Positions 1-64,000 of a DNA stretch of 64,000 nt are shown here, in pieces. Within the stretch, counting starts at the first letter, position 1. The number at the start of each line of letters is the position of its first letter. The DNA comes from Campylobacter sputorum subsp. sputorum (lineage in GTDB: Bacteria; Campylobacterota; Campylobacteria; Campylobacterales; Campylobacteraceae): contig NZ_CP043427.1 in assembly GCF_008245005.1 (NCBI RefSeq), positions 1,426,001-1,490,000 of the forward strand. Direction: 5' to 3'. The notes beneath the pieces were generated by a model. That model had not been told where the DNA came from. It made no database searches and worked only from the letters and a program-made list of their open reading frames with translations. Made by a program: the position numbers and the translations under genes.

Positions 1-486
1 ACATGATTTTTCTTTTATCAAAAATGGTTCAAGTGGTAGCAATTTTTTACCAACTTTTATTGATCTAAAATCATTTTCATGGTGCCTTAATGCTTCTAAA
101 ATAATATCATTTTCATCAGTTATTATGACATTTGTAAAGCGACCTGTAAATTCCATAACAAGATAGCTTTTTAATGCTTTATATGAACCGCTATAAATTG
201 TTTTAAAAACTAAAATTCTATTATTTTTTGGCACAAAAATATCTACTATATCAGCCCCGGTAAAACGCTTTTTCAAAATAGTATCAAAAGGAGCTTTGTA
301 TTCTTTTTGAAAGATTAAATTTGGATTTTGATATATACTAGAAATATCTTTACTTAAATCAAAAATGAGTTCAAAATTATTATCAAATCTGATAAATATA
401 ATATTATCTTGAATTCTTTTTATCTTTGTTATTTTTTTAAATTTAGTAAGAAAACTTGCAATCTGTGTTAAATTTGAATACTTCAT
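1..486 (-). CDS. NFACT/RqcH-family (fibronectin-binding-like) protein, N-terminal part, cut by window edge
   Basis: The minus strand reads open from the left edge to an ATG at 486; the 3' end is outside the window. The translation starts MKYSNLTQIASFL and contains VMEFTGRFTNVIITDEN and ALRHHENDFRSIKVGK, which resemble the NFACT-N domain of RqcH/FbpA proteins (ribosome quality control; older name fibronectin/fibrinogen-binding protein). An in-frame ATG at 495 is an alternative start. A TATAAT lies at 494-499 and no Shine-Dalgarno sequence precedes 486, so the mRNA may be leaderless. It is divergent from leuC. The family call rests on motif similarity seen by eye. Confidence 0.75.
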   Translation of the reverse strand, partial: MKYSNLTQIASFLTKFKKITKIKRIQDNIIFIRFDNNFELIFDLSKDISSIYQNPNLIFQKEYKAPFDTILKKRFTGADIVDIFVPKNNRILVFKTIYSGSYKALKSYLVMEFTGRFTNVIITDENDIILEALRHHENDFRSIKVGKKLLPLEPFLIKEKSC

Positions 487-493
487 AACATTC

Positions 494-499
494 ATTATA
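494..499 (-). promoter_or_regulatory. -10 element TATAAT for the NFACT-family gene
   Basis: Perfect TATAAT on the minus strand. Its expected transcription start falls at about 487, next to the ATG at 486. No -35 box is obvious, as is usual in Campylobacter. Confidence 0.4.
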
Positions 500-520
500 G
501 CAAATTTAGCCGTTTTTTGA

Positions 521-526
521 TACAAT
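521..526 (+). promoter_or_regulatory. -10 element TACAAT for leuC-mobA
   Basis: The sequence TTTTTTGATACAAT has the T-run plus extended -10 typical of Campylobacter sigma-70 promoters. It lies 26 bases upstream of the leuC ATG, with an AAGGA ribosome site between them. Confidence 0.45.
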
Positions 527-552
527 CTTATTAAAATTTACAAGGAAATGCT

Positions 553-1818
553 ATGCCACAAACAATCACAGAAAAAATATTTTCAGATCATGTAGGTTAT
601 GAAGTTTATGCGGGACAAATCATAGAATGCCCCATAGATATGGTTATAGGAAACGATATAACAACGCCAATTTCAATAAAAGCTTTTGAAAAAAGCGGTG
701 CAAAAAAACTTGCAAACCCAGATGGTTTTAGCATAGTATTAGACCACTTCATACCGCCAAAAGATATAGCCTCAGCAAATCAAGCAAAAATAAATAGAGA
801 CTTTGCTTACAAACACAATCTTAAAAACTTTTTTGATGAAAAAGATATGGGTATTGAACACGCTCTTTTGCCACAAAAAGGTTTAGTTGTGCCAGGAGAT
901 GTTATAATAGGAGCCGATTCACACACCTGTACGCACGGTGCACTTGGTGCATTTTCAACAGGCATGGGCTCAACCGACATTGCATTTGCAATGATTAGTG
1001 GTAAAAATTGGTTTAGAATTCCATCTAGTATAAAAGTTATTTTTAGCGCAAAGTTACCAAAATTCGTTTATGGAAAAGATCTCATACTTGAAGTTATAAG
1101 ACAAATTGGCGTTGATGGGGCACTTTATAAAACATTAGAGTTTTGTGGCGATAGTATAAAAGAGCTAAGTATGGATGATAGATTTTCGCTTTGCAATATG
1201 GCTATAGAAGCTGGAGCAAAAAATGGAATTATCGCAGCTGATAATATAACAAAAGAATTTTTAAAAGATAAAAATTTAGCAAGAGAGCCAAAATTTTTCT
1301 ACTCGGATAAAGACGCCGTATACGAAAAAATTTTAAACATAGATGTAAGCAAACTTGAACCAATAGTAGCATATCCGCATTTGCCAAGCAATGGCAAAAG
1401 CATAAGCGTTGCAAAAAAAGATAATCTAAGTGTAGATCAAGTTTTCATTGGAAGCTGTACAAATGGTCGCTTAAGCGATTTAAGGATAGCCGCACAAATC
1501 TTAAAAGGAAAAAAAGTCGCACAAAAAACAAGACTTATCATAACTCCAGCAACACAACAAATCGCAAGAGAAGCAGAAAAAGAAGGGCTAATAGAAATTT
1601 TTATAAACGCTGGAGCATTAGTAAGCAATCCAACATGTGGAGCATGTCTTGGTGGGTATATGGGTATTTTAGCTAAAAATGAACGCTGCGTTGCTACAAC
1701 AAACAGAAATTTCATAGGTAGAATGGGCGATAGAACTAGCGAAATTTACCTTGCAAACTCAGCAGTTGCCGCAGCTTCTGCAATAGCAGGGAAAATAGCA
1801 GATCCAAGAGATTTGTAA
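553..1818 (+). CDS. leuC: 3-isopropylmalate dehydratase large subunit (short, archaeal-type LeuC/homoaconitase family)
   Basis: This is an aconitase-superfamily enzyme that isomerises 2- to 3-isopropylmalate in leucine synthesis, with LeuD as partner. At 421 residues it is the short type, not the roughly 466-residue E. coli type. The three [4Fe-4S] ligands are visible: Cys302 in GSCTNGR, and Cys362 and Cys365 in NPTCGACLGG. The ADSHTCTHGALGAFSTG segment is also typical. The ATG has AAGGA upstream. mobA follows after 2 bases, so the two are probably cotranscribed. No leuA, leuB or leuD is next to it, so the partner must lie elsewhere. A homoaconitase role cannot be excluded by sequence alone. 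Confidence 0.9.
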   Translation: MPQTITEKIFSDHVGYEVYAGQIIECPIDMVIGNDITTPISIKAFEKSGAKKLANPDGFSIVLDHFIPPKDIASANQAKINRDFAYKHNLKNFFDEKDMGIEHALLPQKGLVVPGDVIIGADSHTCTHGALGAFSTGMGSTDIAFAMISGKNWFRIPSSIKVIFSAKLPKFVYGKDLILEVIRQIGVDGALYKTLEFCGDSIKELSMDDRFSLCNMAIEAGAKNGIIAADNITKEFLKDKNLAREPKFFYSDKDAVYEKILNIDVSKLEPIVAYPHLPSNGKSISVAKKDNLSVDQVFIGSCTNGRLSDLRIAAQILKGKKVAQKTRLIITPATQQIAREAEKEGLIEIFINAGALVSNPTCGACLGGYMGILAKNERCVATTNRNFIGRMGDRTSEIYLANSAVAAASAIAGKIADPRDL

Positions 1819-1820
1819 AA

Positions 1821-2387
1821 ATGTTTAAACATTGCGTTATATTAGCAGGTGGAAAAAGCTCAAGAATGGGAAGCGATAAAACAAAGCTTCCTTTTGGGGA
1901 ATTTGAAACTTTAGTTGATTTTGAAGTAAGCAAATTTGATAAAATTTTTCAAAACATTTATATCAGCTCAAAAAACCATAAATTTTCAGATAAATTTAAA
2001 ACCATAGAAGATAAATTTGAAAACTTTTCTCCAATGGGAGCACTATGGCAAATACTTTCAAATTTTAAAGATGAGTATATTTTCATAGTTCCAGCAGATA
2101 TGCCCTTTATAAGCATACAAACTATAAATTTGCTTTATGAAAATTTGCAAAATTCAGACATAATAAACCCAAGAGATGATGAATTTACGCACTCTTTATG
2201 TGGATTTTTTCATTCAAAAGTTGCTAGTATTGCAAAAGAATTATATGAAAACAATATACACAAAATAGGCTTTTTAAGACAAAAATGCAATGCAAAAACA
2301 TTATATTTTAAAAATAATAATGAGTTTTTTAACATCAACACACCGCAAGATTACCAAAAAGCTAAAGAATTTCTGTTACAAATTTAA
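1821..2387 (+). CDS. mobA: Molybdenum cofactor guanylyltransferase MobA
   Basis: It transfers GMP from GTP to molybdopterin to make the MGD cofactor of Mo/W oxidoreductases in the cytoplasm. The N-terminal nucleotide-binding loop LAGGKSSRMGSDK (residues 8-20) is diagnostic, and VPADMPFIS carries the metal-binding Asp. At 188 residues it has the usual length. It follows leuC by 2 bases and ends before a bidirectional hairpin. moaA, at about 30 kb in this window, supplies an earlier step of the same pathway. Confidence 0.93.
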   Translation: MFKHCVILAGGKSSRMGSDKTKLPFGEFETLVDFEVSKFDKIFQNIYISSKNHKFSDKFKTIEDKFENFSPMGALWQILSNFKDEYIFIVPADMPFISIQTINLLYENLQNSDIINPRDDEFTHSLCGFFHSKVASIAKELYENNIHKIGFLRQKCNAKTLYFKNNNEFFNINTPQDYQKAKEFLLQI

Positions 2388-2430
2388 ATATTTTGAGAGA
2401 ATACACACTAAAAGATTTTATAAAATAACA

Positions 2431-2460
2431 AAAAGGGATAGCCTTTTGGCAATCCCTTTT
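2431..2460. terminator. Bidirectional terminator between mobA and flgE
   Basis: A perfect 9-bp stem (AAAAGGGAT / ATCCCTTTT) with an inner GCC-TTTT-GGC stem forms a hairpin between the convergent genes. T runs are available on both strands. Confidence 0.75.
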
Positions 2461-2477
2461 ATATTTATGATATTAGA

Positions 2478-4754
2478 TTATTGTTTTAATTGAAGTAAGG
2501 TATTTAACATTTGATCACTTGTAGTGATGGTTTTAGAACTTGCTTGGAAACCTCTTTGTATAACAATAAGATTTGTCAAAGCCCTACTTAAATCAACATT
2601 ACTCATCTCTAACGCACTTGATTGAATTTTTCCTCTACCTGCAGTTATAGCCTCACCTATGATAGCTTCCCCTGAGTTTGGAGAAACGGAAAATAGAGTT
2701 CCGCCCTCGCTTGTTAGACCCTCATTATTTATAAATTTAGCCATAGCAATCTTAGCAAGACCAAGACTGCGACCATTTGTAAAGCTACCTATGATAGTTC
2801 CAGATTCATCTATCTTTATACCATCTAAATCTCCGCCCTTATAACCATCTTGAGTAAAAAATTTGGTATGTGATTTTGCATCATGAGCCACAAGACCATC
2901 TGAATCACCGGCTGTTCCAAGATCTAATAAAATCGGTTGTCCTCCAATAGAACCGTTATTTGAACTATATTGAATGCTAGTAGGATAATATGTTGCAAGT
3001 GTTCCATCTGGATTAAATGTAACTTCGCCTACAACCAAATTTGATGGAAGCGTTGTATTGCTAGAAAAGTTTATTTTTGCTGGTTCTGGTACTTGAATAA
3101 TAATTTTCCATCTAGTTCCGCCATTATCAGCATAACCTTCCTTAATAAAGTCAAATTTTATATCTTTTGTTCCGCCAAGAGAATCATAAATAGGAGTTGT
3201 GGTGCTATGAGCCGATATATAACTGGCTTGAGTAGTCTTTGGATAATCGTTTGCATTTAATGCTCCCCTCATTGGAGACATAACTTCTGTAAATCTTATA
3301 TTTTCTCCTATATTATTTGCAGGATCTGTTAAACCTGTTATATATAAATTCATTGCTTTACCCGACTTATCAGGATTATCTGTAAATTTATTTTTTATTT
3401 CAAACTGACCTTCTTTGTTTACAGATACTTCTACTCCCATATTTTTATCATCATCGGTTTTTCCATCTTCTCCATTATAATCAACATTTACTCTAGCATC
3501 TTCTTGCATAGCGTGTCTTAAGTCGTCCGTAGAATGAAAAAATCTTTCCGCTTTATCATCATAAGCATCTTTTCCAGCAGCTATAGTGCTTGATGGCAAT
3601 TTTGGATCTGCTTTTGGATCTTTATATGTGCCAATTTGTGCAGTTGTGTATTTATATTGATAAGCTGTTATAATCTTGTTTTCCTCTATACCAAGACCTT
3701 CGTTAACATCTGTAATTTTGATATTTTTTGTTTTATCTGTAGTTCCTAAATCATTTTGGTTTGCTAGTTGTATTTGAGAACCATTTATCACCACAGCTTT
3801 AACCCCAGTTTCTTGAGAATGCCCATTTATAAGCCTTGCAAGATCTGCTATACTATTTACTGTTCCTTTTATTTGTGTTTCATTTATAGTTACATCAAAA
3901 CCAGAACCATTTACGGGATCAATAGCATCTATATCAATTGGTTGCGTTTTAGCTGTGGCATAACTAACCCATATACCTTGACCCTCTCTTAGATTATAAG
4001 CTTGTCCTTTTTGATTGTGAAGTATGCCCATATCTACTGCTTTTTCTACTAATTTATAATCGCTATTTTTGGTATTTTTAAAAGCATCGTCTATATTTTC
4101 ATCATGTAATTCAGCTTTGCCTTCAGCCTTTCCATCACCATTTCTATCTGTATATCCACGAAATGAATCTAACTCATAAATAGGAATTTTTTCATCACCT
4201 ATATTATCTCCAGTATTTAGAGTAGCTGCTATATCAAGCTTAGTTGTTGCCTTTGCTGGCATTGTAAGATCGGGTTTTACAATTATATTTTTCACTTGAC
4301 TTGTTGAATCTATTTTGCCTGTTTCTTCATCTCTCATCCAACCTTGCACAATATAACCAGCATTATTAACAAAATTTCCATATTTATCAAAAAGAAAGTC
4401 GCCATTTCTAGTATATTTTTGAGTATAGCCGCCATCGCCACTAACTATAAAAAATCCATCGCCTTGTATAGCAACATCTGTTAATTTTTCTGTAGTTTGA
4501 ACTGAGCCTTGTTTAAAAATTTTTGTAACACTTGTAACACTTGTTCCAAGCCCAACTTGCATACTATTTGTACCTCCAAGATCGCCTTGAGGACCTGTTG
4601 CAATCTTAGATGTTTGACTCATCATATCTTCAAAATTTGCTCTTGAGTATTTATATCCTGTCGTACTAACATTTGCTATGTTGTGTCCTTCAACATCCAT
4701 TGCTATTTGGTGTGCTCCAAGTCCAGATACTCCGGACCAAAGTGATCTCATCAT
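2478..4754 (-). CDS. flgE: Flagellar hook protein FlgE
   Basis: This is the structural subunit of the flagellar hook, exported by the flagellar type III system. The N-terminal rod/hook motif (GLGAHQIAMDVEGHNIANV) is present at residues 12-30. The C-terminal helix (NVDLSRALTNLIVIQRGFQA) is typical of FlgE and pairs with the N-terminus in the assembled hook. At 758 residues it has the enlarged central region usual for Campylobacter hooks. The start is ATGATG preceded by AAAGGA. Upstream is a sigma-54 promoter, matching the RpoN control known for hook genes in this group. It is monocistronic and closed by the terminator at 2431-2460. Confidence 0.95.
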   Translation of the reverse strand: MMRSLWSGVSGLGAHQIAMDVEGHNIANVSTTGYKYSRANFEDMMSQTSKIATGPQGDLGGTNSMQVGLGTSVTSVTKIFKQGSVQTTEKLTDVAIQGDGFFIVSGDGGYTQKYTRNGDFLFDKYGNFVNNAGYIVQGWMRDEETGKIDSTSQVKNIIVKPDLTMPAKATTKLDIAATLNTGDNIGDEKIPIYELDSFRGYTDRNGDGKAEGKAELHDENIDDAFKNTKNSDYKLVEKAVDMGILHNQKGQAYNLREGQGIWVSYATAKTQPIDIDAIDPVNGSGFDVTINETQIKGTVNSIADLARLINGHSQETGVKAVVINGSQIQLANQNDLGTTDKTKNIKITDVNEGLGIEENKIITAYQYKYTTAQIGTYKDPKADPKLPSSTIAAGKDAYDDKAERFFHSTDDLRHAMQEDARVNVDYNGEDGKTDDDKNMGVEVSVNKEGQFEIKNKFTDNPDKSGKAMNLYITGLTDPANNIGENIRFTEVMSPMRGALNANDYPKTTQASYISAHSTTTPIYDSLGGTKDIKFDFIKEGYADNGGTRWKIIIQVPEPAKINFSSNTTLPSNLVVGEVTFNPDGTLATYYPTSIQYSSNNGSIGGQPILLDLGTAGDSDGLVAHDAKSHTKFFTQDGYKGGDLDGIKIDESGTIIGSFTNGRSLGLAKIAMAKFINNEGLTSEGGTLFSVSPNSGEAIIGEAITAGRGKIQSSALEMSNVDLSRALTNLIVIQRGFQASSKTITTSDQMLNTLLQLKQ

Positions 4755-4793
4755 AGTTTTATCCTTTTATATAATTTTATTAAAAGTATAAAA

Positions 4794-4808
4794 GCAAAAT
4801 ATGTTCCA
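4794..4808 (-). promoter_or_regulatory. Sigma-54 (RpoN) promoter of flgE
   Basis: The minus strand reads TGGAACATATTTTGC: GG and GC separated by exactly 10 bases, fitting the -24/-12 consensus TGGCAC-N5-TTGC. It lies 40-54 bases upstream of the flgE ATG. Confidence 0.8.
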
Positions 4809-4840
4809 AAATTATTTTTTATTAGATTGAAGCTTAAAAA

Positions 4841-4869
4841 GATAAAAGAAGCAAAATGCTTCTTTTATC
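4841..4869 (-). terminator. Terminator of the sdaC-sdaA operon
   Basis: A perfect 13-bp stem (GATAAAAGAAGCA / TGCTTCTTTTATC) with a 3-base loop lies just downstream of the sdaA stop. TTTTT follows on the minus strand. Confidence 0.85.
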
Positions 4870-4880
4870 TAAAAAAGTGT

Positions 4881-6245
4881 CTAGCAAACACTTTTAACAT
4901 TTATAGCAAGACCGCCAAGAGATGTTTCGCGGTATTTTGAGTTCATATCTTTACCAGTTTCATACATAGTCTTTATAACATCATCAAGTCCAACTCTAGG
5001 TGTGCTTTTTCTTGTTAGTGACATTTTAGCAGCAGAAATCGCTTTTATAGCACCAAAAGCATTTCTTTCTATACAAGGAATTTGCACAAGTCCATCAACA
5101 GGATCACAAGTAAGACCTAAATGGTGTTCCATTGCTATTTCAGCAGCACTACAAGCTACGATAGCACTTCCGCCACTAACAGTTGCCATAGCAGCAGCAG
5201 CCATTGAACTTGCACTTCCTATCTCAGCTTGACAACCAGCCTCAGCACCACTTATAGAAGCATTTTTTTTATAAAATGAGCCTATTAGCATGGCAGTTAG
5301 TAAAAACTCTATAGCTTTTTCTTCACTAAAAATTTTGGTGTGATTCTTAAGATATAGCATTACGGCTGGAACCACAGCACAAGCACCATTTGTAGGAGCG
5401 GTTACTACCTTGGCTCCACTTGCGTTTTCTTCGGCTATAGCTATAGCATATAAAGATACATAATCAAGTATAGCCATTGGATCATCGCTTGCATAAAGTC
5501 TTTCGTAAAGCCCTTTTGCTCTTCTATGAAGCTTTAAATTTCCTGGTAAATCTAGACTTTTTGGATTTATACCAGCTGCAAATGCTTCTTGCATTACATC
5601 CCAAATTTCCAAACAATACTCTTTTATCTCTTGAAGCGAGTGGAATTGAAGCTCATACTCTAAAGATAGTTTTGCCAAATTCCATCCATTTTTACTGCAT
5701 ATTTCTAAAGCATCTTTGGCATTATTTATACTCATAAAACCATCTGGCAATTTTTCTTCTTTTTTGCCATCTTTTAGATATATCTCAAGCTCAACTTTAC
5801 TCATAACAAAACCGCCACCGATAGAATAATATGTTTTTTCTTCTACTAAACTACCATTACTATAAGCACTAATTACTAGACCATTTTCATGAAGCGGTAA
5901 AAAATCTTTGTGAAAAACAATATCTTTATTGTAATCAAAGGATATCTGTTTTTTATCACATAGTTTCAAAACTCCATCGTTCAAAGCTCTGTTATTAATA
6001 TCTTCTTGCGCAGATGAATTTATAGTTTTTGGCTCTAAACCACTAAGTCCCCATAAAAGAGCTTTATCAGTTAAATGCCCTTTGCCAGTTAGCGACAAAG
6101 AGCCATATAAATCTATTTTGATTTTATCGATTAAATCTAGCTTATCTTCTATAAGTTTGCAAAATAAATTTCCAGCAATAAGTGGTCCAAGAGTATGAGA
6201 AGACGATGGACCAACTCCTATCTTAAAAATATTTAAATTGCTCAA
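4881..6245 (-). CDS. sdaA: L-serine ammonia-lyase (iron-sulfur L-serine dehydratase)
   Basis: It deaminates L-serine to pyruvate and ammonia, a main carbon route in Campylobacter. This is the single-chain form of 454 residues: an N-terminal beta domain starting SNLNIFKIGVGPSSSHT and a C-terminal alpha domain. Cysteines in GAEAGCQ, LTCDPVDG and QIPCIERN are placed to hold the catalytic [4Fe-4S] cluster. The start is TTG at 6245, chosen because AAGGA sits 6 bases upstream. It lies 9 bases after sdaC in the same operon and ends at a strong terminator. Confidence 0.95.
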   Translation of the reverse strand: MSNLNIFKIGVGPSSSHTLGPLIAGNLFCKLIEDKLDLIDKIKIDLYGSLSLTGKGHLTDKALLWGLSGLEPKTINSSAQEDINNRALNDGVLKLCDKKQISFDYNKDIVFHKDFLPLHENGLVISAYSNGSLVEEKTYYSIGGGFVMSKVELEIYLKDGKKEEKLPDGFMSINNAKDALEICSKNGWNLAKLSLEYELQFHSLQEIKEYCLEIWDVMQEAFAAGINPKSLDLPGNLKLHRRAKGLYERLYASDDPMAILDYVSLYAIAIAEENASGAKVVTAPTNGACAVVPAVMLYLKNHTKIFSEEKAIEFLLTAMLIGSFYKKNASISGAEAGCQAEIGSASSMAAAAMATVSGGSAIVACSAAEIAMEHHLGLTCDPVDGLVQIPCIERNAFGAIKAISAAKMSLTRKSTPRVGLDDVIKTMYETGKDMNSKYRETSLGGLAINVKSVC

Positions 6246-6254
6246 ATTTTATCC

Positions 6255-7580
6255 TTAAAATGTAAAAATAACTGTTATTATAGTTAAAAGTCCAGTTATA
6301 AAAACAAAAGCATCTAAAGCTTTGTTTTGGAACTTTTTAAGTTTTGAAACTGTATAGATAGCAATCATCGGCATTATAAATAAAATAGCTGCGATAATTG
6401 GTCCTCCTAAATTTTCTATGAAACCTAAAACGCTTGGATTTTCATAAGCTGTAAAAAGCATTATTATATACATTACAGCAGTAGAAATAACAGCTATTTT
6501 TTTCATATTTGGATTTTCATTTCCGCTTAATTTTGCACATTTTCTTACTATTCCATAGCACCCTTCTCTTGCACCAAAATAGTGCCCAAAAAACGAACTC
6601 GCGATAGCTAAAAATGCAACTGCCGGACCACCATAAGATATCAACGGATTATCAAGTTTATTTGCAAAATATGATAGAATTGGGATATTTTGCGCTCTTG
6701 CATCAGCAAATTCAGCTGGCGTTAAAGATAAAGAACAGCTCATTACAAAAAACATAACAAAAGTTAAAAGCATTATAGAAGTTCTTAGTAAAATTTGATT
6801 TGCTTTTTCAACTGGATTATCTGGATACTCTCTTTTTACACTTAGTGAAAAAGTTGAAATCGCAGGAGAGTGATTAAATGAAAATACCAAAACAGGAAGT
6901 GTTAACCAAACAACCATAAAAAACTTACTAGCATCAGGTATGGCACTAAAACTCTCAAAATTCCACTGAGGTATTAAATACAAAGAAAAAACTAACAAAA
7001 TAGCACACAAAGGATAAACTAAAAGCTCACAAACTCTAGTTATAAACTCTTCGCTAAAAAGCATAATTAACATAAATGTGCTAACTAAAACAAAAGCAAA
7101 AATAGCTCTATAAAATGGAGTAAGATTTCCTATAACTCTTCCAAATTCATTTGTACTTGTTGCATACATTGAGCTTATGAAAGTATGCATAGCTGAGTTT
7201 GAATCCAAAAGTGGTAAAAGTTGATTAAAAATAAAACTTTCAAATGTATTTGTGATACCTACACAATACGCTAAACAAATTGGAAAAATAGCAAAAAAGT
7301 AAAGCACAGATATAAATACGCTTATCTTTCTACCAAAATACTCCTCAGCTGCGTAAGTAATATCATGATCACTTCCTTCTGCTTGACAAACAAAACGACT
7401 AAGCGCTCTATGACTTAAATATACCATTGGAAAAATGATAAAACACATCACTACAACTGGCCAAAAACCACCTGTTCCAGCTTTAATTGGCAAGTATAAA
7501 ATACCTGCGCCAACAGCAGTTCCAAACAAAGAGAACATCCAACGCTTATCGAACTTATTCCAAGTAAGATTACTTTGCAT
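6255..7580 (-). CDS. sdaC: Serine transporter SdaC (HAAAP family)
   Basis: This is an inner-membrane L-serine/proton symporter of the hydroxy/aromatic amino acid permease family. It has 441 residues with about eleven hydrophobic segments and an N-terminal MFSLFGTAVGAGILYLPIKAG helix typical of the family. It is the first gene of the sdaC-sdaA operon, so uptake and deamination are coupled. The ATG follows AAAGG. A TATAAG on the minus strand at 7610-7615 may be its -10. A regulator gene is divergent upstream. Confidence 0.93.
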   Translation of the reverse strand: MQSNLTWNKFDKRWMFSLFGTAVGAGILYLPIKAGTGGFWPVVVMCFIIFPMVYLSHRALSRFVCQAEGSDHDITYAAEEYFGRKISVFISVLYFFAIFPICLAYCVGITNTFESFIFNQLLPLLDSNSAMHTFISSMYATSTNEFGRVIGNLTPFYRAIFAFVLVSTFMLIMLFSEEFITRVCELLVYPLCAILLVFSLYLIPQWNFESFSAIPDASKFFMVVWLTLPVLVFSFNHSPAISTFSLSVKREYPDNPVEKANQILLRTSIMLLTFVMFFVMSCSLSLTPAEFADARAQNIPILSYFANKLDNPLISYGGPAVAFLAIASSFFGHYFGAREGCYGIVRKCAKLSGNENPNMKKIAVISTAVMYIIMLFTAYENPSVLGFIENLGGPIIAAILFIMPMIAIYTVSKLKKFQNKALDAFVFITGLLTIITVIFTF

Positions 7581-7625
7581 ATTTTAAACCTTTATGTATA
7601 AATTAAACACTTATAGTAAATCAAA

Positions 7626-7642
7626 TAGCGGTATATACGCTA
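7626..7642. promoter_or_regulatory. Candidate operator palindrome in the sdaC/regulator intergenic region
   Basis: TAGCG-N7-CGCTA gives 5-bp inverted arms, and the core contains the perfect 8-bp palindrome GTATATAC. It lies about 50 bases upstream of sdaC, just upstream of its possible -10. It could be bound by the divergent regulator; there is no direct evidence. Confidence 0.3.
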
Positions 7643-7762
7643 ATTTACAGAACTATAGCTTTTCAGACTTAAATTATGTCTTTTTAAACCTTTACTTTTT
7701 ATTAAATATAATAAATATTTATTAAATTTTACAAAAATGTGTCTTTTTGTAATAAAGTTTGA

Positions 7763-7768
7763 TATAAT
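7763..7768 (+). promoter_or_regulatory. -10 element TATAAT for the YheO-like regulator
   Basis: TTTGATATAAT is an extended -10 preceded by T-rich DNA. The predicted start is at about 7775, just before the AAAAAAAGG ribosome site. Confidence 0.5.
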
Positions 7769-7783
7769 TTTATCAAAAAAAGG

Positions 7784-8422
7784 TTGCAAAATGACAGAAG
7801 AATTAAGAGATCAATCGTTAAATTCCTTGCAGAAGCGCTAGGAAGCAATTATGAAGTTATACTCCATGATATCAACAAACCAGGAGCAAACATCGCAGCT
7901 ATATCCAATTCTCATATAAGTGGAAGAAGTACAAACTCACCGATTACCGGATTTGCACTTGAGTTAATGCAGTCAAAAAAATACCTAGAGACTGATTATA
8001 TAACAAATTATAAAGCAAAAAGCAAATTAAACCAGAATATAACCGGATCAACTTTATTTATAAAAAATGGTGAAAATTTAGTTGGAATGTTGTGTATAAA
8101 TCATGATACGAGTAAATTTGAAACACTTTCTAATGAAATTTTAAAACTTGGGAATTTAGATCCAAAAGAATCAAAGGTGATAATAGAAGAAGCCGTTGAA
8201 CAATTAAATGAAAGTTTAGAAGAAATAATAGAAAATATATTAAATATAAGCCCTCAAGACACACATAAACTAAAACCTAAACAGCGTATAGCATGTATAA
8301 TAAAGCTATACGAAAAAGGTATTTTTAATGTAAAAAACTCCATACCAAAAGTTGCTAAATATATGGAAATATCAGAATCTAGTATTTATAGATATTTACA
8401 AAATATACAAAAAAATAGTTAA
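7784..8422 (+). CDS. YheO/DauR-like PAS-HTH transcriptional regulator, probable 5' frameshift
   Basis: The protein has a YheO-like PAS domain (ALGSNYEVILHDI, GRSTNSPITGFAL, LVGMLCINHD) and a C-terminal helix-turn-helix (VAKYMEISESSIYRYLQN). It is divergent from sdaC-sdaA and probably controls it. The open frame can only start at TTG 7784, which directly abuts the AAAAAAAGG ribosome site with no spacing. The well-placed ATG at 7791 reads MTEELRDQ and then hits a stop. Inserting one A in the run at 7812-7814 would join MTEELRDQ to IVKFLAEALG, as expected for the family. So either a one-base deletion has damaged the gene or the sequence has an indel error. Confidence 0.75.
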   Translation: MQNDRRIKRSIVKFLAEALGSNYEVILHDINKPGANIAAISNSHISGRSTNSPITGFALELMQSKKYLETDYITNYKAKSKLNQNITGSTLFIKNGENLVGMLCINHDTSKFETLSNEILKLGNLDPKESKVIIEEAVEQLNESLEEIIENILNISPQDTHKLKPKQRIACIIKLYEKGIFNVKNSIPKVAKYMEISESSIYRYLQNIQKNS

Positions 8423-8985
8423 TTTTTATTTGGCATATAAACTATGACTTCGCCACATTTTTTACAAACAAATTTAGCTCCGCATTTGATTTTTTCATGA
8501 ATCTCGGCTGTAACAAAACGACTTTTACAAGAACAAACATAGCAAAATTTATCATCTTGTTTTGTAGTTTTTGATTCTTGCGAAGTGGCAAAAGTAGCTT
8601 TTCGTCTCCAAGATTCTATTTTCATATCCTCTTGCAAAATATGTTCTAGTAGCCATTTTTTAGCAATTACACTAAGCTGCTCTTTCATATCATTTGTATT
8701 ATGAATTTTGCTAATAAGGCGAACCATACTTTGAATTATATAGCTATGAATTTTTTTATGCTCATCTAATTTAGGATATCCTATGGAAAGCATATATTCT
8801 TCTTCATCTGAAAAATGAATTTTCATATACTCAAAAAAACCATTCAAAACATCTTTTATTTGCTGTTTTGAAACATATTTATTTTCTAGGTTATAAGCAA
8901 CAGCGGCAAGTTCAAAAAGTTTTTTATGCTGAGCATCTATACTTTCGTTATTTATACTATAAGAATCTTCCCAAGTAGGTAACAT
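8419..8985 (-). CDS. Bacteriohemerythrin with C-terminal cysteine-rich zinc-ribbon-like tail
   Basis: The N-terminal hemerythrin four-helix domain has all di-iron ligands visible: His20, His57, Glu61, His76, His80, His115 and Asp120. Such proteins bind oxygen and, in Campylobacter, are reported to protect iron-sulfur enzymes. After residue 145 a short tail carries Cys148, Cys151, Cys153, Cys168, Cys174 and Cys177. The two CxxC pairs suggest a zinc ribbon or rubredoxin-like site. It is 188 residues long, longer than a bare hemerythrin of about 130. It overlaps the convergent regulator gene by 4 bases and has its own -10 upstream. Confidence 0.9.
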   Translation of the reverse strand: MLPTWEDSYSINNESIDAQHKKLFELAAVAYNLENKYVSKQQIKDVLNGFFEYMKIHFSDEEEYMLSIGYPKLDEHKKIHSYIIQSMVRLISKIHNTNDMKEQLSVIAKKWLLEHILQEDMKIESWRRKATFATSQESKTTKQDDKFCYVCSCKSRFVTAEIHEKIKCGAKFVCKKCGEVIVYMPNKN

Positions 8986-9011
8986 TTTGCCTCTTTAAAA
9001 TTAAATAATAT

Positions 9012-9017
9012 ATTATA
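9012..9017 (-). promoter_or_regulatory. -10 element TATAAT for the hemerythrin gene
   Basis: The minus strand reads TTTTGATATAAT 27 bases upstream of the hemerythrin ATG, with AAAGAGG as ribosome site. Confidence 0.5.
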
Positions 9018-9073
9018 TCAAAACTATAATTTAATTACAATATAAATATATTTTAAATAATCAAATTATTGTA

Positions 9074-9226
9074 TCAATAATCCTCTTCTTCATCCTCATC
9101 GTCATAGCTATAATCACCCTCATCATATAAAAACGAACCATTACCACTATTTTCATCGTAATCAAAATCAAAATCTTCGTTATCTACAAACTCATCTTCA
9201 TTATATTCGCTATTTTCATTATACAT
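9074..9226 (-). CDS. Small, extremely acidic protein (50 aa), unknown function
   Basis: An ATG at 9226 with AAGGA seven bases upstream opens a 50-codon frame. The product is made largely of Asp, Glu, Asn and Tyr: it starts MYNENSEYNEDEF and ends YDDEDEEEDY. No transmembrane segment or known motif is present. It begins 24 bases after the mscS-type gene on the same strand, so it is probably the last cistron of the carbonic anhydrase–mscS operon. Composition this biased can arise by chance in low-complexity DNA, but the good ribosome site and operon position favour a real gene. I do not recognise the family. Confidence 0.55.
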   Translation of the reverse strand: MYNENSEYNEDEFVDNEDFDFDYDENSGNGSFLYDEGDYSYDDEDEEEDY

Positions 9227-9250
9227 TATTACGTCCTTATGTTTTAAATT

Positions 9251-11257
9251 TTAACTTACATATTTTGTAGTAAGTTTTAAACCATTTGTCTCAATTATAT
9301 TTAAAATTTTTAATATTATATCTTGTTTTACTTTAATATAATCATTTTTATTTATAGGTATTGTAAAAAATTCAATCTTTACAACAATTCCGCTATCATT
9401 CAAATCATCCAACCAAACATAATATCCACTTTTATATCCAGCCAAATCATCTACTGAAATCATATTTTTACGATATTTTAAAAAATCATATTCATCATTT
9501 ACCACATCATTTATATTAGTTGATGTTTGTGGATGATTTACTATCAAATTTTCTATATCTTTTATACATTTTTCAACATCAAAAAGTGTTGTTTCATAAC
9601 TAATATTTAGTGTCATTGTAACAAGTCTGCCAACAGTTCTTCTATTCCAATTTCTTATTGTGCTATCTATTATTTTTGAGTTTGGAACATATAAAAGAGA
9701 GTTATCAGATGTTCTAATTGCTGTTTTTCTAAGCCCTGTTTCAACAATAGTCCCTTCTATATTGCCACCAATTACCACAGAATCACCTTGCGAAAAAGAG
9801 TTATCAAAAATTACCATTATAGATGCGAAAAAGTTAGCTATTATGTCTTTTGTTGCAAGAGCTATGGCTAAACCGCCAATTCCAAGTGAGGCTATGATGG
9901 TAGAAACATCAAAACCAATGCTGTTTAACATAAGAAGAATAGCTATAATAAATATCATTATATAAGCTATTTTTATAATTAAATTTATAACCTCTTTTCT
10001 ATTACTTTTTTTAGCTATTTTGCTAAAAAGTATCATCCCATAACCGTCTAGTATACCAGTTATCAACCATGCATAAAATATTATATAAGTTATAGAAAAT
10101 ATCTTATAAAAAATAGCAGGAACAGGAGAAGGATAATAAACCATATCTATACAAATATCTATCGCATATGCGATAAGCAAAATTCCCATAGGCTTTTTTA
10201 TGGTATTTACAGCTTGTATTCTAAGTGCCTCTGAACCGCTTTTTTGTTTTAAAAATACTTTTTCAAAAATAAACAATAGTATCTTTGCTAACACTCTTCT
10301 TAAAGAGTAAAATAGTAACGTTATGACAACTATAAAGATTGTTTTTCCTGAATTTATGCCATAAGGCGCTAAATTTATTTTTGAGTTTATGTAATTAAGC
10401 GTGTTTTTTAAATTTAAAAAATTAAAAACAAAACTGCTTTCTAAAATTGAGATATTTTCAAGCAAATAATCAAATATTTCCATATAAGTTTCTTGATTTA
10501 TTCTAAGTGCTTGAAAATTACTTCCTATATCAAGCAATACATCTTTATCTAGTTTTTCATATACTTCTTTTATTTCTATATAATCTTTAGTTTGTAAAGA
10601 TAATATGGCTTTTTGAATCACATTAGATATATCTTTTTTACTACTTCTATTTATATACATTTTTTCTATTTTTAACAAAGCTGTATAAAAAATTTCTCCT
10701 ATTTCTATATTATAATAATCCATCCTAGCTACCATATATTCTTTTGATTTTTTAGGATATTTCTCTAGCTTATAAGCAATCTGTTTTCTAATATCAATAT
10801 AATTTAAAAGTTGTTCATAAGATATCTTTTGATTTGTTATGGCAGATGGAATTTTTTCAAATAATTTTATTTTATCTTTTTTTAAACTATTTAAATCATC
10901 AATGCTTGCATTTCTATCTTGTAAAATTTTGATTTGATAATTTAAATTTTTAATATCATTAACCAAAAAACTCAACGATTTTTTGCTATCTGTTTTGATA
11001 TCTGATATATTTTCATCAACTATTTTTTGAGCTACAAGTTCTGCTATTTCAAGTGTTTGATTACCATCTTTTTTAGCTTTGCTTAAATTTACCAACTTGC
11101 TTGCTATCTTTTCTACAGCCTTTTTAGTATCATTTTCATCCACACTTAAAAGTGTTTCATCTATACTTTGTTGAAGCTCGTTTGAACTAGCCCCATGAAG
11201 CGATATAAAAAACAGAAAAAATACAACAAAAAGTTTATTTATCATTTGATTTATCAT
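9251..11257 (-). CDS. MscS-family mechanosensitive ion channel
   Basis: It is an inner-membrane channel that opens under hypo-osmotic tension. A signal-like N-terminus is followed by about 290 residues of periplasmic helical region, then several membrane helices. The small-residue pore helix (SLGIGGLAIALATKDIIANF) precedes the MscS beta domain (FDNSFSQGDSVVIGGNIEG). At about 668 residues it belongs to the large MscS/MscM-like class. I chose ATG 11257 because AGG lies 5 bases upstream; the GTG at 11263 is possible. The start overlaps the end of the carbonic anhydrase gene, so translation is probably coupled. Confidence 0.9.
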   Translation of the reverse strand: MINQMINKLFVVFFLFFISLHGASSNELQQSIDETLLSVDENDTKKAVEKIASKLVNLSKAKKDGNQTLEIAELVAQKIVDENISDIKTDSKKSLSFLVNDIKNLNYQIKILQDRNASIDDLNSLKKDKIKLFEKIPSAITNQKISYEQLLNYIDIRKQIAYKLEKYPKKSKEYMVARMDYYNIEIGEIFYTALLKIEKMYINRSSKKDISNVIQKAILSLQTKDYIEIKEVYEKLDKDVLLDIGSNFQALRINQETYMEIFDYLLENISILESSFVFNFLNLKNTLNYINSKINLAPYGINSGKTIFIVVITLLFYSLRRVLAKILLFIFEKVFLKQKSGSEALRIQAVNTIKKPMGILLIAYAIDICIDMVYYPSPVPAIFYKIFSITYIIFYAWLITGILDGYGMILFSKIAKKSNRKEVINLIIKIAYIMIFIIAILLMLNSIGFDVSTIIASLGIGGLAIALATKDIIANFFASIMVIFDNSFSQGDSVVIGGNIEGTIVETGLRKTAIRTSDNSLLYVPNSKIIDSTIRNWNRRTVGRLVTMTLNISYETTLFDVEKCIKDIENLIVNHPQTSTNINDVVNDEYDFLKYRKNMISVDDLAGYKSGYYVWLDDLNDSGIVVKIEFFTIPINKNDYIKVKQDIILKILNIIETNGLKLTTKYVS

Positions 11258-11900
11258 TTTCACCTATAAATTTAAATTGTTTAGAATTAAAATCATACTC
11301 GAAAATTTCTCCTGTCTCTATGATATAGTGCCAACCATGTATATTTATTTTGCCAGATTCAAATTTCTCTTTAAGGGTAGGAAATGTGAGTATATTATCA
11401 ATTGAGTTAATTATATTTAATCTCTCTGTTACCCAGCTTCTTTTTGAGACATTATCTCCATAAACTTCCGATACAGCGTGTTTTATAGGAGATAATATCT
11501 CAAGCCATTTTCTAACATTTGGAATATTTTCAAATTTACTCTTATCATAGTAAAGTGCTTCACAGCCACCGCAATTACTATGCCCACATATAACAATATT
11601 TTTTAAATCAAAAACATTTATCGCATATTCTATAGCTGAAGTTGTAGCCAAAAATTCATCACTTAATCTATAAGGAGGAACTATATTTGCAATATTTCTA
11701 ACAACAAAAAGTTCGCCTGGTTTAGAACTTGTTATCAAACTTGGCACAACTCTAGAATCAGAGCAACCTATAAAAAGCGTGTGCGGTGTTTGCATTGAGC
11801 TTAAACTTACAAAAAGATCTTTATGTTCTAAATATCCATTTTCCATAAATTCATTAACACCATCAAAAAGTGAATTATTTATAAAAATTTGCTCGTTCAT
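11235..11900 (-). CDS. Beta-class carbonic anhydrase
   Basis: It interconverts CO2 and bicarbonate, important for capnophilic Campylobacter. The zinc ligands and catalytic dyad are visible: Cys46, Asp48 and Arg50 in GCSDSRVVP, and His107 and Cys110 in CGHSNCGGCEAL. At 221 residues it has typical length. It is the first gene of a unit with the MscS-type channel, overlapping it. It matches the C. jejuni Cj0237 (CanB-type) locus as I recall it. Confidence 0.94.
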   Translation of the reverse strand: MNEQIFINNSLFDGVNEFMENGYLEHKDLFVSLSSMQTPHTLFIGCSDSRVVPSLITSSKPGELFVVRNIANIVPPYRLSDEFLATTSAIEYAINVFDLKNIVICGHSNCGGCEALYYDKSKFENIPNVRKWLEILSPIKHAVSEVYGDNVSKRSWVTERLNIINSIDNILTFPTLKEKFESGKINIHGWHYIIETGEIFEYDFNSKQFKFIGENDKSNDK

Positions 11901-12059
11901 AAATTTCCTTAATCATAATTGTATAAATTTAAAATTAGAGATTATAGCAAAATATAAATTTGATAAATATTATAATTTTTTTGTTTCTAAAACATACAAT
12001 TTATGTTTTATTTATATAAATTTGGTTAAATTTGGGCAAAAATAAAAAAGGAGATTTAG

Positions 12060-12749
12060 ATGAGTTTATATGATAGAAACTATATCGAGAATGAAGCTAG
12101 CAATAGCTACTCGCAAAGTCAAAGTCTGCAAAGTAGCAGAAGTGAATTTATCAAAAAAACATATCAATTTTTAGCTGCGTCTCTGCTTGCAGCCACAGCT
12201 GGTGCATATGTTGGTATGAGTATGGGTGTTGGACCTTCTTTATGGATGCTTATTTTAGAAATAGGTCTTTTAGTAGGTTTAATGTTTGCTAAGAAAAATC
12301 CAACTTTGGCAGTAATTTTGCTTTTTGCATTTACATTTGTTTCTGGCTTTACACTAGCACCGACATTAAATTTTTACCTTGCTGCTGGAATGGGCTCAGT
12401 TATAACTCAAGCTTTCTTGCTTACAACAGTTGCTTTTGGTGGTCTTAGCATATTTGCATTTAATACAAAAAAAGATTTTAGTTCAATGGGCAAAATGTTA
12501 TTTATAACCCTTATTGTAGTGTTTGTTGCTATGATTATAAATATTTTCATGCAAAGCCCTATGCTTCAAATAGTCATAGCTTCTGTTTGTGCTATATTAT
12601 TTAGTGCTTATATACTTTATGATACACAAAACATTATAAGAGGGAACTATGATTCTCCTATACTTGGGGCAGTTGCATTATATCTTGATATCATAAATCT
12701 TTTTGTTGCACTTCTTCAAATTTTAGGTATATTTAATAACAATGACTAA
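12060..12749 (+). CDS. Bax inhibitor-1/YccA-family membrane protein
   Basis: It has 229 residues with seven predicted membrane helices after a polar N-terminus of about 35 residues. The family pattern (TYQFLAASLLAATAGAYVG, FVSGFTLAPTL, ILYDTQNIIRG) is clear. Bacterial members are thought to affect FtsH proteolysis or calcium leak; the role here is unknown. The ATG follows AAAAAAGGAG. A hairpin terminator follows, so it is probably monocistronic. Confidence 0.9.
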   Translation: MSLYDRNYIENEASNSYSQSQSLQSSRSEFIKKTYQFLAASLLAATAGAYVGMSMGVGPSLWMLILEIGLLVGLMFAKKNPTLAVILLFAFTFVSGFTLAPTLNFYLAAGMGSVITQAFLLTTVAFGGLSIFAFNTKKDFSSMGKMLFITLIVVFVAMIINIFMQSPMLQIVIASVCAILFSAYILYDTQNIIRGNYDSPILGAVALYLDIINLFVALLQILGIFNNND

Positions 12750-12755
12750 AAAATT

Positions 12756-12787
12756 AAATAAGTTGGAATTTATACTCCAACTTATTT
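12756..12787 (+). terminator. Terminator after the BI-1 family gene
   Basis: A perfect 12-bp stem (AAATAAGTTGGA / TCCAACTTATTT) with an 8-base loop begins 7 bases after the stop codon. The tail is T-rich. Confidence 0.75.
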
Positions 12788-12829
12788 TAATCACAAAAAA
12801 GTTTAACCATAATTTTATTAAAAATATTA

Positions 12830-12835
12830 TATAAT
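12830..12835 (+). promoter_or_regulatory. -10 element TATAAT for the secG operon
   Basis: TATAAT lies 35 bases upstream of the GTG start of secG, between the terminator above and the gene. Confidence 0.45.
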
Positions 12836-12870
12836 CTATCCCTTAATTTTATATATTTAAGGATTATTTA

Positions 12871-13239
12871 GTGGAAACTATACTGCTTATTTTTCAATTT
12901 GTAATAGTTATAATTCTAACCATAACAGTATTACTACAAAAAAGCTCTTCTATAGGACTTGGTGCATATAGCGGAAGCAATGAAAGTCTTTTTGGTGCAA
13001 AAGGTCCGGCTGGATTTTTGGCTAAATTTACTTTTTTTCTTGGCGTTCTTTTTATCATAAACACACTTGCTTTAGGCTATATGTATAATAAAACTTCAAA
13101 TAAATCAGTTTTAGATAGAGTTGATAGCAAAAATATTGTTACCCCACAAAAAAATATCGAAAATAACTCTAGCTTGATACCAGAAGTACCTGTAAATTCA
13201 GTACCAGCAACACCAAAAGATACAAATCAAACTAAGTAA
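12871..13239 (+). CDS. secG: Protein translocase subunit SecG
   Basis: It is the small inner-membrane subunit of the SecYEG export channel. It has 122 residues with two membrane helices separated by the family signature LLQKSSSIGLGAYSGSNESLFGAKG. A hydrophilic, Asn/Pro-rich cytoplasmic tail follows. The start is GTG with AAGGA seven bases upstream. It heads the unit secG–deacetylase–frr–pyrE–RDD. Confidence 0.93.
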   Translation: METILLIFQFVIVIILTITVLLQKSSSIGLGAYSGSNESLFGAKGPAGFLAKFTFFLGVLFIINTLALGYMYNKTSNKSVLDRVDSKNIVTPQKNIENNSSLIPEVPVNSVPATPKDTNQTK

Positions 13240-13243
13240 AACT

Positions 13244-14200
13244 ATGCGTTATATATGTGTATTGCTGTTTTTTGTAAATTTTATTTATGGCGATGCACAT
13301 ATTTTTAATTACCATAGATTTGATGATTATAGATATCAAAGTACAAATATAAGCACAAAAAAACTTATACAAAACTTTGAATACTTAAAAAAACATAATT
13401 ACGAAGTAGTACCGCTTGAAAAACTGCTTCTTACTATAAATAGCGGTCAGCCAGTCCCTAATAACTGGGTTGTCCTTACAATAGATGATGGTTATAAAAG
13501 TTTTTATAACAACGGTCTTGAAATTTTTAAAAAATACAACTATCCATTTACTTTATTTATCTATATAAAAGCTATAGAAAGCAATTATGGCGACTTTTTG
13601 ACAAAAGATATGATAAAAGAGATATCTAAATTTGGAAATATACAACTACATGGATATTCTCATGCAAATTTGGTAAATATGAGTAATGACGAGATAAAAA
13701 AAGATTTTACCAAAGCAATTAATTTTTTTGAAAAAAATCTAGGATACAGACCAAAATGTATATCATATCCATATGGATACTATAGTAATAGGGTTAATCA
13801 AATAGCAAAAGAAAATGGGTTTGAATGTATATTAACTCAAAATTATGGAGCGGTTTTTTCTCAAACAAAAAATATTATATTAGATAGATCATCTTTTAAT
13901 GATGAAACAAAACAAGATGTAATGTTAGCCATAGAATATTTAGATGTAAATTGGACAAAGCCGCTAAATTTTCCAAAAAATGGTTTTATAGACGATATAA
14001 AAGCTAATTTAAGTGATAAAAATATAAAAAAAGCAAAACTTTTTATAAGTGGGTATGGTTGGAAAAATGTTGATATAATAGACGGGACGTTAAATTTCAC
14101 ATTAAATAAACCTATAAAAAAAGATAAATTTAAAATAATATTAAAAGCAGGCAAAAAAGAAAATACAAACTTCATCATAAAGGATAAATATGTTAAATGA
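13244..14200 (+). CDS. Secreted polysaccharide deacetylase (NodB-fold) protein
   Basis: It starts with a signal peptide ([18 protein letters not shown]). The NodB fold follows: motif 1 TIDDGY with Asp81 and Asp82, metal-ligand histidines His136 and His140 in LHGYSH, and YPYGYY at 175-180. The final 90 residues look like a separate beta domain. Likely substrates are N-acetylated surface polysaccharide or peptidoglycan in the periplasm. It sits 4 bases after secG and overlaps frr by 11 bases. In C. jejuni as I remember it, secG and frr are directly adjacent, so this gene is an insertion into a conserved operon. Confidence 0.85.
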
Positions 14201-14747
14201 AATTTATGAAAATCAAAAAAATCTTAGCGATAAAGCCATAGAAGCTTTAAAAAAAGATTTTCACACACTAAGAACAGGTAAAGTCAACATAAGTATAGTT
14301 GATGGAATTTTTGTTGATTACTACGGCAATCCAACGCCATTAAATCAAGTAGCTACAGTTTTAGCAACAGATGCGACAACAATAACAATAACTCCATGGG
14401 AAAAACCTATGTTAAAAACTATAACAGCTGCAATACAGGCTGCAAATATAGGCGTAAATCCAAATAATGACGGAGAATGCGTGAAATTATTTTTCCCTCC
14501 TATGACAAAAGAAGAGCGTGAAAAAAACGCAAAACAGGCAAAAGCCATGGGTGAAAAAGCAAAAATTAGTATTAGAAATATAAGAAAAGACGCAAATGAT
14601 GATATAAAAAAACTAGAAAAAGAAAAATCAGTTCCAGAAGATGGAATTAAAAAAGCATATGATGAAGTCCAAAAGATAACAGATAACTATTCAAATAAGA
14701 TTGATTCTCTGGTAAAAGATAAAGAAAGCGAACTTTTAAAGGTATAA
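14190..14747 (+). CDS. frr: Ribosome recycling factor
   Basis: It splits post-termination ribosomes together with EF-G. It has the usual length of 185 residues. Family segments are [32 protein letters not shown] and [16 protein letters not shown]. The ATG at 14190 lies inside the end of the deacetylase gene, implying coupling. pyrE follows after 3 bases. Confidence 0.97.
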
Positions 14748-14750
14748 GTT

Positions 14751-15359
14751 ATGGATATAAAGCAAATTTATCAAGATTGTGGTGCATTTTTGCAAGGACA
14801 TTTTTTACTAACTAGCGGAAATCACTCTGAGTTTTATCTTCAAAGTGCGAAAGTGCTTGAAAATCCTATGCTTGCAGGTAAATTAGCTGATGAACTTTTT
14901 TTGATAATAAAAAAATATGGTATAGAATTTGACTCAGTTTGCTCTCCTGCAATTGGTGGTATTTTGGCAGGATATGAACTGGCAAGATCTGGCAAAAAAA
15001 GATTTATATTTACAGAAAGAGTTGAAAAAGTTATGTGCCTAAGAAGAGGCTTTGAGGTAAAAAAAGGCGAAAAATTTATCATATGCGAAGATATCGTCAC
15101 AACTGGCGGCTCAGCATTAGAAAGTGCAAAAGTTATAGAAAATCTTGGCGGCATTGTTGTTGGATTTGCAGCTTTGGCAAATCGTGGATTTTGTGAAGTT
15201 ACAAATTTAAAAAACAAAAGAAAAGATAATTGCAAACTTCCATTTGATAAGCCATTTTTCACTCTTGGAAATTTTGATTTTGAAATTTATGAACCACAAA
15301 ATTGCCCTTTATGCAAAAATGGCAGTATTGCTATAAAACCCGGTAGTCGTGGAAACTAA
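14751..15359 (+). CDS. pyrE: Orotate phosphoribosyltransferase
   Basis: It makes OMP from orotate and PRPP in pyrimidine synthesis. The PRPP-binding motif is [32 protein letters not shown] is the family N-terminus. At 202 residues it has normal length. It lies between frr and the RDD protein, with 3-base and 0-base spacing. Confidence 0.96.
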
Positions 15360-15779
15360 GTGTCTAAAACAAAAGTTATAATAGCAAACCCGATAGATAG
15401 GATAAAGGCATTTTTTATAGATATGTTTTTGATATCAATGCCGATTTTATACATAACTGCTTATATTTTTTTAGATGGAAAAGACGCTTTTAGACAAAAT
15501 CAACTTGCCATATCAATTGATTGGGCTATGTATGGTATCATAATATCCATTTTTTTTGCAAAATCAGCCCAATCTCCTGGATATAGAGCACAAGATATCT
15601 ATCTTATAGATGCAATCAGCGGAAAAAAAGTGTCTTTTTTAAAATCCATTTTTAGATATATTTGTTTTTTAATATCAGGAATGAGTATTTTTGGGCTTTT
15701 AATATGCTTTTTTAGAAAAGATAAACTATGTCTGCACGACTTACTAAGCAAAAGTATAGTTGTTACAAAAAAATCATAA
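15360..15779 (+). CDS. RDD-family membrane protein
   Basis: It has 139 residues with the RDD signature near the N-terminus (PIDRIKAFFIDMFLI) and three hydrophobic segments. SPGYRAQDIYLIDAISGKKVSF matches the loop seen in RDD proteins. The start is GTG directly after the pyrE stop codon. Function is unknown; some family members are thought to act in transport. Confidence 0.85.
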   Translation: MSKTKVIIANPIDRIKAFFIDMFLISMPILYITAYIFLDGKDAFRQNQLAISIDWAMYGIIISIFFAKSAQSPGYRAQDIYLIDAISGKKVSFLKSIFRYICFLISGMSIFGLLICFFRKDKLCLHDLLSKSIVVTKKS

Positions 15780-15812
15780 TTTTATATTAAGAGTTTATTC
15801 ATCTTATTTTGA

Positions 15813-15818
15813 TAAAAT
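15813..15818 (+). promoter_or_regulatory. -10 element TAAAAT for tpx
   Basis: TTTTGATAAAAT lies 30 bases upstream of the tpx ATG, with AGGAG as ribosome site. Confidence 0.4.
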
Positions 15819-15848
15819 TTTTTAAATTTTAATTTTATAGGAGAAAAA

Positions 15849-16388
15849 ATGTCTACAGTTACATTTCAAGGCTCAACAGTTAATTTGCAAGGTGAAAATA
15901 TTAGCATTGGCGATATGGCTCCAGTTGTTGAAGTAGTTGGTCAAGATTTAAAGCCAATAAAAGTTGGCGGATCAAGCGATAAAGTGCAAATTTTGATAGC
16001 AGTTCCTTCTTTAGATACTGGTGTTTGTGCTACTGAAACAAGAAAATTTAATCAAAACGCAGCAAATCAAGAAGGTGTAAAATTAACAGTTATATCAATG
16101 GATCTTCCTTTTGCTATGGGTAGATTTTGCTCAACTGAAGGCATAGAAAATCTAACAGTTGGAAGTGATTTTAGAAATAAAGATTTTGCAAATGCATATG
16201 GTATTTTGATGAAAGATGGTCCGTTAGCTGGACTTTGTGCTAGAGCAATATTTGTAGTTGGGAAAGATGGCAAAATAATTCACAAAGAGTTAGTTTCAGA
16301 AGTTACAACAGAGCCTGATTATGAAGCTATCAAAAAATCTTTAAATGGAAGCGGAAGCTGCGGTTGTAGTTGTAGTTGCAACAACTAA
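15849..16388 (+). CDS. tpx: Thiol peroxidase with an added Cys-rich C-terminal tail
   Basis: It is a thioredoxin-dependent 2-Cys peroxiredoxin of the Tpx type that reduces hydrogen peroxide and lipid peroxides. The peroxidatic Cys60 is in SLDTGVCATE and the resolving Cys94 in GRFCSTEG. The core ends near residue 166, and a short GSGSCGCSCSCNN tail follows with four extra cysteines (171, 173, 175, 177). The tail looks like a flexible metal-binding or redox appendage. It is monocistronic, with its own -10 and a hairpin after it. Confidence 0.95.
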   Translation: MSTVTFQGSTVNLQGENISIGDMAPVVEVVGQDLKPIKVGGSSDKVQILIAVPSLDTGVCATETRKFNQNAANQEGVKLTVISMDLPFAMGRFCSTEGIENLTVGSDFRNKDFANAYGILMKDGPLAGLCARAIFVVGKDGKIIHKELVSEVTTEPDYEAIKKSLNGSGSCGCSCSCNN

Positions 16389-16394
16389 TATGAC

Positions 16395-16417
16395 AAATCC
16401 CCTAAATACGGGGATTT
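16395..16417. terminator. Hairpin between tpx and ttcA
   Basis: An 8-bp stem (AAATCCCC / GGGGATTT) with a 7-base loop lies between the two convergent genes and touches the ttcA stop codon. The T tracts are weak, so it is a modest bidirectional terminator. Confidence 0.55.
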
Positions 16418-17153
16418 ATTCAAAAAAAGTTTCTTTATGTATATTTGTAAAAGCTGTCTTTAAACTAGTAAAAAATTTTGGATTTTCTTTTTCTAAATTT
16501 GAAAGAAGTTGTTTTGTTTCATATCTTGCGTGCGGCATTTTTACATCAAATCTCATAGCAGGACAAGCCTCATCTCCTATAACTTGAAGTGAATTTCTAA
16601 TAGCATTATCTCTAAGCTGTCTCTCTCTTACTTCTATAAGTGGTCTTATGAGCACTAAACCATTTTTAGCTGTGTATTTTGGAGCAAGAGTTCTTAAAGC
16701 ACCATTGTATGTAAAATTCATAAAAAAACTCTCTGCTGCATCATCTAAATGATGAGCAATTGCAAGTTTATTGTATCCGCCATTTAATGCATAAGTATAA
16801 AGATGCCCTCTTCTCATTCTTGAAAAAAAACTACAAAAGCTTGAATTTTTGCGTATTTTATCTTTTGAAATTTCAAATATAGAACTATCTATAATCTCAT
16901 GTTCAATCCCATGCTCTTTACAATGATTTATAAGATATGAAAAATCTTCACCCATTCCATAGCTTAGCGTTACAGCCTTAAATTCCCATTTTACTGGACT
17001 AACGCTACAAAAATGCTTCATTATATGAGCTAATGCCAAACTATCTTTGCCACCACTTAATCCAAGTAAAATCTTATCTCCGTCTTCAAACATACTGTAT
17101 TTTGCATTTGTTCTACCAACTTGTCTCAAAAGATTTTTTGAAATTTCAATCAT
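16416..17153 (-). CDS. ttcA: tRNA 2-thiocytidine synthetase TtcA-like ATPase
   Basis: It is a PP-loop ATPase with SGGKDS at residues 33-38. TtcA thiolates C32 of tRNAs using a [4Fe-4S] cluster. In E. coli the cluster ligands are a CxxC pair plus a distal Cys. Here the first (Cys107 in FCSFFSRMRRG) and the distal (Cys197 in EACPAMRF) are present, but the second position is Phe110. The cluster may therefore have only two protein Cys ligands. It is the last gene of slyD–fabD–mtnN–ttcA, overlapping mtnN by 4 bases (ATGA). Confidence 0.85.
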   Translation of the reverse strand: MIEISKNLLRQVGRTNAKYSMFEDGDKILLGLSGGKDSLALAHIMKHFCSVSPVKWEFKAVTLSYGMGEDFSYLINHCKEHGIEHEIIDSSIFEISKDKIRKNSSFCSFFSRMRRGHLYTYALNGGYNKLAIAHHLDDAAESFFMNFTYNGALRTLAPKYTAKNGLVLIRPLIEVRERQLRDNAIRNSLQVIGDEACPAMRFDVKMPHARYETKQLLSNLEKENPKFFTSLKTAFTNIHKETFFE

Positions 17154-17833
17154 ATCATGTCAACCATTTTTAAAATAAAATCTGCACTATTTTTCGCACT
17201 CTCAACTAAAAATTTATCAAAATCAAATTCAGCTCCACCGCTAGCCTCATCACTTATAGCACGAAGTATAAAAAATGGTACCCCAAGCGATACACAAACA
17301 AGAGCAACTGATGCACCCTCCATCTCTACTGCATCAGCTTTAAATGTTTCTTTTATCCACTCTTTTCTTTCTTTACTGCATACAAACTGATCCCCACTTG
17401 CTATAATTCCACTCATTAAATTTATCCCAAGTTTCCTAGCAACATCGTTTGCTAGTGCATTTAGTCTAACATCGCTTTTAGAAAAAACATCAATTCCTGG
17501 AACATATCCATATGGATGACCAAAAGCCGTTATATCCAAATCATGCTGAACAAGTGATGTAGCATAAAGTATATCGCCTATTTTCAAATCTTCATTTAAA
17601 GCTCCTGCAACACCTGTAAAAAGCAAAATTTCAGCCCCAAATTTTTCTATCATTATGGTTGCACTTAGAGATGAATTTACTTTGCCTATTTTAGAATAAG
17701 CAATAATTAATTCGTGATTTTTATAGTTTGCTATATAAAATTTATTATTACCATGAGAAATTACATCATATTTAAGCGTTTGCAATAATGGAAAAATTTC
17801 CTCCTCCATTGCTCCAAGAATAGCTATTTTCAC
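17150..17833 (-). CDS. mtnN: MTA/SAH (and aminodeoxyfutalosine) nucleosidase
   Basis: It cleaves adenine from methylthioadenosine, S-adenosylhomocysteine and, in Campylobacter and Helicobacter, 6-amino-6-deoxyfutalosine for menaquinone. The family start MKIAILGAMEEE and the substrate-binding VEMEGASVALV are visible. At 227 residues it has normal length. It abuts fabD with no spacer and overlaps ttcA. MqnD and an MqnP-like prenyltransferase are also in this window, supporting the futalosine role. Confidence 0.93.
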   Translation of the reverse strand: MKIAILGAMEEEIFPLLQTLKYDVISHGNNKFYIANYKNHELIIAYSKIGKVNSSLSATIMIEKFGAEILLFTGVAGALNEDLKIGDILYATSLVQHDLDITAFGHPYGYVPGIDVFSKSDVRLNALANDVARKLGINLMSGIIASGDQFVCSKERKEWIKETFKADAVEMEGASVALVCVSLGVPFFILRAISDEASGGAEFDFDKFLVESAKNSADFILKMVDMI

Positions 17834-18763
17834 TTATTTCTCCTCCATTATTTTACAAAATTCATCAAGCGATTTTATATCAAAAATAGCATAAGTTGGC
17901 TTTTGTGTGATTTTTTTATTCATTCCTTTTAAAACACTAGATCCAATTTCTACAAAAAAATCTACTTCGTTTTCTATATTTTGTATACTTTGTTTGTATA
18001 AAACTGGTTTTACTAATTGCTCTTTTAGCAAAACAAGGGCTTCATTTTTTGTATTATAAGACTTAGAGCTAACATTTGAAATAACTTTTAAAAAACTATT
18101 TTTTATGATTGGCTCTATCTCATTTACTAATTTATCACAAGCTAAATTTAAAATTGGACAATGGCTGGCAACACTCATATTTAAAAGCATTGCTCTTTTT
18201 GCTCCAGCTTCTTTGAAAACAGTTTCAGCATTTGCAAGGTCTTTTTTTAATCCAGCTATTACTATTTGTCCATTGCAGTTGTAGTTAGCTGCCCAAATTT
18301 GTGCTCCATCTTTCCTAGCATTATCGCAAATTTGCTCTACCTTTTCATCATCTAAATCCAAAACAACCATCATTGAGGCATCTTTACCAGAACAAGCTTC
18401 TTGCATAAATTTACCACGCAAATTTACCAATCTTATAACTTCTCTTAACTCTATTGCGCCATTTGCACCAAGAGCAGCAAATTCTCCTAAAGAATGTCCC
18501 AAACCAAGGCTTTGTTTTAAATTTAGTCGCTCTTGCAAAGCAAGTAATATCATAAATGAATTGAGCACAATAGCAGGTTGTGTAAATTCGCTTATATTTA
18601 AATTTTCATTTTCACTAAAAAGCAATTTTTTAAAATCTATCTTACATAAATCACTGCTAGTGTCTAAAAGTTCTCTTGCTACACTAAATTCTTCATATAT
18701 ATCAAAGCCCATTCCCGGTTTTTGAGAGCCTTGTCCTGGGAAAATAAATCCTATTTTATCCAT
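17834..18763 (-). CDS. fabD: Malonyl-CoA:ACP transacylase
   Basis: It loads malonyl groups on acyl carrier protein for fatty acid synthesis. GQGSQ is at the N-terminus, the nucleophile elbow is GLGHSLGEFAALG, and the catalytic His is in SVASHCPIL. At 309 residues it has normal length. It lies between slyD and mtnN in a tight operon. Confidence 0.96.
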   Translation of the reverse strand: MDKIGFIFPGQGSQKPGMGFDIYEEFSVARELLDTSSDLCKIDFKKLLFSENENLNISEFTQPAIVLNSFMILLALQERLNLKQSLGLGHSLGEFAALGANGAIELREVIRLVNLRGKFMQEACSGKDASMMVVLDLDDEKVEQICDNARKDGAQIWAANYNCNGQIVIAGLKKDLANAETVFKEAGAKRAMLLNMSVASHCPILNLACDKLVNEIEPIIKNSFLKVISNVSSKSYNTKNEALVLLKEQLVKPVLYKQSIQNIENEVDFFVEIGSSVLKGMNKKITQKPTYAIFDIKSLDEFCKIMEEK

Positions 18764-18778
18764 AAAAATACCTAAAAA

Positions 18779-19381
18779 TTATTTATCGTGTTTATGTCCG
18801 CCGCAGCATTCATGGTCTTTTTCATGATGGTGACCACCGCAGCATTCGTGTTCGTGATGATGTCCGCCGCCACAACATTTGTGATCTTTTTCATGGCTAT
18901 GTCCGCCACAAGAACAAACATGAGCATTAGCAACATTACCTGTTAAAATTTCATCCTCCGTAGCATCTCTAATATCAGTAATTTTTACATTAAATTCCAA
19001 ATCCTTGCCAGCGTATGGATGATTAAAATCAACTATCACTGTTTTTTCGCCTATATTTTTTACAATAACTCTAGCAGTTGTGCCGTCCTCTCCTTCTCCA
19101 AAAAGCTCCATGCCTTCATGTAAATCTATACCGGCAAATTGCTCTTTATCTATCTCTTGAAGTGCCTTATCATCATATTCTCCAGCTGCGTCAACTGCTT
19201 TTATGTTTATAAGTTTTTCTTCGCCTATGCCCATTTTACAAACTTCTTTTTCTAAAGCCTCGATAATATGACCTCTGCCTGTAAGAAACGATATCTCTTG
19301 ATGATTAAAATTGGATTCTAAAATATCTTTTGTATTTGCATCTTTTAACTCATAAAACATTGATATTACTTTGTTTTGCAT
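18779..19381 (-). CDS. slyD: SlyD-like FKBP-type peptidyl-prolyl isomerase with His/Cys metal-binding tail
   Basis: It is a folding helper and metallochaperone. The FKBP part carries the SlyD-type inserted flap. The C-terminal 45 residues are tandem His/Cys units built on CCGG and HHH (for example KCCGGGHHHEHECCGGHHHE), fit for nickel or zinc binding. The underlying DNA is a degenerate tandem repeat. I set the start at ATG 19381 because AGGAGA precedes it; the longer frame from 19429 adds 16 residues without a ribosome site. The protein has 200 residues. It heads slyD–fabD–mtnN–ttcA. Confidence 0.93.
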   Translation of the reverse strand: MQNKVISMFYELKDANTKDILESNFNHQEISFLTGRGHIIEALEKEVCKMGIGEEKLINIKAVDAAGEYDDKALQEIDKEQFAGIDLHEGMELFGEGEDGTTARVIVKNIGEKTVIVDFNHPYAGKDLEFNVKITDIRDATEDEILTGNVANAHVCSCGGHSHEKDHKCCGGGHHHEHECCGGHHHEKDHECCGGHKHDK

Positions 19382-19405
19382 ATTCTCTCCTAATAAATTT
19401 GTATG

Positions 19406-19411
19406 ATTGTA
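19406..19411 (-). promoter_or_regulatory. -10 element TACAAT for slyD operon
   Basis: ATGCTACAAT on the minus strand lies 25 bases upstream of ATG 19381, which also supports that start over 19429. Confidence 0.45.
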
Positions 19412-19495
19412 GCATATTATAAATAACAAATTTATAAACCATAATTAAAAGATAATGAAGTTTTATTGAAAATTATAAAAATTAAATTTAAGTGT

Positions 19496-19532
19496 TTTAC
19501 TAAAACAACTTTTTTATAGCTGTTTTAGTAAA
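19496..19532 (-). terminator. Hairpin downstream of trxB
   Basis: A perfect 12-bp inverted repeat (TTTACTAAAACA / TGTTTTAGTAAA) with a 13-base loop begins 5 bases after the trxB stop. The minus-strand T tract is not immediate, so efficiency is uncertain. Confidence 0.55.
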
Positions 19533-19536
19533 TTTT

Positions 19537-20475
19537 TTAATGAAGCATTTCTATGTATGAAATCGCACCAAGTCCAGCTATAGCACCGTCACTTGCAGCA
19601 CACACAACTTGACGAGGAGCATCTATTCTGATATCGCCAGCAGCAAACAGACCCTCGATGGATGTTTTCATTTTCAAATCCACTATAACTTCGTTATTTT
19701 TACTTATATCACATAGATAAGATCCATCAGTTTGCTTTAAAACATCATTATTTACATTAAGTCCAACAAAGGTAAAAATACCAGGAACTTTTATATCTCT
19801 AGTTTTTCCATCATTAAATTTAACAATGACATCTGTAACGCCGCTTTTATCGCCTTTTATCTCATCAACAACGCCATTTAAAACTAACTCTATTTTTTGA
19901 TTTTTCTTTACTTTTTCCACAGTAACTGGCGCGGCTCTAAAAGCATCTCTTCTATGAACTAGATAAACTTTTGAACATATATTTGCTAAGTAAAGTGCTT
20001 CTTCTAATGCCGTATCTCCGCCACCAACTACAACTACTTCTTTATTTTTATAAAAAAAACCATCGCAAGTTGCACATGTGCTTACGCCTCTGCCAAAAAA
20101 CTCATCTTCGCCCTTACAACCAACTTTTTTAGGAACAGCACCAGTACAAACAATCACAGTTTTAGCTTTTACTTCTTTATTGCCCTCTAAAATAACGCTA
20201 AATGTTTTGTCATCGTTTTTGATTACTCTTTCAACTAAAGCCATTTCGTGCTTTAGCCCAAAACGTTGAGACTGCTCTATCCAAGGTGTCATAAAATCCA
20301 TTCCGTTTTGAACTTGTGCGACTCCTGGATAATTCTCTAGCTCAGAACTAGATGTTATCTGACCTCCGGGCATTCCTTTGTCAAACATAATAACATTTTT
20401 TAGCCCACCGCGAGTTGCATAGAGTCCTGCACTAAGCCCAGCTGGTCCTCCACCAATAATTGCCAAATCAAGCAT
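19537..20475 (-). CDS. trxB: Thioredoxin reductase
   Basis: It is a flavoprotein that reduces thioredoxin with NADPH. The FAD motif GGGPAG is at the N-terminus and the redox pair is Cys134/Cys137 in [11 protein letters not shown] second dinucleotide motif ([13 protein letters not shown]) and the C-terminal GLFAAGDI follow. At 312 residues it has normal length. It is cotranscribed with trxA, 14 bases upstream, and serves Tpx and other thiol enzymes. Confidence 0.97.
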
Positions 20476-20489
20476 ATCTAAAACCTAAA

Positions 20490-20804
20490 TTACAATAGTG
20501 CGTTTAGCTTATCGCTTAAAGCTTGTTTTGATTGTGCTCCTATAACTTGATCTTTTAATTCACCATCTTTGAAAAATAGTATTGTAGGGATTGATCTTAT
20601 GCCATATTGAGCAGCCAAATCTTGAGCTTCATCAGTATTTACTTTACAAACTTTAGCTTTTCCTTCAAAATCAGCAGCCAACTCTTCTATAACTGGAGCA
20701 AGCATCCTGCAAGGTCCGCACCACGGAGCCCAAAAATCAACTAAAGCAACACCACTTTTTACTTCATCAAAATTTGAAGCATCTAATTCTATGTATTTTC
20801 CCAT
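20490..20804 (-). CDS. trxA: Thioredoxin
   Basis: It is the general disulfide reductase. The active site is WAPWCGPC with Cys29 and Cys32, and the cis-Pro loop is IRSIPTI. At 104 residues it has normal length. The ATG follows AGGAG, with a TATAAT upstream. It is the first gene of trxA-trxB. Confidence 0.97.
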
Positions 20805-20832
20805 TATTTTCTCCTAAATTTATTTGTATGCC

Positions 20833-20838
20833 ATTATA
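20833..20838 (-). promoter_or_regulatory. -10 element TATAAT for trxA-trxB
   Basis: TTTAGTATAAT on the minus strand lies 29 bases upstream of the trxA ATG, in the 50-base gap after yraN. Confidence 0.5.
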
Positions 20839-20854
20839 CTAAAAAAATATTAAA

Positions 20855-21193
20855 TCAAACACTAACATTTTGTATAAAATCTATTTGATTTTTCTGTATT
20901 ATTATCACATCAACTTGAAAATCATTAGCAATATTATGTTTTTGTATATATAAATTTATAGCCTTTAAAATTTTATTATATTTACTTTTAGTAATGCGAT
21001 ATAAAGCCTCATAGTTGCCAGCTGTAGCTTTTACTTCAATAAAATGATAGATATCATCTTTTTTAGCGATTATATCTATCTCACCAACTTTTGTTTTATA
21101 ATTTCTACAAACTATATCAAAAGACTCTTTTTTTAAAAAACTAACAGCATTATCTTCACTATCAAAACCAAAAATATACTCTTTTAGTCCCAA
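20855..21193 (-). CDS. YraN-family (UPF0102) putative endonuclease-like protein
   Basis: It has 112 residues, matching the UPF0102 family. The restriction-endonuclease-like core is visible: NYKTKVGEIDIIAKKDD followed by HFIEVKAT, giving the E...D...ExK pattern. The biochemical role is unproven. The start is TTG, one base after the hom stop. It is the last gene of alaC–hom–yraN. Confidence 0.88.
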   Translation of the reverse strand: MGLKEYIFGFDSEDNAVSFLKKESFDIVCRNYKTKVGEIDIIAKKDDIYHFIEVKATAGNYEALYRITKSKYNKILKAINLYIQKHNIANDFQVDVIIIQKNQIDFIQNVSV

Positions 21194-21194
21194 G

Positions 21195-22460
21195 CTAACT
21201 TTCTATCCTAATCATAAATGGTTTAGCTTTGATATAGCTTTCTTTTTCTAAAATTGAAAAAACTTTTTTAACATCTCTTTCCAAACTAGTATGAGTTATA
21301 AAAAATAGCGTTGCAACATCTTCATCTTCTTTTTTTGGCTTTTGTAAAAATGTGTCTATTGAGAGATTGTTTTGGCTCATAATATTTGTTATTTTTGCTA
21401 AAACGCCTATATTATCCTCAACTTTTAATCTAAAATAATATTTCGTTCTTATATCATTACTATCTATGAGTTTTAAATTTACACCCTCTAGAGATTTTTT
21501 ATACCCTAGCATAGGTCTTGAACTATTTGTAGCTATATCTATAAGATCACTTATAACTGCACTTGCAGTTGCCTTTCCACCGGCTCCTGGACCATAATAC
21601 ATAGTCTCTCCAACAACATCTCCAAAAACACTAACACCATTCATAACGCCATCAACTTTGGCAATCATATTGTTTTTATCAATTAAAGCTGGATGAACTC
21701 TAAGCTCAACATTATTGCCATTTCTTTTTGCAACGCAGATTAATTTTATCACAAACTCAAACTCATTTGCAAAATAAATATCATCAAGAGTTATATTTTC
21801 TATACCTTCTATCAAAATATCTTCTGGATCGCCATGAACTCCATAAGCAATGCTTGCTAGTATCAAAAGCTTATGAGCTGCGTCAAATCCACCTATATCG
21901 AAAGTTGGATCCGCTTCTGCGTATCCTAATTCTTGTGCTTTTTTAAGTATTTCATCAAAATGAAAACCTTTTTGCATCATATTTGTAAGTATATAATTAC
22001 TAGTTCCATTCATTATGCCTACAATTTTTTGTATATGATTAGCACTAAGTCCTTCTCTTAAAACTTTTATAATAGGTATCCCACCAGCAACACTAGCCTC
22101 ATAACCAAAATGAGTATCTCCTGCTAAATTTTGAAGCTTATATCTGTGATAAGCAAGCATTGCTTTATTTGCCGTAACAACCGGCTTTTTGTTTTTTAAA
22201 ATTTTACTAATTATATTATAAGGCTCATCTATGCCGCCCATTAATTCCACAAAAACATCTATATCATCTCTAGCTATAACGGCATTTAAGTCATCACTTA
22301 AAGGTATATTTACATTTCTATTTTTATCTAAATTTTTAACTACACCGATAACAGGGGTGATTTCAACTCCTGCTCTAGCAGATATAACTTGCTTATTTTT
22401 TATAAGAGTATTGGCAACCTCACAGCCAACTGTTCCAACACCAAGTATTGCTACATTCAT
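21195..22460 (-). CDS. hom: Homoserine dehydrogenase
   Basis: It reduces aspartate semialdehyde to homoserine for threonine and methionine. The NAD(P) motif is AILGVGTVGCEVA. The catalytic region has GIMNGTSNYIL and AELGYAEADPT-like sequence (QELGYAEADPTFDIGG). A C-terminal ACT domain (about residues 345-420, starting LKVEDNIGVLAKITNIM) probably mediates threonine feedback. At 421 residues it has normal length. It overlaps alaC by 4 bases. Confidence 0.96.
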   Translation of the reverse strand: MNVAILGVGTVGCEVANTLIKNKQVISARAGVEITPVIGVVKNLDKNRNVNIPLSDDLNAVIARDDIDVFVELMGGIDEPYNIISKILKNKKPVVTANKAMLAYHRYKLQNLAGDTHFGYEASVAGGIPIIKVLREGLSANHIQKIVGIMNGTSNYILTNMMQKGFHFDEILKKAQELGYAEADPTFDIGGFDAAHKLLILASIAYGVHGDPEDILIEGIENITLDDIYFANEFEFVIKLICVAKRNGNNVELRVHPALIDKNNMIAKVDGVMNGVSVFGDVVGETMYYGPGAGGKATASAVISDLIDIATNSSRPMLGYKKSLEGVNLKLIDSNDIRTKYYFRLKVEDNIGVLAKITNIMSQNNLSIDTFLQKPKKEDEDVATLFFITHTSLERDVKKVFSILEKESYIKAKPFMIRIES

Positions 22461-23662
22461 AGAAGTTCTTTAAAATATTTTTTTACATTTCTTGCAGCTT
22501 GACGAATTCTATTTTCATTTTCTATAAGTGCAATTCTAACATAATCATCACCAGCTACACCAAAACCAATCCCTGGGCTTACTGCAACCCCTGCTTTTGT
22601 AATAAGCTCTTTTGAAAATTCCATACTTTTTAAATTAAGATTTTGTGGGATTTTTGCCCATACAAACATAGATGCTCTAGGTTTTTGCATACTCCAACCA
22701 GCATTATCAAACGCTTCAAGCAAAACATCTCTTCTTTTTATATATTGTTCTCTTATCTCTTCCACGCACTCTTGCGGTCCATCAAGAGCCACAGTTGCAG
22801 CAACCTGAATAGGCGTAAACATACCATAATCTAGCCATGATTTTATTTTTTTAAGAGCGGCAATTAATTTTTTATTTCCACAAATAAATCCGACTCTCCA
22901 ACCTGCCATATTATAAGTTTTTGAAAGAGTATAAGCCTCAACTGCCACATCTTTAGCGCCATCGACCTCAAAAATAGAAGGGGCTTTATATCCATCAAAT
23001 GCAAGCTCAGCATATGCAATATCACTAATGATATAAAATCTCTCTTTTTTAGCCATAGCCACAAGTCTTTCATAGAAACTTTTTTCAACAGTGACAGTAG
23101 TTGGATTGTGAGGAAAATTTACAACAACATATTTTGGTTTTGGTATGCTTTCATCAAAAGTTTTTTGCAAATCTTGAAAAAATTTATCTTCATCAAGTTT
23201 TAAATCATCAGTATAAATAAGAGGCATTTTAGCAACATTACCACCAGCAATTATAAATGCTTGAGTGTGTATAGGATAAGCAGGATCTGGTACAACGGCA
23301 ACATCGCCTGGATTAATTATCGCAGTAACTAGATGCACGAAGCCCTCTTTGCTTCCCATGGTAGCGACTATCTCTGTTTGTGGGTCTAAATCAACATCAT
23401 AACTTCTTTTATACCAGTTTGAACAAGCTAATCTAAGCTTATAAATTCCCTGACTAACAGAATATCCATGAGTTTTATCTTTCAATGCACTTTCGCAAAG
23501 TTTTTGAACAATGTGATCAGGTGTTCTACCAGAAGGATTTCCCATGGAAAAATCTATAATATCCTCGCCATTTCTACGAGCAGCCATCTTGATTTCATTA
23601 ACTTCAGCAAAAACATAGTTTGGAAGTCTTTCTATTCTATTAAAACGAATTTCATCAAACAT
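22457..23662 (-). CDS. alaC: AlaC-like class I/II aminotransferase
   Basis: It is a PLP enzyme of fold type I. The start (RIERLPNYVFAEVNEIKMAA) and the DIIDFSMGNPSGRTP segment are close to E. coli AlaC (glutamate–pyruvate aminotransferase) as remembered. The PLP lysine is Lys248 in TLSKTYNMAGWRVGF. At 401 residues it has normal length. It overlaps hom by 4 bases, so it is cotranscribed with threonine-pathway genes. Other amino acid specificities of the family cannot be excluded. Confidence 0.88.
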   Translation of the reverse strand: MFDEIRFNRIERLPNYVFAEVNEIKMAARRNGEDIIDFSMGNPSGRTPDHIVQKLCESALKDKTHGYSVSQGIYKLRLACSNWYKRSYDVDLDPQTEIVATMGSKEGFVHLVTAIINPGDVAVVPDPAYPIHTQAFIIAGGNVAKMPLIYTDDLKLDEDKFFQDLQKTFDESIPKPKYVVVNFPHNPTTVTVEKSFYERLVAMAKKERFYIISDIAYAELAFDGYKAPSIFEVDGAKDVAVEAYTLSKTYNMAGWRVGFICGNKKLIAALKKIKSWLDYGMFTPIQVAATVALDGPQECVEEIREQYIKRRDVLLEAFDNAGWSMQKPRASMFVWAKIPQNLNLKSMEFSKELITKAGVAVSPGIGFGVAGDDYVRIALIENENRIRQAARNVKKYFKELL

Positions 23663-23675
23663 ATTTTTTCCTTTA

Positions 23676-24317
23676 TTATCTTGAATGAATATAAATATTT
23701 AATCCACGCTTTATATTTTCTAAATTTTTTGCATCGCTTATAACTATATAATAAGCATTTTGCGGTATTGGCAAAGTAAATGACCTAAGAGGCTTATCCC
23801 TTGTTTGAGCAGATATCAAATTCATATCTTCATCTAAAATTTTAACATTAACAAACCAGTTATCTCCTGGTTTTGCCATTATTTCTATGCTTTGAGAATT
23901 TCTTATATCAACCACATAATCTTCAAGTGGTCTTTGAAGTTCGATTAATTTATTTTTTTCATATTGATTAGTTTGCAAAATACTTTTTGATAAACTTAAA
24001 GAATACAGATAATATCCATTGCTTGTTTTACTATCCAATATGATAATATTGCGTTTTTTTAGCTCATTTAACAAAGCTGTTCCATCAAAAGGATGATTAG
24101 TTTCTAAAAAAACTTCTAAAACCGAGCCATTTTGTGAGTTTTGAAAATTTTTGATTAAAACAAAACTATATCCTAGACTTTCTAAGCTGTCATTAATTTG
24201 TCTTGCAAACAGCGGCGTTGCTTTAGTATCTAGCGTAAATCTAATCGTAACATCGGTTGCATAAGCATAAATAGACAAAAATAAAATGCTTACAAAAAAA
24301 ATGAACTTTTTTACCAC
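23676..24317 (-). CDS. Conserved periplasmic protein, unknown function
   Basis: It has 213 residues with an N-terminal signal peptide (MVKKFIFFVSILFLSIYAYA). The mature part is predicted alpha/beta with no motif I recognise. The start is GTG, overlapping the end of the upstream RodZ-like gene by 7 bases, so the two are translationally coupled. The position between a RodZ-like gene and alaC is as in C. jejuni (Cj0151c region, remembered). A cell-envelope role is a guess from context only. Confidence 0.75.
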   Translation of the reverse strand: MVKKFIFFVSILFLSIYAYATDVTIRFTLDTKATPLFARQINDSLESLGYSFVLIKNFQNSQNGSVLEVFLETNHPFDGTALLNELKKRNIIILDSKTSNGYYLYSLSLSKSILQTNQYEKNKLIELQRPLEDYVVDIRNSQSIEIMAKPGDNWFVNVKILDEDMNLISAQTRDKPLRSFTLPIPQNAYYIVISDAKNLENIKRGLNIYIHSR

Positions 24318-25246
24318 GCTTTACCTTTATTCATACTCATAAATTCATCAGCACTAATAGACTTAAACTCTCCATCTTTAACTAAAAATCTAGTAGAAAC
24401 ACTAGTACCCGATGGTCTGTTTTCACCATCAATATCAATACTAAAATCGCCATGCCCTGTTAAAATAAGTTGTGGTTTACTCATATCCACTTCATAATCT
24501 TTATTTGTAGTAATCGTTTTTTTAGCACCATTATCAAGATTTATTGTGCCTATCCAAATGGATTTTTGTGGTTTTATAATAACTTTTTGCATTTTGCTTG
24601 AAATCATACTAGCAAAAGAACTATTTTTATCTAAATTTGATGCATTTTCATCTTTTTTTATACTATTTTCTATAGAATTTAAAGATATATTCTCATCTAA
24701 ATTTACCAAAGTGGAGCTATTTTTATCAAAAATTGTTAAATTTTCATCGACTAAACTAGCATTTACTTCAATTATATTTTTGGTATTATTATCGTCTATG
24801 ATAGTTTTTTCTACATTTTCTACAACTTTTGAATCTGAATAAACAACGCTTCTGTTTTCATCGTTTAACATATTTGGTATCATGCTTAGATATTTTGCAG
24901 CATCAAAAAACCATGCTAAAAACACAACCAAAATAACTATAAAAATCATTAAAGAAGTTGAGTTAGACTTATCTTTTTGCCTATATGCTGGAATTTTTGG
25001 CGAAACAAAAGGTGTTTGAGATATATCTTGAGTATTTGCAAGAGAGTATTCTTCATACTCTTTCATCCAACTTTCAAAATCTATATCATACTCTCTAGAC
25101 AAGATTTTCACATAACCTTTAACATTTTTCCTACATAAAGCTTGAAAATCTTTTTCCATAATTGCTTCTAAGTATTTTAACTCAATGTGAGTTTTTCTAG
25201 CTACCTCTTTTAAGCCTATTTCTTTTAACATATTTATGTTATTCAT
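24311..25246 (-). CDS. RodZ-like membrane protein with N-terminal HTH
   Basis: It has 311 residues. The N-terminus is a helix-turn-helix of the RodZ type (LKEIGLKEVARKTHIELKYL). A single membrane helix follows near residues 100-118 (SLMIFIVILVVFLAWFF), then an Asn/Asp-rich linker and a C-terminal beta domain from about residue 225 (RodZ C-terminal-like). RodZ links MreB to the envelope in rods and curved cells. It overlaps the SpoU gene upstream and the periplasmic gene downstream. Confidence 0.8.
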   Translation of the reverse strand: MNNINMLKEIGLKEVARKTHIELKYLEAIMEKDFQALCRKNVKGYVKILSREYDIDFESWMKEYEEYSLANTQDISQTPFVSPKIPAYRQKDKSNSTSLMIFIVILVVFLAWFFDAAKYLSMIPNMLNDENRSVVYSDSKVVENVEKTIIDDNNTKNIIEVNASLVDENLTIFDKNSSTLVNLDENISLNSIENSIKKDENASNLDKNSSFASMISSKMQKVIIKPQKSIWIGTINLDNGAKKTITTNKDYEVDMSKPQLILTGHGDFSIDIDGENRPSGTSVSTRFLVKDGEFKSISADEFMSMNKGKAW

Positions 25247-25919
25247 TCATAATCCTATAGCATATTATTGCAAAAGCTGCACTTACATTTAGAGAATCAA
25301 AACTATTTTTCATACAAATCCCAAGGCATTTATCAGATTTTGATATAACTTTTTTTGGGATTCCCTCACCTTCACTCCCCATAATCAATGCTGTTTTTGT
25401 TTCAAATTTAATATTTTTAACATCTTCTCCGCCACTTGCGGTAGAATAAACACTAAATCCGCTCTGTTTTAGCTCATTTATCAAACTAAGCCCATCTTTA
25501 CAAACACAAATAGGTATTTCATAAGCTGCACCGCTACTTGTTCTAATAATACCTTCCATGGCTACACTTTTTGATACTATCACAACAGCTTGCATACCAA
25601 GAGCATAAGCAGTTCTTATGATGGCACCTATATTTCCAACATCGCTAAGTCCGTATAAAATCACTATCTTGTCAAATTTTTTAACTTCTGATATATCACA
25701 AAAAACAAAATCCTCAACTTCAGCCAAAAAACCTTGATGATTCCCGCCTCTAGCTAATGCTTGAGCTTTTTTAAAATCCGCTCTTTTTACTTCTAAATTT
25801 GCTTTAATTATTTGATTAAAGATACCTTTATCGCACTCTTTTGCCAAATAAACACATTTTATTATATCTTTTTTATTGCTTAAAATATGTAAAAAAAGCT
25901 GTTTTCCATAAATAATCAT
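25239..25919 (-). CDS. SpoU/TrmH-family 2'-O-methyltransferase (RlmB-like)
   Basis: It methylates a ribose in rRNA or tRNA using SAM. The SPOUT trefoil-knot motifs are present: NIGAIIRTAYALG, MGSEGEGIP and SLNVSAAFAIICY. At 226 residues it has a short N-terminal substrate-binding domain as in RlmB. The substrate (23S G2251 or a tRNA) is not decided by sequence. It lies between rsmI and the RodZ-like gene. Confidence 0.9.
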   Translation of the reverse strand: MIIYGKQLFLHILSNKKDIIKCVYLAKECDKGIFNQIIKANLEVKRADFKKAQALARGGNHQGFLAEVEDFVFCDISEVKKFDKIVILYGLSDVGNIGAIIRTAYALGMQAVVIVSKSVAMEGIIRTSSGAAYEIPICVCKDGLSLINELKQSGFSVYSTASGGEDVKNIKFETKTALIMGSEGEGIPKKVISKSDKCLGICMKNSFDSLNVSAAFAIICYRIMNE

Positions 25920-25955
25920 GGATTAAATATTACCTAAAAATGTGTAAAAAATAGC

Positions 25956-26768
25956 TTATTTTATTATTTTTTCATATATTTTTTTTGCGTTTTCGCCAGT
26001 TATTTTAGAAAGAAGTTTTGCTTTGATTTTTGGAGCTATATTAAGACTTAAAATATCATCTTGAGTTATGTTTGAATGAGTAATGCCATCACTACCATTT
26101 ACAACAATGCACCATTCGCCTTTTAAATTTGCATTTTTTAAATCATTTAGTAAATTTATAGCAATACCTTTAAATTTGGTTTCAAATTTTTTTGTGGCTT
26201 CTTTGATAGCAAAAATTTCTCTATTTGGGTCTATTTTTGATATATCTTCAATAAGTGAAAAAATTCTTTGCGGGGATTCATATATAACGCTTGGATAAGG
26301 TAAATTTAGTGTATTTTGTAAAGCGACAATTCTATTTCTTGATGTATTTGGTAAAAAACCTATAAATATCCATTCTTTTTCAACCATACCGCTCGCTGCA
26401 ACAGCTAAAAGAGCAGCATTTGAGCCACTTATCACTTCATAAGGTATAGAATTTTTTTGAGCAAATTTAACAAGTTCAATTCCAGGATCACTAATGCATG
26501 GCATTCCAGCATCGCTCACATAGACACAAATTTTGTCAAATATATCAATATTTACATTTCTAAAAAACTCATCACTATTATGCGTATGAAGTGAATAAAA
26601 TCTATCAGGAGAGATGGAAATTTGATATTTTTGATTTAGTAAATTGATTAAAGATTTGCTAACACGAGTATCTTCGCAGATTAAAATCTCACACCTTTTC
26701 AAAATATCCAAAGCGTGAGATGAAATGTCATCTAAATTGCCTATTGGAGTAGGAACAAAATAGAGCAT
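25956..26768 (-). CDS. rsmI: 16S rRNA (cytidine1402-2'-O)-methyltransferase
   Basis: It is a tetrapyrrole-methylase-fold enzyme. It starts LYFVPTPIGNLDDISSHALD and has SDAGMPCISDPG, both diagnostic of RsmI. At 270 residues it has normal length. It overlaps rpmE by one base, in the unit rpmE–rsmI. Confidence 0.95.
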   Translation of the reverse strand: MLYFVPTPIGNLDDISSHALDILKRCEILICEDTRVSKSLINLLNQKYQISISPDRFYSLHTHNSDEFFRNVNIDIFDKICVYVSDAGMPCISDPGIELVKFAQKNSIPYEVISGSNAALLAVAASGMVEKEWIFIGFLPNTSRNRIVALQNTLNLPYPSVIYESPQRIFSLIEDISKIDPNREIFAIKEATKKFETKFKGIAINLLNDLKNANLKGEWCIVVNGSDGITHSNITQDDILSLNIAPKIKAKLLSKITGENAKKIYEKIIK

Positions 26769-26968
26769 TATTTCATGTTATATTTTTTCTTAAACTTATC
26801 AACTCTACCAGCAGAATCAACTATCTTCTCGCTGCCTGTAAAGAATGGGTGACAAGCCGAGCAAATATCTACTCTCATCTCGCTTTTATTTGACATAGTA
26901 GTAAAGCTGTTTCCACAAGCACAAGTAACTTTGCATTCAACATATTCAGGGTGTATTTCTTTTTTCAT
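26768..26968 (-). CDS. rpmE: 50S ribosomal protein L31 (zinc-binding type)
   Basis: It has 66 residues. The zinc ligands of the C+ form are Cys16, Cys18, Cys36 and Cys39 (TCACGNSF and [12 protein letters not shown]). The ATG follows AAGGAA. It has its own -10 and is followed by rsmI. Confidence 0.97.
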
Positions 26969-27007
26969 TGTATAATTTCCTTAGGGTATCATTTTTTCAA
27001 AGCTTTT

Positions 27008-27013
27008 ATTATA
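27008..27013 (-). promoter_or_regulatory. -10 element TATAAT for rpmE-rsmI
   Basis: TTATATAATAAAAG on the minus strand lies 40 bases upstream of the rpmE ATG, in the 70-base gap after rsmE. Confidence 0.45.
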
Positions 27014-27038
27014 TAATAAATTTAATAAAAAATCAAAT

Positions 27039-27698
27039 TTATAAAAGCAGCTTTCCTACAATGCCTATAATAGCAGTTTGTGAACGCAAAATGAAATTTG
27101 AATTTAGCGAATGACTTTTTGGAATTTTTTCTATATCATTTTTTGAAAAACCACCTTCTGGACCGATAAATAGTATCTCGTTTATATCTTTTTGTAAATT
27201 TAAACTTTCCCCATTAAAATCAATCCTTGTGATATTTTTATATTTTTCAAGCATTTTTTCAATACTAGGATAAATTTCTATTTCTAGGGGTAAATTTCTG
27301 CCACATTGCTCACAAGATGATATCAAAATTCTTTCACATCTGTTTATGTCAAATTTGAAATTTTTTTGAGAAAATTCAGCATAAACCAAAATAAGCTTTT
27401 TTAACCCCATTTCATTTAAATACGGCAAAGTTTTTTCTACTATTTTTATATCAACTATACTCCAAGCTATGCTTAGATTTGATACTAAATTTGAAACTTT
27501 TTGAGAGCTTTTTAAATTTAAAAGCATATTTTTTTTGGAAATTTGAGAAATTTCATAAACATAATTTAACTCATCTTTTAAATTTCTAATGTTTATTTCA
27601 TCGCCAATCTTTACTCTTCTTGCTTTTAGATGTAAAAATTGATCGTCTTTTATGATTATACTATCATTACAAGCATCATTTGAGTATAAAAACTGCAT
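27039..27698 (-). CDS. rsmE: 16S rRNA (uracil1498-N3)-methyltransferase
   Basis: It is a SPOUT-fold methyltransferase with 219 residues. The family signatures are FIGPEGGFSKNDIE and NFILRSQTAIIGIVG, plus the N-terminal PUA-like HLKARRVKIGDEI. Its start overlaps the end of the preceding membrane protein gene by one base. Confidence 0.93.
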   Translation of the reverse strand: MQFLYSNDACNDSIIIKDDQFLHLKARRVKIGDEINIRNLKDELNYVYEISQISKKNMLLNLKSSQKVSNLVSNLSIAWSIVDIKIVEKTLPYLNEMGLKKLILVYAEFSQKNFKFDINRCERILISSCEQCGRNLPLEIEIYPSIEKMLEKYKNITRIDFNGESLNLQKDINEILFIGPEGGFSKNDIEKIPKSHSLNSNFILRSQTAIIGIVGKLLL

Positions 27699-28090
27699 TA
27701 AATCACACTCGCAAATAATATTATGAGCAAATCTAAACAGACTTTTATATTTGCCTTTTTTCTAAACTCGATAAAACTTTTTGTTTTTATTGTTTTTTTT
27801 AACATTTTAAACTCGTAAATCCCAAGTCCAATAAGCAAAAAAACTGATAAAATCATAATATAAGAATTATAGCTGATATCAAATTTAAGCACAGAAGCCA
27901 TGTTAAAACCGCTTAAAGCTATAAGCGTAAGCATTGTATAGTAAAATGGGAAAAAATTGCGAAGCCTAATGGCGTATCTGACATCGCCTACTTTATAATT
28001 TATAAGCAAAAAATGAACAAATATGGCGACTAAAATCACGCAAATAAAACCAATATGCATTTTATAGCTTGTTGTATAAAAAAGCTCCAT
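27698..28090 (-). CDS. Conserved four-helix integral membrane protein, unknown
   Basis: It has 130 residues with four hydrophobic helices, and no motif I recognise. The gene sits between a lipoprotein gene (TAATG overlap of one base) and rsmE (one-base overlap), so all three are coupled. A homologue is in the same place in C. jejuni (Cj0157c region, remembered). Confidence 0.75.
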   Translation of the reverse strand: MELFYTTSYKMHIGFICVILVAIFVHFLLINYKVGDVRYAIRLRNFFPFYYTMLTLIALSGFNMASVLKFDISYNSYIMILSVFLLIGLGIYEFKMLKKTIKTKSFIEFRKKANIKVCLDLLIILFASVI

Positions 28091-28269
28091 TACTGCTCTG
28101 CTACTGGCTCTGGTGGATTTTGCAAATCTATATTTGGCTTATTTTCATTAATGCCAATTGGAACATCACTTGGCGGATCCGTAAAATTTCTATCCATAAT
28201 TTCCTTTGGCTCATCACTACAAGCGGTTAAAAAAAATATAAACATAAGAAATAAAAATATTTTTCTCAT
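28090..28269 (-). CDS. Small lipoprotein (59 aa)
   Basis: The ATG at 28269 opens a 59-codon frame. The product has a type II signal peptide ending in LTAC (lipid-attached Cys17). A short Pro/Asn/Asp-rich tail follows (DPPSDVPIGINENKPN). It starts one base after the queD stop and ends in a one-base overlap with the next membrane protein gene. Function is unknown. The lipobox and tight packing make it a credible gene despite its size. Confidence 0.75.
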   Translation of the reverse strand: MRKIFLFLMFIFFLTACSDEPKEIMDRNFTDPPSDVPIGINENKPNIDLQNPPEPVAEQ

Positions 28270-28851
28270 TTAGCACTCTTTTTTTGTTTGTATAATTTTA
28301 CCAGCTTTAATCTTTTCAAACAATAATTTATCTTCCCATTCATCGATTATATCTGGCGAAAATTTAATATCTTCAAGCTCTATTTTACCCATATTTTCAT
28401 TATATGCATCATCTCTAAAACACTGCGCGTAGCTAGTTGCAGTTTCGTGAACTATAATGCTATGAAGTTTAACATTTTTCTCTCCATTATTCATTAAACT
28501 TAGCGATAAAAGTTTGTCAATTAGCACAAAAAATATCCTGCAAAACTGCTCTGCACTTGGATTTTGCGGTATTTCTATCCATCTTTTTGAATGTTTTTTC
28601 ATATCTTTTATATAATTTTCATCATCTTTGTTATAAAGCGTAGTTGCATGATCAAAGCTATCTACAATAGTTTTTATGCCATCTTTCATTAATCCAAAAT
28701 CATAAACCATACCAGCATTGTCTAAAAAATTTGACTCAAGCAAAACCTCGCATTTATAAGAATGCCCGTGTATGCTTGTCTTACATCTTTTTGAACTACA
28801 AAATCTTACAATGTGAGCATTTTCAAAATCAAATATCTTTCTTATTATCAT
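28270..28851 (-). CDS. queD: 6-carboxy-5,6,7,8-tetrahydropterin synthase
   Basis: It converts dihydroneopterin triphosphate to CPH4, the precursor for queuosine. The zinc histidines His13, His28 and His30 (in SIHGHSYKCEV) and the catalytic-type Cys23 are visible. At 193 residues it is longer than the usual 120-residue QueD, with insertions in the middle, as in C. jejuni. It overlaps queE by one base. Confidence 0.92.
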   Translation of the reverse strand: MIIRKIFDFENAHIVRFCSSKRCKTSIHGHSYKCEVLLESNFLDNAGMVYDFGLMKDGIKTIVDSFDHATTLYNKDDENYIKDMKKHSKRWIEIPQNPSAEQFCRIFFVLIDKLLSLSLMNNGEKNVKLHSIIVHETATSYAQCFRDDAYNENMGKIELEDIKFSPDIIDEWEDKLLFEKIKAGKIIQTKKEC

Positions 28852-29603
28852 TAAACTCCCTCTTTATCATTCCAAAGCCTGATATGAAGCCTGTCTGTGT
28901 AATTATACCCATTTTTTATACAAAAATCACAAACTTTGGCTGCGTTTGAAATAATCTCAGTTTGTGTTGCACCCATTGGCATACAATAAACTTCATTTGG
29001 CACAATGTCTAAAATTTCTTTTATCTCTTTACTTAAATTTGATATATCTTTTGCATTTAAAACAAATTTATAAAAACTATCTTTTGCATTTTTCTTTATA
29101 GCTCTAAGAGCATCTAAATTTATACGATTTTGCCTGATTTCTCCACTATTTGATAGCTTTATACTTACACAAAAAATACAACTTTTTAAAAAGCTAAATT
29201 TATCAAAATCAACAAAAACACTGCCATTTGTCTCAAAATGCACTTCAAATTTATGATTAAGAAGATAATTTATAAATTCACAAAAAATATGATTTTTATG
29301 ATGAATTAATGGCTCGCCACCAGTAATTACTACAATAGGTTTTAAATTTATTGGAATTTTTGCAACACTTAGATTTAGTAGCTCTTGTAAATTTGAAATA
29401 TTTTGATATGAAAAATGCGAAGTTTCAACAGCTTTTATGGTATCACAACCTACTAAAATTTCACCTGTTTTTAGGGATTTTAAATTTACACCAAAGCCTG
29501 TGCATCTAAGGTTGCACCCAGCAAATCTTACAAAAAGTGCGTATTTTCCAGAGTATTTGCCCTCGCCTTGGATACTTATAAAACTCTCAACTAAGCTTAA
29601 CAT
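28851..29603 (-). CDS. queE: 7-carboxy-7-deazaguanine synthase (radical SAM), atypical Cys spacing
   Basis: It makes the deazaguanine core of queuosine from CPH4. The family start SIQGEGKYSGKYALFVRFAGCN is clear and VITGGEPLIH is the SAM-binding GGE motif. The cluster cysteines are Cys30, Cys34 and Cys53, giving CX3CX18C instead of the usual CX3CX2C. The 18-residue insert (TGFGVNLKSLKTGEILVG) sits before the CDT motif. It lies between moaA and queD with overlapping ends. Confidence 0.92.
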   Translation of the reverse strand: MLSLVESFISIQGEGKYSGKYALFVRFAGCNLRCTGFGVNLKSLKTGEILVGCDTIKAVETSHFSYQNISNLQELLNLSVAKIPINLKPIVVITGGEPLIHHKNHIFCEFINYLLNHKFEVHFETNGSVFVDFDKFSFLKSCIFCVSIKLSNSGEIRQNRINLDALRAIKKNAKDSFYKFVLNAKDISNLSKEIKEILDIVPNEVYCMPMGATQTEIISNAAKVCDFCIKNGYNYTDRLHIRLWNDKEGV

Positions 29604-30565
29604 TAACCGCCCGTCTCGTAAAAAGCACGATTTGAAATTTCATTAGTATCTTCGCCCCACTTATTTTTTTCTGGCTTATTGTTTATAACATTTCGTAAAA
29701 TCTCGCTAGCAGCGACTATATCTCTATCTTTAACAGCTTTTTTTATGCTAAGTGCATCATCAAAATACAAACAAGGTATAAGCAAGCCCTCAGCACTTAA
29801 TCTAATACGATTGCAGCTTTGGCAAAAGTCGTGTTTATGGGGTGCGATTATACCAAACTTATAACCATCTTCTAACTCAAAAAGTGAAGATGGCGAATTT
29901 GGTTCTTTTTGAAGTTCTTTTATAAAATGTTTTTTAGAAATTATGTTTAAAATCTCATTTTTATCTAAACCATTTATCTCGCTGCTTCCGTGTGTATTTT
30001 CCATATATTCTATAAATCTTATTTGAGCATTTTTTGATTTAGCAAAATTGATTAAATCAATCAATTCATCATCATTTATTCCTTTTAATGCAACTGTATT
30101 TAACTTGATTTGAAAACCATTTTCAACTCCAGCTTCTATACCTTGCAAAACATTGCCTAAGATATCTTTTTGTGATATAAATTTAGCTTTTTTGGGATTT
30201 AGTGTATCAAGCGAAATATTTAACCTTTTTAATCCAGCATTTTTAAGTAGGGCTGCTTTATCTTTTAAAAAATACCCGTTTGTAGTCATTGCAAGATCAA
30301 GTCCTTTTTTATAGTCATTTATCATAGCTATAAATTTATCCACATCTTGCCTAACAAGAGGTTCACCGCCAGTTATCCTTATCTTATCAATACCCTCATC
30401 TATGGCTACTTTTACAAACAAAAACAACTCTTCAAAACTAAGTAAATTCTCTTTTGGCTGCCACTCAAATGGCTTTGTAGGCATACAATATTTGCATCTA
30501 AAATTACACCTACTAGTAACTGAAACTCTTAAATAATTTATTTTTCTTCCATATTTATCTATCAT
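29603..30565 (-). CDS. moaA: GTP 3',8-cyclase MoaA
   Basis: It is a radical SAM enzyme for the first step of molybdopterin synthesis. The N-terminal cluster is CNFRCKYC (Cys20, Cys24, Cys27). The C-terminal cluster region has [20 protein letters not shown], and the chain ends with the essential GG. At 320 residues it has normal length. It overlaps queE by one base and works with MobA from this window. Confidence 0.96.
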
Positions 30566-30577
30566 AATTTTCCTAAT

Positions 30578-31102
30578 TTATGTACGCAAAAGACCTCTGA
30601 TTTTTAGTATCAAATTTACTTTGCCTACACTTAATTGTAAATCTTTCGCAATACTCTCAACGCTTAATCCGTTATTATAAAGTGATACTATTTTTTCTTC
30701 ATCGCTTCCATTGTTTGGCGGAGAAATTTTAGTTATACTTTTTGTTCTTTCTTCAAGATCGTAAATTCTATCTTGTTGCTCTGATTGAAAATTTTCTATA
30801 GCTTGTTCTATGTTTTGTATAGAGTTAATCACGGGTATGATTTTATCATTTATCTCAGATTGTATTTTTAATGCAAGTCTTTCTTCGATATTTTGTAAAT
30901 CTTCAGTTTCTTTGGGCAACGAAGCTGTTATTTCAAGAGTTTGAAGTTGTTTTTTTATAGCATGGTTTTCTTTCATTAAACTATCTAAAATTTTTTCATA
31001 TTTTGAAAATTTTCTAGTCATTTCAGAATCTTTCATATAAGAAAGTGCTATAACTATTAGCAAAACAATGCCAAATGCTATAAATGCTGTGATTTCTATC
31101 AT
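30578..31102 (-). CDS. Membrane-anchored coiled-coil protein with C-terminal HTH-like motif
   Basis: It has 174 residues. One N-terminal membrane helix (IEITAFIAFGIVLLIVIALSY) is followed by a long coiled coil (about 30-130). A C-terminal helix-turn-helix-like stretch (VSLYNNGLSVESIAKDLQLS) resembles the DUF6115 type. Function is unknown. It overlaps the upstream hypothetical by 4 bases and lies 12 bases before moaA. Confidence 0.75.
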   Translation of the reverse strand: MIEITAFIAFGIVLLIVIALSYMKDSEMTRKFSKYEKILDSLMKENHAIKKQLQTLEITASLPKETEDLQNIEERLALKIQSEINDKIIPVINSIQNIEQAIENFQSEQQDRIYDLEERTKSITKISPPNNGSDEEKIVSLYNNGLSVESIAKDLQLSVGKVNLILKIRGLLRT

Positions 31103-31623
31103 ACAACGCCTTTCATTTCGCGTATTAACTCTCGCTCTCTTTGAGAGACATAACTATCCCAATCTTTTTCATCGCTAAAGCTCATTTTATCAATGCTAGC
31201 TATACTTTTGCTTTTTGCTATAAATACTACAGGAACTTCTCTTTTAGGAAATACTGGCAAAAATATCCTGCCATAATATTTATTATTTATATCAAATTTT
31301 TCATCTTTTATCTTAAAATATCCATATCCTATAGAAATTATATGACTTTTATCGGTTAAATTTAAATAAGTATCGGCGTGATTTCCGTCTAATTTTTTAT
31401 AAAGCATATCTACTTTTTTATGTAATTCTACAATAAGTTTTAGCAAAATTTTATCAGTTTCATCGGCATTACCATTTGCTTTTTGATGTCTAATCCACTC
31501 ATTTATCGGATCAATACTATCTTTTGATAAGGTATCAAATTCTTCCATAAATGCTGTTTTATTTTTTTCAAATTTATCAAATTTGATATCAAAAAAAGCG
31601 TCTACTAATCTTACATCGTCCAT
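31099..31623 (-). CDS. Conserved hypothetical protein, possibly PilZ-like
   Basis: From ATG 31623 the product is 174 residues, soluble, with an N-terminal helical half and a C-terminal beta-rich half (SIGYGYFKIKD, YGRIFLPVFPKREVPVVFIA). I do not recognise it with certainty; the C-terminal half could be PilZ-like. A TTG at 31635 in frame is the alternative start. The gene starts inside the end of ubiA and overlaps the next gene by 4 bases, so the three are coupled. Confidence 0.7.
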   Translation of the reverse strand: MDDVRLVDAFFDIKFDKFEKNKTAFMEEFDTLSKDSIDPINEWIRHQKANGNADETDKILLKLIVELHKKVDMLYKKLDGNHADTYLNLTDKSHIISIGYGYFKIKDEKFDINNKYYGRIFLPVFPKREVPVVFIAKSKSIASIDKMSFSDEKDWDSYVSQRERELIREMKGVV

Positions 31624-32486
31624 AAATCTATCCAAATAAAAATAAACAACATTATGCCAAGATATCCATTTAGTGTGAAAAATGCTTTATCTATCTTGCT
31701 AAAATCTTTTCTTACAATCTGATGCTCTTTAAAAAGTATAAAAGCACTCAAAATGATACCAAAATACGCCCATCCGCCAAGATTAGCAGACCATGCAAAC
31801 AATAACCAAAATATAATAGTTATAAAGTGAAACATAGCAGATATAAACATAGAAGCCTCTACTCCATATCTTGATGGTATGCTAAAAAGTCCGGTTTTTT
31901 TGTCATAATCAATATCTTGAAGCGAATAAAGCACATCAAATCCAGCAACCCAAAATGATACGCCAAAACAAAGCAAAACGCTCCAAAGTGGTATATCAGC
32001 ACTTACAGCAACAACTCCAGCAATGGGTGCTAATCCTTCACAAAGTCCCAAAACCACATGAGCAAGCGAACTAAATCGTTTAAAAAAAGAATATCCGCCA
32101 AGTGCTATAAGTATAGGAAAGGAGAGTTTAAATGCTAAATCATTTATGAAGTATGCTATAAAAATAAAAGCAAAGGCGTTAAAAACTATAAAAATAATTA
32201 AATTTTTTTTGCCAATTCTTCCATCAACACTTGGTCTATTTGCACATCTGGGATTTGGTCTATCTATATCCTCATCAAGATATCTATTTGTAGCCATCGC
32301 AAAATTTCTTGCAGTTACAGCACAAAGCGTTCCTAATATAAAAAGTTTTATGCCAAACCACATTGTGCCATTATCTATCTTAGAAGCCACAATCATTGAC
32401 ATAAAAATGAATGGCAACACAAATACAGAGTGCTTAAAAACTATAAGTTCGTTGATATCTTTTAAAACTTGCATAAATTTATTCAT
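31611..32486 (-). CDS. mqnP: UbiA-family prenyltransferase, probably MqnP of the futalosine menaquinone pathway
   Basis: It is an inner-membrane prenyltransferase of 291 residues with about eight helices. The two Asp-rich motifs are NRYLDEDIDRPNPRCANRP and DVLYSLQDIDYDKKTG. In Campylobacter, which lacks ubiquinone, the UbiA homologue is assigned to prenylate dihydroxynaphthoate in menaquinone synthesis. MqnD and the futalosine-type nucleosidase in this window support this. Annotation as UbiA is equally common. Confidence 0.88.
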   Translation of the reverse strand: MNKFMQVLKDINELIVFKHSVFVLPFIFMSMIVASKIDNGTMWFGIKLFILGTLCAVTARNFAMATNRYLDEDIDRPNPRCANRPSVDGRIGKKNLIIFIVFNAFAFIFIAYFINDLAFKLSFPILIALGGYSFFKRFSSLAHVVLGLCEGLAPIAGVVAVSADIPLWSVLLCFGVSFWVAGFDVLYSLQDIDYDKKTGLFSIPSRYGVEASMFISAMFHFITIIFWLLFAWSANLGGWAYFGIILSAFILFKEHQIVRKDFSKIDKAFFTLNGYLGIMLFIFIWIDLWTM

Positions 32487-32645
32487 ATTTTACCTAGTGT
32501 CAAAATTTAGTAATTTTATTATATTTAGCTTAATATTTAGTTAAAAACTTCGGTTTTTTGGTATGAAAATATATTAAATTTTTTAAATTTGTAAATTTTG
32601 AAGCAATAATCAAAATAATTTATAAATTTATAAGCTTATGTTTGA

Positions 32646-32651
32646 TAAAAT
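32646..32651 (+). promoter_or_regulatory. -10 element TAAAAT for tRNA-Met
   Basis: TTTGATAAAAT lies 26 bases upstream of the tRNA 5' end. No -35 box is evident. Confidence 0.4.
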
Positions 32652-32676
32652 CGTCAATTCTATTTATTTATTGTGT

Positions 32677-32753
32677 GTCAAGGTAGCTCAGCTGGTTAGA
32701 GCGCTGGTCTCATAAGCCGGAGGTCGAGAGTTCAAGTCTCTCTCTTGACACCA
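32677..32753 (+). tRNA. tRNA-Met (anticodon CAT)
   Basis: It has 77 bases with encoded CCA. The acceptor stem GTCAAGG pairs with TCTTGAC, the D arm is AGCTCAGCTGGTTAGAGC, the anticodon CAT is at 32711-32713 and the T loop is TTCAAGT. It lacks the initiator features (three G:C pairs below the anticodon loop, mismatched first pair), so it is an elongator Met. A lysidine-modified tRNA-Ile is the alternative for any CAT anticodon. Confidence 0.93.
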
Positions 32754-32790
32754 TTTACTCTATTTTTAACTTAAAGTAGCAACTTTAAAT

Positions 32791-33069
32791 TTAGCTCTTT
32801 TTTCCAGTCCATAAATTATTTTTAAAAATGCCTAAAATATAAATATCGTCTTTTAAAATTTCAAATGGTATTACATAACCTTTAAAAATTAGTTTTCTTA
32901 CATTTTCATCATCTTTATATTTTGGATAAGCTAACGGATAATATGGAATGTTTTCAAGTTTTAGAAATAAATCATCACTAAATTTTAAGGCTCTATTTAT
33001 ACTATCTTTTTTTATAAAGTCCGTTATGCTTTCTAGCTCACCATAAAACTGCTATGTATAAACTAGCAA
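32791..33069 (-). pseudogene. ParE/RelE-type toxin, inactivated by an in-frame amber codon
   Basis: The minus-strand frame reads QFYGELESITDFIKKDSINR … ILKDDIYILGIFKNNLWTGK, matching the ParE/RelE toxin fold. A TAG at 33052-33054 interrupts it after L-L-V-Y-T from a TTG at 33069. No ATG, GTG or TTG lies in frame downstream of the TAG. The gene follows the antitoxin by 2 bases in the normal antitoxin–toxin order. It is therefore a dead toxin, unless the amber codon is read through or is a sequencing error. Confidence 0.75.
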
Positions 33070-33071
33070 AT

Positions 33072-33338
33072 TTAAAGCCCTAAAATGTGATTTTTAATGC
33101 TTTGCTTTACTTCATCGTGGCTTAAAAGCTTAGCCCTTCTGCTGTGTATAGCTTTACTTCTTTTTTTCACTTCGTTGTAAATTTCATCATCGCTTAAAAT
33201 CGGTAAATTATGTTCTAAATAATCGCCTAAATACTCATTTATATTTAACTCTTGGTTTTGTTCTTTTGCTAAGTTTTTAAGCAGTTTTATGGCTTCATCT
33301 AAAAAGCCCTTATTTGCCTGTATTATTATGCTTTGCAT
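33072..33338 (-). CDS. Antitoxin of a RelBE/ParDE-type module (toxin partner broken)
   Basis: It has 88 residues with a helical, charged sequence: QSIIIQANKGFLDEAIKLLK at the start and LSHDEVKQSIKNHILGL at the end, the latter resembling toxin-binding tails of such antitoxins. It sits immediately upstream of the toxin pseudogene. The ATG is preceded by AAAAGGGGCGG. It is intact, so it may persist as an orphan antitoxin. Confidence 0.7.
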   Translation of the reverse strand: MQSIIIQANKGFLDEAIKLLKNLAKEQNQELNINEYLGDYLEHNLPILSDDEIYNEVKKRSKAIHSRRAKLLSHDEVKQSIKNHILGL

Positions 33339-33386
33339 TACCGCCCCTTTTTTTATTTAATTATATAAAAATTAGTTTTATGATAG

Positions 33387-33552
33387 CTAAATTTGATTAA
33401 ATATTTTTATAACTTCATTAAGTTCGTTATCTTTGTTTAGCTTTGCATATCTCATCGTTTGTTTTATGTCTTTATGATTTAAAAGCTTTGATATTGTAAA
33501 TAATGGCCTTCGATATTATGGCTAATTGAATAGCAAAATATGCTGCTGTTAA
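33387..33552 (-). pseudogene. C-terminal remnant of a tyrosine recombinase (phage-type integrase)
   Basis: The minus strand up to 33503 reads LFTISKLLNHKDIKQTMRYA and then KLNKDNELNEVIKIFNQI before a stop. This is the C-terminal box of tyrosine recombinases, with the H and the nucleophile Tyr of TMRYA. Upstream the frame is broken; a weakly similar stretch (FAIQLAI) continues in another frame to about 33552. No complete integrase remains. It lies near tRNA-Met, the usual attachment target for such elements. Confidence 0.65.
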
Positions 33553-33559
33553 TGGCTAA

Positions 33560-33930
33560 GCAATACCAAAAAAAATAAATCTCTAAGCTACCAAATATAA
33601 CTTTCCAAATTTATATACTATGTTGTATAAAAAATCTATTTGTTTTAAAATAAATTAAAATCTTACATAGCAAATTAGCAATAAAGCAAATAAAATATCT
33701 AAACAGTAAGATTATAAAATGCTCATAAATTTAACAAATAATCTTAAAAAATTATATTAATTTATTTATTTTATATTTTTGCTAGATAAATTTTAATTTT
33801 TATTTATAAAATCCCTTAATTTAGTATATTAAATATATTTATAAAAAAACCTTTAAAATATAACTTTTTTATTTTTATTGATAATTTATATCGTTTAACT
33901 CTAAATTTGTTTAAGTAAGTTTAAACTTCA
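33560..33930. other. AT-rich stretch without recognisable genes
   Basis: I see no open frame with coding character on either strand. The arms AATCTTAC and GTAAGATT form a wide inverted repeat (about 33659-33716), which may be chance. The rest is A/T runs leading into the nrdD promoter. It is probably decayed element DNA plus the nrdD upstream region. Confidence 0.5.
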
Positions 33931-33937
33931 CAAATGA

Positions 33938-33943
33938 TATAAT
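33938..33943 (+). promoter_or_regulatory. -10 element TATAAT for the nrdD operon
   Basis: AATGATATAAT lies 27 bases upstream of the nrdD ATG. Just before it is the palindromic sequence GTTTAAGTAAGTTTAAAC, a possible operator. Confidence 0.5.
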
Positions 33944-33970
33944 CCAAAATCACAATTTTGAGGTTACATA

Positions 33971-36076
33971 ATGAAAAAAATTTTAAAAAGAGATGGAAAA
34001 GAAGAGCTATTTTTATCATACAAGATAGAAGATGCTATAAAAAAAGCATTTGAAAGCGAAAATGAAGAGTATGATAAAAAAGTATTTTACGGCGTTATCG
34101 ATGAAATAGCATCAAAAGAGATAACAGCGGTTGAAGATATACAAGATTTGATAGAAAAAAAGCTATTTGAACGCCAACATTTCAATGTTTTAAAAAGTTT
34201 TATGCTATATCGCCATACTCATAAAATGCAAAGAGAGCAAATTTTAGGATTAAATGAAGACACAACATACATAAACTCAACTCAAACCATAAACGAATAT
34301 ATAGGAAAACATGATTGGAGAATTTTAGCAAATTCAAACGCAAGCTACTCAAACGCAGGGCTTATAAACAACACCGCTGGAAAAGTCATAGCAAACTACT
34401 GGCTTGATAGTGTTTATAGCAAAGAAGAGGGATTAGCTCATAGAAATGGGGATTATCATATCCACGATTTAGACTGCCTTACTGGATATTGTGCAGGATG
34501 GAGCTTAAGAGCATTGTTAAACGAAGGTTTTAATGGCGTTAGAGGAAGAGTTGAAAGCAAATCACCTCATCATTTTAGAGAAGCACTTTATCAAATGGCA
34601 AATTTTCTTGGAATTTTACAAAGCGAATGGGCAGGAGCACAGGCATTTTCAAGTTTTGATACATATCTTGCACCTTATGTTTTTAGAGATAATTTAACAG
34701 ATAGAGAGATAAAAAAAGCTATTACTAGTTTTGTTTTCAATCTAAATGTGCCAGCAAGATGGGGGCAAAGTCCATTTACAAATGTTACGATAGATTTAAC
34801 TTGTCCAGATGACTTAAAAGATCAAATTCCAACAAGCCAAAACGAACATCTTTTTAAAGGCTTAGATGATGAAATTCTTATAAAAAAAGCAAAAGAACGA
34901 GGCAGAGATAAATTAATCGATATGACTTATGGCGATTTTCAAAGCGAAATGGATCGCATAAACATAGCATTTTATGAGGTTTTAACAAAAGGAGATAAAT
35001 GCTCTCAACCTTTTACTTTTCCTATACCAACTGTAAATTTAACACAAGATTTTGACTGGGATAGCCCAGTGGCTAAAGTGTTGTTTGAAAATACTGCTAA
35101 AATGGGCTCGAGTTACTTTCAAAATTTTATCGGAAGCCAATATATCATAGATGAAAATGGAAACAAAATAGAAAATGAAAAAGCCTATAAACCAGGTGCA
35201 GTCCGCTCAATGTGTTGCAGACTTCAACTCGATTTAAGAGAACTGCTAAAAAGAGGTGGGGGACTTTTTGGTTCAGCTGAAATGACTGGATCAATTGGCG
35301 TTGTAACGATAAATTTAGCCCGTCTTGGCTATCTTTATAAAAATGATAAAAAGGCACTTTATGAAAATTTAGATAAGCTTTTAGAACTTGCAAAAAGCAC
35401 ACTTGAGAAAAAGCGTAAATTTATAAAAGAAATGTATGATAGAGGGCTTTATCCATACACAGCAAGATATCTTAAAAATTTCAACAACCATTTTAGCACC
35501 ATAGGTATAAATGGCGCAAATGAAATGATAAGAAATTTTAGCAATGATAAAGAAAACATTGCAACTAAATTTGGAGTTAAATTTGCTACTGAAATTATAG
35601 AACATTTAAGAGACAAAATCCGCTCTTTTCAAGAAAGCACGGGAAATCTTTATAATCTCGAAGCAACTCCTGCTGAGGGGACAACTTATCGCTTTGCAAA
35701 AGAAGATAAAAAAAGATATGATGATATATTGCAAGCTGGAAGTGGCGATAATATTTATTATACAAACTCGACACAACTTCCTGCGTATTTTGGAGACGAT
35801 CCGTTTGAAGCACTTGATTTGCAAGATGAACTTCAATCAAGCTACACAGGCGGAACCGTTTTTCACTTATATATGAAAGAAAAGTTAAGTTCGGCTGAGG
35901 CTTGTAAAATGCTTGTAAAAAATATAGTAACAAATTACAAACTTCCTTATATTACAATAACCCCGATATTTAGCGTTTGTCATAAGCACGGATATATTTC
36001 TGGAGAGCATGAATACTGCCCGTATTGTGATGAAGAGTTACTAAATGAATATAAAAAAAATCAAAAAGGAGCATAA
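33971..36076 (+). CDS. nrdD: Anaerobic (class III) ribonucleoside-triphosphate reductase, catalytic chain lacking the glycyl-radical tail
   Basis: It reduces ribonucleotides to deoxyribonucleotides without oxygen. Residues 1-90 are an ATP-cone (KRDGKEELFLSYKIEDAIKK). The body has the class III core (GDYHIHDLDCLTGYCAGWSL, NLNVPARWGQSPFTN). Near the end the metal-site segment FSVCHKHGY … YCPYC carries Cys670, Cys683 and Cys686. The chain then stops after ELLNEYKKNQKGA at residue 701. The usual C-terminal glycyl-radical box is missing here and is encoded by the next gene. nrdG follows as activase. Confidence 0.93.
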   Translation: MKKILKRDGKEELFLSYKIEDAIKKAFESENEEYDKKVFYGVIDEIASKEITAVEDIQDLIEKKLFERQHFNVLKSFMLYRHTHKMQREQILGLNEDTTYINSTQTINEYIGKHDWRILANSNASYSNAGLINNTAGKVIANYWLDSVYSKEEGLAHRNGDYHIHDLDCLTGYCAGWSLRALLNEGFNGVRGRVESKSPHHFREALYQMANFLGILQSEWAGAQAFSSFDTYLAPYVFRDNLTDREIKKAITSFVFNLNVPARWGQSPFTNVTIDLTCPDDLKDQIPTSQNEHLFKGLDDEILIKKAKERGRDKLIDMTYGDFQSEMDRINIAFYEVLTKGDKCSQPFTFPIPTVNLTQDFDWDSPVAKVLFENTAKMGSSYFQNFIGSQYIIDENGNKIENEKAYKPGAVRSMCCRLQLDLRELLKRGGGLFGSAEMTGSIGVVTINLARLGYLYKNDKKALYENLDKLLELAKSTLEKKRKFIKEMYDRGLYPYTARYLKNFNNHFSTIGINGANEMIRNFSNDKENIATKFGVKFATEIIEHLRDKIRSFQESTGNLYNLEATPAEGTTYRFAKEDKKRYDDILQAGSGDNIYYTNSTQLPAYFGDDPFEALDLQDELQSSYTGGTVFHLYMKEKLSSAEACKMLVKNIVTNYKLPYITITPIFSVCHKHGYISGEHEYCPYCDEELLNEYKKNQKGA

Positions 36077-36077
36077 A

Positions 36078-36248
36078 ATGGAATTTCCAAAAGAGTTAGA
36101 ATCAAAAAGAACAAAATGTGTAGTTTATACAAGAGTTATGGGATATTTAAGACCGGTTGAGAGCTTTAATTTAGGTAAAAAAGGAGAGCATAAAGAGCGT
36201 GTTCAATTCGTAGAAAAATGCGATAAAAAGGAACAAAAAACAGCATAA
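36078..36248 (+). CDS. Separate glycyl-radical peptide of NrdD (56 aa)
   Basis: The ATG at 36078 is one base after the nrdD stop, with AAAAAGGAG six bases upstream. The 56-residue product contains TKCVVYTRVMGYLRPVESFN followed by LGKKGEHKER. This is the C-terminal radical box of class III ribonucleotide reductases; Gly22 is the predicted radical glycine. So NrdD is encoded as two chains in one operon, nrdD–peptide–nrdG. The peptide would have to dock on NrdD, rather as GrcA docks on pyruvate formate-lyase. It is in the +1 frame relative to nrdD. A frameshift fusion is possible, but the strong ribosome site favours independent translation. Confidence 0.85.
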   Translation: MEFPKELESKRTKCVVYTRVMGYLRPVESFNLGKKGEHKERVQFVEKCDKKEQKTA

Positions 36249-36251
36249 ATT

Positions 36252-36926
36252 ATGAATCAAATTTATGAAATTACTAAATTTACCACAACAGACTATCAAG
36301 ACGAACTTGCTTGTATAGTTTGGTTTGGTAGATGCAATATGCGTTGTATCTACTGCTACAACATAGATGCGGTTTTAAATCAAGGCAAAATAACAAATGA
36401 TGAGTTTTTAAATTTTTTAAAATCAAGAGTTGGAAAATTAAGCGGAGTTGTGTTTAGTGGCGGTGAATGCACGCTTTGTAGAGATTTTTTAACACTTTGT
36501 AGAAATGTTAAAAACCTAGGTTATAAGCTTAAAGTTGATACAAACGGCACAAATTTAGACATCATAAAACAAGCCTTGGATGAAAATCTTATAGATTACA
36601 TTGCGCTTGATTTTAAAGCACACATTGATATATTTAAAGAAATTACAAAATCAAATTTATATTATAAATTTGAAAAAACACTGCAATATCTCATAAAAAT
36701 TGACTTTAAATTTGAAGTTAGAACGACAATTCATACTGATTTTATAAACGAAAATGATATTTCTCAAATGGCACAATATCTTGAAAATTTAGGATATAAA
36801 AATAACTATTATTTACAAAACTTTTTACAAACAAATCATAATTTTACCAAACTTCCACCACAAAAAAGAGTTATAGATAAAAACAAAATACTCACAAAAT
36901 TAAACATAGTATTGCGAAATTTTTAA
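36252..36926 (+). CDS. nrdG: Anaerobic ribonucleotide reductase-activating protein (radical SAM)
   Basis: It installs the glycyl radical on NrdD. The radical SAM cluster is CNMRCIYC (Cys28, Cys32, Cys35), and VVFSGGECTL is the GGE motif. At 224 residues it is of the longer, Cys/Trp-preceded type (VWFGRCNMRC), like PflA/NrdG activases of many anaerobes. It starts 3 bases after the glycyl-radical peptide. Confidence 0.92.
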   Translation: MNQIYEITKFTTTDYQDELACIVWFGRCNMRCIYCYNIDAVLNQGKITNDEFLNFLKSRVGKLSGVVFSGGECTLCRDFLTLCRNVKNLGYKLKVDTNGTNLDIIKQALDENLIDYIALDFKAHIDIFKEITKSNLYYKFEKTLQYLIKIDFKFEVRTTIHTDFINENDISQMAQYLENLGYKNNYYLQNFLQTNHNFTKLPPQKRVIDKNKILTKLNIVLRNF

Positions 36927-36938
36927 TACGCACTATGA

Positions 36939-36944
36939 TATAAT
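36939..36944 (+). promoter_or_regulatory. -10 element TATAAT for the rhodanese gene
   Basis: ACTATGATATAAT in the 48-base gap after nrdG indicates a separate promoter. Confidence 0.5.
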
Positions 36945-36974
36945 TTTCAAAATATTTTTAAAAGGAGAAAATGG

Positions 36975-37367
36975 ATGAAAAAAATTTTAATTTTTTTATT
37001 CGCAGCTATAATATCTTTAAACGCAGGAGTTAAACAATTAGATATGGAACCATCAAATATCACAGAAGATATGCAGATAATAGACACTAGAACACCAGCT
37101 GAATGGAAGGATACTGGAACTATCAAAGGTGCTTATAAAATCTCTCTTACAAAAGACGATAGAAAAACCATAGATGAAAACTTTATAGAAAAAGTAAAAG
37201 CTAGTAGGATAAATTTATCTAGACCGATCTATGTAATTTGTAAAAGTGGTAGAAGGGGCGAAATGGCTGCTAAATTGTTACAAGAAAATGGTATAAACGA
37301 TGTAACAAATTTAAAAGGTGGTATGGATAAACTTATATCTCACGGATACAAAACAGTTAAAGAATAA
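36975..37367 (+). CDS. Periplasmic rhodanese-domain protein
   Basis: It has a signal peptide (MKKILIFLFAAIISLNAG) and one rhodanese domain. The active-site loop is CKSGRRG with Cys89; MQIIDTRTPAEWKDTGTIKG is the upstream signature. At 130 residues it is a single-domain form. I chose ATG 36975 because AAAGGAG lies seven bases upstream; the ATG at 36971 is out of frame. It may handle sulfane sulfur in the periplasm. Confidence 0.88.
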   Translation: MKKILIFLFAAIISLNAGVKQLDMEPSNITEDMQIIDTRTPAEWKDTGTIKGAYKISLTKDDRKTIDENFIEKVKASRINLSRPIYVICKSGRRGEMAAKLLQENGINDVTNLKGGMDKLISHGYKTVKE

Positions 37368-37376
37368 ACTAAAATG

Positions 37377-37392
37377 GTGGCAAATTCGCCAC
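37377..37392 (+). terminator. Weak hairpin after the rhodanese gene
   Basis: A 5-bp GC-rich stem (GTGGC / GCCAC) with a 6-base loop lies 9 bases after the stop codon. The T tract is weak. Confidence 0.4.
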
Positions 37393-37470
37393 TATTTACA
37401 AAACTCATCTTCTTTATTAATAGTTTTAATTTAAAATTTATCGCAAATTTGCTTACTTAAAGGAGTAAAT

Positions 37471-38487
37471 ATGAAAAAAATATTATTAGTTTTTGGCATA
37501 TTTTTTATGCTAATTGCAAATGCAAAAGAAATCAAAGGAGAAAATATGCAAAACCAAAAAGAAATATACCTAGCAGGAGGTTGCTTTTGGGGAATGGAAG
37601 GATATTTTAAAAAAATACCGGGGATTTTGCAAACAGATGTCGGTTATGCAAATGGAAAAACTTCACAAACTTCATATCAAGAATTATCAAAAAGCGATCA
37701 CGCAGAAACATTAAAAATTAAATTTGATGAAAATGTTATTAGTTTGATTGAAATTTTGGCTCATTATTTTAGAATTATAGACCCCATATCCATAAACAAA
37801 CAAGGAAATGATATCGGAAGACAGTATAGAAGCGGAATTTACTACACTGACGAAAGTATGAAAAAATATATAATAGACTTTATTAATCAAGAGCAAAGAA
37901 AATACCAAGAAAAAATAGCAGTAGAAGTTCAAAAACTTGAAAATTTTATACTAGCAGAAGATTACCATCAAGATTATTTGGATAAAAATCCTAGCGGATA
38001 TTGTCATATAAATTTAAGTTTATCTTCAAAACCTCTTTATGCTGGTAAATTTAAAAAACCAAGTCAAGATGAGATAAAAAACTCTTTAAGTGAACTGCAA
38101 TACAATGTTACGCAGTATAAACAAACAGAAGTGCCATTTAGTTCTAAATTTGATAAATTTAATAAAAAAGGCATATATGTAGATATTGTAACAAAACAAC
38201 CTCTTTTTAGCTCTAAAGACAAATTTGATGCAGGGTGCGGCTGGCCGAGTTTTTCAAAACCAATAACTACAGATGTCATAAAATACAATGAAGATTTAAC
38301 TCATGGAATGCAAAGAACAGAAGTTAGTTCTAAACTCGGTAATTCCCATCTTGGGCATGTTTTTGATGATGGTATAAAAGAAAAAGGTGGACTAAGATAT
38401 TGTATAAATGGTGCTAGTTTGGAGTTTATTCCTGTTGAAAAGATGAAAGATATGGGGTATGAAGATTATATATTGTATGTAGAGTAA
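37471..38487 (+). CDS. msrAB: Exported methionine sulfoxide reductase MsrA–MsrB fusion
   Basis: It repairs both S- and R-methionine sulfoxides. The N-terminus is a signal-like peptide (MKKILLVFGIFFMLIANA). MsrA spans about 30-185 with catalytic Cys38 in GGCFWGMEGYF. MsrB spans about 200-335 with GCGWPSF, GHVFDDG and catalytic Cys311 in LRYCINGASLEF. The two zinc CxxC pairs of many MsrB proteins are absent. At 338 residues it matches Helicobacter/Neisseria-type fusions. An internal ATG at codon 26 could give a cytoplasmic form. Confidence 0.93.
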   Translation: MKKILLVFGIFFMLIANAKEIKGENMQNQKEIYLAGGCFWGMEGYFKKIPGILQTDVGYANGKTSQTSYQELSKSDHAETLKIKFDENVISLIEILAHYFRIIDPISINKQGNDIGRQYRSGIYYTDESMKKYIIDFINQEQRKYQEKIAVEVQKLENFILAEDYHQDYLDKNPSGYCHINLSLSSKPLYAGKFKKPSQDEIKNSLSELQYNVTQYKQTEVPFSSKFDKFNKKGIYVDIVTKQPLFSSKDKFDAGCGWPSFSKPITTDVIKYNEDLTHGMQRTEVSSKLGNSHLGHVFDDGIKEKGGLRYCINGASLEFIPVEKMKDMGYEDYILYVE

Positions 38488-38512
38488 ATTTGCGTTAAAA
38501 CGCAAATTTACT
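38483..38512. terminator. Bidirectional terminator between msrAB and the permease gene
   Basis: A perfect 13-bp stem (AGTAAATTTGCGT / ACGCAAATTTACT) with a TAAA loop covers the stop codons of both convergent genes. Confidence 0.75.
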
Positions 38513-39770
38513 AATCTTGAACTTTTTTATGAGGTAAAACTAAATTTAAAACAACTCCGATAATAGCCCCAAGTCCGATTTGAGAAAAACTAGCAAAACC
38601 TAAATCAAGCACCATACCGCCAAGCGCAGGAACTAAAACAAGAGCTATTATAATCATATTTCTTGGATTATCCATATCAACCTTGTTTTTTATAAGACTT
38701 TCCATGCCAACACTTGCTATTATTCCAAAAAGCAGTATCATAATGCCACCTAAAACACAAGAAGGCACACTAGATATCAATGCCCCAAGCTTTCCTACAA
38801 AAGCTAACATTATTGCTACTATCGCAGACCATGTCATAATAGCAGGATTAAAAGCTCTAGTTAAGCGAACAGCTCCTGTTACTTCGGCATAAGTTGTACA
38901 AGGTGGTCCTGCAAGAAGTGCTGCCACGCTAGTTGCAATACCATCACCAAGAAGAGTTTTTTCAAGTCCTGGATTTTTGGTAAAATCTTCTTTTGTAACA
39001 TTGCTAATTGCTATAACATTGCCAATATGCTCAATTATGGGGGCAATTATAACAGGTATCATATACAAAATAGCATCAAGATGAAATGTAGGAAATACAA
39101 AATTTGGCACACTGAACCAAGGGGCATTTTTTACAACAGAAAAATCAATAATCCCATAAAACATAGACATTATATATCCAGCTGCTATGCCACACAAAAT
39201 TGGAATGAGTTTTAACATACCTTTTGCAAAAACTATACACATAAGAGTTACCAAAAGAGAAACTCCAGCTATAATCATAGCATCATTTGTGCTAAAATTT
39301 GGATTTAAAATTTGATATATTTTTAGTGCCTCTCCTGATGGAGTTGCCATACTTACAGCAGCTGGACTAAGGACAAGACCTATTGTCATTATAACAGGAC
39401 CAACAACTATTGGAGGTAAAATCTTTTGTATAAACTCATAGCCCTTATACTTCACAACAAAACTAAAAGCACTATATGCAAGTCCTGCAAAAAATACAGC
39501 TCCCATTGTAGCACTTAATCCCCATTTGGATATACCAAAACTAATTGGTGCAATAAAAGCAAAGCTTGATGCCAAAAAAATAGGAACGATTTTTTTGCGA
39601 CAAACAAATTGAAAAATAAGAGTTCCAATTCCAGCTGTAAAAAGAGCAACGCTTGTATCTAGCCCCGTTAAAATCGGCATCAAAACCAAAGCTCCAAAAG
39701 CAACAAATAAAAATTGTGCCCCTAAAAGTGAGTCTTTTAATCTAAAATTGTATTGTGTTGAACTTGTCAT
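38511..39770 (-). CDS. Uracil/xanthine permease (NCS2/UraA family)
   Basis: It is an inner-membrane nucleobase:proton symporter of 419 residues with 12-14 helices. Family segments are FLFVAFGALVLMPILTGLD and APIIEHIGNVIAISNVT (the substrate-binding Glu of helix 8). The following GLEKTLLGDGIATSVAALLA and PPCTTYAEVTGAV also fit NCS2. Uracil is the most likely substrate, but xanthine is not excluded. Confidence 0.92.
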   Translation of the reverse strand: MTSSTQYNFRLKDSLLGAQFLFVAFGALVLMPILTGLDTSVALFTAGIGTLIFQFVCRKKIVPIFLASSFAFIAPISFGISKWGLSATMGAVFFAGLAYSAFSFVVKYKGYEFIQKILPPIVVGPVIMTIGLVLSPAAVSMATPSGEALKIYQILNPNFSTNDAMIIAGVSLLVTLMCIVFAKGMLKLIPILCGIAAGYIMSMFYGIIDFSVVKNAPWFSVPNFVFPTFHLDAILYMIPVIIAPIIEHIGNVIAISNVTKEDFTKNPGLEKTLLGDGIATSVAALLAGPPCTTYAEVTGAVRLTRAFNPAIMTWSAIVAIMLAFVGKLGALISSVPSCVLGGIMILLFGIIASVGMESLIKNKVDMDNPRNMIIIALVLVPALGGMVLDLGFASFSQIGLGAIIGVVLNLVLPHKKVQD

Positions 39771-39949
39771 AAATTTTCCTTGAGATACATTAAAATAAAA
39801 ATCTGTGAATTTTAGCCAGTTTATCTGTAAGTTTACTTATAAATTTTCATAGTATATAAAATTTACAACTATTTCACATTATTTATATCAAATTTAATAT
39901 ATTTTTGGTATAGTTATAAACCCATATAAATTATTATTAAGGAGAAAAA

Positions 39950-40234
39950 ATGGCGGTAAAAATTACTGATATATGCATAGCTTGTGGCTCTTGCATAGAT
40001 GAGTGTCCAGTTGAAGCTATAGTTGATGATAGCGATAACCCAAAAGGTGAAGATATTTATTATGTATATCCAGATAAATGTGTAGAGTGCGTAGGTCACA
40101 ATGATCAACCAGCCTGTGCATCAGCATGTCCAACAGACGGCTGTATAGTTTGGGATGCACCAGTTGATGGTCAACCTAGCAGAAGTGAAATATCTGCAGA
40201 TATGAGAAATGGTTCTACTCCTGTAGTTCAATAA
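39950..40234 (+). CDS. fdxA: 2[4Fe-4S] ferredoxin
   Basis: It is a low-potential electron carrier of 94 residues. The first cluster uses Cys9, Cys12, Cys15 and Cys19 (CIACGSCIDECP). The second uses Cys44, Cys47, Cys56 and Cys60, with an 8-residue gap between the second and third Cys (CVECVGHNDQPACASAC). This is the Allochromatium (Alvin-type) spacing. The ATG follows AAGGAG. A terminator follows, so it is monocistronic. Confidence 0.94.
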   Translation: MAVKITDICIACGSCIDECPVEAIVDDSDNPKGEDIYYVYPDKCVECVGHNDQPACASACPTDGCIVWDAPVDGQPSRSEISADMRNGSTPVVQ

Positions 40235-40250
40235 TCTTTCATAATTATCA

Positions 40251-40279
40251 AAAAGTAGGCATAAAATGAGCCTACTTTT
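40251..40279 (+). terminator. Terminator after fdxA
   Basis: A perfect 10-bp stem (AAAAGTAGGC / GCCTACTTTT) with a 9-base loop is followed by a long T-rich tract. Confidence 0.82.
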
Positions 40280-40298
40280 ATTTTTTACTTTTTTTTGA

Positions 40299-40304
40299 TA
40301 TAAT
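40299..40304 (+). promoter_or_regulatory. -10 element TATAAT for the ndk–fabH operon
   Basis: A T8-type run followed by GATATAAT lies 37 bases upstream of ndk, the classic Campylobacter sigma-70 layout. Confidence 0.6.
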
Positions 40305-40341
40305 CTTTAAAATTATTTTTTATTGTAATTAAAGGATAAAC

Positions 40342-40755
40342 ATGCAAAAAACCTTATCTATTATAAAACCTGACGCAGTTAAAAAAGGTGTTATTGGTAA
40401 AATTATTGATAGATTTGAAAGCAATGGTTTAAGGATTGCAGCAGCAAAAAAACTTAAACTTAGCGAAGAAGATGCTAAAAATTTTTATATAGTTCATAAA
40501 GATAGACCTTTTTATGGCGAGCTTGTTAAATTTATGACAAGCGGTCCAGTTGTTGTTATGGTTTTAGAAGGAGAAAATGCTGTTGCTAAAAATAGAGAAT
40601 TAATGGGAGCAACTGATCCTAAAAAAGCTGAAAATGGAACAATTAGAGCTGATTTTGCAGATAGTATAGATGCAAATGCAGTTCATGGAAGCGATAGTTT
40701 AGAAAATGCCGCTATAGAAATATCATTTTTCTTTTCAAATAGAGAGATTTGCTAA
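40342..40755 (+). CDS. ndk: Nucleoside diphosphate kinase
   Basis: It equalises nucleoside triphosphate pools. The start [19 protein letters not shown] and the active-site His in [13 protein letters not shown] are diagnostic. At 137 residues it has normal length. It heads the unit ndk–yceD–rpmF–plsX–fabH. Confidence 0.97.
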
Positions 40756-40762
40756 AAAAATA

Positions 40763-41116
40763 ATGAAAATTGCATTTTCTACAATAAATAAAAACGATTA
40801 TCCGTTTGAATTTAAAAAAGAAGATATAAAATTAAGCGGAAATTTAAAGAAAATTGGTGCAAATTTAGTAAATTGTGATGCCCATATAAAAGGCAATTTA
40901 CCGTATATATGTAGTAGATGCGGTGATGACATAATGCTTCGTTTAGATTATGATTTGAGTTTAATTTTAAGCAATGGATACTATAAAGACGAAGATGGAA
41001 AACTTGATGATGTCATTGAGTTTTTTGATGGAAATATAAATTTAGATGAGATAATAACCAGTGAAATAGAGTCATATAAAAGCGACTGTTTTTACTGTGA
41101 AAAATGTAAAATTTAG
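40763..41116 (+). CDS. YceD/DUF177-family protein
   Basis: It has 117 residues with the Cys pairs CSRCGDD and CFYCEKC near the middle and end. The position directly upstream of rpmF is the near-universal context of this family. Plant and some bacterial homologues are linked to 23S rRNA accumulation. It follows ndk by 7 bases. Confidence 0.85.
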   Translation: MKIAFSTINKNDYPFEFKKEDIKLSGNLKKIGANLVNCDAHIKGNLPYICSRCGDDIMLRLDYDLSLILSNGYYKDEDGKLDDVIEFFDGNINLDEIITSEIESYKSDCFYCEKCKI

Positions 41117-41131
41117 TAAAGGAGATAAAAA

Positions 41132-41278
41132 ATGGCAGTACCTAAAAGAAGAGTGAGTAAAACTCGTGCAGCAAAACGCAGAACTCACTATAAGGTAAAT
41201 CTTCCAATTCCCGTTAAAGATAAAGACGGCAGTTGGAAAATACCACATAGAGCAAACAAAACAACGGGAGAATACTAA
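41132..41278 (+). CDS. rpmF: 50S ribosomal protein L32
   Basis: It has 48 residues, starting [20 protein letters not shown] and ending RANKTTGEY. It lacks the zinc cysteines seen in some L32 proteins. The ATG follows AAAGGAG. It sits between the DUF177 gene and plsX, as in most bacteria. Confidence 0.95.
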
Positions 41279-41281
41279 TAT

Positions 41282-42274
41282 ATGGTTCGTGTTGCTATCG
41301 ATGCAATGGGCGGTGATTTTGGTTGTGAGCCAATTATAAATGGTGTTTTACAAGCTTTAGAAGAAAAAAGTTTTAATGCCATTTTAGTTGGCGATAGACA
41401 AGAAATTGAAAAAATGATACCGGATCGTTTTTCAAATAATATTACTTATATTCAAGCAAATGAGATGTTTTCTATGGCAAGTCATGCAACTGATGCCATA
41501 AAAAACAAAGAAACTACCATATATAAAGCTATAGAGCTCTTAAAAAATGGCGAATGCGACGGAGTTGTTTCAGCTGGACATAGTGGAGCTACAATGAGCT
41601 TAGCAACACTTAGGATAGGTAGGTTAAAAAATGTTCTTAGACCTGCTATAGCAACACTTATGCCAAGTCAAAACAATAAAAAAACGCTTATGCTTGATGT
41701 TGGAGCTAATGTTGATTGCAAAGCAGAACATCTTTTTCAATTTGCCGTAATGGGCGAAGCTTACGCTAAAGAGATTTTAGGGATACAATCACCAAAAATA
41801 GGTCTTTTAAGCAACGGAGAAGAAGAAAGTAAGGGAAATGATGTAACAAAAGAAGCTTTTTTGCTTTTAAAAAACCTTGATTCTTTTATCGGAAATGTTG
41901 AAGGCGGACAAATTTTTGATGGAAGTGTAGATGTTGTGGTTTGCGATGGATTTATCGGTAACTTAGTGCTTAAAACAAGCGAAGGCGTAGCTAGTGCTAT
42001 GACTAAAATCATTAAAACAAATATCAAAGAATCTTTCATATCTATAATAGGTGCATTTTTAATGAAAAAAGTGTTTAAAAATATTAAAAGATTAGTTGAT
42101 TATGACGAATATGGCGGTGCACCTTTAATCGGTGTTAAAAACTGCGTTATTATAAGCCACGGCAAAAGCAGCCCAAAGGCTATAAAAAATGCTATATTTC
42201 AAGCAATTAAATTTTCAGATTCTAAGATAAATAACACTATAGAAAATGAACTTGCTTATTTCGCAAAGCAATAA
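41282..42274 (+). CDS. plsX: Phosphate acyltransferase PlsX
   Basis: It makes acyl-phosphate from acyl-ACP for phospholipid synthesis. It starts [18 protein letters not shown] and has [19 protein letters not shown] and [12 protein letters not shown], all typical. At 330 residues it has normal length. It is 3 bases after rpmF, whose end supplies the GGGAG ribosome site, and 6 bases before fabH. Confidence 0.96.
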
Positions 42275-42280
42275 TACAAT

Positions 42281-43282
42281 ATGAAAAAAGCCTCAATGAT
42301 ATCTATAGGGGCTTATGCTCCAAATACAATCCTAAATAATTTTGATTTAGAAAAAATGGTTGAAACCAGCGATGAGTGGATAACAAAAAGAACTGGTATA
42401 AAAGAACGCAGAATTGCTAAAAATATGTCTACATCTGATCTTGGATATGAAGCTGCAAAAATCGCAGTAAATCGCTCTGGACTTGACATAAAAGATATAG
42501 ATATGTTAATTTGTGCTACTTTTACGCCAGATTATCTTTGTATGCCATCAACCGCTTGCGTGATAGCATCAAAGCTTGGCTTGATAAACATTCCAGCTTT
42601 TGATATAAGTGCAGCTTGCTCAGGTTTTATATATCTATTAAACATAGCAAAATCTTTTATACAAAGCAATTGTGCAAAAAATATCTTGATAATTGGTGCT
42701 GAAAAAATTAGTTCGTTTATAGACTGGAGCGATAGAACAACTTGCATTTTATTTGGCGATGGTGCAGGGGCTGCTGTCATATCAGCTAGAGATGAAAACG
42801 AGATTATAGATGTTCATTTAGGAAGTGATGGCTCAAAAAGAGAGCTTTTAATGATTCCAGGTTGCGGGAGTTTAAATCCAGCAAATCCAAATACCATACA
42901 AAATAGATTAAATTTCATTCATATGAAAGGAAACGAAGTATTTAAAGTTGCGGTAAATACACTAACAAATGATGTTATAAATATTTTAGAAAAAAACAAT
43001 CTTACAAGTGATGATATTGATTTTTTCATACCTCATCAAGCAAATTTAAGAATAATTCAAGCAGTTAAAGATAAGCTTAATATAAATGATGAAAAAAGCA
43101 TTATAACTGTTCATAAATACGGCAATACAAGTGCAGCTTCGATTCCTATGGCGATAAACGATGCTTATGAAGAAGGCAAAATCCAAAATGGAAATTTACT
43201 ACTTTTAGATGCTTTTGGAGGTGGATTTACTTGGGGAAGTGCTTTGCTTAAATTTGGTGGAATTAATTTTAATCAGCTCTAA
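42281..43282 (+). CDS. fabH: Beta-ketoacyl-ACP synthase III
   Basis: It starts fatty acid synthesis by condensing acetyl-CoA with malonyl-ACP. The catalytic triad regions are Cys113 in SAACSGF, His in [10 protein letters not shown] and Asn in KYGNTSAAS. At 333 residues it has normal length. It is the last gene of the ndk unit and works with FabD at 18 kb. Confidence 0.96.
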
Positions 43283-43332
43283 ATTCTTATAGAATATCAA
43301 CACAATAATATATTAAATTTATCAAAAACAAG

Positions 43333-43338
43333 TATAAT
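43333..43338 (+). promoter_or_regulatory. -10 element TATAAT for hemE
   Basis: AAGTATAAT lies 20 bases upstream of the hemE ATG in a 76-base gap, which is unusually close and would give a very short leader. Confidence 0.4.
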
Positions 43339-43358
43339 AAAATTAAAAAAGGTGAAAT

Positions 43359-44381
43359 ATGATTTTTATAGATGCTTGCTTTAAAAAACCAACCCCATAT
43401 ACTCCTATTTGGATGATGAGACAAGCGGGTAGATACCTACCAGAATACATGAAAGTTAGAAAAGAAGCTGGTGATTTCTTATCCCTATGCAAAGATTATA
43501 AAAAAGCCAGTGAAGTTACGCTTCAACCAGTTGATATGCTAGGAGTTGATGCTGCAATCATTTTTAGCGATATTTTAGTTATTCCGCTTGAAATGGGCAT
43601 GGATTTAAATTTTATAAGTGGCGAAGGTCCTGTTTTTGAAAAAAGAATACAAACTAATGAGGATTTAAACAAATTAGATTCACAAAAAGCTATAAAAAAT
43701 CTAAATTATGTTTATGATGCTATAAAGTTAACTAGAGAAAAACTACCTAAAGATAAAGCTTTGATAGGATTTTGCGGTGCTCCTTGGACAATTGCAACTT
43801 ATATGATAGAGGGTAAAGGCAGCAAAACTTATAACATATGCAAAAAACTTTTATACACAAATCCTGAGTTTTTACATAAAATTTTATCACAATTAACAGA
43901 AGTTTTAAAATTATATTTAGAAGAACAGATAAAAGCTGGTGCAAATGCTGTACAAATTTTCGATAGCTGGGCAAATGCTCTTGAAATGGATAAATATTTT
44001 GAATTTGGCTTTAAATACATAAACGAAATAGCTTCTTATATTAAACAAAAATATCCGCATATTGCCGTAATTGTATTTCCAAAAGGCATTAGCGGTTATT
44101 TAGAAAAAATTGATGGAAATTTTGATGTTTTTGGCGTTGATTGGAGCACGCCTTTAAAAAACGCTAGGGATACACTATCTTCTAAATTTACACTTCAAGG
44201 AAATATGGAGCCATGCAGACTTTATAGCAAAGAAAGTATTTCGCAAGGCATTGATGAAATTTTATGTATTATGAAAAACAGACCTCACATATTTAATCTT
44301 GGGCACGGAATTTTACCAGATATCCCTGTTGAAAATGCTAAGTATTTTATAAAAGAAGTTCAAAAAAGATCTCAAAAATAA
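43359..44381 (+). CDS. hemE: Uroporphyrinogen decarboxylase
   Basis: It decarboxylates uroporphyrinogen III to coproporphyrinogen III in haem synthesis. The signature [19 protein letters not shown] is at the N-terminus, and [17 protein letters not shown] is the second motif. At 340 residues it has normal length. mscL follows after 9 bases. Confidence 0.97.
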
Positions 44382-44390
44382 AGGAAAAAA

Positions 44391-44789
44391 ATGAGTTTTA
44401 TAAAGGAATTTAAAGAATTTGCCATGAAAGGCAATGTTGTTGATATGGCAGTTGGTGTAGTGATAGGTGCAGCATTTGGAAAAATTGTTTCATCTTTGGT
44501 TTCAGATGTGATAATGCCTGTTATGGGGATATTAACAGGGGGAGTAAATTTTAGTCATATGAATATTGTTTTAAAAGAAGCTGTTGGAACAGCGCCTGCT
44601 GTTACGCTAAATTACGGCTCATTCATACAAACCATAATTGATTTTTTAATTATAGCATTTGCAATTTTTATAGCAATAAAAGCTATGAATAAAATAAGAA
44701 AACAAGATGAGAAAAAAGAAAACACACAACCAGCACCAAAAGAAGATATAGTTTTACTGACAGAAATAAGGGATTTGTTGAAAAAATAA
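44391..44789 (+). CDS. mscL: Large-conductance mechanosensitive channel MscL
   Basis: It is a pentameric emergency-release channel. The N-terminal helix and TM1 ([20 protein letters not shown]) contain the hydrophobic gate. TM2 and a cytoplasmic charged helix follow. At 132 residues it has normal length. It overlaps the regulator gene by one base (ATAATG). An MscS-type channel is at 9-11 kb. Confidence 0.96.
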
Positions 44790-45427
44790 TGCTAGAAAAA
44801 ATATCTTTTTTTAAATATGTTGATAAACAAAAAATTAAAAAAATAGAAAATGCAAGTATTATCAAAAAATATAAAAATGGAGATTTGCTTTTTATAGAAG
44901 GAGAGGAGCCAAAATGGCTTCACCTTCTTATAAAAGGCGAAATACGGATTTTTAAAACCAAGCAAAATGGAAGTGAAATTTTTTTGCATAATATTTTAGC
45001 ACCATCATTCATAGCAGAAATTGCAACTTTAGAAGGAATTCCTTATCCTGCTAGTGCTAAATTTGCGGCTAATTCTGAAGTAGTAAAAATAGAATTTGAT
45101 TTTTTTAAAAAAGAGTGTTTAAGCGATGAAAATATATCTTTAGGTATGATAAAATCACTTAGTCAAAAACTCAAAATAATGAATGAGGTTATACACAACG
45201 AAATAATACTCAATGCAGAAGCCAAAGTTGCAAAACAGTTAGTAGAAAATTTGGAAATTTTTTCAATGCTTAAAAATATACAAATAGCAACAATGCTAAA
45301 CATCACCCCAGAAACACTGTCTAGAATTCTATCTAAATTTAAAAAAAGCAAACTAATAGAAATACAAAAAGAAACAATAAAAATAATAGATAAAAAAGCC
45401 TTAAAAGAGCTTTATATATTACTTTAA
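44789..45427 (+). CDS. Crp/Fnr-family transcriptional regulator without Fe-S cysteines
   Basis: It has 212 residues. The N-terminal cyclic-nucleotide-type beta barrel spans about 10-115 (IEGEEPKWLHLLIKGEIRIF), followed by the dimer helix and a C-terminal winged HTH (IATMLNITPETLSRILSKFK). The N-terminal cysteines of FNR are absent. It resembles the nitrosative-stress regulator NssR of C. jejuni only in general architecture. Its ATG overlaps the mscL stop, so it is translated together with the channel. Confidence 0.88.
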   Translation: MLEKISFFKYVDKQKIKKIENASIIKKYKNGDLLFIEGEEPKWLHLLIKGEIRIFKTKQNGSEIFLHNILAPSFIAEIATLEGIPYPASAKFAANSEVVKIEFDFFKKECLSDENISLGMIKSLSQKLKIMNEVIHNEIILNAEAKVAKQLVENLEIFSMLKNIQIATMLNITPETLSRILSKFKKSKLIEIQKETIKIIDKKALKELYILL

Positions 45428-47355
45428 AATATCAATCCTTCGCTTTCTTGCATATTCAAGTTATCCATTTGAGATGAATTTGGAAGAGGAGACTTATCTG
45501 TATAAAATTCTTCCTTTCCTTGATACATCATACTTTTTACACCATCTGGTTTTACAAACTTAGTTTTCATATCTGGATTTAATTTTTTGTAATCCTCAAC
45601 AAATTTTTTAAATACAGGTCCAGAAGTTCTAGCTCCACCTTCGAATTTTTTCATTGGAGTATTGTTATCATTTCCATACCAAACCATCACAGCAAGCTCT
45701 GGTGCAAATCCGCAAAACCAAGCATCTACATTGTTATTTGTAGTTCCCGTTTTACCGCCTATTTCTACTCCATCAACTCTTGCTCTTCTACCTGTTCCTT
45801 CATTTACAACAGTTTTAAGCATATCAACCATAAGATATGCTTGTTCAGGTTCCATTATAAAAGCTCTTTTTGAATCATAAATTTTAGTTATACCAAATTT
45901 ATTTGTAACTTTTCTAATCAGTTTTGGTTCAACAATCTCTCCTAAATTTGGAAACATAGAATAAAATTTGGAAGCTTCTAGAGGCGATACACCAAAACTA
46001 CCAAGAGCTATTGATAAATCTTGAGATATACCGCTAAAACCAAGTTCTGTAAGTTTTTGATACGCTACATCTAAACCTATTTGGTTTAGTAAATTTATAG
46101 TTGCTAAGTTTCTTGAATCCCTCAAAGCCTCTTTTAAAGTTATAAATCCTTTATATTTGTTACCATAATTTTTAGGAGTCCAATCTTCACCAGCATTTGC
46201 ATTTTCAAAAACTCTTGCCACATCAGGAATCTTACTCATAGGCGAATATCCTAAATTTAAAGCTAATTGATAAATAAAAGGTTTAAAACTAGAACCAAGC
46301 TGTCTAGTAGCTTGAGTGGCACGATTATAGTTGCTTTTATTATAATCAACTCCGCCAACCAAAGCCAATATATCGCCACTTTGTGGATGAGTTGCTATTA
46401 ATGCACCATTTAAAACAGTACTATTTGCATCTTTATCTCTTTTTAAAATTTCATTATAACCAAATCTTAACGCCTCTACTGCCTTATCTTGAGCTTGTAA
46501 ATCAATGCTCGTTTGTATGATATAACCGCCAGTTCGTATATCTGAAAAATAAAGCGACGCTTCTTTTATAACTTCATCAACAACATAAGGTGCTCTATTT
46601 TTACTGAGCGTATCATCATATACCTTAGGTTCTTCTGCCAAAGCTATCTCATACTCATTTTTGTTTATCCAACCCAAATCATACATCCTACTAACTACAC
46701 TATTGGCGCGAGAAAGAGCTAAATCCATATGTTTTGTTGGATCATACGCACTTGGTGCTTTTGGCATACCAACAAGCATTGAAATTTCTTTTAATGTTAG
46801 TTCATCTAAAGTTTTTCTAAAATACCCATTTGCAGCAGTTTTGATACCATAATACCCGTGCCCAAAATAAACATGATTTAGATATCTTTCTAAAATTTGC
46901 TCTTTTGTAAGCTTGTTTTCTACTTCATATGCAAGAACTGCTTCTTTTATTTTTCTTATAATCTTTTTTTCTGGACTAAGTGCGACATTCTTTATAAGCT
47001 GTTGAGTAATTGTTGATGCACCCTCAACTAATTTCATGGCTTTTATATCTTTTATCAAAGCCCTAAAAATAGCTTCTATATTTATACCCCCGTGTTCAAA
47101 AAAAGATGTATCTTCTATCGCAACAAGTGCTTCTATGATTCTACCGGGTATATCTTTATAATCCACATACAATCTATTTTCATCATCAAATACATTTGCT
47201 ATAAGTTCGCCGTTTCTATCATAAATTTGAGTAGTTAATCTTGGATTATAATCAATTATGCTATATGCCTCAAAGTGAATATCACTATATAATTTTCCAA
47301 GAAATAAAGCCAAAGCCACAAAACAAGCAAATAAAATTCCAAAAATATATCTCAT
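45424..47355 (-). CDS. Penicillin-binding protein 1A (bifunctional)
   Basis: It polymerises and cross-links peptidoglycan. After an N-terminal membrane helix it has the GT51 glycosyltransferase domain (EDTSFFEHGGINIEAIFRAL, GASTITQQLIKN). The transpeptidase domain follows, with GSSFKPF (SxxK) and KTGTTNNN. From ATG 47355 it has 643 residues. I prefer that start because AAAGG is seven bases upstream and it overlaps the maf stop as ATGA; the longer frame from 47382 adds nine residues. C. jejuni has the same alaS–maf–pbp order. Confidence 0.95.
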   Translation of the reverse strand: MRYIFGILFACFVALALFLGKLYSDIHFEAYSIIDYNPRLTTQIYDRNGELIANVFDDENRLYVDYKDIPGRIIEALVAIEDTSFFEHGGINIEAIFRALIKDIKAMKLVEGASTITQQLIKNVALSPEKKIIRKIKEAVLAYEVENKLTKEQILERYLNHVYFGHGYYGIKTAANGYFRKTLDELTLKEISMLVGMPKAPSAYDPTKHMDLALSRANSVVSRMYDLGWINKNEYEIALAEEPKVYDDTLSKNRAPYVVDEVIKEASLYFSDIRTGGYIIQTSIDLQAQDKAVEALRFGYNEILKRDKDANSTVLNGALIATHPQSGDILALVGGVDYNKSNYNRATQATRQLGSSFKPFIYQLALNLGYSPMSKIPDVARVFENANAGEDWTPKNYGNKYKGFITLKEALRDSRNLATINLLNQIGLDVAYQKLTELGFSGISQDLSIALGSFGVSPLEASKFYSMFPNLGEIVEPKLIRKVTNKFGITKIYDSKRAFIMEPEQAYLMVDMLKTVVNEGTGRRARVDGVEIGGKTGTTNNNVDAWFCGFAPELAVMVWYGNDNNTPMKKFEGGARTSGPVFKKFVEDYKKLNPDMKTKFVKPDGVKSMMYQGKEEFYTDKSPLPNSSQMDNLNMQESEGLIF

Positions 47356-47894
47356 AAAAATGCCTTTAAAATTTCCACACAAAGCCCTCTTGCATTACTT
47401 AAATAACCAGAGTAACTTTTTATATATTTTTTATTAAATCCTTCTATCATCATAGCCCCTGCTTTTCCTTGCCACTCATTACTTTGTAAATAAAAATTTA
47501 AATCATTTTCTTCAAATTTCAAAAATTCAAATTTAGTCTCATTTACACTAATCATCTCAAATTTTTGAGAGCAAAACAGCATTGCACTAAAAACACTCAC
47601 AATGTTTCCACTTTGCGCAAGAAGCATATCTAGAGCATCTTTTTCATATTTTGCTTTACCAAAAATTTTATCTTCAATGCTAACTATGCTATCAGCAAAC
47701 AAAACATTTTGCATATCTGGATAAATATCAAAAAATTCTTTTTGTTTGGATTTTACAACATCTAAAACATATTTTGAAGGAGTGCCAACACGCTCTACTT
47801 CTTCTTTAAAATTTAATTTTATTTGATTAAAACTAATACCATTTGCCCTTAAAATTTCAGCTCTTGTTTGAGATGAAGATGCAAGCGTTAACAT
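47352..47894 (-). CDS. maf: Maf-family nucleotide pyrophosphatase
   Basis: It hydrolyses non-canonical nucleoside triphosphates and is linked to septum control. It starts MLTLASSSQTRAEILRANG and has FADSIVSIEDKIFGK, both typical of Maf. At 180 residues it has normal length. It overlaps the PBP1A gene by 4 bases and lies next to the following membrane protein gene without spacer. Confidence 0.92.
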   Translation of the reverse strand: MLTLASSSQTRAEILRANGISFNQIKLNFKEEVERVGTPSKYVLDVVKSKQKEFFDIYPDMQNVLFADSIVSIEDKIFGKAKYEKDALDMLLAQSGNIVSVFSAMLFCSQKFEMISVNETKFEFLKFEENDLNFYLQSNEWQGKAGAMMIEGFNKKYIKSYSGYLSNARGLCVEILKAFL

Positions 47895-48383
47895 CTATAA
47901 ATTCCTAAAATTTATTCCCAAAAATATCGCAAAACACATACAAACAATATTTAATGGAGTGAAATATCTAAAAATGATAACCAAATTTTCTCTTACTTCT
48001 AAATAATCTTGCCGTTTTTTCGCATTAAGCGATTTTTTAAACCTAAAAGCCATATAACATAAATTTATTAAAACAAATAAAAAAATTGCAAATTTCGTAG
48101 CTATGATAGCTTCGAGCATAGGATCTGCCATTTTTAATACATTGTTATTAATTAAAAAAAATCCGCTTAATAAAATTATCAACATAGACAAACACACAAT
48201 TATAGCAAATTTTTCAATAGCACAAAAAACAAGATCCACGTTATCCTCATTTATAACAAATCGTCTAAAAACAAATTTAGCACCAAGCCATCCATTTATA
48301 TTTACACCCAAAAAAATAGCAACTGACAAAATATGCAAAAAAGGAGCTATATTTTCTAATTTTGCAAAGGCTATATCTATCAA
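47895..48383 (-). CDS. Conserved four-helix membrane protein, unknown
   Basis: It has 162 residues with four hydrophobic helices and a conserved-looking His in the first ([20 protein letters not shown]). This resembles CopD/DUF-type haem or copper membrane proteins, but only weakly. It overlaps alaS by 4 bases and abuts maf. In C. jejuni, as I recall, alaS and maf are adjacent without this gene, so it is an insertion into that unit. Confidence 0.7.
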
Positions 48384-50923
48384 TTTAATTTCTCTTTTAT
48401 AAAAGATTTTGCATACTCATAAGCATCATTAATCTTTAATATATCTTTTCCACCGGCAGTTGCAAAATCATCACGACCGCCGCCGCCGCCGCCCAAAATT
48501 TTAGCAACATTTCTAACAAGCTCTCCAGCTTTTATCGGAGCATTTTTAACACCGGCTGCTAAATTTATCTTATCATCTTTTTTATTTCCAAGTAAAATTA
48601 CAACTTTTTCATATCTGTTTTTTACTTCATCTATTTTTTCTTTTATATCGCCTTCAAAATCGCTAACAACAACTTTTACGCCATTTATATCATCGATAAC
48701 TAAGGCGCTTGAATTTGACATTGCACTTATTTGTGATTTTAATGATTTTATTTCGTCTTTTAATTTTTCTATGGAAATTATAGGAGAACTTGTTTTTAGC
48801 GTTTCGCAAACCTCTGAATAGTCTTTTCTTAAATTTTTAATGAACTCAAAAGCACTTTTTGAACACACAGCTTCTATTCTTCTTACTCCAGAACTTACTC
48901 CGCTTTCTTTTAATATTAAAAACATGCCTATTTCACTGACATTTTTAACATGAGTTCCACCGCAAAGCTCCTTGCTAAAATTTCCTATACTTAAAACTCT
49001 TACTTTTTGATCATATTTTTCACCAAAAAGAGCTGTAGCGCCGCTATTTTTAGCATCCTCTAAATCCATAATCTCGGTTTTTACATCCTCTTTACTGGAT
49101 ATAACTAAATTTACCATATCCTCAACTTGTCTTATTTCTTCGCTACTCATAGCTTTTGAGTGAGAAAAATCAAACCTAAGCCTATTAGCTTCCACGCTAC
49201 TTCCAGCTTGTGTAACATGGCTACCTAAAACTTTTTTTAATGCTGCGTGAAGAAGATGTGTTGCACTATGATGTCTTGCTATTTCATCTCTTATTACATC
49301 AACCTTGCACTCCACCTCATCTCCAACTTTAAGAGTATTTTTTGAATTAACAAAACTTAAATTTAACCCAAAGAATTTTTGAGTGTCAATAACTTCATTT
49401 TGATTATTTATAATTCCTTTGTCACCGCATTGTCCGCCACTTTGTGCGTAAAATGGTGTTTGCTTAAGCATAATCCAACCGCTTGTGTTTGGTTTTAATT
49501 CATCTATCAATTTAAAATTTTCATCAAGTAGTGCTAAAATTTCTGTTTTATTTATCGTTTTTTCATAACCAACAAATTCGTTTTCTCCAAATTTCTCAAG
49601 CAATACTTTAAAATCTCCGCTTTCTATAGCCTTATCACCACTACCTTTCCAACTAGCTTTGGCTTTTTTGCGTTGTTCGCTCATAAGCTCATCAAATTTT
49701 TTCTCATCAACACTAATGTTTTTTTCTCTTAGCATATCTATAGTAAGATCTAGCGGAAAACCATAAGTGTCGTATAGTTTAAATGCAACTTCGCCACTAA
49801 AAATATTTTTAGTATTTTTTAATTCATCATTAAACAGCTCAAGACCAGATGCTATAGTGCTTAAAAATCTCTCTTCTTCGAGTTTTATCTGTTCTTTTAC
49901 AATTTCGCTTTTATCTTTTAAGTATGAATAATGCTCTCCCATAAGCTTAACAACAATATCTACGAGTTTATACATAAAAGGCTCTTTTATACCAAGAAGA
50001 TATCCGTGCCTTAATGCCCTTCTTAATATTCTTCTTAAAACATATCCTCTTCCCTCTTTATCAAAATTTACGCCTTGAGCTAGCAAAAATACAACAGATC
50101 TTATGTGATCGCTTATAACCCTATAACTTGCTCCACTTTTATACTCGTATTTTTTAGAACATAACTTTGCAACTTCATTTATAATAGGCATAAATATCGA
50201 TGTATCGTAGTTGCTAAATACTCCTTCTTTAATAGCAGTAATTCTCTCTAAGCCCATACCTGTATCTATGCTTGGTTTTGGAAGCGGTTTTAAAGAGCCA
50301 TCACTTGAGCGTTCAAATTGCATAAAAACAAGGTTCCAAATTTCTAAAAATCTATCGCCATCTCCACCCATATAATCTTCGCTCGTATTAAAATGCTCTC
50401 GCCCTTGATCATAAAAAATCTCGCTACAAGGTCCACACGGTCCGGTTTCTCCCATAGCCCAAAAGTTATCTTTATCGCCAAATTTATAAATTCTATCTTT
50501 TTGGATATATTTAGACCAAATTTCATAAGCTTCATCATCTTTTTCATGGACAGTAACATAGAGTTTTTCTTTTGGAAGTTTTAAAACTTCTGTTATAAAT
50601 TCCCAAGCATATGGTATAACTTCATTCTTAAAATACTCTCCAAAGCTAAAATTTCCAAGCATTTCAAAAAAAGTATGGTGTCTTGCAGTATATCCTACAT
50701 TATCCAAATCATTATGCTTTCCGCCTGCTCTTATGCATGTTTGACAACTTGTACGAATTGGCGGATTTGGTCTAGGCACCTCGCCTGTAAAAATACTCTT
50801 AAAAGGCACCATTCCTGCATTTGTAAAAAGAAGTGTTGCATCATCTGGAACTAGAGGTGAGCTAGGTATAACCTCATGTCCTTTATTTTTAAAATAATCC
50901 AAAAATTCTTTTCTTATATCCAT
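48380..50923 (-). CDS. alaS: Alanyl-tRNA synthetase
   Basis: It charges tRNA-Ala. The class II catalytic core has [20 protein letters not shown]. The editing domain has [12 protein letters not shown] and the zinc-binding LCGGTHV. The C-terminal domain ends with the glycine-rich [16 protein letters not shown]. At 847 residues it has normal length. A possible -10 (TAAAAT, minus strand, 50958-50963) lies upstream. The DNA for the glycine run is a CCG repeat, unusually GC-rich here. Confidence 0.97.
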
Positions 50924-51005
50924 ATTCTTTTCCTAAATTTTTATATTAAGACTTATTATTTTATCCTAAAATTTGTTTTAATCCTATAAAAGATAAAAAT
51001 TAAAT

Positions 51006-52820
51006 CTATTTTTTTTGATTTTGCTTTAAAAATTTCTTATCTATATAACCCATTTCTACTAGTTTATTAAATATTTTAACAGTTATTGGTCCACCTGCTC
51101 TACCGCCACTTTGACCATGTTCTACTAAGACAATTACCGCGTATTTTGGCTCTTCGTAAGGTCCAAATGTTGTCATCCAAGCGTGAGACCTTTGATAGTA
51201 TTCCATATCGGCTTCTTTCATACGAACTTTTTCGCTTTGTGGAATACCCACAACTTGAGCTGTTCCCGTTTTTGTTCCAAGAGTTACATTACTTTGAGAT
51301 AAAACCCTAAGAGCAGTTCCACCTTCGCTATTTGCAACATCTTTCATAGCCTTTTTAACATACGATAAATTTTGTATTTTTTTAGGATCTATAAATAAAT
51401 CAGTAACTTCAAATTTGACTTTTTGTCCATCTATAGAATCTAAGAAATGAGGCGTTATATTTTTATTTGTTGCAAGCGCTCCTATAAATTTAGCCATTTG
51501 CATAGGAGTTACAAGAAAACTACCCTGTCCAATAGATGTAATAAGCGTATCGCCTTGATACCAGCTCTCCCCTGTTTTTTGCTTTTTCCAACTTCTACTA
51601 GGCACAGTTCCAACAAATTCGTTTGGCAAATCAACATTAGTTTTGTAACCAAAACCAAATTTTTCATATATAGGCACCATTTCATCTATACCAACTTTAA
51701 AGCTTCCTTTGTAAAAATAATCATCGCAACTATATTTTATCGCATCATTTAAATTCACAAATCCATGTCCAGAACTCTTCCAGCATCTAAATTTACGCCC
51801 ACCTAACTCAAAACTTCCACTACAAAAAAATCCATCATCTTTTGTCATTTTTCCACTATCTAAAAATGCCATTGCACTAGCCATTTTTATAGTTGATGCT
51901 GGTGGATAAAGACCATTTACCAACTTATTTGTAAAGGGGTGATCTAGACTATTTACTATATTATTCCACTGCTCATAACTAATTCCAGTTACAAAAGGAT
52001 TTAGATTGTATTCTGGAAAACTTACTGCCGATAAAATAGCTCCATCATTTAAATCCATAACAATTATAGCACCGGCTCTATGTTCAAAATTTTCATATAT
52101 GTATTTTTGCAAATCAAGATCTATTGTAAGCTTTATATCTTGGCTTCTTGGCTTTGTATATGAAATTTCCTCAACTTCTTTATTTAGTGCGGTAACCTTT
52201 GTCTTTCTTTCTCCGTTTATTCCTTGCAATACAGAGTTATAATACCTTTCTACACCATTTCTACCTGTGTAGTTTGTAAGTTTTGTCATAGGATCGTTAT
52301 TGTAATCATCCAAATTTGCTCTACCAACATATCCTATAACATGTGAAGCTATGTTATCATTAGGATAGTGTCGCTTCGAAGCCGGCTTTATAAGCAAATT
52401 ATGCCTTAGAACTAATTTGGCAAAGTGTGGAAGCATCGCATCATAATCTATAAAATCTACAACTTCTATAAAATCTTGATTATAAGGGGAATCATTTTTT
52501 TTATAATCTTTTTTGATTTTCGTAGCATTTAAATCACCAAATAAAGAAACTATAGCATTTATCTCATCATCTAAAATCTCTTCTTTATTACTTATATGCG
52601 GTTTTATAGATATAGAAAAGCCAAGTCTATTTACAGCAAGGGGTCTACCTTTTATATCATAAATATTGCCTCTAACTGGTGCTATTAGTTCAGTTTTTAC
52701 TGCATTTTGTTCTGCTATTTCTTCATAATATTTATTTGATTTTATAGATAAATAGTAAATTCTCGTAAGCAAAATAATCCAAAAAATAGTAATTATCCCA
52801 AAAATAAGACGCATTCTCAT
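51006..52820 (-). CDS. mrdA: Penicillin-binding protein 2 (elongation transpeptidase)
   Basis: It cross-links peptidoglycan in the elongasome. One N-terminal membrane helix (LIFGIITIFWIILLTRIYYL) is followed by the PBP dimer domain and the transpeptidase domain. Active-site motifs are STIKMAS (SxxK), SCDDYF (SxD type) and KTGTAQV. At 604 residues it has normal length. The MreD-like gene lies directly upstream with a 4-base overlap, the usual mreD–mrdA pairing. Confidence 0.95.
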   Translation of the reverse strand: MRMRLIFGIITIFWIILLTRIYYLSIKSNKYYEEIAEQNAVKTELIAPVRGNIYDIKGRPLAVNRLGFSISIKPHISNKEEILDDEINAIVSLFGDLNATKIKKDYKKNDSPYNQDFIEVVDFIDYDAMLPHFAKLVLRHNLLIKPASKRHYPNDNIASHVIGYVGRANLDDYNNDPMTKLTNYTGRNGVERYYNSVLQGINGERKTKVTALNKEVEEISYTKPRSQDIKLTIDLDLQKYIYENFEHRAGAIIVMDLNDGAILSAVSFPEYNLNPFVTGISYEQWNNIVNSLDHPFTNKLVNGLYPPASTIKMASAMAFLDSGKMTKDDGFFCSGSFELGGRKFRCWKSSGHGFVNLNDAIKYSCDDYFYKGSFKVGIDEMVPIYEKFGFGYKTNVDLPNEFVGTVPSRSWKKQKTGESWYQGDTLITSIGQGSFLVTPMQMAKFIGALATNKNITPHFLDSIDGQKVKFEVTDLFIDPKKIQNLSYVKKAMKDVANSEGGTALRVLSQSNVTLGTKTGTAQVVGIPQSEKVRMKEADMEYYQRSHAWMTTFGPYEEPKYAVIVLVEHGQSGGRAGGPITVKIFNKLVEMGYIDKKFLKQNQKK

Positions 52821-53305
52821 AATATTTTCTCACGAAATAAAAATATAGATATAAAAGATTCTATACCAATAAAAACAAAATACTCTTTGTTAAAGTTTAA
52901 AAAATCTTGGCTATTTTGCATATATGCAAAAAGTTCATTTATTAAAAGTATGCAAATATATGATCCAGTCGTTATTACAACTAAAATCAATGATCTATAT
53001 TTCATATTTATTAGCAACCAGTCTAATAAAAAATTATAAAAAAGCAAAAATGCTATCAATATAGAAAAAAGGTAAAATCCGTGAATTTGCTCTACAAAAA
53101 ACAGATAAAGTATGCAAACATACCAATCTTTACCAAGATTACCAAGGGTTTTTTCTTTTTTTAAAAGCATAACTATCATATAACAAAAAACAACGCCTAT
53201 AAGCGGTGGTAATGGCATAATTACGGTAAAAACTTGATATAAAAAAAGTGTTAAAACACTTATTATATATTTTATATTTGATAAATAAGTGCTATTTCGT
53301 CGCAT
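52817..53305 (-). CDS. MreD-like integral membrane protein
   Basis: It has 162 residues with five to six hydrophobic helices (LFLYQVFTVIMPLPPLIGVV, LYLFFVEQIHGFYLFSILIA). Length, topology and position immediately upstream of PBP2 suggest MreD, a rod-shape protein, though sequence similarity is not decisive. The ATG at 53305 has no good ribosome site. It overlaps the upstream GNAT gene by 34 bases, so translation is probably coupled. Confidence 0.7.
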   Translation of the reverse strand: MRRNSTYLSNIKYIISVLTLFLYQVFTVIMPLPPLIGVVFCYMIVMLLKKEKTLGNLGKDWYVCILYLFFVEQIHGFYLFSILIAFLLFYNFLLDWLLINMKYRSLILVVITTGSYICILLINELFAYMQNSQDFLNFNKEYFVFIGIESFISIFLFREKIL

Positions 53306-53730
53306 ATAGGAAAATGCTTACATTTTATACAATCAGCCCAAATTTTTTGCATAGGAATTTCTGATTTATCTATAATTTTAAAACCTAAATTTATAAAAAA
53401 CTTATCTCTATAAGTAAGCGTCATAACATTTTTTACACCATAAAATTTCGCTTCTGCTAAAAGTTTTTTTACAATTTCACTACCAACACCTCTATTTCTA
53501 TAATCTTTAGATACTACCAAACTTCTAACTTCTGCTAAAAAATCACTATGAATATGTAAAGCACCATATCCAGCCAAAGTATCATCTTCAAAACATAAAG
53601 TGTAAGAGCGGATATTTGTTGCTACTTCATCTTTATTTCTTGGAAGTATAATGCCTTTTTCAACTTCGATTTTAACAAGATCTTGCATACTAGAAATATC
53701 TTTTAAAAGAGCTTTTTTATAAAAAATCAC
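53272..53730 (-). CDS. GNAT acetyltransferase, probably short-form N-acetylglutamate synthase
   Basis: It has 152 residues with the GNAT acetyl-CoA loop YRNRGVGSEIVKKLL. The C-terminal segment KIWADCIKCKHFPICDEIAL, with three cysteines, is typical of the stand-alone short NAGS (ArgA-like) proteins that start arginine synthesis. It overlaps engB by 4 bases. Confidence 0.82.
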   Translation of the reverse strand: MIFYKKALLKDISSMQDLVKIEVEKGIILPRNKDEVATNIRSYTLCFEDDTLAGYGALHIHSDFLAEVRSLVVSKDYRNRGVGSEIVKKLLAEAKFYGVKNVMTLTYRDKFFINLGFKIIDKSEIPMQKIWADCIKCKHFPICDEIALIYQI

Positions 53731-54323
53731 AAATTTAAGCTCCTATCTACGATGATTTGCCTAGCTTCATCTATGCCAATGCCTTTTAAAACAGATACTA
53801 AATGTGCATTTTTATCATATTTTAAAATAGCACTTTTTTCACTTTGATTTAATTTATCGCATTTAGTATAAAATGTTATGAATTCTTGATCAGCTCTTTT
53901 AAATTTATTTATATAATTTTTTAAATTTATATCAGATTCCAAACCAATATGCCTTGAGTCTATAAGATGGACAAAAAGTCTTATTTGGGTTCTAAAATTT
54001 AAAAATTTATCTAAGTTTTTTTTCCAAATTTCTTGCTCTTTTTTAGAAACTTTTGCGTAACCAAATCCTGGTAAATCTACGAAAATAAGGCTGAATTTAT
54101 CTTGTAAATCCATAAATGTAATATCGAAAAAATTTATAAGTCTAGTTTTACCTGGAGTTGATGAACTTTTTGCTAAAGATTTGTTGCAAGCAATAGCATT
54201 TATAAAACTGCTTTTGCCAACATTTGAACGCCCTAAAAATACAATTTCACTTGTAGAAAATTCAGGAGAGCTTTCTAAATTTACACATGAAGTTATAAAT
54301 TTAGCATCAGCTACTTTTATCAC
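53727..54323 (-). CDS. engB: Ribosome biogenesis GTPase EngB (YsxC/YihA)
   Basis: It is an essential GTPase for 50S assembly. G1 is GRSNVGKSSF, G3 is VDLPGFGYA and G4 is TKCDK. At 198 residues it has normal length. It overlaps lptA and the GNAT gene by 4 bases each. Confidence 0.96.
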   Translation of the reverse strand: MIKVADAKFITSCVNLESSPEFSTSEIVFLGRSNVGKSSFINAIACNKSLAKSSSTPGKTRLINFFDITFMDLQDKFSLIFVDLPGFGYAKVSKKEQEIWKKNLDKFLNFRTQIRLFVHLIDSRHIGLESDINLKNYINKFKRADQEFITFYTKCDKLNQSEKSAILKYDKNAHLVSVLKGIGIDEARQIIVDRSLNL

Positions 54324-54796
54324 TTTTTATCCTCAACTTGAAAAATCATTCTAACTGGCTTTTTATCTTTACTTTTTACTTCATAAGTTCCATTTATCTG
54401 ATTTACTTCTATGATATTACCATAAACCTTTTTATCGGTTTCTTCTTCATGCAAATAAGCTTTTCCATCCATGATGTAAAGCTGTTTTTGAGGTATATAG
54501 GTTAGTTCATCAGCATTTCCATCGTAGTGTTTTTCATTTACTAAAACTTTAAATTTAGCATTGCCTTTGGCAAAGTATTTGATGGGTTCTTTTTTTTCAT
54601 TAAATGTTATTCTAACGCTATCTGCCCAAAGCGTATCGTAATCGCCCTTTTTTACAACAACATTTCCTTTTAAATCGCTATAAAAATTCTTCTCATCTGC
54701 AAAGAAATTGTCAGCAGTTACCTCAACTTGTTCTGCAAACAGTATAGAAGAAAACAAAATAGTAAAAAAAGCGATTTTTATTTTAAATTTATCCAT
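54320..54796 (-). CDS. lptA: LPS transport periplasmic protein LptA
   Basis: It bridges the periplasm for LPS/LOS transport. A signal peptide (FKIKIAFFTILFSSILFA) precedes an OstA-like beta-jellyroll with repeated strands (GNVVVKKGDYDTLWADSVRI, GKAYLHEEETDKKVYGN). At 158 residues it has normal length. Its start lies inside the end of lptC. Confidence 0.9.
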   Translation of the reverse strand: MDKFKIKIAFFTILFSSILFAEQVEVTADNFFADEKNFYSDLKGNVVVKKGDYDTLWADSVRITFNEKKEPIKYFAKGNAKFKVLVNEKHYDGNADELTYIPQKQLYIMDGKAYLHEEETDKKVYGNIIEVNQINGTYEVKSKDKKPVRMIFQVEDKK

Positions 54797-55296
54797 GAAT
54801 GCACACCCTTTGCATAAATTTGCTTATTTTTGGTATCGTATTTTACACTTTTGCCGATAATTTTATCCTTATTTTGTGTGGCGACAAAATCAACATCGCT
54901 TTTTACAATTCCATTTTTGATATCATAAATAATCTCTTGGGATGAAAAATTTAAATTATTGCTATTTTCATAAAAAGCATTTTTTTTGAAAACAATCTCA
55001 TCTTTCTTGTAAATCCCTTCATCTGAACGAAGATTATGCACAGTATCATCCCTTAGAATTTTTCCTTTGAAATCATAAAAATAATCATCGTCATTTATTC
55101 TAAGAGCTTTTGTTGCCTCATAAAGTCCGTTTATACCGCTGGAATTTATCTCGTAGTTTTTAACTCCATTCATTTGCATATCAGCAATGCCTACTTCAAT
55201 TTTAGAAATTTGTTTTAAATACGGACTTTGAAAAGCAATAAGAGCCATTGAAACACTAAAAAGTGCTATGACAAAATAAAATATTTTTATTACCAC
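54778..55296 (-). CDS. lptC: LptC-like LPS export protein
   Basis: It has 172 residues with one N-terminal membrane anchor (IKIFYFVIALFSVSMALIAF) and a periplasmic LptC-type beta fold. The start is GTG inside the end of kdsC. It lies between kdsC and lptA, the conserved kdsC–lptC–lptA order. The call rests on topology and context more than on sequence motifs. Confidence 0.82.
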   Translation of the reverse strand: MVIKIFYFVIALFSVSMALIAFQSPYLKQISKIEVGIADMQMNGVKNYEINSSGINGLYEATKALRINDDDYFYDFKGKILRDDTVHNLRSDEGIYKKDEIVFKKNAFYENSNNLNFSSQEIIYDIKNGIVKSDVDFVATQNKDKIIGKSVKYDTKNKQIYAKGVHSWINLK

Positions 55297-55772
55297 ACTT
55301 TAACCCAATCTTCAAAAATGCCATTTTCTTTCATTAATATTTCTATCATCTCTCTTATGGCACCATTGCCACCATTGTGAGTTAAAGTAGTTTGAACAAG
55401 AAGTCCATTTGTAGCATCGTTTGGCTTAAAACTTCTTTTAACTTTACTTAACAAAACTTGATCATTATAATCATCGCCTATAGCAGCTGCATTTTCTAGA
55501 CTTAAATTTTCTTTTTTTAAAATTTCTTCAGCTGTTTTTAGCTTATCTTTTACACCTTGAAAAACATAACTAATCTTAAGATCTCGTGCTCTTTCTTCAA
55601 CTCTTGGAGAATTTCTTTTTGTTATGATTGCTACTTTTTTACCCAGCTTTAACCAGCCCTCTATGCCAAAACCATCTTTTACATCAAATTCTTTTATTTC
55701 GCCGTGTGGAGAATATATTATCTTTCCATCTGTCAAACAACCATCAACATCTAAAAAAACAATCTCTATCAT
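55290..55772 (-). CDS. kdsC: 3-deoxy-D-manno-octulosonate 8-phosphate phosphatase (HAD)
   Basis: It dephosphorylates KDO-8-P for LPS core synthesis. The HAD nucleophile motif is FLDVDGCLTDG, and AAIGDDYNDQVLL is motif IV. At 160 residues it is a capless class C0 HAD typical of KdsC. It overlaps hisB by 4 bases and lptC by 7. Confidence 0.93.
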   Translation of the reverse strand: MIEIVFLDVDGCLTDGKIIYSPHGEIKEFDVKDGFGIEGWLKLGKKVAIITKRNSPRVEERARDLKISYVFQGVKDKLKTAEEILKKENLSLENAAAIGDDYNDQVLLSKVKRSFKPNDATNGLLVQTTLTHNGGNGAIREMIEILMKENGIFEDWVKVW

Positions 55773-56341
55773 AAAACGCCTTTTGTGCTTGGAATTTCAA
55801 CTCTAGAGTTTTTAACCAAAGCCCTTCTTAATGCAACACCAACGGCTTTAAAACTAGCTTCTATGATATGATGAGAATTACTTCCTCTTAGCTTTACTAT
55901 ATGTAAATTTATACTAGCATTTAAACTAAATGATCTAAAAAACTCACAAACAAGCTCTATATCAAAATCGCCTACTTTGCCACTATCAATACTTTCATAC
56001 ACTAAATAAAATCTATTGCAAAGATCAATAGCAACACTAATGGCAGCTTCATCCATGGTTATTATACTATCGCCAAATCTTTCTACGCCATTAAGAGGAT
56101 AAATACTATCTTTTAGGCATTCTCCAAGCAAAATTCCTACATCTTCAACAGTATGATGAAAATCAACATTCAAATCACCATTAGCTTTGATTTTAAGGTC
56201 AAATAAAGAGTGTTTTGCAAAAGAACTAAGCATATGATCAAAAAAACCTATACCAGTGTCTATATCATGCTTACCAGTCCCATAAATTTCAAGTTCTATA
56301 CTTATATCTGTTTCTTTGGTTTTTCTTGATTTTTGTATCAT
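55769..56341 (-). CDS. hisB: Imidazoleglycerol-phosphate dehydratase (monofunctional HisB)
   Basis: It carries out a histidine synthesis step. The metal-binding repeats are FFDHMLSSFAKHSLFD, DFHHTVEDVGI and SNSHHIIEASFKAVGVALR. At 190 residues it lacks the phosphatase half of the E. coli protein. It is isolated from other his genes, inside an envelope gene cluster. Confidence 0.96.
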   Translation of the reverse strand: MIQKSRKTKETDISIELEIYGTGKHDIDTGIGFFDHMLSSFAKHSLFDLKIKANGDLNVDFHHTVEDVGILLGECLKDSIYPLNGVERFGDSIITMDEAAISVAIDLCNRFYLVYESIDSGKVGDFDIELVCEFFRSFSLNASINLHIVKLRGSNSHHIIEASFKAVGVALRRALVKNSRVEIPSTKGVL

Positions 56342-56347
56342 TTTATA

Positions 56348-57112
56348 CTACTCTCTAACTATAAAAGCTCCATCTATCTTGCCTGATTTTGCATAATCTC
56401 TCGCTTCATCTTCGCTTCTAAATCCAGTTAAAAATACTCTATGGATAGGCTTATTATCTAATCGATATGTTTTTACAACCGTTTTATATCCATCAGAACC
56501 ATGATAATTTCTCTCATATACTCTTGCACCTTCTATGTTTCTAAATGCACCAATTTGAACCATAAAATTTCCGCCCTCAAAGCTAACAGGTACGGACTTA
56601 GATGCAGTATTGACAGCTCCGTTAAATCCTATAACTTCAACTTTTACAGGAGCAGTGCCTGTTGCTATCATATTTATCTTACTTGCAGCACTCTTGGAAA
56701 GATCTATAATCCTATTTTGAACAAAAGGTCCTCTATCATTTATCCTAACGACTACCTCTTTAGAATTGCTTAAATTTGTAACTCTTACAACAGTATTCAT
56801 CGGCAAAGTTTTATGTGCTGCGGTCATTGAATACATATTATAAATTTCGCCATTGGATGTTTTTTTACCATGAAAATCAGGTCCATACCAACTAGCAATA
56901 CCGCTTGCTATGTCCCCAACATTTACAATAGTCGGATAATATGTTTTTCCATTAACCTTATATGGTCTCATGGTAGCTCTATGCATATTTGGTGAGTTAA
57001 TAATAACTCCTCCATCATTTCTAGATGGCGAAACAATAGGTGCACCCATGGAACACCCGCTAAACACTAGACATATAACTATGCTTATAAGCGAGTATTT
57101 ATGGTATAACAA
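56348..57112 (-). CDS. rlpA: RlpA-like septal lytic transglycosylase lipoprotein with SPOR domain
   Basis: A lipoprotein signal (SIVICLVFSGC, lipid-attached Cys) is followed by the double-psi beta barrel (GIASWYGPDFHGKKTSNGEI, VVRINDRGPFV). A C-terminal SPOR domain from about residue 185 (FMVQIGAFRNIEGARVYE) binds denuded septal glycan. I set the start at TTG 57112 because GGAG lies six bases upstream; the frame is open to TTG 57124. It overlaps the end of mltD. Confidence 0.9.
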   Translation of the reverse strand: MLYHKYSLISIVICLVFSGCSMGAPIVSPSRNDGGVIINSPNMHRATMRPYKVNGKTYYPTIVNVGDIASGIASWYGPDFHGKKTSNGEIYNMYSMTAAHKTLPMNTVVRVTNLSNSKEVVVRINDRGPFVQNRIIDLSKSAASKINMIATGTAPVKVEVIGFNGAVNTASKSVPVSFEGGNFMVQIGAFRNIEGARVYERNYHGSDGYKTVVKTYRLDNKPIHRVFLTGFRSEDEARDYAKSGKIDGAFIVRE

Positions 57113-58316
57113 TTTTTTCTCCAATGCGTAAATTTGAACTAGCTATATTATTCACACTTTTTAAATTTTTTACGCTAACTGAAAATTTTTGAGCTATGCC
57201 AGAAAGCGTATCACCTTTTTGTATAATATAATTTTTTTTAGAAATTTCTTTTGCATTTTTAACTGCCAAAGCAGGCACTATCAACTCTTGATTTATAGAT
57301 AATTTATCTGTTTTTAAAGAATTAATGTCTTTTATCGTCCTAGAATCTGTATTAAATCTACTTGCTATACCGCTAATAGTATCGCCATTTTTTACTACAT
57401 ATATATTTTTTTTGATTTGTTTTTTAGGATCAAAGTTATTAGCAAAAAGCCCTTGTTTATTTGCAGGTATATAAACATAGTAATTTTTTGTATTTGGCGG
57501 AGTAATATCGTTTTTTAAATGAGGGTTGTAAATTTTCATTTTATTTAAACTAAGCCCGATACTATCACTTATCTGCGATAATGGTGTTCCGCCAGGAACA
57601 ATAACCTTGGTAACATTTATTTTATTTGGTCTATTTAATAAAGCTGAATTATTTGAAATTATAAAGTCATTGTCCTCCGCTATATAAGCAGCTGAGAGAA
57701 TTTTTCTTATAAACATTCTTGTTTCTAATGGAAGATATTTTTTTTGCGGATCTAGAAGTGTTGTTAAATCATCGCTTCCAGCTGTTTTTATGGCTCTTCC
57801 AAGCCTACCTTCGCCACAGTTATAAGCTATGGCTGCTAAATACCATTTACCAAATTTACCTTTTAAATCTTTTAGATATGAAATTGCAGCTTTTGTAGCA
57901 GCTATTGGATCTTTTCTTTCATCTACATATTTGTCTATTTTTAATCCATAAAGCCTTGCAGTTTCTTGCATAAACTGCCACATACCAACAGCACTTGCAT
58001 TTGATTTTGCATGATTGGAAAGACCCGATTCCACCATTGCAAGATATAAAAATGAGTGGGGAATATCTGCTTCATCTATGATTTTTTTAAGCATTGGTAT
58101 ATAACTATATCCATCTTGGATAATATCTATAAATTCCTTTTTATCGCTTGTAGTGATATTTTCTTTAATCGATAAAAATATCGGATCGCTTGCATATCTT
58201 GTATCAATATCTAATTCTTTAAGAACTTTGATTTGATTTATATAACTACTTTTAGCATAGCCAAAAAGTTGAGTTGTAAAAATAAAACATAATAGTACAG
58301 CCATTATGCGTCTCAT
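57099..58316 (-). CDS. mltD: Membrane-bound lytic transglycosylase D with two LysM domains
   Basis: It cleaves peptidoglycan glycan strands. After a signal peptide it has an SLT (GH23) domain with the catalytic Glu in YLAMVESGLSNHAKS and GMWQFMQETA. Two C-terminal LysM repeats follow (IYVVKNGDTISGIASRFNTD and YIIQKGDTLSGIAQKFSVSV). At 405 residues it has normal length. It lies between tatD and rlpA, giving two glycan-cleaving enzymes in tandem. Confidence 0.94.
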   Translation of the reverse strand: MRRIMAVLLCFIFTTQLFGYAKSSYINQIKVLKELDIDTRYASDPIFLSIKENITTSDKKEFIDIIQDGYSYIPMLKKIIDEADIPHSFLYLAMVESGLSNHAKSNASAVGMWQFMQETARLYGLKIDKYVDERKDPIAATKAAISYLKDLKGKFGKWYLAAIAYNCGEGRLGRAIKTAGSDDLTTLLDPQKKYLPLETRMFIRKILSAAYIAEDNDFIISNNSALLNRPNKINVTKVIVPGGTPLSQISDSIGLSLNKMKIYNPHLKNDITPPNTKNYYVYIPANKQGLFANNFDPKKQIKKNIYVVKNGDTISGIASRFNTDSRTIKDINSLKTDKLSINQELIVPALAVKNAKEISKKNYIIQKGDTLSGIAQKFSVSVKNLKSVNNIASSNLRIGEKIVIP

Positions 58317-58324
58317 GATTCTCC

Positions 58325-59113
58325 TTATACCACACTATTTAACTCTTTAAATAGTTTTTTTGAATTTTTAGTCGTAATTTCTTCTATCTCATTTACATCC
58401 ATATTTAAAATTTCAGCCATTTTACTAGCTACATATTTAGTATAAACTGGCTCATTTCTAGTCCCTCTATGAGGCTCTGGTGTCAAATAAGGGGCATCTG
58501 TTTCTATTAATAAATTTTCAAGTGGAATATCGCTTAAAATTTTAACCAAATTTTTAGCATTTTTAAATGTTAAAACGCCACCTATACCAAAATAGGCTCC
58601 ATATTTTGCTAAAGATAGCAATAATAAAGAAGCATTAAAACAATGTAAAACCACCTTTTTAAAATCAACTTTGTATTTTAGCAAAGTTTGGTAAATATCT
58701 TCATTAGCCTCTCTTGCATGTATAATCAAAGGTTTGTTTAAATCCATTGCAAGTTCTATTTGATAGCCAAAATATCGCTTTTGCAATGACTTTATATTTT
58801 CTTTTTCTTGCTCATCTTTTGGCAATCTAAAATAATCCAAACCGCATTCACCAACAGCTATACATTTACTATCTTTTAAAAATTCCTTTAAAATTTCAAT
58901 ATCAAAATTATCTATATGATAAGGATGAATTCCTGCTGCAAAAAATACATTTTCATATCTATGAGCAATATCTCTTGCTTTTGGCAAATCTTGTAAATCA
59001 GCTCCCGGTATTATCACACTTTTTACACCATTATTAAAGGCTTTTTGTATAACAGCATCTAAATCTTTATCAAAAGATTCATCATCCAAATGACAATGCG
59101 TGTCTATTATCAT
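58325..59113 (-). CDS. tatD: TatD-family metal-dependent DNase
   Basis: It is a TIM-barrel hydrolase of 262 residues. Metal ligands are in IIDTHCHLDDESFD, IGECGLDYFR-type (VGECGLDYF), HCFNAS and IETDAPYLTPEPHRG. It overlaps the response regulator gene by 4 bases. Confidence 0.94.
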   Translation of the reverse strand: MIIDTHCHLDDESFDKDLDAVIQKAFNNGVKSVIIPGADLQDLPKARDIAHRYENVFFAAGIHPYHIDNFDIEILKEFLKDSKCIAVGECGLDYFRLPKDEQEKENIKSLQKRYFGYQIELAMDLNKPLIIHAREANEDIYQTLLKYKVDFKKVVLHCFNASLLLLSLAKYGAYFGIGGVLTFKNAKNLVKILSDIPLENLLIETDAPYLTPEPHRGTRNEPVYTKYVASKMAEILNMDVNEIEEITTKNSKKLFKELNSVV

Positions 59114-60354
59114 GCCATTTCTACCCTATTTCTTCCACCCTCTTTGGCTCTATATAAAGCCTCATCTGCCTTATCTAAAAGCTCATCAATATCTAAATTA
59201 TCATCATTCATACAAAAACCGATTGAAATTGTAAATCTTATCTCATAATCTTTGATTTTTACCAACTCGTTAGCTACGGCTGCACGAATCTTAACAAACA
59301 TTTTTGCAGCGTCTTCTTTAGTTATATTTCTTAAAACAACACAAAACTCTTCTCCGCCAAATCTTGATACAAGATCACTTCCTTTTGTATTGTTTAGTAA
59401 AACTTTTGCCAAAGTTTTTATAACTACATCTCCAACATCGTGCCCATAGGTATCATTTACTTTTTTAAAATGATCAATATCTATCATAGATACAGCAAAG
59501 CTTTGAAGTGGAAAATCATGTCTATATTTATCCATATCATCATAAAAATATCTTCTATTATAAAGTCCTGTTAAAAAATCTTTATTTGCAAGATCAAGAA
59601 TCTTATAGATATTTTCCATAGCATCAAGGTTGTTATTTATCCTGCAAACAAGCTCATCTTTGCTAAATGGTTTTGTGATAAAGTCATTTGCACCACGCTT
59701 AAGAAAATCTGATGCAACCGAACTTTCGCTTGTTAATGCTAGAATTATTAATGAGTTTTTATCATGTTTTTCTCTAAGATTTTGCGTAAGCTCCATTCCA
59801 TTCATTACTGGCATATTATAATCAGTTAAAACCAATTTGATATCAGGGTTGTCCTCAAAATACGCCATAGCTTCTTCGCCATGAGCTGCTGCAAAAACCT
59901 TAAAAAGTTGAGATGATAAAATGGTTTTCATCATATTTCTAGTAGGAATTGAATCATCAACAACCATAACTTTATACTTTCTGTTTCTATAAAGTCTATT
60001 TACTGTATCAAAAATATAATCAACATTATGTTTATCACCCTTATAAACATAATCAACTATATTTTTTTCTATAAATGTTTTTTTAGTTTCCTCATCTGTG
60101 CTTCCGGTTAAAACTATAACCAAGATACCTTTTGATATAGCATAATCAACTATTTCGCCATAAGGAGCATCTGGTAAATTTAAATCAAGCAGTGCTAGAA
60201 AGTAGTTTTTATTATCATCCATTAAATCTCTAGCCTCAGCAAAATCATATGCAACATCAACACTCAAACCAACAATACTTTGCATTTTTCTAGCTATAAG
60301 TTTAGCCAAAGTTTTATTGTCATCTACTATAAGTATTTTCTCATCACTAATCAT
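59110..60354 (-). CDS. Two-receiver GGDEF response regulator (CbrR-like)
   Basis: Two CheY-type receivers (about 1-125, Asp57; 126-245, Asp177 in LTDYNMPVMNG) precede a GGDEF diguanylate cyclase domain with GGEEF at 332-336. The product would be cyclic di-GMP. The inhibitory I-site is KxxD (Lys323, Asp326) instead of RxxD, so feedback may be weak. It corresponds to the bile-resistance regulator CbrR of C. jejuni by architecture and position. It is the first gene of the long envelope unit. Confidence 0.93.
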   Translation of the reverse strand: MISDEKILIVDDNKTLAKLIARKMQSIVGLSVDVAYDFAEARDLMDDNKNYFLALLDLNLPDAPYGEIVDYAISKGILVIVLTGSTDEETKKTFIEKNIVDYVYKGDKHNVDYIFDTVNRLYRNRKYKVMVVDDSIPTRNMMKTILSSQLFKVFAAAHGEEAMAYFEDNPDIKLVLTDYNMPVMNGMELTQNLREKHDKNSLIILALTSESSVASDFLKRGANDFITKPFSKDELVCRINNNLDAMENIYKILDLANKDFLTGLYNRRYFYDDMDKYRHDFPLQSFAVSMIDIDHFKKVNDTYGHDVGDVVIKTLAKVLLNNTKGSDLVSRFGGEEFCVVLRNITKEDAAKMFVKIRAAVANELVKIKDYEIRFTISIGFCMNDDNLDIDELLDKADEALYRAKEGGRNRVEMA

Positions 60355-60480
60355 AATAAACTTTCTTATTTTAATATATAATGCAATATTTTAACATTTT
60401 TTTTTATTATTAAGCTTAAATAAGTATAAACTAAATTTAATCAAACATGTGATTTATTTTAACGTATGGATTTTATCAAA

Positions 60481-60555
60481 TGGTGACTCCTACGAGATTC
60501 GAACTCGTATTGCAGGCGTGAGAGGCCAGCGTCCTAACCATTAGACGAAGGAGCC
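60481..60555 (-). tRNA. tRNA-Glu (anticodon CTC)
   Basis: It has 75 bases with encoded CCA. The acceptor GGCTCCT pairs with AGGAGTC. The 7-base loop is CTCTCAC, giving anticodon CTC at 60520-60522 rather than the usual TTC. The anticodon stem has a T:T mismatch at its second pair. It is the last gene of the four-tRNA operon. Confidence 0.9.
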
Positions 60556-60558
60556 GAG

Positions 60559-60631
60559 TGTCCCGTGTAGGGTTCGAACCTACGGCCACATCATTAAGAG
60601 TGATATGCTCTACCAGCTGAGCTAACGAGAC
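60559..60631 (-). tRNA. tRNA-Lys (anticodon CTT)
   Basis: It has 73 bases and no encoded CCA (CTC follows the discriminator A). The acceptor GTCTCGT pairs with ACGGGAC. The loop CTCTTAA gives anticodon CTT at 60596-60598, with a sound 5-bp stem. Confidence 0.9.
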
Positions 60632-60637
60632 TTGTAG

Positions 60638-60714
60638 TGGCGCAGCGGACGAGGCTCGAACTCGCGACCTCCGCCGTGACAGGGCGGCATTCTAACCAGC
60701 TGAACTACCGCTGC
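60638..60714 (-). tRNA. tRNA-Asp (anticodon GTC)
   Basis: It has 77 bases with encoded CCA. The acceptor GCAGCGG pairs with CCGCTGC. The loop CTGTCAC gives anticodon GTC at 60678-60680. Confidence 0.95.
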
Positions 60715-60730
60715 ACCTAATATAATGATA

Positions 60731-60806
60731 TGGTGGTCGCTATAAGACTCGAACTTATGACATCCACCTTGTAAGGGTGGCGCTCTACCAACTGAGCTAA
60801 GCGACC
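60731..60806 (-). tRNA. tRNA-Val (anticodon TAC)
   Basis: It has 76 bases with encoded CCA. The acceptor GGTCGCT pairs with AGCGACC. The loop CTTACAA gives anticodon TAC at 60771-60773. It is the first gene of the operon. Confidence 0.95.
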
Positions 60807-60829
60807 ATAAAACAACTAAGAAAGTTGCA

Positions 60830-60858
60830 ATTATATAAAAATAATTTTCAAAAGTCAA
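60830..60858 (-). promoter_or_regulatory. Consensus sigma-70 promoter of the tRNA operon
   Basis: On the minus strand TTGACT (60853-60858) and TATAAT (60830-60835) are separated by exactly 17 bases. The start would be about 15-20 bases before tRNA-Val. Confidence 0.75.
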
Positions 60859-60943
60859 GAAAAATAAATTTTTATAAATTTATAAAGCTTCTATAAAAAA
60901 ATATTTCTAATTTTACCTTATTTATTTTTATGACTTTTTATGG

Positions 60944-60949
60944 TAAAAT
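60944..60949 (+). promoter_or_regulatory. -10 element TAAAAT for mqnD–fliQ–murB
   Basis: TTTATGGTAAAAT lies 19 bases upstream of the TTG start, with AAAAAGGA between. Confidence 0.4.
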
Positions 60950-60968
60950 CTTATAAAAAGGACTGATT

Positions 60969-61835
60969 TTGAAAAAAAACATAAGTGTAGCACACTCTCC
61001 AGATGCTGATGATATTTTTATGTATATGGCTATCAAATTTGGCTGGGTTACTAGCAAAACGCTTAGCTTTAAAAATATAGCTCTTGATATAGAAACATTA
61101 AATGTTGAAGCTATCAAAGGAACATATGATGCGACAGCTATTAGTTTTGGCTTGTATCCAAAAATAGCCGATGATTATGCAATGTTAAGATGTGCTGTAA
61201 GTTTTGGAGATGGATATGGACCAAAACTTATAAAGAAAAAAGGTGTTAGCTTAAAGAAAAACTTCAAGGTTGCATTAAGTGGAGAAAATACAAGCAATGC
61301 ACTTATTTTTCGCATAGCATACCCACAAGCAAAAATTATTTATAAGAATTTTTTAGATATAGAAAATGCAGTTTTAAATGGCGAAGTTGACGCTGGAGTT
61401 TTGATACATGAAAGTATTTTAGAATTTGATAGCTCACTTTGTGTTGAAAGAGAACTTTGGGATATTTGGAATGAACTAAGTGGCGGAAATTTGCCTTTTC
61501 CTTTAGGTTGTATGGCTTTAAGAAGAAGTATGCCGCTAGTTGATGCTATAGAGTGCGAAAAAACGCTTACAAAAGCTGTAAAAGTAGCCCACGATAATGC
61601 AAAAACATTATCATCCATGTTAATGCAAAGAAATATGATAAGAGTTGATGAGATAAAACTTGAAAAATATCTTGGTCTTTATGCAAATGCCGAGTCTATT
61701 AGCATGAATGAACTTCAACTAAAAGCAGCAAATAAGCTTTTTGAGCTTGGTTTTAGGGCTAATTTTTTCCATAAGCTAATAGATATAAATGATTATTTAA
61801 TACCAACAGATTATGAAAATATTAGGAACTCGTAA
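60969..61835 (+). CDS. mqnD: 1,4-dihydroxy-6-naphthoate synthase MqnD
   Basis: It acts late in the futalosine pathway to menaquinone. It starts with the MqnD/MqnA signature ISVAHSPDADDIFMYMAI and has the SGENTSNALIFRIAYP and LPFPLGCMALRR segments of this periplasmic-binding-protein-like fold. At 288 residues it has normal length. The start is TTG with AAGGA seven bases upstream. fliQ follows after 2 bases. Confidence 0.9.
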   Translation: MKKNISVAHSPDADDIFMYMAIKFGWVTSKTLSFKNIALDIETLNVEAIKGTYDATAISFGLYPKIADDYAMLRCAVSFGDGYGPKLIKKKGVSLKKNFKVALSGENTSNALIFRIAYPQAKIIYKNFLDIENAVLNGEVDAGVLIHESILEFDSSLCVERELWDIWNELSGGNLPFPLGCMALRRSMPLVDAIECEKTLTKAVKVAHDNAKTLSSMLMQRNMIRVDEIKLEKYLGLYANAESISMNELQLKAANKLFELGFRANFFHKLIDINDYLIPTDYENIRNS

Positions 61836-61837
61836 AT

Positions 61838-62104
61838 ATGGAATCAACACTCATAAAACTTGGAATAGAAACATTTAAAATAGCTTTATATCTATCGCTT
61901 CCCATGCTTTTAGCCGGTCTTATAGCCGGTCTTACCATAAGTATTTTTCAAGCAACCACGCAAATAAATGAAATGACGCTAAGTTTTGTACCGAAAATAA
62001 TTTTAGTTGTTATTGTTATCGTATTTACAATGCCTTGGATGATGAATATGATGATAGACTTTACTACAAATATGTTTAACTTCATACCTAAGTTTATATT
62101 TTGA
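61838..62104 (+). CDS. fliQ: Flagellar biosynthesis protein FliQ
   Basis: It is a small inner-membrane part of the flagellar type III export gate. It has 88 residues and two helices; LSLPMLLAGLIAGLTISIFQ followed by ATTQINEMTLSFVPKI is diagnostic. It overlaps murB by 4 bases (TTGA). Confidence 0.96.
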   Translation: MESTLIKLGIETFKIALYLSLPMLLAGLIAGLTISIFQATTQINEMTLSFVPKIILVVIVIVFTMPWMMNMMIDFTTNMFNFIPKFIF

Positions 62105-62868
62105 AAAAAATAATCGACTTTTCTAAATTTAGCTCTGTTCGTATAGGCTCTACTTGCGAAGTTGAAATAGTAGATGAAAAATCTAAATTTAGCGGCATTA
62201 TGATAGGCGGTGCAAATAATATTTTAGTATCGCCAAATCCACCAAAACTCGGAATTTTAGATAATAAATTTAATTTTATTAAATTTGAAAATGGTATTTT
62301 AAGAATTGGAGCAAAAACCAAAAGTGCTAAAATTTACAATTTTACAAAACAACACAACATCAAAGGTTTTGAGTTTTTAGCTGGGATCCCTGGAACTCTT
62401 GGCGGACTTCTTATAATGAATGCTGGACTTTGTGGATACAATATATCCGATAATCTAATAAATTTAAAAACAAATTTAAGCATTTTTAACAAAGATGATA
62501 TCAAATTTGAATATAGAAAAAGCGATATAAAGGGTATCATTTTTGAAGCAAATTTTAATGCTATTAGTGGATTTGATAACGAAATTTGCAAAAATATAGC
62601 ATCAAAAAGATCAAATCAACCAAAAGGATATAGTTTTGGAAGTTGTTTTAAAAATCCTCCAAACGATAGTGCAGGAAGACTGATAGAACTTTCTGGATTA
62701 AAAGGCTATAGATACGGAAATTGCGGTTTTAGCGAAAAACACGCAAATTTTTTAATCAACTATGGTGGCGGATCGTATGAAGAAGCAATGCACCTTATCA
62801 ATCTGGCAAAAAAGCTAACTTACGAGAAATTTGGTGTTTTGCTTCAAACAGAAGTTGTTATTATTTAG
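62101..62868 (+). CDS. murB: UDP-N-acetylenolpyruvoylglucosamine reductase
   Basis: It is an FAD enzyme making UDP-MurNAc. It has the type II short form of 255 residues. FAD-binding segments are IMIGGANNILVS and FLAGIPGTLGGLLIMNAGL, and SFGSCFKNPPNDSAGRLIEL carries the catalytic Ser region. The start is TTG overlapping the fliQ stop. Its end overlaps the convergent transporter gene by 4 bases. Confidence 0.94.
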   Translation: MKKIIDFSKFSSVRIGSTCEVEIVDEKSKFSGIMIGGANNILVSPNPPKLGILDNKFNFIKFENGILRIGAKTKSAKIYNFTKQHNIKGFEFLAGIPGTLGGLLIMNAGLCGYNISDNLINLKTNLSIFNKDDIKFEYRKSDIKGIIFEANFNAISGFDNEICKNIASKRSNQPKGYSFGSCFKNPPNDSAGRLIELSGLKGYRYGNCGFSEKHANFLINYGGGSYEEAMHLINLAKKLTYEKFGVLLQTEVVII

Positions 62869-64000
62869 CTAAAAAATATCTGTTTTACAACTATAACAAC
62901 AACGCAAACTGGTGCAATATATCTTAAAAAGTTATACCAAATTTTAAACCAAAATCCACTCATATCTTTTTTATATAGATTATAAATTTTATTTTTATCC
63001 ATTATATAGCCAACAAAAATTGCAGTTAAAAATGCACCCAAAGGTAGCATTAAATTTGAACTAACAAAATCCAAAATATCAAAGAAACTTTTATCAAAAA
63101 ATGTAAATTTAGCACCAAAAGAAGAGTGCATAGATAAAATACACAAAGTGCTTAAAAATATAATCAAAACACCACAAAAACTTAAAGCTTTAAGGCGAGA
63201 AATTTTATATTCGTTTATTAGATAAAACACAAACGGCTCTATCATAGAAACTGCACTTGTGATTCCTGCAAAATACAATGACACGAAAAAAGTTACCGCT
63301 AAGACATTTCCAATTATGCCAATTTTTGCAAAAAGTGTCATCAAACTAACAAAAACAAGTCCCGCACCCTGAGTAGATGGATCTGCGTTAAATTCAAAAA
63401 CAAATGTAAAAACTATAAGCCCCATCATAAGACCGATTAAAATATTTATAAAAACTATACTAATGGAACTTTTTACTAAATTTGTATCATCTTCTAGAGA
63501 AGCTGCGTAAGTTGTAATACATCCGATGCCAACACAAAGTGTAAAAAACGCAAGTCCAAGAGCCGTCAAAACGACATCAAAAGTTATTTTAGAAAAATCT
63601 GGCTTAAAAAGAAAAACAAAAGCCTTGCTAAAACCTTCCATACTAAATGAGTAAATAAGCATTGCTAAAAGCAGTATAAAAAGAGTTGGCATTACATAAA
63701 CATTTAGTTTTTCTATGCCGCTTTTTATACCTTTTGAAACTACTGCTAAAGTGCTAAAAAAGGCTAAAAAATAAAAAAACAAATTTCCATTCAAATCATT
63801 TGTTATAAAATTGCCAAAAAGTTTGCCAGATGTCTCTATATCTTGAGGTAGGGCACTAAAAGATATAAAAATGTATCTTATGACCCATCCCATTATCACA
63901 AGATAAAAAGACAAAACAAAAATTCCACCAAGCATTGTAAAACCGGCATATTTCCAGTTTTTTAAATGCGACGGAGCTAAGTTTTTATACGAATTTACCG
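62865..64000 (-). CDS. NSS-family sodium:neurotransmitter-type amino acid transporter, cut by window edge
   Basis: The frame stays open past the ATG at 63935 to the window end, reading NLAPSHLKNWKYAGFTMLGG, so the true start is outside. The visible part has about ten helices typical of SNF/NSS transporters (GIFVLSFYLVIMGWVIRYIF, TALGLAFFTLCVGIGCITTY). It probably imports an amino acid with sodium. Substrate is unknown. Confidence 0.88.
   Translation of the reverse strand, partial: VNSYKNLAPSHLKNWKYAGFTMLGGIFVLSFYLVIMGWVIRYIFISFSALPQDIETSGKLFGNFITNDLNGNLFFYFLAFFSTLAVVSKGIKSGIEKLNVYVMPTLFILLLAMLIYSFSMEGFSKAFVFLFKPDFSKITFDVVLTALGLAFFTLCVGIGCITTYAASLEDDTNLVKSSISIVFINILIGLMMGLIVFTFVFEFNADPSTQGAGLVFVSLMTLFAKIGIIGNVLAVTFFVSLYFAGITSAVSMIEPFVFYLINEYKISRLKALSFCGVLIIFLSTLCILSMHSSFGAKFTFFDKSFFDILDFVSSNLMLPLGAFLTAIFVGYIMDKNKIYNLYKKDMSGFWFKIWYNFLRYIAPVCVVVIVVKQIFFS

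Follow-up and report, generated by a model that had tools for sequence, protein, structure and literature searches.

We find that a 64,000-nt stretch of contig NZ_CP043427.1 from Campylobacter sputorum subsp. sputorum, here called the window, very probably encodes a class III ribonucleotide reductase (RNR), the oxygen-sensitive enzyme that supplies DNA precursors anaerobically, with an independently translated, obligate 56-residue glycyl-radical subunit that acts in trans. The genes for the catalytic subunit NrdD, the peptide, and the activase NrdG lie together at 33971..36926 (Table 1), and this locus is the only class III RNR of the genome.

Organization of the locus

As read from its ORF, nrdD starts at an ATG at 33971 and stops at a TAA at 36074–36076, with a C-terminal end of ...CPYCDEELLNEYKKNQKGA. 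The large ORF matches positions 2–532 of 562 in Pfam NRDD (E 1.9e-161) and the peptide matches positions 531–562 of 562 (E 1e-7, 31.4 bits versus a cut-off of 26.2), and therefore the two ORFs divide the family between them with near-zero overlap. This tiling agrees with the original prediction, made from this DNA alone, that nrdD ends at residue 701 without the radical-glycine box. The other predicted elements are also in place: a 56-codon gene with its own ATG and ribosome site (AAAAAGGAG) one base past the nrdD stop, and nrdG, whose start at 36252 follows the peptide stop by 3 bases. A second complete nrdD, which had been named as a possible refutation, is absent from the 1.75-Mb one-contig genome, where a profile search yields NRDD matches in these two ORFs only.

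Table 1. Features of the split class III RNR locus (positions within the window)
Feature	Position	Strand	Basis or remark
nrdD, catalytic subunit, 701 aa	33971..36076	+	Contains ATP-cone, barrel with SMCCR (finger-loop cysteines), and Zn-finger; lacks the glycyl-radical loop
Cys/His segment CHKHGYISGEHEYCPYC, Zn-finger by homology	35978..36028	+	Final conserved element of NrdD
Shine–Dalgarno-like AAAAAGGAG of the peptide gene	36063..36071	+	Within the nrdD 3' end
Glycyl-radical peptide gene, 56 aa	36078..36248	+	ORF and profile match; predicted start codon ATG 36078
Codon of predicted radical glycine Gly22 (RVMGY)	36141..36143	+	Profile alignment to T. maritima NrdD Gly621
nrdG (NrdG2), radical-SAM activase, 224 aa	36252..36926	+	Radical_SAM; TIGR02495 over cut-off

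The large subunit also exceeds the cut-offs of PF13597 (538.9 bits), NF006126 (PRK08270; 1092.4 versus 548), and TIGR02487 (415 versus 326), and it matches the ATP-cone PF03477. In an alignment, its CHKHGYISGEHEYCPYC segment corresponds to the Cys-rich end of solved NrdDs, and its SMCCR motif was picked by eye as an analogue of the SCCR motif described in a passage of PMC4493059. The activase, which adjoins the class III RNR genes, matches TIGR02495 with an E of 9e-51 (171.9 versus 131.15 bits). The glycyl-radical loop is present in the system but lies on a separate peptide, not on the chain that carries the barrel. Among Pfam families, the peptide matches NRDD alone at E ≤ 1, with no match to the pyruvate formate-lyase (PFL) glycyl-radical family. 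In a profile alignment, the peptide loop is placed on residues 616–646 of T. maritima NrdD and Gly22 falls on Gly621, although the peptide segment alone is weak at 8.8 bits and an i-Evalue of 3.1. Gly621 is the radical site of the T. maritima enzyme, as given in the same source (PMC4493059). The split enzyme is predicted to reduce NTPs via a glycyl radical.

We also modeled NrdD and the peptide as one tethered chain, with an alignment treating the halves as one, a design from which association in trans cannot be proven. This model has a pTM of 0.75, with block pLDDT values of 75–88 across peptide residues 9–48. Superposition on solved NrdDs reaches model residue 747–751, through the glycyl-loop region, in 6 of 21 NrdD rows, and ends at 664–666, short of the peptide, in another 6 of the 21. 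As a tethered chain, the model shows the class III RNR fold with the loop region included.

Distribution of the split form

The original prediction suggested a search for the Pfam NRDD C-terminal box beside truncated NrdD proteins. We carried this out across the 397 genomes of the window's class with a peptide profile and an NRDD search. The profile matched in 185 genomes, in three of them within a one-chain NrdD, and a large NRDD match accompanied it in 184 of the 185. The exception is a genome of about 100 contigs (G354), in which the peptide and nrdG are present and nrdD was not found. Another 22 genomes have NRDD matches and no peptide profile match: 18 with distant one-chain NrdDs, one with another one-chain type (G225), one with a fragment (G123), and two with a match at a contig end (G331 and G355). 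The suggestion that the split is a trait of some Campylobacter species proved too narrow, as the split is spread through the window's class and is also found in Pseudomonadota and other lineages.

Beyond the class, Pseudomonadota hold most of the split loci, with 76 of the 80 in one scan, and the genomes behind scan loci have one split NrdD in 10 of 10 cases and a one-chain NrdD in none of the 10. In the order around Thauera linaloolentis, 28 of 31 NRDD genomes are split, and the peptide was found in every one of the 28. A separate protein of about 50–70 residues with the radical-carrying part of the enzyme is encoded by numerous bacteria and by numerous viruses that infect them. For C. metallidurans, NrdDG is listed in a passage of PMC2864759 as Rmet_5137 and Rmet_5139; the intervening number would correspond to the peptide gene. 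Five plasmid records annotate a 58–69-residue peptide as nrdD.

Independent translation of the peptide

Programmed frameshifting or stop readthrough might instead join the two ORFs in translation, given the A-rich stretch ahead of the nrdD stop in the window and the 28 of 84 class loci in which the peptide lies in the nrdD frame past at least one stop. The frame of the peptide relative to nrdD is, however, random, with counts of 28/27/29 in those 84 loci and 24/24/23 in 71 loci beyond the class. The spacing between the two ORFs ranges from −31 to +1160 nt (≤30 nt in 70 of the 84), and intervening sequence, whether nrdG or other, also argues against a fusion: nrdG precedes the peptide in one locus only (L111), 328–852 nt of other sequence separate nrdD from the peptide in three (L075, L097, and L107), and five g4 genomes likewise carry nrdG or other sequence between them. 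In seven genomes (G193, G213, G169, G078, G368, G200, and G262), the peptide adjoins nrdG at least 58 kb from nrdD. In addition, the peptide has its own start and its own Shine–Dalgarno site, with sites like AAAAAGGAG at 82 of 84 class loci, where starts were chosen partly by this site. Because the frame is random and remote nrdG-linked copies exist, fusion by readthrough or frameshift is excluded as a general mechanism; rejected on frames, intervening genes, and remote copies, it retains scarcely any credibility. Less credible still is that the split reflects an error of annotation or sequencing, or an nrdD in decay. A few loci are damaged (the G123 fragment, an nrdD broken into two ORFs in G329, and partial second peptides), but most of the class's NRDD genomes share the arrangement, as do genomes outside the class, purifying selection is evident, and C. 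necator H16, whose NrdD is split by sequence, cannot complete denitrification unless it has nrdDG, as a passage of PMC2864759 states. The comparative data refute this explanation, and a sequencing indel in particular is excluded because the arrangement is conserved over the window's class.

Judged by sequence, then, two ORFs, a ribosome site belonging to the peptide, the general absence of a fusion route, and pairing with a split-type NrdD are established. The separately translated radical subunit of the original prediction is supported by the random frame, the remote nrdG-linked and duplicated copies, the re-fusions, and purifying selection.

Evolution of the split form

In a tree of 61 proteins, with a midpoint root only, well-supported branches force at least five changes of form, re-fusions among them. 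Two histories are possible: a one-chain ancestor that underwent fission repeatedly, or a split that arose early and was followed by repeated fusion. The re-fused L020/L021 and L024 are nested in split clades, and an AU test rejects their union in a single clade (p 1e-5). A single clade of all fused relatives is likewise rejected by AU; L243, L244, L269, and L020 are long branches, and the joining of L243 with L244 may be false. Across the break in the split form, the last Zn-finger Cys and the conserved Cys on the other side are 21–46 residues apart (median 30.5, 84 loci), and the same stretch, counted by eye, spans 3–11 residues in the fused relatives L021, L024, L243, and L269. Uncorrected pN/pS is 0.065–0.22, with pS near saturation, indicating purifying selection. 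Mobility of the peptide gene, multiple copies, re-fusions, and purifying selection are all established at this level of comparison.

Phage-borne and additional copies

Phage contigs carry the peptide alone, with neither nrdD nor nrdG in the flank read at 71 of 80 IMG/VR loci, and some of these phages read TGA as glycine. Extra chromosomal copies adjoin phage lysis-type genes, and some are broken (G090, G103, G153, and G125). All four peptides tried have phrog_4132 as their best PHROG match (E 2e-13 to 2e-4), a family catalogued as of unknown function; among INPHARED phages, tblastn gave no match to the peptide at 1e-3. Among the six copies ranked, there is only a hint that a prophage peptide resembles its own host more than it does others, in that the G210 copy and its host share the rare GYLRP.

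These peptides might act as inhibitors of NrdD or NrdG of the host, or as decoys of either, and not as working radical subunits, as the loci that lack both genes and the extra copies beside lysis-type genes, where late takeover genes may also sit, would permit. We consider this improbable: phage peptides keep the glycine and its box (in part a biased observation, since the box is in one of the search patterns), their pN/pS is 0.18, and a glycyl-radical protein of phage T4, Y06I, restores PFL (passages of PMC8683613). The best reading, by analogy, is that phage-borne copies are substitutes resembling Y06I for PFL.

Proposed mechanism

In the mechanism we propose, NrdD retains the catalytic barrel together with the finger-loop cysteines and Zn-finger, and the peptide would fold back into the barrel at the site of the C-terminal loop in one-chain NrdDs. 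NrdG, encoded beside the peptide, would place the radical on Gly22, from which an NrdD cysteine would take it over. The radical on Gly22, assembly in trans, and activation by NrdG are all predicted steps, and the subunit that carries this fragile radical may be exchangeable.

More speculatively, the peptide could be made in excess and exchanged after oxygen cleavage, and phages could supply or renew host NrdD with their copies. The peptide's Shine–Dalgarno site is stronger than those of nrdD and nrdG in 62 of 70 loci (control 19/22), which indirectly supports excess synthesis. The fullest form of this idea is an exchangeable radical cartridge: across much of bacterial diversity, the glycyl-radical loop would be a free, diffusible small protein, produced in surplus relative to NrdD and renewed upon oxygen cleavage. 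Phages, those reading TGA as glycine included, would carry the cartridge without its partners, as a general auxiliary gene that sustains or restarts the host's anaerobic dNTP synthesis during infection; we hold the chances of this reading to be evenly balanced. The split may instead have no role in exchange and represent neutral gene fission kept by co-expression, a plausible but somewhat doubtful alternative that is in keeping with the short spacing behind nrdD in most loci and with a tree that allows both directions of change. Relocation, multiple copies, phage carriage, and the strong Shine–Dalgarno site are, however, easier explained if the free peptide is useful. One-chain NrdDs are common, E. 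coli included, and splitting is therefore unnecessary for life with oxygen.

Comparison with known systems

We found no description of a separate glycyl-radical peptide of a class III RNR in the open-licence literature searched; passages place the radical glycine as "Glycine in enzyme" (PMC4390871, table) and the glycyl radical domain at the NrdD C-terminus (PMC9669993). RNRs in at least two polypeptides are known from the class II NrdJa/NrdJb of P. aeruginosa (PMC4520616), which differs in class, and from phages (Aeh1 nrdA and split phage nrdD; passages of PMC9669993 and PMC3653736). Among these, which by those passages have another class or other break points, we found none that separates the radical loop alone. 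The natural two-chain form means that the radical can be loaded, labelled, swapped, and timed separately, and it lets biochemists ask how the loop reaches NrdG. Annotation is also affected, with plasmid peptides misnamed nrdD and a phage family listed as of unknown function.

Similar to the peptide, GrcA/YfiD and T4 Y06I are small stand-alone proteins with a radical glycine, one of them phage-encoded. They repair a complete, oxygen-cleaved PFL, whereas the window's NrdD has no glycyl loop besides that of the bacterial peptide; GrcA/YfiD also has homology to the PFL C terminus, whereas the peptide matches NRDD. The analogy with GrcA/YfiD drawn in the original prediction therefore fails for the bacterial peptide, an obligate subunit and no spare part, and is closer for the phage-borne orphan copies. 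Only two spare-part proteins, both for PFL, are validated, and others may exist (passages of PMC8683613); the peptides described here make that existence testable for RNR. The one-chain NrdDs of T4, T. maritima, P. copri, and S. thermophilus share with the window's enzyme the NRDD family, ATP-cone, barrel, Zn-finger, radical-glycine loop, and NrdG partner, but carry the loop on the barrel chain, whereas in the window it has a polypeptide of its own.

Locus architecture and separate translation

In the window, nrdD, encoding the large subunit of class III (anaerobic) ribonucleotide reductase, a 56-codon ORF carrying the glycyl-radical loop and nrdG, encoding the radical-SAM activase, are present at the coordinates and sizes originally claimed. 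A whole-genome search with the Pfam NrdD family (NRDD) found no match other than nrdD and the peptide in the single 1.75-Mb contig, so the second complete nrdD that the original prediction had named as a possible refutation is absent.

Features of the split nrdD locus in the window
Feature	Position	Strand	Description
nrdD	33971-36076	+	701 aa; NRDD positions 2-532 of 562 (Pfam)
Glycyl-radical peptide gene	36078-36248	+	56-codon ORF; NRDD positions 531-562 of 562 (Pfam)
nrdG	36252-36926	+	NrdG2 type

We read 113 sequences, comprising 112 loci and the window; L001 and L002, which duplicate the window, were removed. This left 90 split loci, in 84 of which the peptide lies within 1.5 kb of nrdD. 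In these 84, the peptide occupies the three frames relative to nrdD 28, 27 and 29 times, and the spacing ranges from -31 to +1160 nt, with 36 peptides overlapping nrdD, 34 at 0-30 nt, 10 at 31-200 nt and 4 beyond 200 nt. An AGGAG-like site, itself partly used in choosing the starts, precedes 82 of the 84. At window positions 36138-36149, the GYLRPV motif of the window and a genus-mate carries a Leu instead of the His found in 82 of 84 class loci; Leu or Phe also occurs there in some other family members, and an extra peptide copy in genome G210 has the same Leu as its host.

Gene order varies around the peptide. In L111 nrdG precedes it, and in L075, L097 and L107 it is separated from nrdD by 328-852 nt of other sequence, with nrdG downstream. 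Six split loci have no peptide nearby: L061 ends at a contig end, and in L079, L085, L100, L101 and L112 the distant peptide sits directly upstream of nrdG, as it does, by coordinates and context, in genomes G200 and G262. Five g4 genomes (L160, L179-L182) have an extra gene between nrdD and the peptide-nrdG pair, of NAMPT/NAPRTase type by Pfam in L160 and assigned from position and length in the others. The peptide thus accompanies nrdG more faithfully than it does nrdD. Together with the frame spread, the remote and nrdG-linked copies make a radical on a separate subunit, as originally proposed, the best reading of the comparative data, and the peptide is most plausibly an obligate radical subunit that acts in trans.

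Without correction, pN/pS comes to 0.065 among 15 family copies, 0.22 among 80 genome loci and 0.18 among both 9 extra and 15 viral copies, at pS values of 0.64-0.84, near saturation. A hint on expression comes from the Shine-Dalgarno duplexes formed with an assumed anti-SD tail: that of the peptide exceeds both the nrdD and the nrdG duplex in strength in 62 of 70 loci with all three placed, in search windows of unequal size, and is strongest in 19 of 22 in a control that took the nearest ATG without using the site for the choice; both counts include related, non-independent loci.

Distribution

NRDD matches 207 of the 397 genomes of the window's class, presumably Campylobacteria, and A1, the peptide profile used in the class and IMG/VR scans, matches 185, all among the 207. 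The split is common, and the original tentative suggestion of a lineage trait of some Campylobacter species is too narrow: it occurs across the class and in Pseudomonadota. A peptide alone can score as NRDD; judged from best NRDD E-values, the large subunit is present in 184 of the 185 genomes, G354 having the peptide only. The motif lies within a one-chain NrdD in three (G064, G140, G245). Among the 22 NRDD genomes without an A1 match, 18 have, by Pfam range, a distant one-chain NrdD (15 congeneric genomes as well as G001, G254 and G260), G225 has a one-chain protein of another type, G123 a fragment interrupted by a stop, and G331 and G355 a locus that is cut off at a contig edge. The distant proteins (L003-L019, L041) are 23-30% identical to that of the window where blastp aligned, L005 and L019 giving no segment, and probably descend separately. 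Two or three A1 matches occur in 17 of the 185 genomes; five of these (G090, G103, G153, G125, G364) owe the additional matches to partial or broken copies or to a tandem remnant, and G224 holds the entire operon twice (L153, L154), with identical peptides and one nrdD in two ORFs.

Plasmid tblastn returned 28 records, the best from Sulfuricurvum kujiense (Campylobacterota), in line with the presumed class. Of the eight inspected in detail, those of Cupriavidus necator H16 (pHG1), C. metallidurans, Bradyrhizobium ottawaense, Azospira, Cereibacter and Sulfuricurvum (the window's class) are split and that of Actinomyces oris is one-chain; Allochromatium vinosum pALVIN01 (L268) has an orphan peptide beside a CHAP-domain protein gene, with no annotated nrdD within 4 kb. 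A wider scan of genome contigs with a second profile, A2, returned at least 582 matches to the pattern. Among the best 80, mostly Pseudomonadota by title, 76 are split: 71 scored with an adjacent nrdD and five, called fused by script, reassigned on reading because the nrdD ORF stops before the peptide. Of the rest, one lies at a contig edge and three lack a nearby nrdD, each being a second copy in a genome that also holds the full set of split genes. All ten genomes tested behind A2 loci have one split NrdD and none a one-chain form. In the order around Thauera linaloolentis, 31 of 120 genomes match NRDD, 28 split and three one-chain only; one of the 28 has an in-frame stop, three also carry a distant one-chain NrdD, and G660 has its peptide on a different contig from nrdD. 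In the phylum around L318, the NrdD profile PRK08270 matches 137 of 198 genomes, 47 above its cut-off, with both forms present.

Phage and putative prophage copies

The IMG/VR scan with A1 gave 82 confirmed stretches, of which 80 loci were kept; because several of the contigs nearly duplicate one another, these loci do not stand for 80 independent phages. The motif regex matches 74, namely 73 short ORFs and L243, whose one-chain phage-contig NrdD (868-3759) carries an intein-like insert right after its YSGG motif. The remaining six, examined by eye, include L261, which appears degraded. In 71 of the 73 short-ORF loci the flank lacks both nrdD and nrdG (blastp at 1e-6, standard code, flanks of up to 6 kb and often shorter); L190 has both and L244 has nrdD. 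Of 14 contigs whose neighbours (18 proteins) were compared with PHROGs, eight gave named matches (terminase, DNA polymerase, tail, tape-measure, endolysin, minor head protein or kinase) and six none. An INPHARED search for the peptide gave no match. On five contigs (L254, L256-L259) the codon at the invariant Gly of GKK is TGA; reading TGA as sense lengthens open frames about two- to five-fold, also on L234 and L238, whose peptides have no TGA. On those five contigs TGA apparently encodes an amino acid, which fits genetic code 25.

Extra chromosomal copies in the class adjoin DUF5675 (L143, L144, L147) or a GH108-type endolysin (L148 by Pfam; L370-L373 by similarity to that of L148), and L152 follows a Mu-type transposase and AAA pair; a holin-like neighbour of L143 scores below its Pfam cut-off, and L150, L155 and L157-L159 have no phage-type neighbour match of these kinds. 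From these lysis-type and transposase neighbours we infer that the extra copies sit in prophages. The phage-borne copies are likely substitutes for the host radical subunit.

Evolution of the split

In a 61-row NrdD tree, a single clade (support 100/100) unites the split proteins from the window's class with those from Pseudomonadota. The one-chain forms of L020/L021, L024 and Actinomyces are nested inside it and would most simply be re-fusions. A second clade consists mostly of one-chain proteins; the split groups nested in it (L420-L422 with L426-L427, and L423-L425) have their own peptide type, with QWN/NWN after the glycine box, and the glycine motif about 65-240 nt past the nrdD stop (judged by eye for L426 and L427). 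The AU test rejects placing the class's three one-chain proteins in a single clade (p 1.4e-5), and likewise all five tested one-chain proteins (p 2e-9). Well-supported branches require at least five changes of form; the split may have arisen several times, or an early split may later have been lost by fusion. Switches at about the same place, between the Zn-finger and the loop, are the pattern that interacting parts would show.

Relation to known systems

The split NrdD-peptide arrangement is real and widespread. We found no account of an NrdD with a separate glycyl-radical subunit in the open-licence literature, subscription papers lying mostly outside this scope, nor in passages of PMC2795772, PMC3019208, PMC4493059, PMC9669993, PMC3653736, PMC4390871, PMC11528403, PMC8683613, PMC12338860, PMC2864759 and PMC3322345. 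PMC2864759, citing Siedow et al. 1999, states that C. necator H16 needs nrdDG for complete denitrification; since this strain is split by sequence, that requirement offers the strongest indirect evidence for a working split system.
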